From: Candidatus Bathycorpusculum hydrogenotrophicum
Lineage (GTDB): Archaea > Thermoproteota > Bathyarchaeia > Bathyarchaeales > Bathycorpusculaceae
Reading direction: 5' to 3'
NCBI GenBank assembly: GCA_009783705.1
Contig: WRCX01000007.1
Location: 1 to 52,460 of the forward strand
Length of the DNA stretch: 52,460 nucleotides
Positions within the stretch are counted from its first letter, which is position 1. Every line of letters begins with the position of its first letter. Below the pieces are notes generated by a model. That model had not been told where the DNA came from. It saw nothing but the letters and a program-made list of their open reading frames with translations, and ran no database searches. The translations under genes and the position numbers were made by a program. This document shows, one piece after another, positions 1-52,460 of the stretch.

Positions 1-149
1 CAAACCCGCCCTTGGCGACTTTTTCAGACAAACATTTTTTGCAATGCACCATACGAACTAACCTTGTTTGGCGATATATGTACAGCATCACATAAAATTA
101 TCTATAAGTGAACACTCTCAAATATTTAATGAAATGGTGCAGGAAGTTA

Positions 150-212
150 ACTTAAAAGCAAACAAATTGAGAAGAGAGAAGAGAGAGGGAAAAATTTTGT
201 CTGCTTTTAAGT
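150..212. repeat. 17-bp inverted repeat around a purine-rich loop
   Basis: The left arm at 150-166 (ACTTAAAAGCAAACAAA) pairs with the right arm at 196-212 with a single mismatch. The 29-nt spacer is almost pure G and A on the plus strand. It could be an RNA hairpin, a terminator of a gene left of the window, or the end of a decayed element. No T-run follows directly. Confidence 0.6.
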
Positions 213-314
213 CAATTTTTTCCCACAGGACTAGTTTAGTTTGATCCATAAATATCGATGTGACCCACCTTGTGGGTAACAATTTTCAAGGTCGCAGGCA
301 AAAAATAGCGTTAA

Positions 315-381
315 GCGGATTCAGCCGCGTGCTAACATTGAGAGGACATAAAAATATTGAGACAGCCGCCTCAACGTTAGC
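315..381. repeat. Paired hairpins, candidate structured RNA
   Basis: A GCGG/CCGC hairpin near 315-328 is followed by a 12-bp inverted repeat: GCTAACATTGAG at 331-342 pairs with CTCAACGTTAGC at 370-381 with one mismatch. Two short GC-rich hairpins flank it (ACCCA/TGGGT near 265-278 and GCCC/GGGC near 392-407). Stacked helices without an ORF suggest a structured transcript, but I cannot assign a family. Confidence 0.35.
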
Positions 382-506
382 AGCCGGACCCGCCCAACTT
401 GTCGGGCACATACTGCTTTTCCACACAAGTAACCTAAGTTTAAAATAAAGATAAAAGATGATGCTGGTTCAGCTATACAGTAACAAAGCGATAAAAGTGC
501 CGCTTA

Positions 507-561
507 GGCGACTATGAAAAATATTTCACGCTGTCTCGCCAGAGACGATATAGTATACGCC
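507..561. repeat. Long composite hairpin
   Basis: GGCG plus ACTAT at 507-515 pair with ATAGT at 550-554 and CGCC at 558-561. Inside lies a perfect GTCTC/GAGAC stem (533-537 with 542-546) on a 4-nt GCCA loop. The nested arrangement is what a folded RNA would give. It lies about 230 nt upstream of the phosphatase and might be a leader or an independent small RNA. Confidence 0.4.
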
Positions 562-878
562 ATCACAAACAGGCCATTAAATCGATAACAGCATCAAACA
601 TCAGCCATAAAAAAGAGGTCTATATGCTCTCAGTAAAGCAGGACAACACAGGTTATTTAGGATAAATAAGGACTAATTTAGGGTCAGGACAGTTTTTGTT
701 GGTTTAAACTGGGAATATTGTGCTATTTAACCGTGAATTGGGGAAACCCTTTAAAGCCACTCAGAAAAGTTAGCTAAGCTGGTAACTGTGTAGCATGGCG
801 AAAGATGAGTAGAAAGAAGAAAAGAAAGAAGAAAAGAAAAAGCTTGCTTTCGATTACCGATCTTCACGGTTTTTTGCG

Positions 879-2185
<1,307 letters not shown>

Positions 2186-2212
2186 TTAAGATCCAAGCGC
2201 TCTCTATTGAAA

Positions 2213-2353
2213 TTATGCAACCGGTTCCTCGACTGAATAAGCAACACTTCTAAGAGCATCCAACAGCAAACAAAGCTTCTCAACCTCTAAAGAAACCCGA
2301 ACATCAATCTGAGATAACATTTTTTTATAATCAGCCTCTATTCTCTCAGCCAT
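2213..2353 (-). CDS. Small hypothetical protein within the ATPase operon
   Basis: A 46-aa open frame (begins MAERIEADYKKMLSQ, ends YSVEEPVA) lies 14 bp downstream of the universal stress gene and upstream of atpK, on the same strand. It is acidic and predicted helical, with heptad-like Leu/Val spacing (VEKLCLLLDALRSVAYSV). I recognise no family. Its position and tight spacing suggest co-transcription with the ATPase genes. A purine-rich GTGTGGGG sits about 8 nt before the ATG. It could be a small regulatory or assembly factor; this is only inference. Confidence 0.5.
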   Translation of the reverse strand: MAERIEADYKKMLSQIDVRVSLEVEKLCLLLDALRSVAYSVEEPVA

Positions 2354-2367
2354 AGCTATACCCCACA

Positions 2368-2814
2368 CTATTTGATAACCAAAACCGGACACTGCGAGTA
2401 CTCTATAACACGCTCAGCAACACTACCCAAAAGAATACGCTCAGCACCACGGCGACCATAGGTACCCATCACAATAATATCTACATCCAAACTCTTTGCA
2501 AACTCAATAATCTGCTCAAAGGGCCGGCCCTCTGCAATCATAGAACGAGCGGCCACACCAGCTTTCTCTGATAAATCCAGAGCATACTTGATATGGCGAT
2601 GACCATTATTTTTGAGCTCTTGCGCCACCGCCTCACGCGTAGCCATCGCCGAGAGCCGCTCAACAACCAAATCATCCACCACATAAACAAGCACTATTTC
2701 TGCTTGATGGGTTTGGGCGATGCTTAGAGCATACTCCTCAGCACGGATACTATAATCAGAACCGTCTATTGGAACTAGAATCTTCTGAATGGACTGGGAA
2801 CTATACGTTTTCAC
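2368..2814 (-). CDS. Universal stress protein (UspA family)
   Basis: A 148-aa single-domain UspA-fold protein, usually a cytoplasmic dimer that binds ATP. It opens with the strand QKILVPIDGSDYS and has the nucleotide-binding motif G-2x-G-9x-G-S near the C-terminus (GTYGRRGAERILLGSVAE). The start is GTG at 2814, 10 nt after AAAGGAG. The gene overlaps the end of atpD by 14 bp, so translation is probably coupled. Its place inside the ATP synthase operon suggests a role linked to energy status, which is inference. Confidence 0.92.
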   Translation of the reverse strand: MKTYSSQSIQKILVPIDGSDYSIRAEEYALSIAQTHQAEIVLVYVVDDLVVERLSAMATREAVAQELKNNGHRHIKYALDLSEKAGVAARSMIAEGRPFEQIIEFAKSLDVDIIVMGTYGRRGAERILLGSVAERVIEYSQCPVLVIK

Positions 2815-3457
2815 TCTTAGAAAGCTCCTTTTGATGTTTTTGGATTACATTTTTAATATGTTTAGTTCGAATAAACTCTTCACGATCTTTTTCTTCTAAA
2901 ACCATCTCAATCCACTTGGCTAGATTACGGTAACGAGGAATAAGCACATAATTAAGAGCGTTTACCCGACGCTGAGTACGACGCACATCATTAGCAAGCT
3001 GGAAAATAGTGCCTTCCGCCTTTGCCAAATCAGACAACAACTGCAACACCACATAGAACTGTTTAAACGCGTCATCTAGGTCAGCATTGGTATCAGCAAA
3101 ACCATAGTCAGGTCTAACAGCAACCGTTTTTTCATTAAAACTTACAAGTGGAACTGGGACACCCATGATGCTTCGGTAATCCACCAGATATTCCGCCTCA
3201 TTAGTTGATCCCAATATGGCATTGGCTATGGTTTGAGATCCCTTAGCCATGTTTGCCTTATGCAGACTCTGGTAAGCTTTGTTCAAGACCTCCAAAAGCT
3301 CACTGCGTGTATGTTCAGCATCGAAAATATTATTTCGAAGTTCGCGCAACAAAATGTCACGTTTGCGCTCTAAAACATCACGTCCGGATTCTGCGAGGTT
3401 GAGTGTTTTTTTGGTTTGGATAAAGTTGATTTTTGTGGCGTTGATGTTTTCTGCCAT
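2801..3457 (-). CDS. atpD: A-type ATP synthase subunit D (central stalk)
   Basis: Central rotor stalk subunit connecting the A3B3 head to the proteolipid ring. The 218-aa product is mostly two long antiparallel coiled-coil helices, N-terminal about 5-75 and C-terminal about 130-215, with the conserved opening NATKINFIQTKKTLNLAESG and the RRTQRRVNALNYVLIPRY segment typical of V/A-type subunit D. It follows atpB by 2 bp and overlaps usp. A TGAGG lies 10 nt before the ATG. Confidence 0.95.
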   Translation of the reverse strand: MAENINATKINFIQTKKTLNLAESGRDVLERKRDILLRELRNNIFDAEHTRSELLEVLNKAYQSLHKANMAKGSQTIANAILGSTNEAEYLVDYRSIMGVPVPLVSFNEKTVAVRPDYGFADTNADLDDAFKQFYVVLQLLSDLAKAEGTIFQLANDVRRTQRRVNALNYVLIPRYRNLAKWIEMVLEEKDREEFIRTKHIKNVIQKHQKELSKSENV

Positions 3458-3459
3458 TG

Positions 3460-4857
3460 CTATTTTGCCTCAGTTTTGGTTTTATGCAGGTACTTTTGGA
3501 TGTATTCGGGTTTAATGGCAAGCAATTCTTCTTCAGATAAATCAGAAAGCGTACTCCAAGCCAGATCAAGGGTTTGTTCGATGGTACGATTTTCGGTTCT
3601 ATCTTGATTGATAAAGGTTCGCTCAAAGCGTTCGCCAAAACGCAGATATTCTTTGTCACGGGCATTTAACCCTTCTTCACCTATGATGGTAACCAATGAT
3701 TTGACGGCATTATATTGGGCATAGGCGCTGTAGAGCTGACTGGAGAGGTCTGCGTGGTCTTCACGGGTGTTGCCTTGGCCGATACCGTCTTTCATCAATC
3801 GAGATAGGCTTGTGGTAATATTGATTGGCGGGTAGATACCTTGTTTTTCGAGGCTACGGCTGAGCACAATTTGTCCTTCGGTGATGTAGCCGGTTAAATC
3901 TGGGATGGGGTGAGTGATATCGTCGTTTGGCATTGTCAAGATAGGCATCTGGGTGATGCTGCCTTTTTTATTCACGATTCTACCGGCGCGTTCGTAGAGA
4001 CTGGCTAAGTCGCTGTACATATAGCCGGGATACCCTTTACGGCTGGGCACCTCCTCCATCGCCGAGCTGATTTCTCTGAGGGCCTCACAGTAGTTAGTCA
4101 TATCGGTCATGATAACTAGCACATGCGAGGCTTGATCGTATGCGAGGTATTCTGCTAAGGTTAAACCGGCCCGAGGGGTAATAATGCGCTCAACTGGGGG
4201 GTCATCAGCTAGGTTGAGAAACATGGCGACATTTTTGATTGCACCTGTTTCCTCAAAGCCTTTTCTGAAAAAGTCAGCGTCGTCATGTTTGAGTCCCATG
4301 GCAATGAAGACTATGTTGAAGGGTTCGTTGGCATTGCGGATTTGGGCTTGGCGGACTATTTGAGCTGCTAAGGCGTTATGGGATAAGCCTGGACTGGAAA
4401 ACACGGGAAGTTTCTGTCCACGCACAAGGCTGGATAGGCCGTCAATGGCAGATATGCCTGTTTGGATGAAGTCTTTGGGGTATTCACGGGCGGTTGGATT
4501 TAGGGGGTAACCATTGACGTCACGTTTTTCTTCGGTGAAAAAGTTGGGGTGTCCATCTATGGGCTCGCCGTAGCTGTTCATGATTCGTCCCAGCATCTCG
4601 GTGGAAACAGGTACTTCAAGAGAATGACCGAGAAAACGGGTACGGGTTTGTGAGGGAGACAAGTCAGCGGTGCCTTCGAAAACCTGTACAGTTACAGCTT
4701 TTTGGCTGACTTGTATGACTTTACCTATGCGGGTTTTACCTGTGGGGGTTTTAACAGAGACCAATTCGTCATATCCGACGTTTTTGACGTTTTCAACAAT
4801 TATGATGGGGCCGTTGATTGAGGAGACTCCTCGGTATTCTAAATTTGAATTTAGCAT
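3460..4857 (-). CDS. atpB: A-type ATP synthase subunit B (non-catalytic)
   Basis: Regulatory, non-catalytic subunit of the hexameric head. At 465 aa it has the normal family length, with beta-barrel (1-75), nucleotide-binding fold (about 75-350) and C-terminal helical domain. It lacks a true Walker A ([15 protein letters not shown] in its place), as expected for B. The conserved [19 protein letters not shown] and [32 protein letters not shown] stretches are present. It follows atpA by 4 bp and precedes atpD by 2 bp. Confidence 0.97.
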
Positions 4858-4861
4858 AAAT

Positions 4862-6655
4862 CTATCCCAGAGTTGTAACTAGATTGTCCATATCTTGGTG
4901 CATCTTTTTTTCAACGTCATCTAATTGTTCGAGTTTATTGTTGGGTATGTTGTCTTTCATGCGCATGATATCGACTATAACGGGTAGTTGGGTGACTTTG
5001 AAAATTGGAGCGCCTTTGGTAATGATGGTTTCTGCTAGGTGATGGAAGTCAATGATTATTTTAAGCATCTTGTGTTGTTTTTGTGGGCTACAGTAGGTAT
5101 CAATTTGGTCAAGGGCGTTTTGTTGGAGAAAGGCAATGCGAATTATGCGTGCGGTTTCAAGGGTAAGACGTTGTTTATCTGGCAGAGCTTCTGAGCCTAC
5201 CAGTTTTACGATGTTTTTAAGTTCGTCTTCGGCTTGGAGGATACGCATTGCCTCGTCACGGTAATTGCTCCAGGTGGCATCCACATTTTTATGCCACCAG
5301 TCGGTGAGGTTAGGGATGTATTCGCTGTAACTTGCCATCCAGTTGATGGCGGGATAGTGACGGGATCCGGCGAGTTCAGCGTCTAGCGCCCAAAATACGC
5401 GGGTGAAGCGTTTGGTGTGTTGTGTGACGGGTTCTGAGAAATCTCCTCCGGGGGGTGAGATGGCGCCAATGGCGCAGATGGATCCGGTTCGGTTATCGGT
5501 GCCTATGGTTTTAACGACGCCTGTGCGTTCATAGAATTCAGCGAGTCGGGAGGGGAGGTAGCTGGGAAAGCCTTCTTCGGCAGGCATTTCTTCGAGTCGT
5601 CCTGAGACTTCACGTAGTGCCTCAGCCCATCGGCTAGTAGAGTCTGCCATCAATGCGACCGCATAGCCCATGTCGCGATAGTATTCGGCCAAGGTTATGC
5701 CGGTGTATATGCTGGCTTCTCGGGCGGATACCGGCATGTTGCTTGTGTTAGCTATCAGAATCGTGCGTTCCATAAGCGGTCGTCCCGTTGTGGGATCAAG
5801 TAACTGGGGGAAGGTATCGAGCACTTCGACCATTTCGTTGCCGCGTTCACCGCAACCCACATAGATAATGACATTGGCGTCGGACCATTTGGCAAGTTGC
5901 TGTTGAACAATGGTTTTTCCTGCACCAAAGGGGCCGGGGATAGCGGCGCTTCCGCCTTTAGCTATTGGAAAAAAGGTGTCGATGATACGTTGTCCCGTTA
6001 TGAGGGGCGTGGATGCAAAAAGACGCTGAGTATAGGGTTTTGGGGTGCGAACGGGCCATCGCTGGAGCATGGGTATGTTAGTTTTTTTGCCGTTTGCACC
6101 TTCTTCTTGGATAAGGGCGATTTTTTCAACTATGGTATAGTTGCCTTCGGGGGCGATTTCGACTAGTTTACCTTTGATACCTGCTGGCACCATAATGTGG
6201 TGTTCGACTAGGTTGGTTTCTTTTACTGTACCCAAGATGTCGCCGCTTATGAGTTGGGTGCCGGGTTTAGCTTTGGGTTGGAAGGGCCAAATTTTTTCGC
6301 GTGAGAGAGCGGTTACGCCGTGAGTTTGTTTGATAAAGGGTCCAGTTAGTTTTCGGATGGATTCAAGGGGTCTTTGGATGCCGTCAAAAACGCCGCCTAT
6401 GAGTCCTGGACCTAGTTCGACTGAGAGCAGGTTTCCGGTTCCTGTGACGGGTTCGTTTAGTTTGAGGCCGCTTGTGTTTTGGTAGATTTGGATGGTTGCA
6501 TATTCACCTTCGAGGCGGATGATTTCACCAATTAGGCTATTGCGGCCCACCTCGACCATCTCGTGCATAACGGCTTGGGACATGCCTTTGGCTTCGACGA
6601 CTGGCCCAGCAACACGTATAACACTGCCTTCTGCAGGGGTCAGATTATGTATCAT
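4862..6655 (-). CDS. atpA: A-type ATP synthase subunit A (catalytic)
   Basis: Catalytic subunit that makes or hydrolyses ATP. The 597-aa protein has the N-terminal barrel, the bulge domain unique to A/V types (about 110-200), the Walker A GPFGAGKT at 241-248, the [11 protein letters not shown] segment and the [24 protein letters not shown] Walker B region. The archaeal GPFGAGKT form is intact and no intein is present. AGGAG abuts the ATG directly; the gene overlaps atpE by 11 bp, so coupled translation is likely. Confidence 0.97.
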
Positions 6656-7265
6656 CTCCTAAAAGAGCGGTTATGATTTGGCTTCGCAGGGTTGATTTGA
6701 GTTCTTGGAGACGGCTGTCAAAAGTGGCGTCATAGCTTATTTTGCCGTCCTCGAGTTGGATTTTGCAACCTCCTATGATATTGAGTGTTTCGGGGGCGAG
6801 TTGGAGCTCAATGTGGAGTTTTTTAGAAATTGGGCTTAACATTTCTTTTGTTAACCAGGTTTTATCGTTAGTGTTGACATAGACAAGGAGGTTGGGTTGC
6901 GCCAGTTTTTCTGCGGTTGTCTGGATTAGTCTTAGGAGATAGTTGTGGTATTTGGGGGTTTTTGTGAATTCTTGGATGGCTTCTGTGGCGTGGTTTAGGG
7001 CTTTATCAACTAGGTCTTCTTTGGTTTGAAGTAGATAGTTGCGCATTTCCACTTCGGTTGCAGAGGTGTGTTTGTTTTTTTCGGTTTCTGCGTGTTTTTT
7101 TGCGTCGGTGATTAGGGTGTGGTAGGTTTCTTTGGCTTTTTCATGGGCGGTTTGGAGTGTTTCTTTGGCTTGGTTTTGGGCATCTGTGAGGTTGTTTTCG
7201 GCTTCTTTTTGTATATCGGTAATGATTTCGTTGGCAATTGCCGAGATTCCAGTTTTTATATCCAT
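6645..7265 (-). CDS. atpE: A-type ATP synthase subunit E (peripheral stalk)
   Basis: Peripheral stalk subunit that, with H, holds the head against rotation. Of its 206 residues, about 15-110 form a Lys/Glu/Ala-rich coiled coil (QKEAENNLTDAQNQAKE), followed by the globular C-terminal domain with GGCKIQLEDGKISYDATFDSRLQEL, the family hallmark. GAGG lies about 7 nt before the ATG. It follows atpF by 9 bp and overlaps atpA. Confidence 0.93.
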   Translation of the reverse strand: MDIKTGISAIANEIITDIQKEAENNLTDAQNQAKETLQTAHEKAKETYHTLITDAKKHAETEKNKHTSATEVEMRNYLLQTKEDLVDKALNHATEAIQEFTKTPKYHNYLLRLIQTTAEKLAQPNLLVYVNTNDKTWLTKEMLSPISKKLHIELQLAPETLNIIGGCKIQLEDGKISYDATFDSRLQELKSTLRSQIITALLGDDT

Positions 7266-7274
7266 AAGTTGGCC

Positions 7275-7583
7275 TCATATTTTTATACCTAAAATTTTGC
7301 TGATAGTGTCGGAGAGTTTAGCGTTGTTTTGGGGGCCTTTGCTGTCGGGTAGTTCAAGGATTATGGGTGTGATTTGTTCTTGGCGGATTTTGTCGACTTG
7401 TTTGCGGATGGTGGGTTCTGCGGCAAAGGTTTCGCTTAGAATGATTAGGGCTATGGTGTTATTTGAGAGGGCTTGGCTTAGGGCTTGGTTTGCTTCATCA
7501 ACTGTGGTGACTTCTGTGCCTTGGATGCCTACAAGTTTAAAACCGGTGATCATGTCGCTGTCACCTATTACATGACCAATCAT
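7275..7583 (-). CDS. atpF: A-type ATP synthase subunit F
   Basis: Small Rossmann-like central-stalk subunit involved in regulation of the rotor. The 102-aa sequence has the opening IGDSDMITGFKLVG and the middle IALIILSETFAAE typical of the family. It is the first gene of the block running to atpK, with GGTGAT just before the ATG. It is divergent from atpI across 72 bp that contain an AT-rich element usable in both directions. Confidence 0.93.
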   Translation of the reverse strand: MIGHVIGDSDMITGFKLVGIQGTEVTTVDEANQALSQALSNNTIALIILSETFAAEPTIRKQVDKIRQEQITPIILELPDSKGPQNNAKLSDTISKILGIKI

Positions 7584-7611
7584 GTAATCACCAAAAGATA
7601 TTGGTACTAAA

Positions 7612-7626
7612 CGGTATTAAATGTTT
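7612..7626. promoter_or_regulatory. Possible bidirectional TATA region between atpF and atpI
   Basis: The run TATTAAATGTTTATT sits 30-43 nt from both start codons. Read on the minus strand it gives TTTAATA about 30 nt before atpF; on the plus strand TTAAATG lies about 38 nt before atpI, which has no ribosome site and may be nearly leaderless. No purine-rich BRE is obvious on either side, so this is a weak call. Confidence 0.4.
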
Positions 7627-7655
7627 ATTAGCAAATTCTAACATTATTATCAAAA

Positions 7656-9692
7656 ATGTTGCGACCCCAACGGATGACGGCGGCGTCTATTTTTTGTCTA
7701 AAAAAATATACTGAAATAGTATTTGAAACGCTAAATCGCTTCGGCGAATTCCATATTGAGTCAAGCGCTCCTGAAAATACGGATGTAACAGAGTATGAGC
7801 AAAATATCCAACGAATTGAACAACGCCTACGAGACATCAAGGGTCTAAGCAACCAACTTGCAGAGAAAAAAACAAGCCCACTAAGCATTTTTCGATTAAA
7901 CCAGCCCACAATAGTGCCAATTACCACAGATAACTGGCATAGTCTAATAGAAGAAACAGATCAAAACGTTTTAGCCCTTAAAGAAAAAATAGAAACCCTA
8001 AATGCAACCATAGCAAACCTGCAGAAGCAAAGAGACGAACTCACACAACAAAGAGATATGCTTGCCTGCATGAACAGCTTAGAGGTAGATATCGCCAGCA
8101 TTAAACGGTTTAAACATATACATGTGGAAATTGCAAGTCTACCTATCAACACCTATGAGGCATTTAAAGCAACCACCAGAACCCTACCCCTTGAGATACG
8201 CCGATGCCGTCTAAACCCTAGCGCCTACTTGGTATGTCTTGCCATGCCCGCAAAACACAAAGAAGAAATACAAAAAATTCTACACTCCTACCATGGCGAA
8301 ATTTTTAGTATCCCCCCACATTTGCCCGAGAACACCAAAATGGCCCTAAGGGAAGTTAAAAACGCTTTAAAAGAAAACCGTGAAAAAGAAAAAACAATCT
8401 ACAATAACCGGCAACATTTGGGCGAAGAGAATCGACCTAACCTTGATGTCTGGGGAGAAACAGCCCAAAACATCTTGGCACTTCTAAACGCTAAAAAACA
8501 GATGCTTCAATCAGGCCGATTGGCAACCATTAAGGGATATGTACCCCAAAGCAGATTCTGCGAATTGGAAAGTACCATAGAGAGTATGTTAAATGGAAAA
8601 GTCATCATTCTGCCAGATAAGGCTCAAGAAGCCCCAGTTGTAGAACCACCGTCTAAGATTAAGCATAGTCGTTGGATAGAGCCTTTTGGAGAAATCACAA
8701 AACTCTATGGGGTCCCAAAATACGATGAAATAGATCCCACACCTGTTATGGCCATAACTTTTCCTATTCTCTTTGGGTTAATGTTTGGCGATATGGGACA
8801 TGGCTTAGTTCTTCTAGTCGGAGGGGCCGTTGGGGGCAGTCTTGTCAAGGGTAATCAAAGTATCAAAAATATTTGCTGGATTATGGCTACATGCGGAGCC
8901 GCGGCCATTATTGCAGGTGCACTGTTTGGTGAGTTTTTTGGTCAGCCATTTTTTGAACCGCTGTGGTTAAACCCTTTCCATGGCGGCGGGGTGTTTGAGT
9001 TTCTCCTATTTAGTTTAGTTGTGGGTATTGTGCAGATTACAAGCGGAATAATTATCGAGGTAGCAAATTATGCCATTAAACACAACTGGTCAGATGCTCT
9101 GCTCACCTCTGCACCCAAGATTGCATTCTATTTAGGCGGTGTCTACTTAATTGCCGTCTATCAACTAAACTTTACAAACTGGCTTAGTGGACCCATACTA
9201 ATACCGCTCATTCCCTTCATCATTATGGTTATAGGTAAACCCTTGTTTTTAAGGACTATAAAATCTAGAGGACCAAAATTAGGCGGGTCTTATGCTCAGC
9301 AAACAGGAGAACACACCGAACAAGATAGTGTGGCAACTCGATTTTTTGAAGGAGGAAACACTCTCACGCGTCTGCTTAGCAATACTATTTCGTATAGTCG
9401 AATTCTGGCTTTGCTTATGGCGCACTGGGCACTGATGATGGTTATCTATACGGTTGCAGGGTTAATTGCACCCGCGGGAGCAAGCCCATTGCTACTAGTT
9501 CTAGCGGGGGTGGTTATCGTGATTGGTAATGTATTTGTATTGGCGTTGGAGGGGTTAATTGTGTTTATTCACACTTTGAGGCTACACTTCTATGAGTGGT
9601 TTAGCAAGTTCTATGCGGGTACTGGAACAGAATTCAAACCTTATAAACAAAACTTTACCTACACAAAACTGACGCTCAAAGATAGAAATTAG
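7656..9692 (+). CDS. atpI: A-type ATP synthase subunit I (membrane subunit a)
   Basis: Stator membrane subunit that forms the ion half-channels. The 678-aa product has a soluble N-terminal half (about 1-340) with coiled coils and a C-terminal half with about seven membrane helices, beginning at TPVMAITFPILFGLMFGDMGHGLVL, the family signature. The conserved region with the essential Arg (NTISYSRILALLMAHWAL) is present. The opening MLRPQRMT is typical. It is encoded against the other ATPase genes: divergent from atpF and convergent on atpC with a 4-bp end overlap. That orientation is unusual. Confidence 0.96.
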   Translation: MLRPQRMTAASIFCLKKYTEIVFETLNRFGEFHIESSAPENTDVTEYEQNIQRIEQRLRDIKGLSNQLAEKKTSPLSIFRLNQPTIVPITTDNWHSLIEETDQNVLALKEKIETLNATIANLQKQRDELTQQRDMLACMNSLEVDIASIKRFKHIHVEIASLPINTYEAFKATTRTLPLEIRRCRLNPSAYLVCLAMPAKHKEEIQKILHSYHGEIFSIPPHLPENTKMALREVKNALKENREKEKTIYNNRQHLGEENRPNLDVWGETAQNILALLNAKKQMLQSGRLATIKGYVPQSRFCELESTIESMLNGKVIILPDKAQEAPVVEPPSKIKHSRWIEPFGEITKLYGVPKYDEIDPTPVMAITFPILFGLMFGDMGHGLVLLVGGAVGGSLVKGNQSIKNICWIMATCGAAAIIAGALFGEFFGQPFFEPLWLNPFHGGGVFEFLLFSLVVGIVQITSGIIIEVANYAIKHNWSDALLTSAPKIAFYLGGVYLIAVYQLNFTNWLSGPILIPLIPFIIMVIGKPLFLRTIKSRGPKLGGSYAQQTGEHTEQDSVATRFFEGGNTLTRLLSNTISYSRILALLMAHWALMMVIYTVAGLIAPAGASPLLLVLAGVVIVIGNVFVLALEGLIVFIHTLRLHFYEWFSKFYAGTGTEFKPYKQNFTYTKLTLKDRN

Positions 9693-10741
9693 CGTAAAAA
9701 AAGCTGCTTTTGGATTGCCTCAGAGGGCACAGAGGCATCGATGCCTAAAGATAACATGCGCAGGTTGGAGGTTTCGGTTTCTTTTAGGGTTATATATGCA
9801 AGCGGTAAGCCAATGTTGAAGAAAAAGCGGGGGCTATTTTGGGCGTGCTTGACCACTGCGTGTTGGAATCGTCGCTCGGCTTTTGCCAAGGTTTCATCTG
9901 GAGAGGCGTCTTTGGAAAAATAGTTGGCGTAGTAGCCATTGAGAGCGATTTTAAGAGTGGAATCAAAGTTTGGTGCTAAAATCAGGGCTTCAACCTCTTT
10001 GGTGGGTAGGTGGAAGTATTTATGGGGCATTGTAAGACGTAGTTCATTAGAGTCATAGTTGAGGTTTTTGCCGCGGAGAATTGAGAGCAGAGTGTAGCTG
10101 TCGTTTTTGAGGCTTGCATAGAAGTTTGCGTGGGGTTTTTCTGTTTCAGGTAACTTTTCGTAGGAATCATAGAGATGATCATAGAAGAAGACATCGAGAA
10201 ACATATCAAAGCAGGCAGCGGAGCCGCTTTTGTTATAGTTATTTAGACCTCTGTTAAGGGTAGATAGGTAGGGAGTTTTTTTGAATGTGTTGATTAGTTG
10301 GGTAAGGTTTGAGGCTTTGGCGGCATTCTCAAAAACGTTGTGCCACTCAACATAGCGTGATGCAGAGGAGGGGTAAGTTTTAGATGTTTTCTGTTCTGCG
10401 GAGTAACCAGCGAGGGTTCCTTTGAGGAGTATCTTTATGTTTTCTATCTCAAAGTGCAAAAGATAGGTTTGAAGATAATCAGAGACAGATTGAGGGGCAT
10501 ATTTGATTATTTTTTGGCAGGTTTCTATGAGGTTTTCATTGAAGGCGTGTTCCAGTTTGCGTCCTGAGAGAGGAAGCTGAATTTTGCTGATCTGTTTGTG
10601 ATATGGGGTTTCTTGTAATTGAGCAGTGAAGTCAGGGAGGGTTGGGCTATCGGAGAGGACTTTGAGTTTAGCTTCGCTTAGCAGGTTGCTTCTTTGGGCG
10701 CCGATTTTTGCAAGAACAGAAGCATAATGGGTGGTCTGCAT
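9689..10741 (-). CDS. atpC: A-type ATP synthase subunit C
   Basis: Funnel-shaped subunit that couples the central stalk to the proteolipid ring (V-type d homolog). The 350-aa, mainly helical sequence has the repeated three-lobe pattern and the conserved stretches FEIENIKILLKG and DSYTLLSILRGKNLNY. I choose ATG at 10741, whose A is shared with the TGA stop of atpH, over a TTG one codon upstream. It ends against the convergent atpI. Confidence 0.93.
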   Translation of the reverse strand: MQTTHYASVLAKIGAQRSNLLSEAKLKVLSDSPTLPDFTAQLQETPYHKQISKIQLPLSGRKLEHAFNENLIETCQKIIKYAPQSVSDYLQTYLLHFEIENIKILLKGTLAGYSAEQKTSKTYPSSASRYVEWHNVFENAAKASNLTQLINTFKKTPYLSTLNRGLNNYNKSGSAACFDMFLDVFFYDHLYDSYEKLPETEKPHANFYASLKNDSYTLLSILRGKNLNYDSNELRLTMPHKYFHLPTKEVEALILAPNFDSTLKIALNGYYANYFSKDASPDETLAKAERRFQHAVVKHAQNSPRFFFNIGLPLAYITLKETETSNLRMLSLGIDASVPSEAIQKQLFLR

Positions 10742-11073
10742 CAAGAAGAGGTTTCCTCAAGAACGGCAGTTACAACTAGGCGAACGGCTTTGTCCATGTG
10801 TTCTTCAGCTTGGGCTTTGAGCTTGGCGGCAGTTTTCTTGGTAGCCTCTAAGAGCTCAGCATTGTTCTGTTTTGCTTCCTTGTCAACTTGTACGTAGAGT
10901 TTCTGGGCTTCTTGTTGTCCATACACTTTACTGTTAGCAACTAGTTTGTCAGATTCTTGATGGGCAAAAGCGAGTATTTGTTTGGCTTGGTTTTGGGCGT
11001 CAGCTTGAATTTGTTCGGCTTGGGCTTCGAGTTTTTTTAACTCATCCCACACTCTTTGCATGCTACTATCCAC
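10741..11073 (-). CDS. atpH: A-type ATP synthase subunit H (peripheral stalk)
   Basis: Short coiled-coil peripheral stalk subunit that pairs with E. The 110 residues are nearly all Ala/Glu/Lys/Gln heptads (KLEAQAEQIQADAQNQAKQI). GTG at 11073 or ATG at 11061 may be the start; neither has a ribosome site. Upstream TTTAAAAA at 11111-11119 suggests a promoter and a short leader. Overlap with atpC by one base implies coupling. The assignment rests on context plus composition. Confidence 0.85.
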   Translation of the reverse strand: MDSSMQRVWDELKKLEAQAEQIQADAQNQAKQILAFAHQESDKLVANSKVYGQQEAQKLYVQVDKEAKQNNAELLEATKKTAAKLKAQAEEHMDKAVRLVVTAVLEETSS

Positions 11074-11711
11074 AGTTGTATAGAGACAAAGTCATTAAAG
11101 ATATTTATGGTTTTTAAAGTTTGTAACTGCCAAGCATTTAATCGACAGCAATTTTTATATATAAAGTTTTAAAGAAAAAATCAAGAGGAATTAAATGAGT
11201 TTTATGGTTTATCTGTATTTTTTGGGTTTTGTTTGCAGCACAGTTCTGAACCTTCTTTAAAAAATACCCAACGGTCTCACTACACACCCAATGGTCATAA
11301 CTGCTTGGAGATTTATCATAATTTTTTGGATATTTGACATATTTTGTGGCATATGGCACTTCGATGAAATAAAAGAGATTAAACGTATCCCCCTCACATA
11401 ACCAATACCGATTTTATTGCCCTTTTTGTCCAGGCCGGCGTTTGTTAGCTAGGTGGACTAAATGAAACGTCGGTGTCTTTTGGAGGCTGATTAGACCTAG
11501 GCAAAGAAAAGGGTGTATGCTCTTTGGCGGTAGATGGATTGGGCTAATTTGAGCTCGGTAGGTGCGTCCGTAAAATGTGCATTTAGTATCGTCGGAAGTG
11601 ATGATGGATTGATGAAACGTTCAGTTGATCATTTGGTTTACGTGGGATGACTTTAATAACTTGGCTGACTATATTTTTATGACGTTCCAAGTTATAATGG
11701 GGATTATAACT
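11074..11711. other. Intergenic region with promoters and one stable stem-loop
   Basis: This 640-bp stretch holds the atpH promoter at its left end and a TATA-like TATATTTTTAT at 11670-11680 for the exported protein at its right end. In between lies a strong stem-loop (11435-11474) and a stretch of mixed composition to about 11610 that could be transcribed RNA. A 73-codon AT-rich frame on the minus strand (11138-11359) is not convincing as a gene. Confidence 0.5.
11435..11474 (+). repeat. 9-bp stem-loop, candidate structured RNA
   Basis: CCGGCGTTT at 11435-11443 pairs with AAACGTCGG at 11466-11474 (one G-U), and TTAG/CTAA continues the helix inside, leaving a 9-nt loop CTAGGTGGA. No T-run follows, so it is not a classical terminator. 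It may belong to a non-coding RNA that extends to about 11610. Confidence 0.4.
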
Positions 11712-12335
11712 ATGATCACAAAAAATAAAAAAATTTTGGCGGTATTAACAATCGTTATGGTTGGGGCATTATTTGGCGGTATATTAGCTGTCTCTGTTGC
11801 ATCCGACTGGAGTTTAGGACAAGAAGCAACCCCTGCACCGGGTGCATCTTTCTATGAGTCGGCGTATGCCAAGGCAACAAGTGAGCAGAAAGAAGAGCTA
11901 GACAAAATCATTGCAGACAAAAGCATTGATTTGCCGGGCGAATGGATACGACCTGTTCTTATCGCCATCGGAGACCTACCAAAAGACCAGCCAAGATTAA
12001 CCGCTGAGCAGGCAGGGAAGATATATGACAGTATAGGTAAAGACGTGGGCGCTTTAGAAAGAGAATTCAACAAAATCGCAGGTGCACCAGACTTTGTTGG
12101 CGGTAGCGGAATTGAACGCTCTGTTTACTATCTAAACGACGATAGATCACAAGCAATCTTTCTAATGCTAGACGACGCAATTCTCTGTACAGTTAATGAC
12201 GACGGAATTTACAACATAAGATTACCGTTAGGCAACCAGAAACTTCCTGTCGACCCAGGCCCATCAATAGCACCAAAAGACACACCTCAAACGTTTCCTG
12301 TCCCGCAAAGCCCAACAAAAGCACCAGCACCATAA
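11712..12335 (+). CDS. Exported or membrane-anchored hypothetical protein
   Basis: I do not recognise the family. The 207-aa product has one N-terminal hydrophobic helix (KKILAVLTIVMVGALFGGIL), then a soluble acidic domain (about 40-175) and a Pro-rich C-terminal tail (PQTFPVPQSPTKAPAP) that looks like a cell-surface linker. I chose ATG 11712: GGGGAT lies 7 nt before it and a TATA-like element at 11670-11680 places the transcript start near 11700. ATGs at 11679 and 11697 are in frame and possible. The neighbourhood holds other surface proteins. Confidence 0.7.
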   Translation: MITKNKKILAVLTIVMVGALFGGILAVSVASDWSLGQEATPAPGASFYESAYAKATSEQKEELDKIIADKSIDLPGEWIRPVLIAIGDLPKDQPRLTAEQAGKIYDSIGKDVGALEREFNKIAGAPDFVGGSGIERSVYYLNDDRSQAIFLMLDDAILCTVNDDGIYNIRLPLGNQKLPVDPGPSIAPKDTPQTFPVPQSPTKAPAP

Positions 12336-12410
12336 ACACCAACATCAGACAAAGGCAGTTAGCCCTTTTGTATATGCGATGGTTATGAGATGCCCCAAGT
12401 GCTATCGATG

Positions 12411-12446
12411 CCCCCCATGTGGGGGGTTCAAATCCCAGTAGTCCCA
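12411..12446 (+). other. tRNA 3'-end fragment (T-loop and acceptor half)
   Basis: GGG-TTCAAAT-CCC is a T-loop with three stem pairs, followed by CAG and TAGTCCC-A, which reads as a T-stem 3' strand, acceptor 3' strand and discriminator. No matching 5' half (GGGACTA) is found upstream and the outer T-stem pairs are broken (GG against AG). The fragment is preceded by a perfect CCCCCC-ATGT-GGGGGG hairpin at 12411-12426. Downstream, AGTAGAGCAACAG at 12451-12463 resembles a D-arm. It looks like an integration scar or a decayed tRNA, not a working gene. Confidence 0.45.
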
Positions 12447-12469
12447 TGACAGTAGAGCAACAGATTTTC

Positions 12470-12494
12470 AGTTACCGATGATTTCGCGGTAACT
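12470..12494. terminator. Hairpin downstream of the hydrolase gene
   Basis: AGTTACC at 12470-12476 and GGTAACT at 12488-12494 form a perfect 7-bp stem with an 11-nt loop. It lies 16 bp beyond the stop of the minus-strand hydrolase (12510). On that strand the hairpin is followed by GAAAATC rather than a clear T-run, so termination is only a suggestion. Confidence 0.35.
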
Positions 12495-12509
12495 ACAGAT
12501 GAAAAAAGC

Positions 12510-13385
12510 TCAAATCAAAAGCCGCACTATTCGATCTAAATTGTCAAACATGACGCAGTGACCTTGTTTGGGAAAGATTTCTAGGTTCGTTCCCTCAAAT
12601 TTGCGGGCTATACCATATGCATTGTTCACGGGACATGTTTTGTCTTCTTGTCCATGCCAAACCCAGAGTTTACCGCTAATTTCTTTGAATGGGAGATTCC
12701 AGGGGTTTAGGAAAAGTTGGTGCTCGTCAAGTATCGCCTGAACACCGTCTTTTTGTCGAAATGCCTCAGCCATAGACTGATACATCAAATCCATCCATGC
12801 GGGGTCAGAAAAAAATACCTCATCACGAGTTGAACAGCCATTAAGCATCTGTCGGCCATGAGTAGAACGCAAAAAAGATGCTGATCCGTCTGTTTTTAGA
12901 ACCTGCCGACGCATATTTTGCATGGCTAATGCACCTATTAGGGGAAGTTTTAGCACATATTTAGCAAGAGGCATGTTGTGTGCGGTTGAGACATCAAAGG
13001 GCAAATTGGGTGCACCGACGACTACTCCACGGTTTATGCGTTGAGAAAAACAGGTCATGTATGCAAGTGCAAAAACGCCGCCGCCAGACCAGCCCAAAAC
13101 ACTGAAGTGAGAGAGACCTAAGTGGTCGGCTAAAAAGTTGAGGTCACAGTTGAAGTCTTGAATAGTTTTTCGAGGTTTATAGGTGGATAAACCATAGCCA
13201 GGTCGGTCGACAGATATGAGTTGAATATTTTGATTGATAAAAGGTTTTAGGAGAAGAGCTTCTAGGCGGCTACTGGCAGTACCGTGGAAATACAGAACTG
13301 GGACGCCTTTACCGGCTACAAGGTATCCCAGTTGGCGCCCATCAGGCAAGGTGATAATTTGGCTACTCAAATATCGATGCTCCAT
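12510..13385 (-). CDS. Alpha/beta-hydrolase fold protein
   Basis: A 291-aa soluble hydrolase or esterase of unknown substrate. It has the oxyanion-hole motif YFHGTASSR, the nucleophile elbow GWSGGG (Ser near 105), the acid in WHGQEDKTCPV and the catalytic His in PKQGHCVMF near the end, so the triad is complete. AGGT sits 3 nt before the ATG. It is alone on its strand between the tRNA-like fragment and the beta-helix gene. Confidence 0.9.
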   Translation of the reverse strand: MEHRYLSSQIITLPDGRQLGYLVAGKGVPVLYFHGTASSRLEALLLKPFINQNIQLISVDRPGYGLSTYKPRKTIQDFNCDLNFLADHLGLSHFSVLGWSGGGVFALAYMTCFSQRINRGVVVGAPNLPFDVSTAHNMPLAKYVLKLPLIGALAMQNMRRQVLKTDGSASFLRSTHGRQMLNGCSTRDEVFFSDPAWMDLMYQSMAEAFRQKDGVQAILDEHQLFLNPWNLPFKEISGKLWVWHGQEDKTCPVNNAYGIARKFEGTNLEIFPKQGHCVMFDNLDRIVRLLI

Positions 13386-13469
13386 TTAACCTGTTACGAC
13401 TTGGGAAACATATTACAGTACTCAGAGAGCTTTGAAGATAGCGCAAGTGCAACATTAAAGATCTGACAA

Positions 13470-14975
13470 TTAAGGGGATGTCCAGCTGGAGCCATAAAAT
13501 AGGGTGCCGTTAGTATAGCTTAGGTCATAGTTATTGTAACCCTGTGTGAAGGGTATGGTCCAAGTAACATTTTTTGCTATTTGCGTATTGTATTGTCCAT
13601 CATGGTCGGAAACTCGATTGTATGCTGTTGAGGCATGATTATAGGAGAAGATAAAACCATCAGCAACATAAAACCTGCCGTAATAGTCTAAGACATTTAG
13701 CCAAATTCCACCGCCATCGTTTGATGCAGTGTTAGATGAAATTTTGCCGCTAAGCAATTCTACAATACCGGCTTCTATGTACATACCGCCGCCATCTGTT
13801 GCTCTATTGCTAGAAATCACAACCCCAGACAAACTAATGTTGTTGTACTTACGGTCATAGGAGCATACACAGTATACACCACCACCGCCCTGGGTAGCTG
13901 TGTTCTCAGAGATCTCACCACCTGATAACCTAACCGTGCTTATGTAGTTGTATATGCCGCCGCCCTCAACTGCTGTGTTACCAGTGATTTTGCCGCCAGA
14001 AAAACTGAAGGTGCCACCCCAGTTGTTAACACCGCCACCACCAAAATTAACAATGTTACCCGAAATTGTACCACCCGACAAACTAAAACTACCATAGTTG
14101 AGCACACCCCCACCCCCACCCCAGCGAACGGTGTTAACTGAAATTGAACCACCCGACAAACTAAAACTACCCGAATTATGCACACCCCCACCCCCACCCC
14201 AATCAACTACATTACCAGAAATTGAACCACCCGACAAACTAAAACTACCACTAGCACCGATAAACACGCCGCCGCCGTTTAATTGAGCAGTGTTATTGGA
14301 AATTTTGCCGCCCGACATAGTAAAACTACCATAGAGGTATACACCACCGCCATGGTCAGCTGTGTTACCAGAGATTTCGCCAGCCGACATTAAAAGTGTG
14401 CCACCGGACCTAACAGTCACTCCGCTACCAAAAGTATCACCGGTATGTGTTACGATAATACCTGAGAGATCCAATACGCCGCCAGCTCCAACAGTAATGG
14501 TGCTCCCCTCAAATCGCCCGCTTAGCTTGAAGAACTCAACATCACTATTGCTCATCAGCACAATCTCAGTAGAAATACGAAGCGACTCTGTAAGTTCAAT
14601 GTCCCCATCAAGAATAATAACCAAAGGCGTCCCCGACCTCACAGTTTTAACAGCCTCACAAAACTCCACCTCAGACCCCACATGTACCTCATTCACATGT
14701 ACCTCACCCACAGGCACCTCACCCACAAACACCTCCAAGGCCGCATCCGCCATCAAATCCTCAACCATCTCTCCAGACCCAGAATCAGGCCTATCACCCA
14801 AAAACAGCACACAAACAATCACAGACCCCACCAATAGCACAACCAACAGAGAAAGCGATAACAAAATCCTGTGACGAACAGTAGGCGAACCAAACCGGGA
14901 CATATCAGCCACAGCCATAGCAAACGCCATCAAGTCTAATATTAAAAACATCCAGAATATAAAATTTATATCCAC
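13470..14975 (-). CDS. Repeat-rich beta-helix surface protein (Pmp/adhesin-like)
   Basis: A 501-aa protein with two N-terminal hydrophobic segments (about 5-22 and 38-60) and a long outside domain of about 20-26-residue repeats of the type GGxISxNxAxxGGGGVxN, as in polymorphic membrane protein beta-helices. Three units in the middle (FSLSGGSISGN) are close copies with a 78-bp DNA period. A short tandem VGEVPVGEVHVNEVHV repeat follows the second helix. There is no C-terminal anchor, so the N-terminal helices may hold it in the membrane. GTG at 14975 is the longest start; an internal ATG is possible. Likely a surface-interaction protein. Confidence 0.8.
   Translation of the reverse strand: MDINFIFWMFLILDLMAFAMAVADMSRFGSPTVRHRILLSLSLLVVLLVGSVIVCVLFLGDRPDSGSGEMVEDLMADAALEVFVGEVPVGEVHVNEVHVGSEVEFCEAVKTVRSGTPLVIILDGDIELTESLRISTEIVLMSNSDVEFFKLSGRFEGSTITVGAGGVLDLSGIIVTHTGDTFGSGVTVRSGGTLLMSAGEISGNTADHGGGVYLYGSFTMSGGKISNNTAQLNGGGVFIGASGSFSLSGGSISGNVVDWGGGGGVHNSGSFSLSGGSISVNTVRWGGGGGVLNYGSFSLSGGTISGNIVNFGGGGVNNWGGTFSFSGGKITGNTAVEGGGIYNYISTVRLSGGEISENTATQGGGGVYCVCSYDRKYNNISLSGVVISSNRATDGGGMYIEAGIVELLSGKISSNTASNDGGGIWLNVLDYYGRFYVADGFIFSYNHASTAYNRVSDHDGQYNTQIAKNVTWTIPFTQGYNNYDLSYTNGTLFYGSSWTSP
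14061..14296. repeat. 78-bp tandem repeats inside the beta-helix gene
   Basis: Three near-identical copies of a block containing ACCACCCGACAAACTAAAAC begin near 14070, 14148 and 14226, separated by CACCCCCACCCCCACCCC tracts. Each encodes a 26-residue unit. Such exact repeats allow length change by recombination. Confidence 0.75.
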
Positions 14976-15014
14976 CGCATCCCATCAGAACTCAACAACC
15001 CGTCAGGTCTCTAA

Positions 15015-16292
15015 ATGACAACAGAAAAAACTCAACCCGCAGTCAAAAAGACCAACAACAACTTTGTCTATCCCCAATATCACCAAAACTGCATATCAAA
15101 CATACCCCAACTGATTCTAAATCAGCTCGGAATTCAAACTACAGAACCTAATCCACTCAAAAATCGCATAGAAAGCAGTAGTAATAGACATAGCAAAATC
15201 GTGCTTTTGATAATCGATGGATTTGGATTTAATCAGTTCCAAAAACATCAACATCAAAATCCCTTCCTTACCGCCCTTGCATCCAAAGGAACCCTATCAA
15301 ATATCACAAGCGTATACCCTTCACAGACAACCAATGCACTTATGACGCTAAACACAGGCTTAACACCTCAGGAGCATGGAGTTTTTGAATACTTTATCTA
15401 CCTAAAAGAAACCGGTGTAATCAACGCACTACGCTTTGAACGCATTAGCACAAAACACAGAAAACTCGAAGAAGAAGGCTTTAGCCCAAATTTGATGTTT
15501 AGAGGAAAAAACATCCACCAAACACTAAAAAACCAAGGAATCCAGACATATACCCACCTGCCAGCAACAAATGCCTCAGGGGCATGCTCAAAACTAATTT
15601 TTGAGGACAGCACCGTGGTGCCTGCGCAGAAAACCTCAGATTTAATTGTTAATCTAAGAAAAAATCTCGAACAAACCCAGAGCGGCTACTTTTTTATGCA
15701 CTTAGACAGTCTTGACACCATAGCACATTATTATGGGCCCCAAAGCGACCAATTCACCGCAGAACTCTCAAATCTAACCTATCTGCTCCAAAGAGAACTG
15801 GTAGAAAAAGTGGAGGATAAAACCGCCAAAGAAACCCTGTTGCTGATAACCGCAGATCATGGGACCATAGATACCAACCCCAATAACACAAATTATCTTA
15901 GCCGAACCCAAACCCCATTAACTTATCGAAAGTGCACAAGAAACAATAAACGCATCCCGCCCACAGGAAGTCCAAGAGACATCTTTCTGCACATAAAAGA
16001 AGATAAACTTGAAAAAACCAAAGATACACTAACGCAACAACTTTGCTCGAAAGCACAGGTGCTTGAAACTAGCAAAGCAGTTAAAGCGGGCTTGTTTGGG
16101 ATTGGTGAGGCGCCTCAAGAATTTTTTGATCGGGCAGGAAACCTGTTGATTCTACCCTACGACAAAGAAACAATTTGGTTTAGCAACCCTGAGGGAAGAA
16201 AGATCACGTTTTGGGGACATCACGGCGGCTTAAACAGTGAAGAAATGCTTGTACCGTTTGCCGCGGTAAATTTGAACGACCTAAAGAAATAA
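15015..16292 (+). CDS. Alkaline-phosphatase superfamily phosphodiesterase
   Basis: A 425-aa type I phosphodiesterase/nucleotide pyrophosphatase-like enzyme. Metal-site and catalytic elements are visible: IDGFG (Asp) near residue 63, the nucleophile Thr in YPSQTTNAL near 100, HLDSLDTIAHYYG near 230, TADHGTIDT near 280 and the C-terminal GHHGGLNSEE. No signal peptide is apparent, so it may act in the cytoplasm. It is divergent from the beta-helix gene with only 39 bp between, and CAGGT lies about 8 nt before the ATG. Natural substrate unknown. Confidence 0.88.
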   Translation: MTTEKTQPAVKKTNNNFVYPQYHQNCISNIPQLILNQLGIQTTEPNPLKNRIESSSNRHSKIVLLIIDGFGFNQFQKHQHQNPFLTALASKGTLSNITSVYPSQTTNALMTLNTGLTPQEHGVFEYFIYLKETGVINALRFERISTKHRKLEEEGFSPNLMFRGKNIHQTLKNQGIQTYTHLPATNASGACSKLIFEDSTVVPAQKTSDLIVNLRKNLEQTQSGYFFMHLDSLDTIAHYYGPQSDQFTAELSNLTYLLQRELVEKVEDKTAKETLLLITADHGTIDTNPNNTNYLSRTQTPLTYRKCTRNNKRIPPTGSPRDIFLHIKEDKLEKTKDTLTQQLCSKAQVLETSKAVKAGLFGIGEAPQEFFDRAGNLLILPYDKETIWFSNPEGRKITFWGHHGGLNSEEMLVPFAAVNLNDLKK

Positions 16293-16387
16293 ATGACCAT
16301 AACAGTTATCCTGTTAGAGTTTATTTTCCATTCACATCATCTACTACGATTTTTTGCGTCTTTTCATGTGTTATAGCGGTTTGCAAC

Positions 16388-18163
16388 TTAGGGGTTTGGT
16401 GTTTCTTGCTTGTTTTGTTTCTTTTTGAAATAAAACAGAGAAACTATAGTACCAACTCCAACTCCAACTATTAACACCAATACAGCTACCGTAGAGTATT
16501 TGAAGAAGATCTCAGATGGGTCAGACAGAGGAACTGAAACATCAGGCAGATCTATCATCGTCATAAGCGGATAATAATCGGTGATGTTCTCAAAAACAAC
16601 ATAGGGCGTATCACCTATACCATCACCGTCAGCGTCTATTCCTGTGTAGGTGCTCCAGTAATTGCGATCCCACGTAGTATTAACAGAAAGATAATATGCA
16701 GTAAAGGGCCATACATAATGATCCTCCCCGGCATGCTGCACATTATCTATAAAATTATTTTGGGTTATGGTGTTGTCGTTGGCATTATACAAATAGATGC
16801 CCCACCTGCACTCCTTTAGGGTATTATTCATTACGCTTGTTAGAGCGCAGTGGTTTAAGCTAATGCCAGTATCACAGTTGATCAAGACATTTTGGGCTAC
16901 AACCGCTTCAGCTGCAGTCGCTACAGTTATGGCAATTTTTTTACTCTGAAAAATAGAATTACCCAAAATAGAGGTGCCAAACCCCGCACTATAGATACTG
17001 CCGATGGTTAGATTATTGTTACAAATTAAGACATTCTGGTTTGATGAAGCACACCAGATATCGGTTTGAGTTAAAAAGTTATTTTTTACCACTATGTTAT
17101 CTGAATTGCTTATACGTATAACATAATCAGGTAAAGTAGACACCTTGTTTAGAGAACTCCAATTTATCTCTAAATTTTCTACCACTATGTTTTTGCAGTT
17201 ATCTAATACTACATAACCTGCATTAGAAGGCACCGTTTTATCCTGCTCATTAACCCAGTAGTAAACCGATTTACCCTCCACTAGATTTGTGGAATCAATA
17301 TAGTTGGATTTAATTTTGACCGGTTGCCCCGAGGCATCCTTATTGTATTCATACAGGCAAAAAGGTTCATAGTTGTTGTTTAAGATATTAGATCTTAGTT
17401 TGATTGGAGCATTATGAAAAAAAATACCCCATCTGCCGTTGTCAGCAATAATATTATCTAAAATTGCATTGTTGCTGCCTTCAACATGTATGCCATTACC
17501 CGAATTGCCTACAATATGACAATTTTGAATGATGTTGTTCGAACCACTGACAAGTATCCCTGAGATATCAGTAGCAGTACATCGAGTTATGGTGATGTTA
17601 GTAACTATGCTATTTGAACCTGCCAAATTTATGGCGTTCCAATAATCGGCTATTTGTATATTTTTTACCGTAACACCATCAACGCCTTGGTGTATGCCAA
17701 GTCCATGGCGGAAGTTACGCCATAATTCTTGGGTATCGGCTTTTCTAAGGGTGTATCCTGCGCCGTCAAGGGTGATGCCGCTCTTTTGTATATCGATGTG
17801 TCCGTTTATGTCTCCTGAGAATGTGTAAACATTGCCTGATCGTTTAAGCGGTGTTACAGGATCGGAATCAAAGATGGAGCCATCTGTTTGAATTTCGATT
17901 AGCCGTTGAGATGTTTGTGTTTGAGCAAAAGGTAATGTGTTAAGTGTCTCAGTGGATGTTTGTGTCTGAATGTCAGATATGGGGTTTGGTAACAATACAA
18001 GATAGATAACCCCGGATAATACAACTAGGAAAATAATCAGGCTAACTGCGAGTTTGTAACTCATTAATTTACAGCTTACAGTCATGACACTGCTCTTGCT
18101 AGAGACTGATTTAGGCGAAAATAAAGATTTAGGCACCGTTGACGTGCGATTTGTTTTTTTCAA
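16388..18163 (-). CDS. NosD-like right-handed beta-helix surface protein
   Basis: A 591-aa membrane-anchored protein with an N-terminal hydrophobic helix (LAVSLIIFLVVLSGVIYLVL, about 34-53), a long right-handed beta-helix of NosD/CASH-type repeats rich in NNxIxxN (about 110-500), a DADGDGIGDTPY loop common to archaeal members, and a C-terminal transmembrane anchor followed by KKKQNKQ. Such proteins usually bind or process carbohydrate. The start is a TTG at 18163 without a convincing ribosome site. It pairs in theme with the beta-helix protein at 13470-14975. Confidence 0.85.
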   Translation of the reverse strand: MKKTNRTSTVPKSLFSPKSVSSKSSVMTVSCKLMSYKLAVSLIIFLVVLSGVIYLVLLPNPISDIQTQTSTETLNTLPFAQTQTSQRLIEIQTDGSIFDSDPVTPLKRSGNVYTFSGDINGHIDIQKSGITLDGAGYTLRKADTQELWRNFRHGLGIHQGVDGVTVKNIQIADYWNAINLAGSNSIVTNITITRCTATDISGILVSGSNNIIQNCHIVGNSGNGIHVEGSNNAILDNIIADNGRWGIFFHNAPIKLRSNILNNNYEPFCLYEYNKDASGQPVKIKSNYIDSTNLVEGKSVYYWVNEQDKTVPSNAGYVVLDNCKNIVVENLEINWSSLNKVSTLPDYVIRISNSDNIVVKNNFLTQTDIWCASSNQNVLICNNNLTIGSIYSAGFGTSILGNSIFQSKKIAITVATAAEAVVAQNVLINCDTGISLNHCALTSVMNNTLKECRWGIYLYNANDNTITQNNFIDNVQHAGEDHYVWPFTAYYLSVNTTWDRNYWSTYTGIDADGDGIGDTPYVVFENITDYYPLMTMIDLPDVSVPLSDPSEIFFKYSTVAVLVLIVGVGVGTIVSLFYFKKKQNKQETPNP

Positions 18164-18476
18164 CCAAGAGTTTGTCCGATTTGCAGAATACTGTCAGAAG
18201 TTTTGTAGCGAGCATACATTTGTTTGAAGCTTCGGACGTTATTTTGAGGTGCAACCATTTAACAGTCACTTTGCATGCAGTGTACTTTTTTATACACCAT
18301 TTAGCTTCCCTGCTTTTTGACTTGACCAGATTCACTTATTTGAAGGTAACGAGAAACAATTTTGGGAAAAACACTATTTATTCGGCATTGAAAGAGATAC
18401 AGTAGGGAAAAGGTATTTTGACATGAAAAATGGTGATATAGCGAAGGCCAGCTATCAAATGAGAAAATAATAACGC
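18164..18476. other. Intergenic region, no feature seen
   Basis: About 310 bp between the NosD-like gene and modC. Open frames on both strands overlap each other and have no ribosome sites. I see no clear repeat, tRNA or promoter here. Confidence 0.5.
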
Positions 18477-19580
18477 TCAGGTATCTGTGTCTTCAAATAC
18501 GTTTAGGCTTTGGGGATCAAAGCATACCTGTACTTTGTCGCCGATACTTAGACCTAACTCTTTTATGGTGTTTATTTGGAGTCTGGCGTGGATGGGAAAT
18601 CCGATGTTTATGGTTGTTTGTGCGGTTGATCGCATCTGAACCATCTCGGTTATGGTACCTTCGATAGAATTACTTGGTTTGTCACTTAACTGGGGAGCAC
18701 CTAATTTTGATATGGTAATATTATCGGGTTTTATTGTTGTAACAATGGTTTTTTCGGTCAATTTGGTTGATGCCTCCGCATAGAGGTGAATACCGTTGAT
18801 TTCAATCTCTAGTAAATTGTCATGTATGCCCAGTGCTCTGCCCGTATAAGTGTTAAGACCTAGAAATCTAGCGACATAGCTTGAGACGGGGTTATCAAAG
18901 ATTTCTGGTGGGTGACCGGTTTGTTCTATGTGTTTTTTTCCCATGACTGCGATTCTATCGGCCATAATGTAGGCTTCGGAGAGATTGTGGGTGACATAGA
19001 TAACGGTGATTTCGAGTTTGCGCAGGTAGTTTTTGAGTTCGGTTCTAAAGGATTCTCTGAGTTGAGGGTCTACTGCGGATACGGGTTCATCCAGGAGCAG
19101 GGTGTGGGGTTGAGTTGCTAGTGAACGGGCGATGGCGATACGTTGTTTTTGTCCACCGCTTAGTTGGTGGGGGTAGTATTTGGCATATTCGCTCAGGTCT
19201 ATGAATTCAAGGAGACTGTTGGTTCGGGTTTTAATTTCATTGTTAGATAGGTGAAGGGCTTTTAGGCCATATGCTATGTTGTCTTCAACTCTCATGTGGG
19301 GGAAGAGGGAGGTGGTTTGGAATACGTAGCCTATTTTGCGCTCGGAGGGTTTTAGGTTGATTTTTTTTGTGGGGGTTTGTCCGCTTACCAGTTGGTTGTT
19401 TATGCAGATGTTGCCGCTGTCTTGGGGTGTTAAGCCGGAGATTAGGTTGAGCAGAGTGGTTTTTCCGCATCCGTTGGGGCCTAGGAGGCAGAGGATTTCT
19501 TTGTTGTTTACTTGGAGAGATAAATCTTTGAGAACTAGTTTTTTGTTGAAGGATTTTGTGAGTTGGTCGAGTTGTATCAT
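18477..19580 (-). CDS. modC: Molybdate/tungstate ABC transporter ATP-binding protein
   Basis: Energises oxyanion import. The 367-aa protein has Walker A GPNGCGKT (about 35-42), Q-loop VFQTTSLFPH, signature LSGGQKQR, Walker B LLLDEP and the switch His (VTHNLSEA), followed by a C-terminal TOBE-type domain (about 285-360) that often senses the oxyanion. GGAG is 7 nt before the ATG, which overlaps the permease stop by 4 bp (ATGA). It could be of the Wtp (tungstate) type; sequence alone does not separate them. Confidence 0.92.
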   Translation of the reverse strand: MIQLDQLTKSFNKKLVLKDLSLQVNNKEILCLLGPNGCGKTTLLNLISGLTPQDSGNICINNQLVSGQTPTKKINLKPSERKIGYVFQTTSLFPHMRVEDNIAYGLKALHLSNNEIKTRTNSLLEFIDLSEYAKYYPHQLSGGQKQRIAIARSLATQPHTLLLDEPVSAVDPQLRESFRTELKNYLRKLEITVIYVTHNLSEAYIMADRIAVMGKKHIEQTGHPPEIFDNPVSSYVARFLGLNTYTGRALGIHDNLLEIEINGIHLYAEASTKLTEKTIVTTIKPDNITISKLGAPQLSDKPSNSIEGTITEMVQMRSTAQTTINIGFPIHARLQINTIKELGLSIGDKVQVCFDPQSLNVFEDTDT

Positions 19581-20458
19581 TTTTTGGCTCCGAACCGTTT
19601 TTGTTCCAAGAGTTTAACGATGACTAAGACGGTAAAGGAGAGTGCAATTAGTATTATGGATAGCAAAATGGCGCCGGTTTGGTTTGAGTAGAGTAGGGTA
19701 TAGATGGTTAGGGGCATGGTTGCGGTTTCTCCGGGCAGGTTTCCGGCAAACATGAGTGTGGCGCCAAATTCGCCCATGGCTCGGGTCCAGGCCATCAGGG
19801 TTCCAGAAATTATATTTCGCATGTTTAGAGGTAAAGAAACTGTGAAGAAGACGTGGATTTGAGATCCGCTTAAAATTCTGGCGCTGTTGTAGATGTCTCG
19901 ATTTTGGTTTTCAAAGCCTGTTTTGGCGGCTCTAAAAAGAAAGGGGGAAGCTACGAATGCTTGTGCGAGGATAACTGCTATAGTGAATCCGGGAATGGTT
20001 ATGCCTAATTGTGTTAGAGTGGGTCCTAGGATGCCTTTGGGTGCAAATGCGTAGAGCAGGGCTATGCCGGCTACTGCGGGGGGTAATACTATGGGTAGAT
20101 CTAGGATAGTGTCTAGGATTGTTTTTCCGGGGAAGCCGCGTGTGGCCATAAAATAGGCGGATGGAACTGCTAAGGTAAATGCGAGCAGGGCGGCAATTGC
20201 TGAGGTGTAGAGGCTGAGCTGAATGGCGTTTATAACTTGCCAATTTTGTAACTGGGTGCCTATTTGTGTGGGATCGAGGTTTAGAAAAATAGAGGCTACG
20301 GGAAGTGTGATGAAGATAAAATAGGTGATAACGATGAGTCCAAGTATTATAATTGCACTTTTATCAATTAAGGTAAGAAAGTTTTGTAGTTTTTTTGGGG
20401 TTGTGTTTTCTAATTCTGTAAGGTTTGTTTGTTTTGGGTCAGAGACTGATTGAGTCAA
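19577..20458 (-). CDS. modB: Molybdate/tungstate ABC transporter permease
   Basis: A 293-aa membrane permease with about six helices and the EAA-type coupling loop (ILSGSQIHVFFTVSLP). The tail ends GAKK at the ATGA overlap with modC. The start is TTG at 20458, next to AAGGA. It forms a three-gene operon with the binding protein upstream (37 bp gap) and modC downstream. Confidence 0.93.
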   Translation of the reverse strand: MTQSVSDPKQTNLTELENTTPKKLQNFLTLIDKSAIIILGLIVITYFIFITLPVASIFLNLDPTQIGTQLQNWQVINAIQLSLYTSAIAALLAFTLAVPSAYFMATRGFPGKTILDTILDLPIVLPPAVAGIALLYAFAPKGILGPTLTQLGITIPGFTIAVILAQAFVASPFLFRAAKTGFENQNRDIYNSARILSGSQIHVFFTVSLPLNMRNIISGTLMAWTRAMGEFGATLMFAGNLPGETATMPLTIYTLLYSNQTGAILLSIILIALSFTVLVIVKLLEQKRFGAKK

Positions 20459-20495
20459 TCCTTACATACACCTGTTGAGGTGTGTTTTGTTCATT

Positions 20496-21362
20496 TTAGA
20501 TACCAAATCCGTAGTGTGCCAGTAAAGCTTGTCCTTGTTGGGATGCCCAGAAGTCTAGGAATTTCTGGGCGAGCTCTGACTGATTTGTTGAACCTATGAT
20601 AGCTATACCATATATGGCTTTTTGGTTTACCTCCGAGGGTATTTGGAGAAATTCTGTAGGCTGACCCGACAAAGCACCATAAACACCATCAGAAGCATAC
20701 ACAATACCCGCATCATAGAGACCCGTAGAAGCAGAGAGCGCAACCTGACCAACAACATTTTCCACATTAGACTCATAGGATCTAACATTACGATAAATAC
20801 TAGCGTTATAATCGCGGTAAGCCCCAGAGGCAACATAGTGGGGACTGCTAGAGTTGCCCCAGGTGGAATCAATTTTCCATATGGTTTGGTTTGCATAGTT
20901 GCCTGCGGGTACCGAGGGTTCAGCTATGACAAGTTTTACGCTGGGTTTAGCTAAATCCGCCAGCGAAACTATACCTGCAGGATTACCCGGAGCTAAGATG
21001 ACCTCTAGATTGTTGCTGGTAAAATCTATGGTGGTGTCTTGGTAGAGCAGGCCAGTTGTTTGTAGTTGGTTGGTCCATTTGTTGTCTGCGGACATAAAGA
21101 TGTCGCAGGGTGAGCCTTGGGTGATTTGGGTGTAGAGTGCGCCTGAGGAACCAGAGTTTATGAGGAGTTTGCAGTTGTGGGTTTGTTCGAATTCTTGGGT
21201 CATGTTGGCAACGGCGTTGGTTAGGCTGGCGGCTATGAACACGCGCAACTCGGGAGTCGGGTTTGAGGTATTGTTAGTGTAGAGTAGGCAACCTGCGATC
21301 GAGGCTACTGCTATGACTGTTACAAGGGTGATTATGACAATTTTTTTATGTATATTGACCAC
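20496..21362 (-). CDS. modA: Molybdate/tungstate-binding lipoprotein
   Basis: Extracytoplasmic receptor for the transporter. The 288-aa precursor has an N-terminal hydrophobic helix ending in the lipobox-like VASIAGC, so it is probably lipid-anchored. Family motifs are AASLTNAV and NSGSSGALYTQITQGSPCDIFMSAD, the oxyanion-binding Ser regions. The start is GTG at 21362 beside GGTGG. It is the first gene of modABC, behind a TATA element and a palindrome over the predicted transcription start. Confidence 0.92.
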   Translation of the reverse strand: MVNIHKKIVIITLVTVIAVASIAGCLLYTNNTSNPTPELRVFIAASLTNAVANMTQEFEQTHNCKLLINSGSSGALYTQITQGSPCDIFMSADNKWTNQLQTTGLLYQDTTIDFTSNNLEVILAPGNPAGIVSLADLAKPSVKLVIAEPSVPAGNYANQTIWKIDSTWGNSSSPHYVASGAYRDYNASIYRNVRSYESNVENVVGQVALSASTGLYDAGIVYASDGVYGALSGQPTEFLQIPSEVNQKAIYGIAIIGSTNQSELAQKFLDFWASQQGQALLAHYGFGI

Positions 21363-21367
21363 GCCAC

Positions 21368-21410
21368 CGATATTACTTTATAGTCATATCGACTTGGGCG
21401 ACATATAAAT
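21368..21410 (-). promoter_or_regulatory. modA promoter with palindromic operator
   Basis: ATTTATATGT at 21401-21410 is a TATA box for modA. A 24-bp imperfect palindrome at 21368-21391 has half-sites CGATATTACT and AGTCATATCG (9 of 10 positions complementary) around TTAT. Its centre is 26 bp from the TATA centre, so it covers the expected transcription start, a classic archaeal repressor position. A related site lies before moeA. Confidence 0.7.
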
Positions 21411-21539
21411 ATTTTTTCTAAAAAACAACACAAAATAGTCAAGAATCAAATTAACGATACACCCAGCATAACTAACACATACCCCGTGAGGTTACCAAAA
21501 AAGAAATTAAACAAACAACAAAAACGCCTGCATCACAAA

Positions 21540-22454
21540 CTAATGCCCATGACCCTCAAGCATCCCATAGATATGCAGTATCCCAGGAAACAGTGCCGCC
21601 AACCCCTCTGAAACCGCCTTGGGACTACCAGGCAGATTCACAATAACACTATGGCCCCTAACGCCGCTCACACCCCTTGAGAGCATAGCAGTTGGTGTTC
21701 GCCTCTGACCATAAGCCCGAAGCACCTCAGAGATACCAGAGGTTTCTCTATCCACAACCCGCAAAGTAGCCTCAACAGTTACATCACAAGGACCAAGCCC
21801 GGTTCCACCACATGTAAGAACCAAATCCAGTTTTAAGTCATCACAAAACCGCCTAAGTTCCGCCTCAATCCTAGAGGCATCATCAGCCACAACACCATAA
21901 TTATCCACGATAAAACCATATTTCTCCAAAACATCCACAGCCAAACGACCAGACTTATCTTCCCGCTCACCCCTAGAAGCGGAGTCACTAACAACTAGAA
22001 CCGCCGCCTTTAACGGTCGACCATATTTTTCTTGGACACCTTTAATACCACCGACCTTTTGGAGCAAACACACCGACTCAATACTCAGAGTTTTGTCGAT
22101 GGGTTTTAGCATATCATAAACTGTGAGAGCAGCAATTGAGACTGCTGTGAGCGCCTCCATTTCAACACCGGTTTTCCAAACAGTTTTTAGCTCCGCCTGA
22201 ATTTCCACAGAGGCCTCTTTTAGAGTAACATCAACATGGACATAATCAAGAGGTATGGGATGACAGTAGGGTATTAAATCAGAGGTTTTCTTAGCACCCA
22301 TAGTTGCAGCTACCCTAGCAGATTCGACAATATCTCCTTTGGGAGATTTACCTGCCTTGATTAATCGGATTGTTTCTGAACTGACCTTAACGGTAGCCTG
22401 TGCAACCGCAACACGCAAAGTATCAGCTTTGTCTGCAACATCAAACATACCCAT
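21540..22454 (-). CDS. Bifunctional MoaC-MoaB fusion, molybdopterin synthesis
   Basis: Two pathway steps in one 304-aa chain. Residues 1-150 are MoaC (cyclic pyranopterin monophosphate synthase): MFDVADKADTLRVAVAQ, DLIPYCHPIPL and KTGVEMEALTAVSIAALTVYDM with catalytic residues visible. Residues 150-304 are MoaB/MogA (molybdopterin adenylylation): VVSDSASRGEREDKSG, LTCGGTGLGPCDVT and NLPGSPKAVSEGL. MoaCB fusions are known in other prokaryotes. GGAGG lies 11 nt before the ATG. The gene overlaps moaE by 14 bp. Confidence 0.95.
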   Translation of the reverse strand: MGMFDVADKADTLRVAVAQATVKVSSETIRLIKAGKSPKGDIVESARVAATMGAKKTSDLIPYCHPIPLDYVHVDVTLKEASVEIQAELKTVWKTGVEMEALTAVSIAALTVYDMLKPIDKTLSIESVCLLQKVGGIKGVQEKYGRPLKAAVLVVSDSASRGEREDKSGRLAVDVLEKYGFIVDNYGVVADDASRIEAELRRFCDDLKLDLVLTCGGTGLGPCDVTVEATLRVVDRETSGISEVLRAYGQRRTPTAMLSRGVSGVRGHSVIVNLPGSPKAVSEGLAALFPGILHIYGMLEGHGH

Positions 22455-22881
22455 CTTCTTTATTATCCTCCAACATTACGCCCTCAACCCACCTAGAACC
22501 CGCGGCTGATATTTCTTTCTTCCAAACCGGCACGGATTGCTTGATAGCATCAATAACATAACTGCAGGCCTCAAAGGCTTCTTTGCGGTGCTCTGAGGAA
22601 ACAGCAATAGCCACACTGACTTCACCCACTTTAAGAAGACCCAAACGCTGAATCGTCACAAACCCCAACAAATTCCAATGCTCAATCACATAGTGCTCTA
22701 TTTTTCTAAGAGCATCCTCAGCCATTTCCAGATAGGCTTCATAGTATATCTCAGACACCGCCCCCTTCTCACCATGATCACGCACAGATCCCAAAAACAG
22801 AACCGAGGCACCCGAAGAATCATGTGAAGCCTCACGCAGTACCGCAGACACATCGATGGGTTGGTAAACTATGGCAATCAT
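22441..22881 (-). CDS. moaE: Molybdopterin synthase large subunit MoaE
   Basis: Large subunit that, with MoaD, inserts sulfur into the pterin precursor. The 146-aa product has the conserved VRDHGEKGAVSEIYYEAYLEMAE, RLGLLKVGEVSVAIAVSSEHR and the active-site Lys region VPVWKKEI. GGGAGG is 7 nt before the ATG. It lies 3 bp after moaD and overlaps moaC-moaB. Confidence 0.96.
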   Translation of the reverse strand: MIAIVYQPIDVSAVLREASHDSSGASVLFLGSVRDHGEKGAVSEIYYEAYLEMAEDALRKIEHYVIEHWNLLGFVTIQRLGLLKVGEVSVAIAVSSEHRKEAFEACSYVIDAIKQSVPVWKKEISAAGSRWVEGVMLEDNKEDGYV

Positions 22882-22884
22882 AAC

Positions 22885-23166
22885 TTAGCCTCCCGACACA
22901 AACGGCAACAAAGCGACCTCATCACAGGAGGTTATCTTTGCAGTATTATCAGCAACTTTACGATTCACAGCTACAACAAAAGGAACATTTAGAGATGCTA
23001 AAACAGGATAACACACCAAAAGATCACGCTTCAAACCCTCAACGGTTATACATTCGTCAGCGAGGATAAGGGTGACTTCGTTAATGCCCACAGCTTCACG
23101 CAATAACCCAAACAATTTAACTCTTAAAACCGACTGATTTTTATCAACTGCCATATTCACACCCAC
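22885..23166 (-). CDS. moaD: Molybdopterin synthase sulfur carrier MoaD
   Basis: Ubiquitin-fold sulfur carrier that ends in the required Gly-Gly (LPFVSGG), which is adenylated and thiocarboxylated. The mapped 93 aa begin at GTG 23166, which overlaps the moaA stop by one base; an in-frame ATG at 23154 would give 89 aa. It sits between moaA and moaE with no spacing, so all are co-translated. Confidence 0.93.
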   Translation of the reverse strand: MGVNMAVDKNQSVLRVKLFGLLREAVGINEVTLILADECITVEGLKRDLLVCYPVLASLNVPFVVAVNRKVADNTAKITSCDEVALLPFVSGG

Positions 23167-24191
23167 TATCCACCTATAGTATTCATCAAATTCAGACCTG
23201 AGCGCAGAGTCTTATCTTTAAGCAAGCTTATCAAACCCTGCGGCTTGTTTTGATAACATTTTATGAGATAAGCCGCTATTTCTTTATCGGATTTACCCGA
23301 TCGAAGCAGGTTCCTAACATCATTGTGAGGACGTTCAAAGATACAGGTTAAAAATTTCCCATCAGAGGTTAATCTAATTCTATCACAAGCCCCACAGAAA
23401 GGTTCGCTTATAGAGGGGATAAAACCCAAAGTGCCTTCATGACCCTGGATAGAGTAGAGTCTAGCGGGATCTGAGAGGGGGTTATTTTGGGACAGAAGCA
23501 CAAAGCCGCTTTTGTTGAGCCGCTGGATCATTTCCTCTTTGGTAACCACAAGAGACCGATTCCAGATATGTGAACCGTCTAGCGGCATGAACTCTATGAA
23601 ACGAACAGGACATCTCTGATCTATTGCAAATTTGGCAAAGTCTACGAGCTCATCGTCGTTTTGGCCTCGGATAATTACGGTGTTTACTTTAATCTCAAAA
23701 CCCTCATCGCGCGCAACCTGTAGGGATAAAAGGACTTGGGAGAGACCATCGATGCCTGTTATGGATTTGAATTTGTCAGAATTGAGAGTATCTATGCTGA
23801 GGTTGATGCTCTGTAATCCGGCAGCTTTGAGTTGGGAGGCTTTTTCGCTAAGTAATAATCCATTGGTAGTTAGGCCCAGTGTTTTTATGCCGGATATGTT
23901 TGAGAGTGCAAAGATCAGTTTTTCAATGTCGGGTCTAACTAGGGGTTCTCCGCCTGTGAGACGCAACTTCTCAACGCCCAGACCGGCAAATATGGTTGCT
24001 AAGCGTTGGATTTCTTCGTAACTAAGAATTTCATTTTTGGGATATAGGGAGATGCCTTCTTTTGGCATGCAGTAAACGCAGTGCATGTTGCATCGATCTG
24101 TGACGGAGAGGCGGAGTTTTTTGGGTATACGGTTGAATTGGTCTATGATTGGGGGTTTAGCTACCGCCAGAGGTGCGTCGTTGTGGAGCAT
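23166..24191 (-). CDS. moaA: GTP 3',8-cyclase MoaA (radical SAM)
   Basis: First step of molybdopterin synthesis. I choose ATG 24191 (341 aa), 9 nt after GGAG and directly after the moeA stop, rather than the mapped frame start at 24227 inside moeA. The radical SAM motif CNMHCVYC, the TGGEPLVR motif, the second cluster Cys (FCGACDRIRL and, 14 residues on, TCIF) and the C-terminal Gly-Gly (NTIGG) are all present. Confidence 0.96.
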   Translation of the reverse strand: MLHNDAPLAVAKPPIIDQFNRIPKKLRLSVTDRCNMHCVYCMPKEGISLYPKNEILSYEEIQRLATIFAGLGVEKLRLTGGEPLVRPDIEKLIFALSNISGIKTLGLTTNGLLLSEKASQLKAAGLQSINLSIDTLNSDKFKSITGIDGLSQVLLSLQVARDEGFEIKVNTVIIRGQNDDELVDFAKFAIDQRCPVRFIEFMPLDGSHIWNRSLVVTKEEMIQRLNKSGFVLLSQNNPLSDPARLYSIQGHEGTLGFIPSISEPFCGACDRIRLTSDGKFLTCIFERPHNDVRNLLRSGKSDKEIAAYLIKCYQNKPQGLISLLKDKTLRSGLNLMNTIGG

Positions 24192-24192
24192 G

Positions 24193-25482
24193 TTAAACTG
24201 CTCCGGCTCTAAGCAAGAGGACCTCAACTTTTTGACCTTTACTAAGTCGGGGTTTGTTGGTTGCTATTATCACTCCGTCGGGGCCTGTTAGGGTTGAGAG
24301 TAAACTTGCCGCGGCTGCACTCACCGGTTCAGCTTTGTAGCATGGAAGGCCATTTGGATCGGTTGTTGTTGTGAGGTTTACTCTAACAAAGGCCTGCATA
24401 TCTTCGCGTAATTTGATGCCTGAGACCATTTTGGCAATTATGGTTGCTTGGGGTAAGCCCTTGGTTTTGAGCATGGTAAAAAGCAAGGGTCGGCCAAAGG
24501 TGTAGAAAGCAAAGAAGGAGGCAACGGGGTAACCGGGGGTTGAGATAACGGGTTTACCGTTAACGATGCCTAGTGCAGTTGGGGATCCGGGGCGCATAGC
24601 AACTCCGTGAACTAAGAGTTTACCTGCATTGTTTATGATGTCGGGGACGTAATCTTTTTCGCCTACTGAGGAGCCGCCAGATATCACGATCATGTCGTAT
24701 TGTTGGGCTTTTTTTAGCGTGTTCTCTATACTGGCGGGATCGTCTTTGCATATTCCTAGATCGATTGCTTCGCCGCCGCATTCGTTTATCATTGCAGATA
24801 GCATGTAGCGGTTGCTGTCATAGAGAACCGCGTTGGTGGATAGTTTGGAGCCGGGTTCGACAAGTTCGCTACCTGTGGAAAATACTGCCACTTTTGGTTT
24901 GGAGAAAACTGTCACTGACTCTGTTCCTACGGAGGCGATTAGGCCAATGTTTTGGGGTCTGAGCCAGGTTCCAGGAGTGAGAAGAAGCTGACCTGCTTGT
25001 ATGTCCTCGCCTTTTATGATGATGTTTTTGGCTTTTTTTATCTCTTTGAAGATTTTTACGGTTTTTTTATCGCCATTGGTGTCTTCCACCATCACCACGG
25101 CGTCTGCGCCTTGGGGAATTCTAGCGCCGGTTGCTATAGCAACAGCTTGTCCGGGGCTGATTTTGTATGTTGTATCGTCACCGGCGCTGGCGGTGGCTAT
25201 CACTTCAAGTGAAACGGGTTTTTTTTGGGATGCATTTTTGGTGTTGGTTGCTATTACGGCGTAGCCATCCATGGCGGATTTGTTAAATGGAGGTATATCT
25301 ATGGGGCTACTGGAGTTTTGGGCGAGAACGCGGTTTGCGGCGCTATACAGGGGTAGGTGTTGGGTTTTTGGGGTGAAACAGTGTTTTGTGTAGGAAGACA
25401 GAAAAATGTTTAGGGCGTCATTTACTGGCACGTATTTTTTGAATCCAGCGGAGCTGGCTTTTTTATAGTTGGGGGCTGTGAT
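24193..25482 (-). CDS. moeA: Molybdopterin molybdenumtransferase MoeA, probable AUC start
   Basis: Inserts molybdate into adenylylated molybdopterin. MoeA domains are complete: PPFNKSAMDGYAV near the N-terminus, GxARIPQGADAVVMVEDT, the ISGGSSVGEKDY active site and GYPVASF, then the C-terminal barrel. The first standard start is GTG 25431, but no ribosome site precedes it and the family N-terminus (GFKKYVPVNDAL) reads on upstream. In that frame no ATG, GTG or TTG exists; a perfect GGAGGT at 25490-25495 lies 7 nt before ATC at 25480-25482. I therefore annotate 429 aa with an ATC start. It heads the moe-moa operon. Confidence 0.9.
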   Translation of the reverse strand: MTAPNYKKASSAGFKKYVPVNDALNIFLSSYTKHCFTPKTQHLPLYSAANRVLAQNSSSPIDIPPFNKSAMDGYAVIATNTKNASQKKPVSLEVIATASAGDDTTYKISPGQAVAIATGARIPQGADAVVMVEDTNGDKKTVKIFKEIKKAKNIIIKGEDIQAGQLLLTPGTWLRPQNIGLIASVGTESVTVFSKPKVAVFSTGSELVEPGSKLSTNAVLYDSNRYMLSAMINECGGEAIDLGICKDDPASIENTLKKAQQYDMIVISGGSSVGEKDYVPDIINNAGKLLVHGVAMRPGSPTALGIVNGKPVISTPGYPVASFFAFYTFGRPLLFTMLKTKGLPQATIIAKMVSGIKLREDMQAFVRVNLTTTTDPNGLPCYKAEPVSAAAASLLSTLTGPDGVIIATNKPRLSKGQKVEVLLLRAGAV

Positions 25483-25514
25483 AGGGGTGACCTCCGAAGA
25501 CCAGATAGAATCCT

Positions 25515-25559
25515 CGATAGTACTGTTCAGTAATAACAGCTACTCAGAGAATTAATAAA
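25515..25559 (-). promoter_or_regulatory. moeA promoter with operator like that of modA
   Basis: TTTATTAAT at 25551-25559 is a TATA box. The 24-bp site at 25515-25538 (CGATAGTACT, then GTTC, then AGTAATAACA) matches the modA palindrome at 17 of 24 positions in the same frame and at nearly the same distance from TATA (28 against 26 bp between centres). It contains its own TACTG-TT-CAGTA inverted repeat. The predicted transcription start falls inside it. Confidence 0.65.
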
Positions 25560-25652
25560 CATTCTCAACAAGCAACACCTAAGAGAACCATAAAAAATAA
25601 CAAACCACAATCGACAAACAACATATAGGCAATAACTAACCGCATGCTAAGC

Positions 25653-25817
25653 TTAGCGTTTAACACATTGCCCCGATGCTACATCAAAATGATTTTTGTC
25701 GCCGTAATCACAATTTTTACAGTCATTTGCTATGTCTTGCCCAAAAGGACAACCCTTCAAATCCGCCATATCCTCACCAGTTGGGGTATCAGCACTCAAG
25801 ATATTAAACCATTCTAT
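25653..25817 (-). CDS. Small Cys-rich protein, start disrupted
   Basis: I do not recognise the family, but the sequence looks real: CPFGQDIANDCKNCDYGDKNHF, with a fourth Cys near the end (SGQCVKR), is a likely metal-binding knuckle. AAAGGAG at 25823-25829 lies 10 nt before an ATG at 25812, yet that ATG reads only two codons before TAA. Removing one G after the ATG restores a 52-aa product. As it stands, translation needs TTG at 25799 (48 aa) or ATA at 25817. Either a one-base insertion, a sequence error or a rare start. It lies just downstream of tRNA-Gln. Confidence 0.5.
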   Translation of the reverse strand: MEWFNILSADTPTGEDMADLKGCPFGQDIANDCKNCDYGDKNHFDVASGQCVKR

Positions 25818-25854
25818 AGAAGCTCCTTTAGATAATTCAGCTCAAAATTAAGGT

Positions 25855-25930
25855 TGGTAGCCCAGAAGAGATTCGAACTCTTGTCAAGGGCTCCAGAGGC
25901 CCCTATGCTTGACCACTACACCACTGGGCT
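25855..25930 (-). tRNA. tRNA-Gln (CTG anticodon)
   Basis: A 76-nt cloverleaf without intron. Acceptor AGCCCAG pairs with CTGGGCT, the anticodon stem GGGGC/GCCCT encloses CTCTGGA with anticodon CTG, and the T arm is AAGAG-TTCGAAT-CTCTT. The CCA end is encoded (TGG at 25855-25857 on the plus strand). Confidence 0.95.
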
Positions 25931-26131
25931 GCAAACAAACAGACACAGAGAAACAATATTTACATTTATTAACTTTAAGCTTACGCTTAACACCGTTACT
26001 GGGTTATACTTAGTTTATGCAACAACAACAACAACAAATCCACTGATGCCAGATAATCTATTACCAGAACCCCGGCAACTAACGGCACAGTTGTTAGTGG
26101 TGTTATAGACCGTGGATTTGCTTAGGGGTTG

Positions 26132-26935
26132 CTATTGTGAGCTAAAGAAAGATTCCAGTTTGGAGGTTCCGGATTTTTTGAGCACCAATGCGCAGTCTTT
26201 GGGGTCTAGGGCTTTAAATTCTAAACCTAAGCTGACCAGCAGGCGCTGTACGTCTTTGGCAAGGCTGGGTGCGGCAAGAACGGCACGTACCGGACGGTTA
26301 ACTTTGGCTTTGATGGGTTCGATGTATTTTGAGAGCTGCAGTGCAGCGTCTTTGGTGGCAGCTCGACGTTTAACTTCAACGATAACAAGGTTGCCGTCTT
26401 TATCTTCACCATAGATGTCTATAAAACCGGGTTCGACATGCTTTTCCCAGCTGATGGGTTTGAAGCCTTCTTCAAACAGGCTGGGTTTTAGAAGTATGGC
26501 ACGATGCATATCATCCTCGCTTGCATGCAGGAGAAATTCACCTGCATCAAAGAGGTTGATGGCTGAGACCATTAGCACTTTATCAAAGGTCGCTTTTACG
26601 CTTTCATGGGGTTTGCTACGAATACCCTGTATTTCGAGTTTGTTGTCTCTAACTTCGACATGAAAAACTCCTCCGGCAGGTTGCCAGTTAACGGGTTCGT
26701 AGCCAGTTGGGCGGTGAACAAGCAAAGATCCATCAGATTTGACGATGATAAGTCGCTCACCGGTCTCAAGGGTCGAGCTGGCTCGGCCGTCATAGTGCAC
26801 ATGACAGCTACCTGCGATAAGAAGGGTGTGTCGGTGTGCAAACGCACGCTCGATTAAGACGGTCGCTTCTGCTAAGGTGGGTTCTTTTAACACTGCAAGT
26901 TTGTTATTTTGAGTCTGCAAATTGTTTTCCGCCAA
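26132..26935 (-). CDS. nucS: Mismatch/branched-DNA endonuclease NucS (EndoMS)
   Basis: RecB-like nuclease that cuts mismatched or flapped DNA. The 267-aa protein has the N-terminal DNA-binding half-pretzel domain (LLIAGSCHVHYDGRASSTLE) and a C-terminal nuclease domain with the catalytic pattern GFIDIYGEDKDGNLVIVEVKRR (Asp, Glu, Lys). The tail SKLESFF resembles a PIP box for PCNA binding. The start is a TTG with no ribosome site, so perhaps leaderless. It is divergent from the methyltransferase gene 49 bp away. Confidence 0.95.
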   Translation of the reverse strand: MAENNLQTQNNKLAVLKEPTLAEATVLIERAFAHRHTLLIAGSCHVHYDGRASSTLETGERLIIVKSDGSLLVHRPTGYEPVNWQPAGGVFHVEVRDNKLEIQGIRSKPHESVKATFDKVLMVSAINLFDAGEFLLHASEDDMHRAILLKPSLFEEGFKPISWEKHVEPGFIDIYGEDKDGNLVIVEVKRRAATKDAALQLSKYIEPIKAKVNRPVRAVLAAPSLAKDVQRLLVSLGLEFKALDPKDCALVLKKSGTSKLESFFSSQ

Positions 26936-26984
26936 CGTATTTTAGTCAGGGCTTGGGTACATAAGATTTCTTAGGGAAACACCA

Positions 26985-27536
26985 ATGACCGCTTGGAAAG
27001 CTAAACGCAACATAATGAAACGCTATGACATAACGGCCGAGATGTATGATGAGCGCTACTTTGACGAACAACACCGAAAATATCAAAAAGCACTCGAAAA
27101 TGTCGATATGGAGGGTTTAGAGGTTTTAGATGTGGGATGCGGTTCGGGCTTATTTTTTTCGCATGTTGCAGAGCAGGCAAAGATTGTTGTGGGTATGGAT
27201 GTCTCCCATGGACTTTTGCTCAAAGCCAAAGATCAGGCTAAGCGATTTGAGAACGTTTTTTTGGTACAGTCCGATGCGGATCATCTACCCTTTAAAGCAG
27301 GTTTTTTTGGAGTAGCGGTGGCGTTTACAATGCTACAAAATATACCTAACCCTGCAAAAACCATAACAGAACTCAGAAGAATTGTAAAAACAGGCGACAG
27401 AGTGGTTGTGACGGGACTAAAGAAAGCGTTTACACTCAGCGAGTTTATGGATATATTGGAAAATTCCAAGCTGACATTAACAGCGTTTATAGATGAAGAA
27501 GCCCTGAATTGCTATGTTGCCATCCTAACGGCATAG
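26985..27536 (+). CDS. Class I SAM-dependent methyltransferase
   Basis: A 183-aa methyltransferase of unknown substrate. It has motif I VLDVGCGSGLFF (near 47-58), an acidic motif II end GMDVSHG, DADHLPF and AFTMLQNIPNP motifs in the order of the Methyltransf_11 family. AGGGA lies about 8 nt before ATG 26985; ATG 27015 is also possible. It faces the HTH regulator gene tail to tail. Confidence 0.88.
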   Translation: MTAWKAKRNIMKRYDITAEMYDERYFDEQHRKYQKALENVDMEGLEVLDVGCGSGLFFSHVAEQAKIVVGMDVSHGLLLKAKDQAKRFENVFLVQSDADHLPFKAGFFGVAVAFTMLQNIPNPAKTITELRRIVKTGDRVVVTGLKKAFTLSEFMDILENSKLTLTAFIDEEALNCYVAILTA

Positions 27537-27581
27537 TACACTCAGTACCCATCGCATCAAAATTAGAGAGAAAGGTAGGTT

Positions 27582-28877
27582 TTATGGCGTATAGCTTAGC
27601 ATCTCTATATCAGCCGCTTCGCCGTTGTCTGCATAGATGCCAACAGCGATTTGGTTTATACCGTTTGGATAGGTTTTGTCAAGGGAGAGAACCACATACC
27701 AGTATGGAACCAGTGCTACCGAGTTGTCTCGGGGGTGGGGGACAAAATCTATCGAAAAGGGCTCACCTTGGGAGTTAAAGCCGCTTATTTTTTCACCATC
27801 GATGATCCAGGTCAGGGTTTTGATATAGTTTCGGGCGGTGGCAACAGCTTCTTGCTGACTGATATTTAGATCAGTGCTAGCGATGGTGTAGAAGAAGTAG
27901 CCGTCTATGAGTGAGATTAAGACACGATTTTGGAAAACCATACGAAGACTCTTAGGACTAAAGTCTATGCCGTTCTCAGTATATATCCACATAAACTCAG
28001 CGATTTCACCTCTGAGACTGATTTGAAGTTTTAGGTTATCTGAGGTCACCTCTATATTCTGTGTGGTATTAACAGAATTCAAAAGACTGCTCATCTCATC
28101 TAGATAGGCATCTTTGGAGTAGGCCTTGTAGCCTTCTAGGGTGTTTTTGGCGGTCTGTAAAATACCTATGTTGTCTGCTTGGGTTGAGTAGAGTTGGGAG
28201 TCAAAACTCAGTCCAAGTTCATAGTGAGAGACATGGTTGTCACGGAAACGAAAAGTAGCATCAACACTGCCTTGGCCGCTGGTAAGGGAGTATTTGATGA
28301 TCTCCTCAATTACGCCTATGTCGGGGCGGGGCTGCACAGTGTTACTTAAGAGTGTAACTGTATATTTGGAAGTATCCAGCTGTACGACATTTTGTAACAG
28401 ATTGACGATTTTATTTGTGTCCGCACCCCAGGCGAGTAACTGCTGGTTTTGTGCTTTGAGCTTAGCGGTATCGGCTGAGAGCTGATTGACCATATTGAAT
28501 TGGAGCGTTGTAAAGGCCGCAAGCAGAATAATAACAATTAATAATACCGAAAAGATAACTCGCCAGCTAGAGGCTAATCTAAGGGGACGTTTAGGTTCGA
28601 TTTCAGGGGTTTCCTCCACACCCTTCATGGCGCTAACGGTAGCCTGACCAAAGGAGGAAAGTTTGTAGCGACCGTTTTCTACCTTGTAGATGAGCTCCCC
28701 TAGGTTTTCTAGATGGTAGGTCAAATTAGAGCTGGATACACCTATATTATCAGCTAACTCCATAAACGTCATGGATTTGTTGTTTAACATCCGCAGAATT
28801 TTACGGCGGACAGGATGCTTAAGTGACGTAAACATTATGGAGTAGATTTCTTCCTCAGAGCCATCCATACCCTGCAT
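27582..28877 (-). CDS. Membrane-anchored winged-helix regulator
   Basis: A 431-aa protein with an N-terminal ArsR-like winged helix (about 8-80: LKHPVRRKILRMLNNKSMTFMELADNIGVSSSNLTYHLENL), a single transmembrane helix (about 105-125), a short coiled coil and a large outside domain containing PepSY-like segments (ISQQEAVATARNYIKTLTW). The layout suggests a one-component sensor that reads an outside signal and binds DNA inside. The target is unknown. GAAGG precedes the ATG by about 8 nt. Confidence 0.88.
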   Translation of the reverse strand: MQGMDGSEEEIYSIMFTSLKHPVRRKILRMLNNKSMTFMELADNIGVSSSNLTYHLENLGELIYKVENGRYKLSSFGQATVSAMKGVEETPEIEPKRPLRLASSWRVIFSVLLIVIILLAAFTTLQFNMVNQLSADTAKLKAQNQQLLAWGADTNKIVNLLQNVVQLDTSKYTVTLLSNTVQPRPDIGVIEEIIKYSLTSGQGSVDATFRFRDNHVSHYELGLSFDSQLYSTQADNIGILQTAKNTLEGYKAYSKDAYLDEMSSLLNSVNTTQNIEVTSDNLKLQISLRGEIAEFMWIYTENGIDFSPKSLRMVFQNRVLISLIDGYFFYTIASTDLNISQQEAVATARNYIKTLTWIIDGEKISGFNSQGEPFSIDFVPHPRDNSVALVPYWYVVLSLDKTYPNGINQIAVGIYADNGEAADIEMLSYTP

Positions 28878-29149
28878 TATAGGAGCCTTCTAAGTATAAA
28901 AGTTCCGAAAAACTACCAGACAAATATATAGACAGATTAACCGATTTTTCATCCTAACACACTTCTAACCCAATAACAGCATAAACGGCGACTCATAACT
29001 CGTGAGGAACTCGAATGAAGCACCGCAATATCAGCCATACTTTTTGGAATAACACTAATCCTATACAAAAAAAGATACCGCAAAACGCATAACAAAAAAG
29101 TTTTTGAGGGTACTGTAAGGTCAACTGTAGGTCCAAAAGAAACAGGAAA

Positions 29150-29773
29150 TCAAGTTTCGTCGGTTTGTATCTCGTCAGTTTGTTCTTCTGGTAGAGATTT
29201 GGCGGCTTCTGCTGTCTGTTTCTCTGCTAAGAGCAACATCTCAATGAGTTTCTTTTGGTCTATCTCTGCGCGTGTTCGCCAGTCTAAAAACAGCTGGCCG
29301 CTTTCATCTTGTGTGAGGTAGCCATGTCGGATATAACGATCGAGGTTTAGACCCACTTTCCAGCCGGGCATCTTTTCGTTTAGTAATTTTTCGATGTCTT
29401 TGCGGTTTGCTTGGCCTTTTTTGCTGATAATATAGCTGATTGTGACAGCTAAACCTGCGAGATCATCTACACGCCAGCCCATTAGTTTATCTTTGGAGGC
29501 AACATCACGTAAAACTACAAAAAAGCGAGCCTTATCTAACTCCTCAATTGTTGGATTTTCGGGGGTTTTTTCTTCCTCAAAGACAATTTTAACCATCATA
29601 TCCATTGGCTTTAGGTAGTCGTCTAAGACGTCGAGAACCTTGGGGTAGTCACTACCTAGGGCTTTGTGTAACTCCCAGCCTTTCACGCCGGGTTTTGCAT
29701 GGCGTTTGTAGAAAAGCATCTGGACTGCTTTTTTGACTTTACCTGCATAGAGGCCTTTTTTTCTTGTACTCAT
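29150..29773 (-). CDS. Winged-helix SMC partner (kite/Nse1-Nse3-like)
   Basis: A 207-aa protein likely forming the third subunit of the SMC complex. I choose ATG 29773, which overlaps the kleisin-like stop (ATGA), over the mapped ATG 29794. Two winged-helix units can be traced: about 10-95 (LHKALGSDYPKVLDVLDDYL) and 105-180 (AVTISYIISKKGQANRKDI, then GYLTQDESGQLFLDWRTRAEID). The second resembles the end of Nse1/MAGE winged helices, where a hydrophobic turn and Gly precede a LxxR-E element. ScpB is the alternative kite. The family assignment is inference from pattern and operon. Confidence 0.7.
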   Translation of the reverse strand: MSTRKKGLYAGKVKKAVQMLFYKRHAKPGVKGWELHKALGSDYPKVLDVLDDYLKPMDMMVKIVFEEEKTPENPTIEELDKARFFVVLRDVASKDKLMGWRVDDLAGLAVTISYIISKKGQANRKDIEKLLNEKMPGWKVGLNLDRYIRHGYLTQDESGQLFLDWRTRAEIDQKKLIEMLLLAEKQTAEAAKSLPEEQTDEIQTDET

Positions 29774-30603
29774 GGTTGTTTGCCTTCTCGCCATTTTTGC
29801 CAGTCTTCATAAGATACCACAATAGGAACCGAGACGGCTTGTGTTGCCAAAGTTTCCTCTCTGGGGGTCTCGTAGGGTATCAGGGTTATGGTTTCTTCTA
29901 GGCGATCGATTTCTAGGGTGGCGTAGCCGTAGGTTACCAGAAAGCTTGTGAGAAAGGCGCGTTGGACGGTTTTTTCGTAGGTGTCAGCACCTATGAAGTC
30001 CCAGTAGTTAATTTTTCCATCGGCGCTTTTTTCTTTGACTTGATGTTTGAGTTCTTGCCAGCAGTCGTTGAGTTCTTCACTAAATTCCTTGTCGCTTAGG
30101 ACACGTTGTTTTATCATTTCTTCTTGGCTCACTGAACCGATTTCAACTGCGTTAACGTCTATGTTTTTCCAGCGTGCACCCAGAGACTCCAAGGTCTCCC
30201 AGTAGAGCAGGCCTTGGGATAGTGTTTGGAGGCTTAGCTGTTCGAACTCGACCAACGGCGTCCAGGCGGAGGAGAATACTTGGATCATGCCCTCTTTGCT
30301 TGTTTGGCGGATTTTTTCCTCCAAAATAAAGGGGTCAGTATAGAGTGAGGTGGAGCGTTGTTTGACCCATTCGCTTTGGATTTTGATAACTGAGGCGAGG
30401 TGATGAAGTGCTTCGGCGTCAAGGCGGAGTTCGTCGGGGTGGTTCCAGTGGGGGAAGTATTGTTTGACTATGGCAATTATGTCATCAACATTTAGGGTGA
30501 AGGGGTCAACTTGATGGTTTTCTATGGCGATACACATTTCGATGATGTATTCAAGGCGTTCTTTGCCTAGTTTTTTGTCGGGGATATTGATATTGGTGCT
30601 CAT
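29770..30603 (-). CDS. Kleisin-like (ScpA-type) protein
   Basis: A 277-aa protein with the ScpA pattern: an N-terminal helical domain (about 14-85: IEMCIAIENHQVDPFTLNV, DDIIAIVKQYF, LRLDAEALHHLASVIKIQS) that in kleisins binds the SMC neck, an acidic variable middle, and a C-terminal winged-helix part (TVQRAFLTSFLVTYGYATLEIDR) that would bind the SMC cap. The start overlaps the SMC stop by 4 bp and the end overlaps the kite-like gene. Not an obvious close ScpA; recognition rests on pattern and position. Confidence 0.75.
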   Translation of the reverse strand: MSTNINIPDKKLGKERLEYIIEMCIAIENHQVDPFTLNVDDIIAIVKQYFPHWNHPDELRLDAEALHHLASVIKIQSEWVKQRSTSLYTDPFILEEKIRQTSKEGMIQVFSSAWTPLVEFEQLSLQTLSQGLLYWETLESLGARWKNIDVNAVEIGSVSQEEMIKQRVLSDKEFSEELNDCWQELKHQVKEKSADGKINYWDFIGADTYEKTVQRAFLTSFLVTYGYATLEIDRLEETITLIPYETPREETLATQAVSVPIVVSYEDWQKWREGKQP

Positions 30604-32519
30604 TTGATAACTTCTCGCACTAGAGAGTTTCCTTCGAGGTTTTGCACAGTTATGACGTGGGCATTTTGTTGGGCAAAGGTGATTTGGCTGGGTGTGATGA
30701 TAACATATTGGGATGCGGCGTCTTTTATCATGGCGACTAGGACTTTGGCTATCATTTCACGGTTTTTGGGGTCCATGTGGATGTCGTATTCGTCAACTGC
30801 ACGAAAAGGTGAGCGGACGTGATGTTGGAGAGCAAGTAGAAAACCCATGGTGGCGGTTGTGCGTTCACCGCCGCTTTGTGTGTAGGCATTGAGTGTGACG
30901 GGTTTGCTACCTTTGAAGCCAACATAGATGTCTAAGCCGGCGGTTGTGATGTCTTGGGGGTTTGAGAGTTGAACCTCTCCTGTTGCTAGGGTTTGGTTCA
31001 TGATGCGTTGATATTCCAAGTTGACACGACTTAGTAACTGCTCAATAACAGTGCGCCATGCATTCATACGGATTTGGACTTCTTCGAGTGTTTTTTCGCG
31101 CTTTTCAGCAACTAGTTGGGCTTTTTCTTTGAGTTCAAAGTAGAGCTTAGAGTAGGATTCGTATTGGCGTTCGATTTCATCAGATATATTGGAAAGGGCA
31201 ACTAGATGACCAGCAGTTAGACCCAATTCTTCTTGGATTTGAGCGGCGGATTTAGTTACAGCAATGCGTTCACCGGATTGTTGGGCATTTGTGAGAGCAA
31301 CATTGAGGGTTTCTTGGGCTTCTTTTAGGGATTTTTCAATGGTTTCCTGTTCTTTTAGAGCACGATCGTGTTTGAATTCTAAGAGACTCGAAGTAACGCG
31401 TTTATCAAGTGTTGCAGCGGTGAGTTTGTTTGTGGATTCTTCGAGGCGTTGCACCACGGCTTGGTTGGCAATGATTTGTTTGGTAGCTTGCTCTATTTGC
31501 TGTTGCGAGTGCTCTAGTTTTTCTCGGAGGTTGTTGGGATGCAACAATTTGAATTTGCTGATATCTATAATGGATTGGAGGTACTCCGCTTCAGAGAGCA
31601 GGGGTTCTATGATGGCGAACTGAGATTGATTTTGGGCAATTTGGCGTTCTAAGCTTAGTCGTTCCTCAAACATGAGTTTGATTTCCTCTTTGAGGTTATG
31701 TTGCTCGACGCGTTGTCCATCTAGTTCGCCAAGTAGGCTTTGGCGTTCTTCATCGATTTTGCCCAGCGCCTGCTGAGTGCGGCTAAAATTAGCCTGTAAG
31801 CCTTTTAGTATGTCTTCTCGGCGTTCAACCTCTGCCCAAACTAATTCGCGGTCCAAAAACCGTCTTTTTAGTTGAAGCTGTTTTTTCTCTTGGAATTTTT
31901 CGTATTGTTCGCGCCAATAATTGAGGGTTTGCTCAGCTTGCTCAAGGAGTTTACCTACTGATTCCTCTTGGGTTAGAATACGACTAAGTTTGGTTTTAGC
32001 GGCAACTACGTTTTCGCGAAAAGGCTCAAGGCCCACGGCTTCTTCGACCATACGAAGTTTGTCTATGTTGCTTAGCACACTAAACTGCTCAACCATATTT
32101 TGGTGCATAATGATAAGCATGTTGTCTGGGTCTACTCCGAATTTACCTAAAAGTCGTGCTACGTCTTGTTTTGAGGCGGCATGGTTTTCGAGTTCGAACC
32201 AGTATTTGCCGTCTTGGCGCAGAATACGGGTTAGAAACAGTTGGTCTTTGTTGAATTTGGGTTCGGGTCGACGGTTATTTTGTTTTGTGTTATCCAATAT
32301 TAGGGTGACGCGAGCTTGATCTTGGCCCCAGCGAATGAGATCGCTGAGTTTACGGCTACGTTCTGTGCTGGTCTGGCCTAAACCTACGCTTATGGCAAGT
32401 AACAAAGAAGATTTGCCTGCGCCATTGGGACCACCAATTATGTTAACGCCCTGCTTGAAGGGTACGCGGGCATATTCGTAGCTCATAAAATTTTCAACGA
32501 TAAGTTCTTGAATTAACAC
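30600..32519 (-). CDS. Compact SMC ATPase, Smc5/6-like head
   Basis: A 639-aa SMC-type ATPase, about half the usual SMC length. N-terminal head: ENFMSYEYARVPF then Walker A GPNGAGKS (30-37), Q-loop region IIMHQNMVEQF (137-146). Coiled coils about 175-300 and 335-500 are separated by only about 35 residues, with no room for a canonical hinge and no CxxC zinc hook. C-terminal head: signature QSGGER (548-553), Walker B FRAVDE (572-577) with DEYDIHMDPKNRE, and QYVIITPSQI. The last three match the Smc5/Smc6 pattern better than bacterial SMC or Rad50. GTG start, GAGG 8 nt upstream; TATA-like TTTTAATAC at 32563-32571. Confidence 0.9.
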   Translation of the reverse strand: MLIQELIVENFMSYEYARVPFKQGVNIIGGPNGAGKSSLLLAISVGLGQTSTERSRKLSDLIRWGQDQARVTLILDNTKQNNRRPEPKFNKDQLFLTRILRQDGKYWFELENHAASKQDVARLLGKFGVDPDNMLIIMHQNMVEQFSVLSNIDKLRMVEEAVGLEPFRENVVAAKTKLSRILTQEESVGKLLEQAEQTLNYWREQYEKFQEKKQLQLKRRFLDRELVWAEVERREDILKGLQANFSRTQQALGKIDEERQSLLGELDGQRVEQHNLKEEIKLMFEERLSLERQIAQNQSQFAIIEPLLSEAEYLQSIIDISKFKLLHPNNLREKLEHSQQQIEQATKQIIANQAVVQRLEESTNKLTAATLDKRVTSSLLEFKHDRALKEQETIEKSLKEAQETLNVALTNAQQSGERIAVTKSAAQIQEELGLTAGHLVALSNISDEIERQYESYSKLYFELKEKAQLVAEKREKTLEEVQIRMNAWRTVIEQLLSRVNLEYQRIMNQTLATGEVQLSNPQDITTAGLDIYVGFKGSKPVTLNAYTQSGGERTTATMGFLLALQHHVRSPFRAVDEYDIHMDPKNREMIAKVLVAMIKDAASQYVIITPSQITFAQQNAHVITVQNLEGNSLVREVIK

Positions 32520-32790
32520 TAATATGTCCTCGATCTTGAACTCGAACTATGGGAAAAGCGTTGTATTAAAACAATTTGATATCTACATGCAAAAATAACA
32601 ATCCGTAAAAGAAACGTGAATCGTTTAAATCACCTATGTTAAGAAACAATTAACAGATAGGCTGTTTAGTCTGCCGCTTAATCAGCAACTCACAACGCGC
32701 TTTTGTTTGTGTGTTGAGGGATTTTTCTGTAAATAAGTAGGATTTTTAAGCTAAAAGCTTTTATTCTTCTACAATGGGGAAGTAGGCTTC

Positions 32791-33039
32791 ATGAAGTTCG
32801 CTGAAATTGCCATTTTACTTAGAGAGATAGTGGACAGATGTCCGGGATTAGATGGAAACACTATCACATTGATTCCTCAAAAAGCAATGTACCCAGCATA
32901 TCAAGGGTATCACATTAACATAAAGGGAAACGTATCCAAAGAATGTTTAGGCGGACTGAGGAAAATCGTTGAAGGCCACGATTTAGCTATGCAGATTAAA
33001 GCAGATTGTGTAGTAGTCTACGAAACCCGACCGATCTAA
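32791..33039 (+). CDS. Hypothetical small protein
   Basis: I do not recognise it. The 82-aa product is mixed alpha/beta (CPGLDGNTITLIPQKAMYPAYQGYHINIKG), soluble and without motifs. A GGGAAGTAGG purine run lies just upstream of the ATG and TTTTTAAGC near 32740 may be its TATA box. It is divergent from the SMC operon, with about 270 bp of AT-rich sequence between. Codon use looks normal, so I consider it a real gene. Confidence 0.65.
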   Translation: MKFAEIAILLREIVDRCPGLDGNTITLIPQKAMYPAYQGYHINIKGNVSKECLGGLRKIVEGHDLAMQIKADCVVVYETRPI

Positions 33040-33206
33040 TCATCCAAAAAACAAACCCGCTTTGAACGGGCTTAAACCCATTTATCAGATACGTTGGAAA
33101 CATTTTGAACACACTAGAACAGCAGCATATTTAACAGCAGACAACAGTAAAATCTCAAAATAGGCACCGCCAATTCAGTACAGTATGTTGGACAGCAAAT
33201 ATCAGT

Positions 33207-33217
33207 AATGGCGGTTA
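33207..33217. repeat. Left 11-bp target duplication
   Basis: AATGGCGGTTA immediately left of the insertion sequence, repeated exactly at 34250-34260. The rejoined target contains the perfect palindrome GCGGTTAACCGC, so insertion occurred in a palindromic site. Confidence 0.85.
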
Positions 33218-34249
33218 ACTATCGTATCCTGAAATTATTTCGCTAGTTTCACTTATGTAAGTTGTATGGTAAAGTTAGCAAGTCAACGTAAGCTTAAGTG
33301 GTGTTTAGTTCACTTTAAAGCCGGTGAGCTGACAAGTAATTGGACTGCTAAATATCTGGGTGTTTCTCAGAGAAGATTTCAACAGATATACAAAGAATAC
33401 CAAATAACAGGAAAAATACCCTCCATCGGATTAAATGTTGGAAGACCTAAAAAAGAAGTACCTCAACAATGGAAAAGTCTAATCAAAGAACAGTATGAAA
33501 AAACACACTGCGGCGCACTTTATTTAGAGAAAAAGCTAATCACAAAGCATGGTGTACATATTTCTCATAATATAATTCATCAGGTTTTGCTAGAATTGGT
33601 TACGCTGATCACGAAGTATCAAAGCAGAGGCGAAGAAAACCTTGGATACACTATGAGCGAACTCATTCGCTGTCTTTGGTGCATACGGATTATCATTATT
33701 GCAAAGATGGGCGGTATCTTTGTGCTGTGCTAGATGATGCTTCTAGAAAAGTTTTGGCGGCAGGTGAGTTTGATCATAAGACCACTCTAAATGTGCTTAG
33801 CGTTTTGGTGCAGGCGTGTAGTGTATGTGGGCCCTATCACCCTATTTTGGCGGTGGTTACGGATCATGGGTCAGAGTTTTATGCTAATAAGCGTGATGCG
33901 AGAGGTTTTGCTGAGCATGTGTATGAGCAGTTTCTTAAAGAGCGAGGTATCGAGCATGTTTTGTGTGGGGTTAATCATCCGCAGACTAATGGGAGGATTG
34001 TGAAGTTTTATGATCTCTACATTAGGCATCGCGGTCGGTTTGTAAACTTGGAGGATAGGCTTTTGTGGTATAATGAGGAGAAGCCTTATGGTGCGTTTAA
34101 TTTGGGGATTGCGGAGACGTCAAGTCAAGCTTTTATCCGCATGATGCGTCCTGAGGTCTGGTTAGGGCTAGCCGCAAAGATGTTTAACTGGTGAATGACA
34201 TGAAATCAGAAACAAATCTTCGGGCGAAATAATTTCAGGATACGATAGT
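33218..34249 (+). mobile_element. 1032-bp insertion sequence with perfect 26-bp ends
   Basis: Terminal inverted repeats at 33218-33243 and 34224-34249 are identical over 26 bp (they begin ACTATCGTATCCTG) and are flanked by an exact 11-bp duplication. The only gene is a DDE transposase with an integrase core, broken by a frameshift. Perfect ends and duplication show a recent insertion. The family looks like the IS481/IS3-type rve group; the 11-bp duplication is not diagnostic by itself. It sits just downstream of nusA. Confidence 0.9.
33266..34194 (+). pseudogene. Frameshifted DDE transposase (rve core)
   Basis: Two frames make one protein. Residues from 33266 give an N-terminal HTH (LTSNWTAKYLGVSQRRFQQIYKEY); the frame breaks at 33593-33596, where one base is missing, and the correct reading resumes as IGYADHEVSKQRRRKPWIHYERTH and on into 33676-34194. 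The core has Asp in VHTDYHY and Asp in VVTDHGSEF. The expected catalytic Glu in HPQTNGRIEKF is Val (HPQTNGRIVKF). So there are two lesions, and the enzyme is almost certainly inactive. Confidence 0.88.
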
Positions 34250-34260
34250 AATGGCGGTTA
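34250..34260. repeat. Right 11-bp target duplication
   Basis: Exact copy of the 11 bp at 33207-33217, directly after the right end of the insertion sequence; continues into ACCGC to complete the target palindrome. Confidence 0.85.
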
Positions 34261-34366
34261 ACCGCTATCGTCAAATATTTAAAAATTATAAGTGCATACA
34301 GGCTTATCACTATGAATTTATTCAGCGACGTTTCGTCACCTAGCTAGCCGGGTTTGCGGTCTAGAC

Positions 34367-34804
34367 TTAGGTGATGCTTACGTTCTGAATATCAAAGTAC
34401 CGTTTCGCTAAAAAGCGTAGACGTTCAGCATTTTTGCCGTTTTTACCTATTGCGACGCCCTTATCTTTAGGGTTGACTGTGATAACTGCCATCTTTTTGC
34501 CGTCGGTGCGTTCACTGACGCGGATTTCGCGAACTGTTGCAGGTTTTAAGGCGTTTTTCATAAATGTTACGGGGTCTTCACTGTATTCGATGATTTCGTG
34601 TTTTTTGCCGGTCATGCGTTCAAGGGTGTGGATGTTGCGTCCGCCTTTGCCGATGGCAACGCCCACTTGACCTTGGTTGACAATAAAGATCGCGCGTTCT
34701 TGTTCTTCATCTATGATGCAGTCTTTAACACTAGCGCCGCTGATGCTTTCAAAGAGAGCAATGTATCGCATTTCGTCGCAGGTGATTTTTATGCCAGTTG
34801 TGAT
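34367..34804 (-). CDS. nusA: Archaeal NusA-like KH-domain protein, probable AUC start
   Basis: RNA-binding transcription factor made of two KH domains (VGVAIGKGGRNIHTLE and KGVAIGKNGKNAERL), the archaeal NusA form without the S1 or RNAP-binding domain. ATG at 34771 gives 134 aa, but the family N-terminus continues upstream in frame (KITCDE before MRYIALFE) and there is no ribosome site near that ATG. A GGAGG at 34812-34816 is followed after 7 nt by ATC at 34802-34804; no ATG, GTG, TTG or CTG lies between. I annotate 145 aa. Last gene of the RNA polymerase operon. Confidence 0.88.
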   Translation of the reverse strand: MTTGIKITCDEMRYIALFESISGASVKDCIIDEEQERAIFIVNQGQVGVAIGKGGRNIHTLERMTGKKHEIIEYSEDPVTFMKNALKPATVREIRVSERTDGKKMAVITVNPKDKGVAIGKNGKNAERLRFLAKRYFDIQNVSIT

Positions 34805-34824
34805 TTTTTTTCCTCCAATTTAGT

Positions 34825-35123
34825 TTATTGTTCGATTAGTTTGAGAATATCGCTGTCCCCTGTTTCACGAATGCTTAGCGCAGAGATAATGAAGAGCTTC
34901 TTACATACTTCAGCGAGATCCATTGAGCCACCTTTGTAGGTTATCACGGGAACTTTAGAGATTTCTCCATAGTATTCGATCTGTTCTTTTATGTCTTTTG
35001 GACAGTTTGCGGCTAAAACAATCATTTTTGCTTTGCCGGTTTTGGCGTTTTGCAATGCCGTGTTAGATCCAAAGGATACCTTACCGGTTTTCACTGCTGA
35101 CGCTAATGCTTTATCTATGTCTA

Positions 35124-35127
<4 letters not shown>
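34825..35127 (-). CDS. rpl30e: Ribosomal protein L30e
   Basis: A 100-aa L7Ae/L30e-fold ribosomal protein with TGKVSFGSNTALQNAKTGKAK and MIVLAANCPKDIKEQIEYY. Its ATG overlaps the rpoA stop (ATGA), and GGAGG lies 12 nt upstream within rpoA. The rpoA-rpl30e-nusA order is the usual archaeal arrangement. Confidence 0.96.
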
Positions 35128-38960
<3,833 letters not shown>

Positions 38961-38961
38961 G

Positions 38962-41900
38962 TTAAGCCTTCTCCTTTAGTCTGAGTTTGGGGGTGATACA
39001 TAGACTTTGAAGCTCCTGCAAGAGTAGCTTGAAAGCGTATGATACGATTACTGGGGCAATCTTGGCTTTTTCGTCGCAGATTTTGCAGACATAGCGTCTT
39101 TGCTTCATATCGAAGTAGGCGATTTGCCCGCAGTTTTCACAAATATAGAGGGTATATTTGTCGGATTCTTCTAGCAACCTGTCACGTAGCAACATTGCTG
39201 CACCGTGGCCGATGAGGCAGTCTCGTTCCATTTCTCCGAAACGTAAACCACCACCCCGAGCGCGGCCTTCAGTTGGCTGGCGGGTAAGCATCTGGACTTG
39301 TCCGCGAGCGCGGGCGTGGATTTTGTCAGCGACCATGTGGTGGAGTTTTTGGTAGTAGACAACACCAATGAATACATCTGCAACGAATTTTTCGCCGCTG
39401 GTACCGTTGTAGAAGACTTCGCTACCGGTGTGGCTGAAGCCTAGTTTGACTAGGTTTTTACGTACTTCGTCGGGGCCTTCGTTGCTAAATGGTGTGCCGT
39501 CTCCGGGTTTGCCTCGGGCGGCTGCGGCTTTGCCTGAGAGAGACTCGATGAATTGTCCAAGGGTCATACGACTGGGGATAGCATGTGGGTTGATGATGAG
39601 GTCTGGAACCATGCCTTCTTCGCTAAATGGCAGGTCTTCTTGGGGAACGATTAAACCGATGACACCTTTCTGGCCATGGCGTGAGGCGAATTTGTCTCCG
39701 AGTTCAGGGACACGTTGGTCGCGGACACGAACTTTGACAAGTTGGCTACCTTCGCCGCTTTCAGTGATAAATATTCCATCGACTATACCGGTTTCTGATG
39801 GACGCATGTCCACAGAGGTATCGCGCATGCTTGGGCCTTTGACTTCGAATTCTTTGTATTCTTCGAGGAATCTGGGTGGGCTGATTCTGCCGATTAAGAC
39901 GTCTCCACCGACCACTTGTGATTCGAGGCTGATGATTCCATCGGGTTCGAGTAATCGGTAGTATTGTTCGCCTCGATAGCCACGGGTGCCTGCTTCTGGA
40001 ACAGTGAATTTGTCTTTTAATCCGCCTAGATATTGACGGCATTCTGCTTCGTAGATACGGTAGAAGGTACTGCGTGCAAGTCCGCGTTCGATGGAGGCTT
40101 TGTTGAATATGATGGCGTCTTCCATGTTGTAGCCTTCAAAGCTCAGTACTGCAACGATGCAGCTCTGGCCTGTGGGGCGTTGTTTGTAGCCCATGACATC
40201 CATGTTTTCAGTTTGTACAAGGGGAACTTGTGGATAGTGTAGAATGTGGCTACGGGTATCGACGCGATGGTGGAAGTTTGTTCCATAAACGCCCAATGCC
40301 TGTTTAGCCATGGCTGCTTGGTATGAGTTTCTTGGTGACTGGTTATGTTCGGGGTATGGAATAGTTGAAGCACAGATACCAAGGATTGTGTAGGTGGCTA
40401 TTTCAGCGTGAGTACTTTTAGGTTCGATTTCCTCATAACTTAGTGCGATGAAGGCGTTTTCTTCTTCTTCAGCATCGAGGTATTCAACTAGACCGTTTTT
40501 AATGATATCTTCCCAAGTCCATTCGCCTAAACTGATTTTTTCAAAGTGCTTAGCTTGTAGTTTAGGCTGGCCGTTTTCTACGATGATAAGAGGACGACGG
40601 ACTCTGCCTTCGTCACAGTTGGCGTGGACTTCTTCAGTTTCGGTTTGGGGTTTGGAGAAGTGGGTTACGTTGACTTCTGTAGAGATTTCTCCAGTGCGCC
40701 GTTTCTGGCGGAAGCTCTGCACCATTTCATGTGGGTTGTTGCAGTAGCCGATAATGTTTCCATCCACGAAAACTTTGGCGCCTTCGACGCGAAGCTCGTT
40801 GGTTGCTTCGTATGCTGGAACGGTTCCCATTTCAAAGAGTAACTGCTTTATACGGTCAGGATTAACGCCTACCGCGATGGATGCAGATAGAGCAAGGTTT
40901 TTTACAAGACCGCAATTTGAGCCCTCAGGGGTCTCGTTGGGACATAATCGGCCCCAGTGAGTTGGGTGTAAGTCACGGGCTTCAAAGTTAGGCTGGCTTC
41001 TGCTCAGCGGAGATTGAAGCCTTCTTAGGTGGCTCAGGGTTGAGATGTAGTTGGTTCGGTCAAGGAGCTGTGTGATACCGACTCTGCCTCGGCCCCAGTT
41101 GCCTGTTGCCAATGCATGTTGGAAACGTTCAGTGATAATACCGGGACGTACAGCAACTGAGACGGTTATGATTGGACCTTTAACGCCTATGCGTTCAAGT
41201 TGGTATTTGATGTCGCGTGTGAGGTTGCGGAAGGAGACACGGAAAAGGTCGGCAAGAAGGGGTCCACCGAGACGGAGACGTTTATTTTTGAAGTGGTCTT
41301 TGTCATCGGGGGTGCGTCTGCCTGTTTTGAGTTGGATAACACGGTATGCCATTTCGCCTAGGAATATGGCTTTTTCTTTTCGGTTTTTGTCGCTTCTACC
41401 CAAGTGGGGTAAAAAGTTTTTGTCAAGAGCGGTTTCAGCTTTTTGAAGTCGATATTCTTCGACTTGTCCGTGTGCAACACGGTTACCGATGAATAATATA
41501 GCATCTTGTGGTGTGTCTACACCGATGGCTTTCTCAAACGATGCGCCTAGCTGAGTTTGAATATCGCTGTCAAGACTGACGGCTTCGGCAATATCTTTGT
41601 CTTTTTCCATGCTAAGAGCACGCATAATGACAACAAAGGGGATTTCTGTTGGGACACCCGGCATGGTAACATAGATTGCATCGTCGGACTTGAGCTTAAG
41701 TTCGATTCTTGCACGGAAACCCACAGTTGTTGAGAAGATTTTTGCTTGATAAACAGGACTGGTTCCTTTCTCATCGACATCAACGATAACACGGTTAGGT
41801 GCCAAGTCTTCCATGGCAACAATAACACGTTCAGAGCCGTTAACAACAAAGTACCCTCCAGGGTCATCTGGGTCTTCTCCGGCGGCTATGAGTTCTTCGC

Positions 41901-42336
41901 GGCTGAGCTGGCTTAAAAAGCACAGTTTGCTCTTGAGCATAACTGGGATATTGCCGATATAGACCAACTCAGTATCTTGTTCGCGGCCATCAATGACTGG
42001 GGTCATCTCAAGTGCGATGGGAGCGGAATATGCCAAGTTTCTAAGGCGGCCTTCCATGGGGTAGATTTCGTGTTTTGTGCCGTCTACTTCGGTTGCGTAT
42101 GGGCCAGTGATGCGGCTCTGAGGGTCGATTACCCAGATTTGGCCGAGTTTAACTTTGTAGGGGTTTTCAGGCACTTCGATTGGGATTTCAGCAACTTCAT
42201 CCACGACTTCTTGGAGTCCGTGATCGATGAATTCGTTGTAGCTGTCAAGGTGCTGGCGGACTAGGCCTTTTTCGGCAAAGAAGGTTTTAAGGAGGTTGTG
42301 AACATCATCTTTCTGGATTTTCGGTATAGTTGTCAA
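38962..42336 (-). CDS. rpoB: DNA-directed RNA polymerase subunit B
   Basis: Second largest subunit, unsplit at 1124 aa. Family blocks are present: EGSNCGLVKNLA, NMEDAIIFNKAS, the GDKFASRHGQKG region, and a C-terminal zinc site CENCGQIAYF with VCKIC. The start is TTG at 42336, 10 nt after GGGAG. No rpoH lies upstream, where it is usually found; instead there is 290 bp of non-coding sequence and a flavodoxin gene. An AT-rich promoter-like stretch lies at about 42352-42385. Confidence 0.97.
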   Translation of the reverse strand: MTTIPKIQKDDVHNLLKTFFAEKGLVRQHLDSYNEFIDHGLQEVVDEVAEIPIEVPENPYKVKLGQIWVIDPQSRITGPYATEVDGTKHEIYPMEGRLRNLAYSAPIALEMTPVIDGREQDTELVYIGNIPVMLKSKLCFLSQLSREELIAAGEDPDDPGGYFVVNGSERVIVAMEDLAPNRVIVDVDEKGTSPVYQAKIFSTTVGFRARIELKLKSDDAIYVTMPGVPTEIPFVVIMRALSMEKDKDIAEAVSLDSDIQTQLGASFEKAIGVDTPQDAILFIGNRVAHGQVEEYRLQKAETALDKNFLPHLGRSDKNRKEKAIFLGEMAYRVIQLKTGRRTPDDKDHFKNKRLRLGGPLLADLFRVSFRNLTRDIKYQLERIGVKGPIITVSVAVRPGIITERFQHALATGNWGRGRVGITQLLDRTNYISTLSHLRRLQSPLSRSQPNFEARDLHPTHWGRLCPNETPEGSNCGLVKNLALSASIAVGVNPDRIKQLLFEMGTVPAYEATNELRVEGAKVFVDGNIIGYCNNPHEMVQSFRQKRRTGEISTEVNVTHFSKPQTETEEVHANCDEGRVRRPLIIVENGQPKLQAKHFEKISLGEWTWEDIIKNGLVEYLDAEEEENAFIALSYEEIEPKSTHAEIATYTILGICASTIPYPEHNQSPRNSYQAAMAKQALGVYGTNFHHRVDTRSHILHYPQVPLVQTENMDVMGYKQRPTGQSCIVAVLSFEGYNMEDAIIFNKASIERGLARSTFYRIYEAECRQYLGGLKDKFTVPEAGTRGYRGEQYYRLLEPDGIISLESQVVGGDVLIGRISPPRFLEEYKEFEVKGPSMRDTSVDMRPSETGIVDGIFITESGEGSQLVKVRVRDQRVPELGDKFASRHGQKGVIGLIVPQEDLPFSEEGMVPDLIINPHAIPSRMTLGQFIESLSGKAAAARGKPGDGTPFSNEGPDEVRKNLVKLGFSHTGSEVFYNGTSGEKFVADVFIGVVYYQKLHHMVADKIHARARGQVQMLTRQPTEGRARGGGLRFGEMERDCLIGHGAAMLLRDRLLEESDKYTLYICENCGQIAYFDMKQRRYVCKICDEKAKIAPVIVSYAFKLLLQELQSLCITPKLRLKEKA

Positions 42337-42625
42337 ATTTTTAATTCTCCCATAAATTTAATGTAAAATTATAATAATTACTATGAACTTTAGGCAGGGA
42401 TGTATTTTTCATCTTACATTTCCTCCGATGCTGGTGTCGTCCGGCGTCGAAAAAGGAATCCAAACTTTTCAAAGAGCACAAACACATGCTACACACCATG
42501 CATATAAACGTTGTCATCAGATATACAACAGAAAGCAAGGGCTCCCAAACTTTCCACACCACACAACCCAAAAACACAAAACACTCACACACCCAAAACA
42601 AAGAAAAACCAAAACACCAACCCAC
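42337..42625. other. Intergenic region upstream of rpoB
   Basis: Holds the AT-rich promoter area of rpoB near 42352-42385. From about 42480 to 42620 the plus strand is a low-complexity A/C-rich run with almost no G. Open frames on both strands here overlap each other and encode low-complexity peptides, so I do not call genes. Confidence 0.55.
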
Positions 42626-43084
42626 TTATGGGGCAGATTGTATTTTTTGCTGTGCCCAAATTTTAGCTTGGGCTAAATCACCAGCATTTGGCCTGTCTCT
42701 ATGAGTAAACCCAAAGGTTTTACCCAGACAAATAAAATAGTCACCCTCAAGCATCTGCCCCCTTGCCTCAAGTTGCTGCTTCACACGCTCATACGCCAAC
42801 CTGTTGCTTGCACCACCGCCAGCCCAAGTCATAAAAAGTACAAACCGCACCCCAGCTTTGAACTCCGCAGTTTTGATGTAATTCTGCAACTCAACATAGG
42901 GTTCACCACCTCTAATACCAGTGCCCAAGAAAACCAAACGACAACCCTCAAGAGACAAAGATTGCACATCAAAGTTTTCAGTCAATTTCACAGCTGAACA
43001 GTTAAGGTGAGCCGCTATTGCTTGAGCTACTTTTTCAGTATTACCCCGATGACTTGAATAGATAACAACCACAGACATCAACAT
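42626..43084 (-). CDS. Flavodoxin-fold protein
   Basis: A 152-aa FMN-binding electron carrier. The phosphate-binding loop is YSSHRGNTEKVAQ, and FLGTGIRGGEPY plus FMTWAGGG fit the isoalloxazine-binding loops. ATG at 43084 overlaps the stop of the methyltransferase by 7 bp; ATG 43078 is two codons in. Its redox partner is not evident from the neighbours. Confidence 0.9.
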   Translation of the reverse strand: MLMSVVVIYSSHRGNTEKVAQAIAAHLNCSAVKLTENFDVQSLSLEGCRLVFLGTGIRGGEPYVELQNYIKTAEFKAGVRFVLFMTWAGGGASNRLAYERVKQQLEARGQMLEGDYFICLGKTFGFTHRDRPNAGDLAQAKIWAQQKIQSAP

Positions 43085-43992
43085 TCCCCATACCGAGTAA
43101 CGATTTTTATCTGTGACATAATATCGGTTTGGAGAGCTATTTGTGTTTCCTCAAGCCTTGCCTGTATGATTGGCAATAATTTGGGATCTAGCTCATAGCC
43201 GATGCTTCTGCGCCCACTCTCTATTGCAACCTTTGTCGTTGTCCCCGAACCCAGAAACGGATCCAACACCAAATCGTCCTTGATACTAAACATATGAATA
43301 AGCCGCTCTGCAACCTCAGCTGGATAAGCAGCCGTTCGCCGCTCCAAATCATTCACATTTTGACGAGCCCCTTTGAGAGACCAAATTTGGCTAAACCACT
43401 CATCCCGTTGCTCCTTTGTAAATTTACTCTCATATCGGGCAGGGTCTTTGGTTTTAAAATGACGCAAAGTACCCTTACGAAACAAGAGAATAAACTCACA
43501 ATCCAAGGTAACATACGCATTAGGCGGCAAAAAACCCGACCCCAAAAAAGAACCTTTACCCTTATAGGCAGGCTTTGTTGTAGGTTTTTTCCACAAAATG
43601 TAGGGAAGAGTAGAAAACCCAATTTTTTCGCATTCTTCTATGATACGACTGTGATTAGGAAAAAGTTGAAACCTATCATTGATACGACGGGTGGCATCAC
43701 CAATGTTTATAGCCGCTATACCACCATTGCAAAGCACTCGAAAAGTTTCAGCCCAAACTTTGGCCAAGTTATGGTGCATAGCATCATAGATTTGGCGAAC
43801 GGTTTTCTCGTTACCATCAAAGTTTAGTTTCTGCCAATATTCAGCAATTTTTGGATCAGAACTACAAAACTGGTCATCCCACATAGCTATCATAGGATAA
43901 GGCGGTGAAGTCACCATCAGCTGAACACTACCGCTCTCAAGTTCAGACATATGTTGGCTGTTACCGAATATTATGCGGTGCTGAAAGGACAT
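43078..43992 (-). CDS. Site-specific DNA methyltransferase (N4/N6, beta class)
   Basis: Transfers methyl to exocyclic amines of A or C in DNA. I choose ATG 43992 (304 aa); the longer frame to 44139 adds an unrelated hydrophobic stretch. Motif IV TSPPYPM comes first and the SAM-binding motif I DPFLGSGTT near the C-terminus (about 260), the beta-class order. TSPPY is typical of N4-cytosine enzymes. No restriction endonuclease is adjacent, so this is a solitary methylase as far as the window shows. No ribosome site; perhaps leaderless. Confidence 0.9.
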   Translation of the reverse strand: MSFQHRIIFGNSQHMSELESGSVQLMVTSPPYPMIAMWDDQFCSSDPKIAEYWQKLNFDGNEKTVRQIYDAMHHNLAKVWAETFRVLCNGGIAAINIGDATRRINDRFQLFPNHSRIIEECEKIGFSTLPYILWKKPTTKPAYKGKGSFLGSGFLPPNAYVTLDCEFILLFRKGTLRHFKTKDPARYESKFTKEQRDEWFSQIWSLKGARQNVNDLERRTAAYPAEVAERLIHMFSIKDDLVLDPFLGSGTTTKVAIESGRRSIGYELDPKLLPIIQARLEETQIALQTDIMSQIKIVTRYGEC

Positions 43993-44271
43993 AAGAACTA
44001 TATTGACAGAGAATGCTTTGACCTTTGCGGTAAAAAAACAAGCCCCAAAAACAATTACCGCAACAAACAACATCAAACGACAAACCACCCACATTAAATC
44101 AACCAAAATAGCACCCCACAAAAACCCCGCATAGAACAAAAACCGCCAACCAAAGCAACAATTACTCTCAGAAAGACCACCTTCTCAGAGACAGATAAGC
44201 TTGTTCCTAAACAACACTAAGCTTCGGCAAATAGTTAATAAACCAGAATCAAACATTTTGTACTGCAACAG

Positions 44272-44397
44272 GCTACGGTAACCAAGCCAGGTCAAAGGTG
44301 AAGGACTCAAGATCAACGTTTGGCCGGCAGGTCTGGCCTCCGCGGATGGGACATCCTTTCCCGCAGGGGTTCGCAGGTTCAAATCCTGCCCGTAGCA
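44272..44397 (+). tRNA. tRNA-Leu (CAA anticodon) with 41-nt intron
   Basis: Acceptor GCTACGG/CCGTAGC with discriminator A. The anticodon loop CTCAAG/A has CAA at 34-36; exon 1 ends at G37 (44311), the intron is 44312-44352, and exon 2 resumes at 44353 with ATCCTT to complete the stem AAGGA/TCCTT. A long variable arm (TCCCGCAGGGGTTC) marks it as Leu. T arm GCAGG-TTCAAAT-CCTGC. CCA is not encoded. The intron sits at the canonical 37/38 site. Confidence 0.95.
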
Positions 44398-44483
44398 CTT
44401 TACACTAATTATAGTTAAGGTTGTTTTAACCTTATTTTTTAAAATAGATCACAAATAGCCGTCATTTGTTTTTCTGAAATTTC
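44393..44483 (+). repeat. Direct repeat copy A, starting in the tRNA-Leu 3' end
   Basis: Begins at TAGCAC of the tRNA end and runs through ACAAATAGCCGTCATTTGTTTTT to TTTCC. It matches 46380-46468 with about the same spacing between shared blocks (58 against 56 nt). The pair brackets the decayed toxin-antitoxin genes, as an attachment-site duplication would. Confidence 0.55.
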
Positions 44484-44649
44484 CAAATCAGATTCACTTT
44501 TTCGTTTACACCGTCGCTTAAAGTGTTGAACTGCAAGGTCAAGTGGTGATTATAGTTGGGTGTTATTTTGATGAGACATATTTGAAGAGAAAAGAAAAAG
44601 AAGATACAAAGCAGATACTGTAAAGAGGCGATTCAGTTAAGAGAGGTAA

Positions 44650-45383
44650 CTAAATTTTCTTTAACTCGCTAATAACCATCTCTTTAATTGATTCAGTAAA
44701 CTCTGTTGTGACAAAAGTTCCTTTCCAAGAATCCAAAAACCGCTTACCAGCAACATCAGAGATAATTAATGGCAAATTTTTGTCTATTACTTCAGGATAA
44801 GCCAGCATTTTCTTCGCTTGTGCTCTAAGATTTTCTGGTATACCCTTTTTCCACACTAAAGTGGTAATATCTCGCACATCACTGAGCCGCGCAGACATCA
44901 ATTTAAGAATGAAATAATCAGTATAATCTGGAACATACATCTCAAATACCTCTTTAGCAATAGCTATTTTCACTTTTTGGGCTTTACTCAAAAACTCATC
45001 TGAAACAAAGAACGCTTGCGCATCGGTCCTTCCCCGTACCTGACCTTCCATGAAATCAATCGAAATTTTCGCACCATCACAAAGCACCTTAACGCAACGC
45101 ATAAAACCATAAACATCACGCTTCTCACAAGTATCTGTACCCATCTCAGTAGACAACAACTTTTGAAGTCTATCCAAATTCCAACTTTCCGCTCTTTGAA
45201 GAACAAAGTCACAATCTCGTGTATACCTCGAAAAAGAAGTAAACGCCCTAGAGCATAACCCCCAATCAAAACCAACTTCGGATCCGCAAATCCACCCGTC
45301 TGATCCGACAAATACCTAACTATCCTGCTGATCTCTACCTCCCGTAAATTCATCAATTCAGTATGCTTAACCAAACTCAACAA
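44650..45383 (-). pseudogene. AbiEii-like nucleotidyltransferase toxin, frameshifted
   Basis: One protein split by a missing base at about 45246-45250. The 5' part reads to PKLVLIGGYAL; the proper continuation in the next frame is RAFTSFSRYTRDCDFVLQRA and on to the end at 44650. GG-Y and RYTRDCDF are the nucleotidyltransferase metal-site motifs of the AbiEii/MNT toxins. It overlaps the antitoxin gene upstream, as expected of a type IV pair. TTG 45383 or ATG 45353 may be the original start. Confidence 0.75.
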
Positions 45384-46078
45384 CCCGCTCTATTGCTTCA
45401 TCAATTTCTCTTCGCACAAAATCATCACGCACTTGTGTTTCCCGATGCAGAAACTTTACACCCCCCCCAGCTCTTCAAACTGATGAAAACCATACTCCAA
45501 AACCTGTCTAGCGCGTACGTTTGTTTTAGAGACCCTCGTCCAGTAAGCATTTTGATACAACCTATCCCAATCAATTTCACCTCTATGCTCATATAATGTA
45601 GCAAACGCATCCACAAAAGCCCACCTCTGCAAACACCCAACCACATTATCCTCAAGAGTCTCCACAAACAAATTCCCAACTTTACGGTATTTGACTTTTG
45701 ATGAAGCTTTTAAGTATTCAATTTCAATCTGCCATCCTCTTTTTTTGGCAAATTCTTGCAAAGCACGCCCATAGGACCTATCCGCGACTCTTAAGGTATA
45801 GATGTCTCTGTGGACAAAATCGTTATTCCAAAAGGAAGCGGCGGTCTGAGCTGAGATAACCTTAAAGTTTTGATCTTTTTCCAAAAAGTCCCAAATGTCG
45901 ATGAGTTCAGTTGGAACCCAATACCAACCCCATACAACCCGCTCTATCAAACCTTGTTGGATAATTTGTTCAAATATTCTTTAGCCTTTGGTTCAATACT
46001 TTTTATAGCCTTAACCCTAATCAACCCCCCTTGATAGGGTCGCAATTTTCTAAGAAAATCGGCCAAGTAATTAACCAT
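45367..46078 (-). pseudogene. AbiEi-like antitoxin, two frameshifts
   Basis: ATG 46078, 6 nt after AGGTGA, starts MVNYLADFLRKLRPYQGGLI and reads to YLNKL, where one base is missing (about 45960-45970). The next frame continues QQGLIERVVWGWYWVP and a 160-residue body with YTLRVADRSYGRALQEFAKKRGW. A run of eight G (45461-45468) then shifts the frame; one more G would continue as VKFLHRETQVRDDFVRREID to a stop at 45367. The winged-helix start and gene order fit an AbiEi antitoxin upstream of AbiEii. Family call moderate. Confidence 0.65.
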
Positions 46079-46608
46079 TTTTATTCACCTTTTAGCATTA
46101 TTTGGCAAACTACTTAAAGATGTACATAGCAAGCAAATTTTGGAGATATAACTATCAAACACATAATGATATACAACAAGGCACACACCCTACTGAGTTA
46201 CCCCTAAAGATAGTTCAGCATGTTTTCCATCAACAGCTTAGAAAAGGAACAAAGTATCACACCCCAAGTGCGCTCTCAACAACCTCTCTAAGCAACAAAC
46301 TCTTTCGCATCTAATTTAAGAACTAAAAATTACATAAAAATGCGTTCGACCCTGTAAACGACCCCGTCAAGCTATCCCATAGCACTTCACACCACTTTAA
46401 TTGAACGTATTTCAACCTATTTTTGGAAGAAAAGAACAAATAGACGTCATTTATTTTTTTATAGTTCCAACTGTTGAACACTCCATGCGGCCTCTACACA
46501 TTCTTGAGCATAAAATTCACGACGGTAATTATCACATCAAGTTTAATTAAAGGGTGATTGTGTGACCAACTCAATTCATGGAACAGTGTCGCACGAATTG
46601 TGAAGATT
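46079..46608. other. Intergenic region containing direct repeat copy B
   Basis: About 530 bp without a convincing gene. A 70-codon frame at 46102-46314 has no ribosome site and odd composition. The right half holds the second direct repeat (46380-46468), preceded by a degenerate tRNA-end-like GTCAAGCTATCCCATAGCAC. Confidence 0.5.
46380..46468 (+). repeat. Direct repeat copy B
   Basis: TAGCACTTCACAC, then ACAAATAGACGTCATTTATTTTT and AGTTCC, matching copy A at 44393-44483 in order and spacing with scattered differences. The divergence points to an old event. Confidence 0.55.
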
Positions 46609-47220
46609 TTATTGAACTTTATTTTGTTTTTTGAAGCGTTTTATGAGCTTGTTTAAATCAAATTTAAGCAAAATTATCGTAATGATGATGGCTGTAAATG
46701 TTGACATTATAGTTAGTAGAATTTCTGGAGAAAGCCAAGCTGGAAACATGTTACTCAGCCATGTTGTAGCTGTGTTGCCGATGGTGTTTCCTGCAAATGC
46801 ACTTATGGTAGTAAGGGCTAATTTACCTAAGAAGAATGCTATGGAAAACTTGGCAATGTTGTACTTCATTGAGGCAAGTGAAATAATGACTGGTTCTTCT
46901 GGAAGCGGTGTCGCAGCAGTAAAACAGAGCAACAAAAAAGCACGTTTATTTATTTTTGCAGCATTAGCCTCAAAAGCCGCCCGTTTTTTTTCGCTAAAAC
47001 GATTGCTAATGAGCGGAATGACTTTATAATGGACAATTCTTGCCACAGTAGCACCTAACGAGACAAGAACACCTATAAGTAAAACAGAATAAAAATTGTT
47101 AACATCTACATTAATTGCAGCTAATGAGGCAATAAATACGTTTGAAGGGCCAAAAAACGGTATAACATTAATCCCAAAAGATACTGCAAAAAGAAACATA
47201 GCCTCAAATAGTGACAGCAT
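46609..47220 (-). CDS. VTT/DedA-like membrane protein
   Basis: A 203-aa membrane protein with about five or six helices. NVIPFFGPSNVFIASLAAI near the start and TAATPLPEEPVIISLASMKY in the middle, followed by FFLGKLALTTISAFAGN, resemble the VTT (SNARE-associated/DedA) pattern in which Pro and Gly-rich re-entrant loops precede helices. Likely function is lipid scrambling or ion exchange, not decidable here. No ribosome site is evident before ATG 47220. Confidence 0.7.
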   Translation of the reverse strand: MLSLFEAMFLFAVSFGINVIPFFGPSNVFIASLAAINVDVNNFYSVLLIGVLVSLGATVARIVHYKVIPLISNRFSEKKRAAFEANAAKINKRAFLLLCFTAATPLPEEPVIISLASMKYNIAKFSIAFFLGKLALTTISAFAGNTIGNTATTWLSNMFPAWLSPEILLTIMSTFTAIIITIILLKFDLNKLIKRFKKQNKVQ

Positions 47221-47274
47221 CTTTGATTCGTTACACCTCTTCTTAAAAAGAAATTACCCGACATTTATAAGCAG

Positions 47275-47648
47275 ATGGCAACAGTAAGAGCATTTCGCAT
47301 AAAAAAATTTAAAACCAGCTCTACAACTCAACAATCGGCGCTATCATTAATGCGGGATTACATTGCAGACCTTGGTGGAAAACCAGTTGAAATTTTAAGA
47401 CGGAGGCTACATGTCATATCGATGATATGTTGTGAACGCAACTGCCGAAAATAAAACATACAAAATCTTGTCATATCGAAGCATTGGATATATGGTATAA
47501 CTCGCCTTTTGCGAAGATTTGTGATGTTAGAACCAGATTATATCGTGAGAGTGCAGGATATAACTATGACATATTGCAAGATGAATTAAGATACGGCAAG
47601 CTTGGTCAATATGGCAAGTATAAGCAGCTCAAGGTTGGTTTTCACTAA
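47275..47648 (+). pseudogene. Remnant of an unidentified gene
   Basis: A 59-codon frame from ATG 47275 (MATVRAFRIKKFKTSSTTQQ) ends at 47454, but coding-like sequence continues in other frames: YVVNATAENKTYKILSYRSI and then LDIWYNSPFAKICDVRTRLY to GQYGKYKQLKVGFH at 47648. This looks like one gene of about 125 residues broken by two or more indels. I do not recognise the family. It could also be chance. Confidence 0.4.
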
Positions 47649-47686
47649 AGCATTAGGAAGTTTTAGTGATCTTGGGTAGTGGATGA

Positions 47687-48625
47687 TTATTTTAGTGAAC
47701 TGACAAAGTGTTCTATGTCATCGATGTATCTTAGTTTTAAAACTGTGCGTGTGTTTTGTTGTGTTGTGTAATCTTTTAGCATCCAGAAAACATGTTCTCT
47801 AACTTCTTGTGATGATTCGCGGTTTTCGTAGTCATTGTATAGTTCTATGAAGCGCAGAATCTGGTTTTTTATGCCAGCATTGTTGATTTGTTGTTTTTCT
47901 GGGTCAAATATCCAGGGGCGGTCTCTTGCGCCTCTACCGATCATTACGAAATCACATCCAGTCTTGTTTAAAAGATCAACGCCTCCGGCGTAGCTTGTTA
48001 CGTCGCCGTTTGCCATCATGGGGATGGCGAGTTTTTCTTTGGTTTGTTTCATTATGGTCCAGTTTACTTTTTTGGCGAGTTTTTGTTGTACTGTTCTGCC
48101 ATGAACACATATTGCCGCGACTCCGGTGTCTTGTAGCATTGTGGCGACTTTTACGGCGATTATGTGTTGGGAGTCCATGCCTATGCGCATTTTTACTGTT
48201 AGAGGTTTTTTTGTTGTGTTGACCATTTTTCTTACAAGGTTTTCTAAAAGGGGTAGGTTTGAGAGCAAGAATGCGCCGTAGCCTTGTTGGAGGATTTCTT
48301 TTTCGCTACAACCGACGTTGAAGTCGATGATGTCTGCGAATTCTTCGACTTGTTTTATGCTCTTGATTAGGGAGGTTTCGTTGTTGCCTATTAATTGGAC
48401 GCTTACAGGTCGTTCTGGTTCGGTTATGTTGAGGAGATCTTTGATTTCGCGTTTGGTTTTGTTTTTGATGAGTTCAGCGTCAAACATTTGAGTATAAACT
48501 AGACCTACTTTGTTTTCTTTGCACAGCATTCTAAAGGCAGTGCAGTTAACGGCTGCCATAGGTGCGAGAATGAATTGACTATCGATGTTGATGTTTCCAA
48601 TTTTCATCTGCGTTCTTCTTTTCAT
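47687..48625 (-). CDS. tRNA-dihydrouridine synthase (Dus family)
   Basis: FMN enzyme that reduces uridines in tRNA. The 312-aa TIM-barrel protein has LAPMAAVNCTAFRMLC, the DFNVGCSEKEILQQGYGAFLL segment with the active-site Cys (Ser replaces the usual Pro after it), VKMRIG, CVHGRT and PMMANGDV, and the FMN phosphate site MIGRGARDRPWIF. ATG 48625 or 48607 may be the start; neither has a ribosome site, and CTTAAAAAC about 25 nt upstream suggests a leaderless transcript. Confidence 0.93.
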   Translation of the reverse strand: MKRRTQMKIGNINIDSQFILAPMAAVNCTAFRMLCKENKVGLVYTQMFDAELIKNKTKREIKDLLNITEPERPVSVQLIGNNETSLIKSIKQVEEFADIIDFNVGCSEKEILQQGYGAFLLSNLPLLENLVRKMVNTTKKPLTVKMRIGMDSQHIIAVKVATMLQDTGVAAICVHGRTVQQKLAKKVNWTIMKQTKEKLAIPMMANGDVTSYAGGVDLLNKTGCDFVMIGRGARDRPWIFDPEKQQINNAGIKNQILRFIELYNDYENRESSQEVREHVFWMLKDYTTQQNTRTVLKLRYIDDIEHFVSSLK

Positions 48626-48637
48626 GGTGATGAATGA

Positions 48638-48826
48638 ATGTTTTTAAGTTTATGTTCAAAAATGGTCAAAGAGGAACCAGAACAGCAGTTTTTATCCGTA
48701 GACCTTTGTGATTTTTGTTGTAGCGAGGTGTTGCACAATAAGGTTAATACACCAGCATACAGTATATGTGATGATACAAGTAAGCTGTTTCTATATAGTT
48801 GTCGTCAACTACAGTCAAACGCTTAA
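48638..48826 (+). CDS. Possible small Cys-containing protein
   Basis: A 62-codon frame whose second half (LCDFCCSEVLHN, then YSICDD and LYSCRQL) has Cys spacing like a small zinc-binding protein. There is no ribosome site and the frame starts within the likely promoter of the divergent Dus gene, so it may be chance. An internal ATG at 48662 is an alternative. Confidence 0.3.
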   Translation: MFLSLCSKMVKEEPEQQFLSVDLCDFCCSEVLHNKVNTPAYSICDDTSKLFLYSCRQLQSNA

Positions 48827-48862
48827 TTGCATACAACCCAAAAATTAAATGGATGAGAAACT

Positions 48863-49045
48863 ATGAAAACAACAATCGCCACATCAGTTCAGTTCACCTG
48901 CCCCCAATGCAGTGCAAACTTTGAATTCGATACTGTTGGAGAATTCGAGCTAGTCCCATGCCCAGTCTGTGGATCGAACTTTGTAACCATCAAAAATGGC
49001 TACAAAATGAGACTTGAAGCCCTAGAACAGACCCTGATGTGCTAA
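48863..49045 (+). CDS. LysW-like zinc-ribbon protein
   Basis: A 60-aa protein with two Cys pairs, CPQC and CPVC, spaced as in LysW, the amino-group carrier of lysine/arginine synthesis (VQFTCPQCSANFEF, ELVPCPVCGSNFV). It lacks the C-terminal EDWGE sequence whose last Glu carries the substrate, ending instead in EALEQTLMC. So it is a LysW relative but probably not a carrier. No lysine pathway genes are nearby. A strong hairpin follows it. Confidence 0.75.
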   Translation: MKTTIATSVQFTCPQCSANFEFDTVGEFELVPCPVCGSNFVTIKNGYKMRLEALEQTLMC

Positions 49046-49049
49046 AAGA

Positions 49050-49088
49050 AACCAACGCTTCCGGCTAAACCCGGATTCGCTTTTGGTT
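49050..49088 (+). terminator. Hairpin terminator after the zinc-ribbon gene
   Basis: AACCAA at 49050-49055 pairs with TTGGTT at 49083-49088, and TCCGG/CCGGA stacks inside around loop CTAAAC. A pyrimidine-rich CCCTATTTTCT follows. It lies 5 bp after the stop codon. Confidence 0.6.
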
Positions 49089-49238
49089 CCCTATTTTCTG
49101 TAGTCTTTAAAATTAAGTGGCAATATAATAGAGTATCAAACGCAGAGTTAGGATAGAATAAGGGTGAAATGTGAAAGGGGTGAAGGGGAACATAACACAA
49201 AATAACCAAGTCACCACAACTATCTTGAGGCATATACT

Positions 49239-51020
49239 TTGGTATCACAACAAATTACATGGGATTTATCAGGGCTTTTTTTGGGCGTGACTGATCCTAA
49301 ACTCAATCAATCCATCACTGAGGCGGCTATGTGGGCAGACAGCTTTGAGGGGAAATATCGCAGTAAAATGGCCGGATTATCTGCTGAGGGGTTACTTGAG
49401 TGTATCAAAGAGGTGGAGGCATTTGAGGTGAAATTTAGTAATGTTTCATTATTTGCGAGTTTGGCGTTTGCCGCCGATATGACACAAGCAGAGACACAGG
49501 CGCTCAATGATCGGGTGAGCAAATTTGATGCCAAGCTGGCCAAACAATTGGCATTTTATTCACTAGAACTGGGTAAGCTGGTGAAGGCTAACCCACAACT
49601 CATAGAGAACCCGGCTTTGGTCAACTATAGGCACATGTTGGAGCGGGTGTTGCAATTGGTTGAGCATCAACTAAGTGAAGTGGAGGAACAAATAGTTATT
49701 GAGAAGGATCAGTTTGGGGTTAATGCTTGGGAGGAGTTGCAGAGTAAATGGCTAAACACTCGTCTCTTTGAAGTGTCAGTTTTGGGGGAGAAAAAGACCC
49801 TTAGTTATGGGGAAGCTAATGGATTGTTTGCTCATCCCGATCGTGCAACACGTCAATCCGCAAACCAGGCAATTTATGGACTTTTGGGTAGAGATGGCGA
49901 GATTTTTAGCACTGCGCTTCGAAGCATATGCAATGATTGGGTAGCAATTTCTAAACGGCGAAAGTATAGCTCACCTATGGAATCCAGCTTGATAAGCAAC
50001 AATACCCAGCAGAGTATAATTGACAATCTGCTTAGAACCGTTGAGGAAGGCTCCGCAGTCTATCGTCGTTACCTCAAATTGAAGGCGAAGCTTATGGGGT
50101 TGCCTGTGCTGGCTAACTATGATATAACAGCCCCCTTATCTAACATACCCGAGCAAAAATTTAGCTACACCGAGGCTCAAAGCATAATTACAGATGCCTA
50201 TAACCGCTTTGATCCCAAATATGCTGAAGCGGTAAAAGAAATGTTTCAAAACCGACGCATCGACGCTTCGCCGCGGTTTGGTAAACGCAATGGAGCCTTC
50301 TGTGCAAGTGACTACAATGCTAAATCGGCCTATATCTTGCAGAGTTTCAATGGCACACTTAGTGATGTCTTTACATTGGCACATGAATTGGGCCACGCCA
50401 CCCATGACTGGTACATGGCCAGAAACCAAACCCGCCTAAACACCAATGTCCCCTCGACTGTTGCTGAAACAGCCTCGATTTTTGGTGAACTTTTACTCAC
50501 AGATTTAATGCTCAAAAATGCAAAAACAGAGTCAGAGCAAAAGGCGTTGCTTTGTATGGTTTTAGACGAGGCGGGTATGACTGCATTCCAAGTTACGGCC
50601 CGGGTGTGGTTTGAGCAGGCACTCTATCAATCCATCGAAAAAGAGGACTTTTTGGATTATCCCACCATATGCAGGCATTGGATCCAGGCACGAAACCGCA
50701 TCTTTGGCGATGCCATAGAGTGGTTACCAGAGATGGAGGCCGAGTGGACAATGAAACCCCACTACTATATGGCAAACTATCGTTTCTACAACTACCCCTA
50801 TGTATATGCACAAATGTTTGTTTACTCACTCTATGAACGCTATCTAGAGGAGAACACAAAATTTGTGCCCAAACTGGTGGGACTACTCTCAGCAGGCAAC
50901 AGTAAATCACCCCAAGAACTCGGCAAAATCGTTGGATTGGATTTGTCGGCACCGGATTTCTGGAAAGGCGGACTGAAAGTGTTTGAACGCTTCGTCACCG
51001 ATTTGGAAAAAATTATCTAA
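49239..51020 (+). CDS. pepF: Oligoendopeptidase F (M3 metallopeptidase)
   Basis: Cytoplasmic zinc peptidase that degrades oligopeptides. At 593 aa it has normal length, with the N-terminal helical domain (about 10-190) and the catalytic domain containing HELGHATHDWY (HExxH near 381) and the third ligand Glu in VPSTVAETASIFGE. The start is TTG at 49239, 9 nt after TTGAGG. Monocistronic. Confidence 0.96.
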   Translation: MVSQQITWDLSGLFLGVTDPKLNQSITEAAMWADSFEGKYRSKMAGLSAEGLLECIKEVEAFEVKFSNVSLFASLAFAADMTQAETQALNDRVSKFDAKLAKQLAFYSLELGKLVKANPQLIENPALVNYRHMLERVLQLVEHQLSEVEEQIVIEKDQFGVNAWEELQSKWLNTRLFEVSVLGEKKTLSYGEANGLFAHPDRATRQSANQAIYGLLGRDGEIFSTALRSICNDWVAISKRRKYSSPMESSLISNNTQQSIIDNLLRTVEEGSAVYRRYLKLKAKLMGLPVLANYDITAPLSNIPEQKFSYTEAQSIITDAYNRFDPKYAEAVKEMFQNRRIDASPRFGKRNGAFCASDYNAKSAYILQSFNGTLSDVFTLAHELGHATHDWYMARNQTRLNTNVPSTVAETASIFGELLLTDLMLKNAKTESEQKALLCMVLDEAGMTAFQVTARVWFEQALYQSIEKEDFLDYPTICRHWIQARNRIFGDAIEWLPEMEAEWTMKPHYYMANYRFYNYPYVYAQMFVYSLYERYLEENTKFVPKLVGLLSAGNSKSPQELGKIVGLDLSAPDFWKGGLKVFERFVTDLEKII

Positions 51021-51271
51021 ACAAATCTCTAAAGAGCAACAGATAATATGCATCTGCTGATGACATGACATGTGATTAAACATTAGCTGTTGTCACCAAC
51101 CCTATTTTTGATATAGATATACACCAGTGGAATTTGTTGTGGAATGAATTATTTGGATTTGACAGATTTTTAGCGGTTGCTTTGTTGTTTATAGTTGGTT
51201 TGTTGAAGTCACATAGATTTATGTGGTGTAGGGAGCTAGTGAATTGTTTGTTTGGTTTTGGAGGTGAATTT

Positions 51272-51409
51272 TTGGAGCAAAAAAAGAATGTTCCTACACC
51301 TGAAATGACGACTCATGGTAAATACAGATGCCGTGCAGACAACCAAGAATACGATACCCGAGAAGACTATGAAACACACTGTATGGAAGAACATACAGAG
51401 GAAATGTAG
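51272..51409 (+). CDS. Small C2H2-like zinc-finger protein, one ligand missing
   Basis: GGAGGTGA directly precedes the TTG at 51272, so I annotate 45 aa rather than the mapped frame from 51134. The core YRCRADNQEYDTREDYETHC then MEEH is laid out like archaeal single C2H2 fingers, but the second Cys of the pair is absent (RADN where CxxC is expected); a Cys inside the His pair (HCMEEH) could replace it. Likely a small DNA- or protein-binding factor. No known family assigned. Confidence 0.65.
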   Translation: MEQKKNVPTPEMTTHGKYRCRADNQEYDTREDYETHCMEEHTEEM

Positions 51410-51437
51410 GAACTAAAAAGTGGTGAAATTTAGAAAG

Positions 51438-51932
51438 CTATCGTTTTTCCTCTTTTTCTTGGAAGAGTTTTTTGATTGCGCTTATCCTTGCTTTCTGTGC
51501 CAGTACATCACTTGTAACTACTGTGAGAGCTTCTTCGGGACACCATTTGACACATTGAGGGCCTTCGGGTTTGTCTCTACATAAGTCACATACGTAGACG
51601 ACTTTGGTTTCGGGATGGAGCATCATAGCACCATAGTCGCAGGCTTCAATACACCAACCGCAACCGTTGCATTTTTCTTTGTCAAGAACAATGTTTCCGA
51701 CATCGTCAGTTTGGCTAAGTGCATTTCGGGGGCAAGCGGCTACGCATGCGGGATCTTCGCAAAGACGACAGGTAACAGCCATGTTAGCAAGCTGGTTAAC
51801 CCGGACTAGACGGATACGTGATTTGAGTGGGTTGAAGGCTTTTTCTTTGTTGTACGAGCAGGCGTACTCACAGATTTGACAACCAACACATTTTTCGGGG
51901 TCAGCAGAGACAAATTTTCGTTTTCTAACCAT
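51438..51932 (-). CDS. Four-cluster ferredoxin-like electron-transfer protein
   Basis: A 164-aa iron-sulfur subunit of the DMSO-reductase-B/HycB type. Cys groups: CVGCQICEYAC (with CP further on), CRLCEDPACVAACP, CNGCGWCIEACD and CDLCRDKPEGPQCVKWCP, enough for four [4Fe-4S] clusters. Its gene starts 2 bp after the oxidoreductase stop, so it probably passes electrons from that enzyme to ferredoxin or a membrane acceptor. Confidence 0.93.
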   Translation of the reverse strand: MVRKRKFVSADPEKCVGCQICEYACSYNKEKAFNPLKSRIRLVRVNQLANMAVTCRLCEDPACVAACPRNALSQTDDVGNIVLDKEKCNGCGWCIEACDYGAMMLHPETKVVYVCDLCRDKPEGPQCVKWCPEEALTVVTSDVLAQKARISAIKKLFQEKEEKR

Positions 51933-51934
51933 AT

Positions 51935-52460
51935 TTATGCCTCTTTGTCCTGAGTTATTGTTTTGAATTCTTGCAGGCCTAATTCTTGGAGTTTAGTTTT
52001 CGGTGGGATACCCTCAACAGTCCAGCCGCGAGCTTGATAGTAATCATCTATGAGCAAATCAAGCTCATCCTGAGTTACTATGGCACCTTTTGAGGGCCCA
52101 TCATCTGTGATGGGCTGATTCATAACTTTCCAAGGCAGAGTGTCATCGTCACGGGTGAGACCTTCACGGAGGTTGATGAGTTTAGCAAGGGTGATAATTC
52201 GTTCTGCGGCAATGTTTAGATCTTTGGAAGTGACTTCAAAACCTGTGACTGCACTGTAGAGTTTAGCCATATCAGCGAGTTCTTGATAGAAAGTACCCTT
52301 AGCATTTTTACACACAATTAAAGAATCAATGATTGCTATGAGGTCTTCGTTGTCTTTAACAAGCCGACCCTGACCAGACTCAACAACACCAGCACCCTCA
52401 AGCCGACCCTTCAAATCCAACACCACAACACCACTCCGACTATGATCTGCACCCCTAAAA
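51935..52460 (-). CDS. Aldehyde ferredoxin oxidoreductase, C-terminal part (cut by window edge)
   Basis: Tungsto- or molybdopterin enzyme oxidising aldehydes. Only about 175 C-terminal residues are inside the window. The reading frame continues to the edge (GADHSRSGVVVLDL), so a GTG near 52426 is not the true start. The segment DSLIVCKNAKGTF carries the Cys near the cluster, and ITLAKLINLREGLTRDDDTLPWKVM is the family signature. Its cofactor needs the mod/moe/moa genes found elsewhere in the window. Confidence 0.92.
   Translation of the reverse strand, partial: FRGADHSRSGVVVLDLKGRLEGAGVVESGQGRLVKDNEDLIAIIDSLIVCKNAKGTFYQELADMAKLYSAVTGFEVTSKDLNIAAERIITLAKLINLREGLTRDDDTLPWKVMNQPITDDGPSKGAIVTQDELDLLIDDYYQARGWTVEGIPPKTKLQELGLQEFKTITQDKEA

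Follow-up and report, generated by a model that had tools for sequence, protein, structure and literature searches.

The window analysed here is a 52,460-nucleotide stretch of the archaeon Candidatus Bathycorpusculum hydrogenotrophicum (contig WRCX01000007.1, positions 1 to 52,460). Three overlapping ORFs on its minus strand occupy 29150-32519, exactly where a first-pass annotation made from the letters had placed an overlapping three-gene operon, and encode an SMC-type ATPase, a kleisin and a kite (Table 1), the set of subunits of an SMC-kleisin-kite complex. The ATPase and kleisin genes share a 4-bp ATGA overlap. Translation of the kite ORF from its first ATG (29794) gives 214 residues (29150-29794, minus strand), but the second ATG (29773) is very likely the start, giving 207 residues, since it too overlaps the stop codon of the kleisin gene in an ATGA, the first 8 residues have pLDDT values below 50 in an AlphaFold2 model, and close relatives, e.g. 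that of locus L001, begin at the matching position. There is no fourth gene of the operon in the window; a gene for NucS lies ~2.2 kb downstream of the operon, also within the window. The host genome contains one match each for the ATPase, the kleisin and the kite, unlike Smc5/6 with its pairs of distinct SMCs and distinct kites.

Table 1. Genes and features of the three-gene operon, in window coordinates
Feature	Position	Strand	Evidence
SMC-type ATPase, hinge-less, Smc5/6 type, 639 aa, GTG start	30600..32519	-	PDB profile search, tree, AU test
Walker A GPNGAGKSS, ATPase residues 30-38	32406..32432	-	Invariant in the 37-relative alignment; pattern in 92/93 members
Arm tip, 10-residue loop (ATPase residues 318-327) joining arm helices 165-317 and 328-415	31539..31568	-	AlphaFold2, mean pLDDT 86
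ABC signature SGGER, ATPase residues 549-553	30861..30875	-	92/93 members
Walker B and D-loop AVDEYDIHMD, ATPase residues 574-583, Smc5/6 type	30771..30800	-	DE[YF][DE][IV]H[ML]D in 92/93 members
Nse4-like kleisin, 277 aa	29770..30603	-	Pfam Nse4_C, PDB profile search
Nse4_C-like C-terminal domain, kleisin residues 198-272	29788..30012	-	Pfam and PDB profile searches
Kite, tandem winged-helix, probable Nse1/Nse3 type, 207 aa (214 from 29794)	29150..29773	-	AlphaFold2, Foldseek, weak MAGE matches

ATPase head and arms

All the ATPase motifs listed in Table 1 are intact. The switch region of the ATPase reads ITP (residues 608-610; [IL]TP in 92 of 93 members), where canonical SMC proteins have ISLR or ITHR, and members of the family carry a non-glycine residue after the Q-loop glutamine. 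The canonical SMC of the same host has DEVDAHLD, ISLR and PQGTI as its motifs. When the single ATPase sequence is compared with the PDB, yeast Smc5 is the top match (5.8e-28), and a profile built from 37 relatives ranks ten Smc5/Smc6 chains first (3.7e-66 to 5.8e-53), followed by Pyrococcus SMC (9.7e-45) and condensin Smc2 (1.8e-38). These rankings bear out the earlier reading of the C-terminal head as Smc5/6-like, with which the phylogeny agrees. A fold search with the whole ATPase, which does not discriminate among SMC heads, has an archaeal SMC head as its top match.

A tree built from the joined head sequences of a small set of 33 taxa over 386 columns (including one Smc5 and two Smc6 sequences, with SMC3, SMC4 and RecN left out and the human SMC2 and SMC1A heads taken from PDB chains) separates the small archaeal ATPases, Smc5 and Smc6 from canonical archaeal and bacterial SMC, SMC1, SMC2, Rad50 and SbcC with 99.5/100 support. 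A second tree, from which the canonical SMC sequence SMC_f60 and also SMC_f21 were omitted, recovers the same split (99.1/100). In an AU test on 24 taxa, placement of the small ATPases with canonical SMC was rejected (p=0.0075), as was placement with Rad50 (p=0.0076), and a Rad50 origin is rejected on this basis. All four placements beside Smc5/6 (H1, H4, H5 and H6) were accepted, and with them several branching orders among the small ATPases, Smc5 and Smc6.

The ATPase has no hinge, as had been proposed from its length of 639 residues. In the AlphaFold2 model the arm helices are joined by the short tip loop listed in Table 1, and there is a joint-like break at residues 416-448. SMC_hinge is absent among the 25 commonest Pfam matches listed for 37 members, and a CxxC zinc hook is found in none of 93. 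Between the N-terminal head and the signature lie 310-433 residues in 89 members, compared with 920 in the canonical SMC of the host, and among the matches listed at E <1e-40 in a search of the phylum all ATPase open frames are of 762 residues or fewer. The length of the tip varies, and an alignment shows most of it to be gone in distant members; tip-to-tip contacts between arms may occur.

Kleisin and kite subunits

The kleisin matches Pfam Nse4_C as a single sequence at 1.4e-5, just below the curated cut-off, and the same domain is matched by 38 of 40 kleisin relatives (best 5.6e-9). The top matches of a kleisin profile against the PDB are all chains of Nse4 or EID3, from yeast and human respectively (1.8e-6 to 5.2e-6), whereas ScpA chains in the same search score 0.45 and 0.96. 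The first-pass annotation had described a ScpA-like protein; its assignment as a kleisin holds, but ScpA is rejected as the nearest relative, and the protein is instead a delta (Nse4-type) kleisin. Profile-profile alignment by hhalign against 31 ScpA sequences of the phylum gave a weak match (E 0.015, one pair). The C-terminal winged helices of the two are aligned in register there, as expected between two kleisins. The resemblance to Nse4 covers the C-terminal domain alone, which we infer to cap one ATPase head, and no relative was recognised for the N-terminal part.

An AlphaFold2 model of the kite (pLDDT 79, pTM 0.64) has a tandem winged-helix fold. Comparison of this model with 350,542 PDB chains using Foldseek gave, as the best four matches, two chains of 7dg2 (Nse1-Nse3-Nse4) and two of 5hvq (MAGE-G1-NSE1), with E-values of 1.7e-5 to 8.2e-5; chains of MAGE-A4, JetB, ESCRT-II, yeast Smc5/6 and MukE follow. 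Matches at the level of sequence are weak: 6 of 40 members match a MAGE domain, the best of them at 0.0026. One predicted fold and these matches suggest that the kite is of the Nse1/Nse3 (MAGE) type, in line with the resemblance to Nse1/MAGE noted earlier for a tandem winged-helix protein. It cannot contain a RING domain, since none of 98 members has more than two cysteines. Homology of all three proteins to the Smc5/6 branch is, on this combined evidence, very likely.

Distribution and gene neighbours

The survey of operon conservation that had been proposed found the order ATPase-kleisin-kite kept in 78 of 80 Bathyarchaeia loci chosen by ATPase similarity; of the two exceptions, one stops at a contig edge (L076) and the other belongs to a genome with its kleisin on another contig (L060). 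The system extends beyond Bathyarchaeia: among 20 further loci, 19 of them from outside that class, the operon is whole or nearly so in 17, while the genes are dispersed over about 10 kb at L127 and L128 and an ATPase fragment lies upstream at L135. Conservation of the three genes is far beyond chance. Of 398 genomes sampled from the phylum, 152 carry both ATPase and kite, 6 the ATPase alone, 5 the kite alone and 235 neither (totals of 158 for the ATPase and 157, under 38 family labels, for the kite), and the small proteins thus co-occur with the ATPase, only 11 genomes having one without the other. The kleisin was found in 40/40 kite-positive and 1/40 kite-negative genomes, the exception being ATPase-positive with its match at a contig edge. 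Nse4_C alone is matched in 57 of the 398 genomes and in none of 14 control genomes, and 28 of the 30 best Nse4_C loci have kite and/or ATPase relatives within about 3 kb; in the remaining two (L097 and L098) the parts are further apart.

The host also possesses a separate Smc (1184 aa)-ScpA-ScpB operon (L139). A kite and a hinge-bearing SMC are both present in 75 of the 398 genomes, with a kite only in 82, a hinge only in 94 and neither in 147, where the hinge counts are by match to SMC_hinge and may miss divergent hinges. The system is therefore independent of Smc-ScpAB, both being present in the host and 82 kite-positive genomes showing no hinge-bearing SMC; many lineages of the phylum may have no other kleisin-SMC complex. 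Its absence from several nearly complete genomes in the same genus indicates that it is dispensable in those relatives.

A gene for an Lhr-type DNA helicase is adjacent to the operon or close by in 9 of the 20 distant loci, under three family labels, as well as in three Bathyarchaeia loci. No gene resembling Nse2, Nse5 or Nse6 was recognised among the recurrent operon neighbours. A viral or mobile origin was considered and rejected: viral contigs yielded no relative of the kite and, for the ATPase, mostly short P-loop matches.

Proposed complex and comparison with known systems

We propose that the operon encodes an archaeal SMC-kleisin-kite complex of the Smc5/6 branch, acting as an ATP-gated DNA clamp in genome maintenance, and put the probability of this reading at roughly three in four. 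In SMC complexes the kleisin connects one head, at its neck, with the second, at its cap; it carries the kites, and the heads, once engaged by ATP, hold the DNA in a clamp (PMC10512200). In the archaeal complex one SMC gene would stand for Smc5 and Smc6 and one kite gene for Nse1 and Nse3, alongside one Nse4-type kleisin; a single gene per subunit type suggests an ATPase homodimer bound to a single kleisin and probably to two kites. Binding of ATP would lead the two heads to engage, the kleisin would contact the neck of one head and cap the other, and the kites on the kleisin, together with the engaged heads, would clamp a DNA duplex until ATP hydrolysis opened the clamp. The short arms have neither a hinge nor a hook to join their tips, so the large ring seen elsewhere among SMC complexes is probably absent; with that compartment missing, clamping would be the main activity, and the complex would work mainly as an ATP-gated clamp or a short-step translocase on DNA. 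We give this clamp mechanism, drawn by analogy, an even chance of being correct. The role would most likely be in genome maintenance, acting on intermediates of replication or recombination, either alongside Smc-ScpAB or in its place; involvement in repair, suggested by the gene neighbours (Lhr, NucS) and by analogy with Smc5/6, is offered tentatively, the odds being slightly under even.

A different function for the same proteins would be that of a chromosome organiser, in which the arm tips dimerise by coiled coil to complete a full ring that extrudes loops and replaces Smc-ScpAB where the latter is missing. The absence of an SMC_hinge match from 82 of 157 kite-positive genomes, the single-copy, chromosomal state of the system and the loop extrusion reported in vitro for eukaryotic Smc5/6 (PMC10512200) are all consistent with such a function, which we nonetheless regard as unlikely: there is no hinge or hook, the tip varies in length and distant members lack most of it, the two systems coexist in 75 genomes including that of the host, and several relatives lack the small system. 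Defence of the Wadjet/MksBEF kind, restricting plasmids or other circular DNA, is less probable again. The set of subunits and the patchy occurrence within one genus would fit it, and eukaryotic Smc5/6 restricts viral replication (PMC9458440). However, the JetC match of the ATPase is weak (5.7e-7, far below Smc5/6), PADLOC returned no match for the kleisin or the kite, no JetD-type gene is present in the operon or was recognised among its recurrent neighbours, and presence in the phylum is broad and mostly stable. With JetB also ranking below Nse1/Nse3/MAGE in the kite fold search, membership of Wadjet or MukBEF is rejected, and of the two affinities first suggested, Smc5/6-Nse and Wadjet, only the former stands.

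An alternative reading, in which a repair ATPase of RecN or Rad50 type stands beside two unrelated small neighbours, draws on the RecN-like short arms and on the shared SMC_N domain. It is contradicted by the head tree and AU test, in which the ATPase falls with Smc5/6 and not Rad50, by match scores in which Smc5/6 far outscores RecN (which lies outside the tree), by the Nse4_C and kite assignments, and by the near-absence of the kleisin from kite-negative genomes (1/40, with an ATPase in the exception, against 40/40 kite-positive), and we consider it extremely improbable.

If the operon does encode a clamp of the Smc5/6 branch, it could represent a living archaeal Smc5/6 that predates the duplications yielding Smc5 and Smc6, and Nse1 and Nse3: an ATPase homodimer, joined by an Nse4-type kleisin and kites of one kind, that has given up the hinge and acts as a ringless clamp, a possibility against which we lean slightly. 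Were it true, the kite-bearing Smc5/6 branch would predate eukaryotes, and an SMC-kleisin-kite machine would need no hinge. The question raised by Wells et al. (2017; PMC5228436) was whether Smc5/6 acquired Hawks and then lost them or branched separately from cohesin and condensin; an Nse4-type kleisin with an Nse1/3-type kite in archaea favours a separate branch that arose early, and allows the origin of Smc5/6 to be tested in organisms that have each part only once. The three small genes also provide a minimal Smc5/6 for structural work, and the missing hinge offers a test of hinge function.

Yoshinaga and Inagaki (2021) grouped "SMC5/6-related" ATPases of archaea with Smc5/6, with support of 100/0.99 as relayed in PMC9389158, in agreement with the first-pass remark that such proteins had been noted before. 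The ATPase described here, which likewise groups with Smc5/6, probably belongs to that set; its kleisin, kite, operon and hinge loss are not described in the portion of that account available to us, and the accessible part of a survey of archaeal Smc, ScpA and ScpB (PMC7055376) gives no sign of the small system. No archaeal Nse4 or Nse1/3 partners, operon or hinge-less form were found in the literature searched, preprints being outside its scope; the partners, which had been thought to look new, thus appear to be so together with the operon and the missing hinge, though prior description elsewhere is possible.

Smc-ScpA-ScpB follows the same SMC-kleisin-kite plan, but has a hinge-bearing SMC (1184 aa in the host), ScpA and ScpB as partners and a separate clade of heads. 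MukBEF, MksBEF and Wadjet (JetABCD) likewise combine a kleisin with a kite, JetB and MukE being lower-ranked matches in the kite fold search, but they have a different, long-armed ATPase family and, in Wadjet, the JetD nuclease. The closest known relative of all three archaeal subunits is the eukaryotic Smc5/6 core (Smc5, Smc6, Nse4, Nse1 and Nse3). The eukaryotic complex differs in having two SMC and two kite genes where the archaeal system has one of each, in arms more than twice as long that bear a hinge, and in the RING of Nse1, which the archaeal kite lacks. The two systems have in common the head sequence and motifs, the Nse4 C-terminal domain, the probable Nse1/Nse3 tandem winged-helix fold, and the use of kites with no Hawks.

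Genes recurring beside the operon

One uncharacterised protein accompanies the three-gene operon repeatedly, occurring at a relative's locus, L011, and at 34 others (in all, 27 loci in Bathyarchaeia and 8 among the distant loci), with its gene mostly divergent from that of the ATPase. Pfam gave no convincing match for this protein, and a single-sequence search did not find it in the host genome. An Lhr-type DNA helicase of ~950 aa adjoins the operon or lies close to it across several lineages, near the kite gene at L119-L125, L127, and L128, with further cases at L047, L058, and L062. The endonuclease gene nucS is also close by in a few near relatives. Between the ATPase gene and the RNA polymerase genes of the window, a pair of ORFs reads like a broken insertion-sequence transposase, as judged by eye.

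Features around the operon and at other loci
Feature	Location	Details
Uncharacterised protein	L011:4101-4814	~230 aa; beside operon
NucS endonuclease gene	window 26132-26935	~2.2 kb downstream of kite
Two ORFs	window 33266-34194	different frames; between RNA polymerase genes and ATPase gene
Canonical Smc-ScpA-ScpB operon	L139:6211-11316	host contig C31; Smc 1184 aa

Apparent loss and dispersal of the three genes

Seven genomes of the host's genus (G080, G094, G148, G255, G293, G309, and G352) lack all three genes and retain the canonical SMC; the system has apparently been lost within the genus. At L127 and L128 (family label f40), the kleisin, kite, and ATPase genes are scattered across ~10 kb rather than forming a single operon.

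Relation to known SMC systems

The host's canonical Smc operon includes ScpB; archaeal Smc complexes without this kite subunit are on record (PMC7055376). The PADLOC profile mad3, from the MADS defence system, matches the C-terminal half of the ATPase (window 30600-31530; 5e-26), suggesting that Mad3 itself may possess an Smc5/6-like head.
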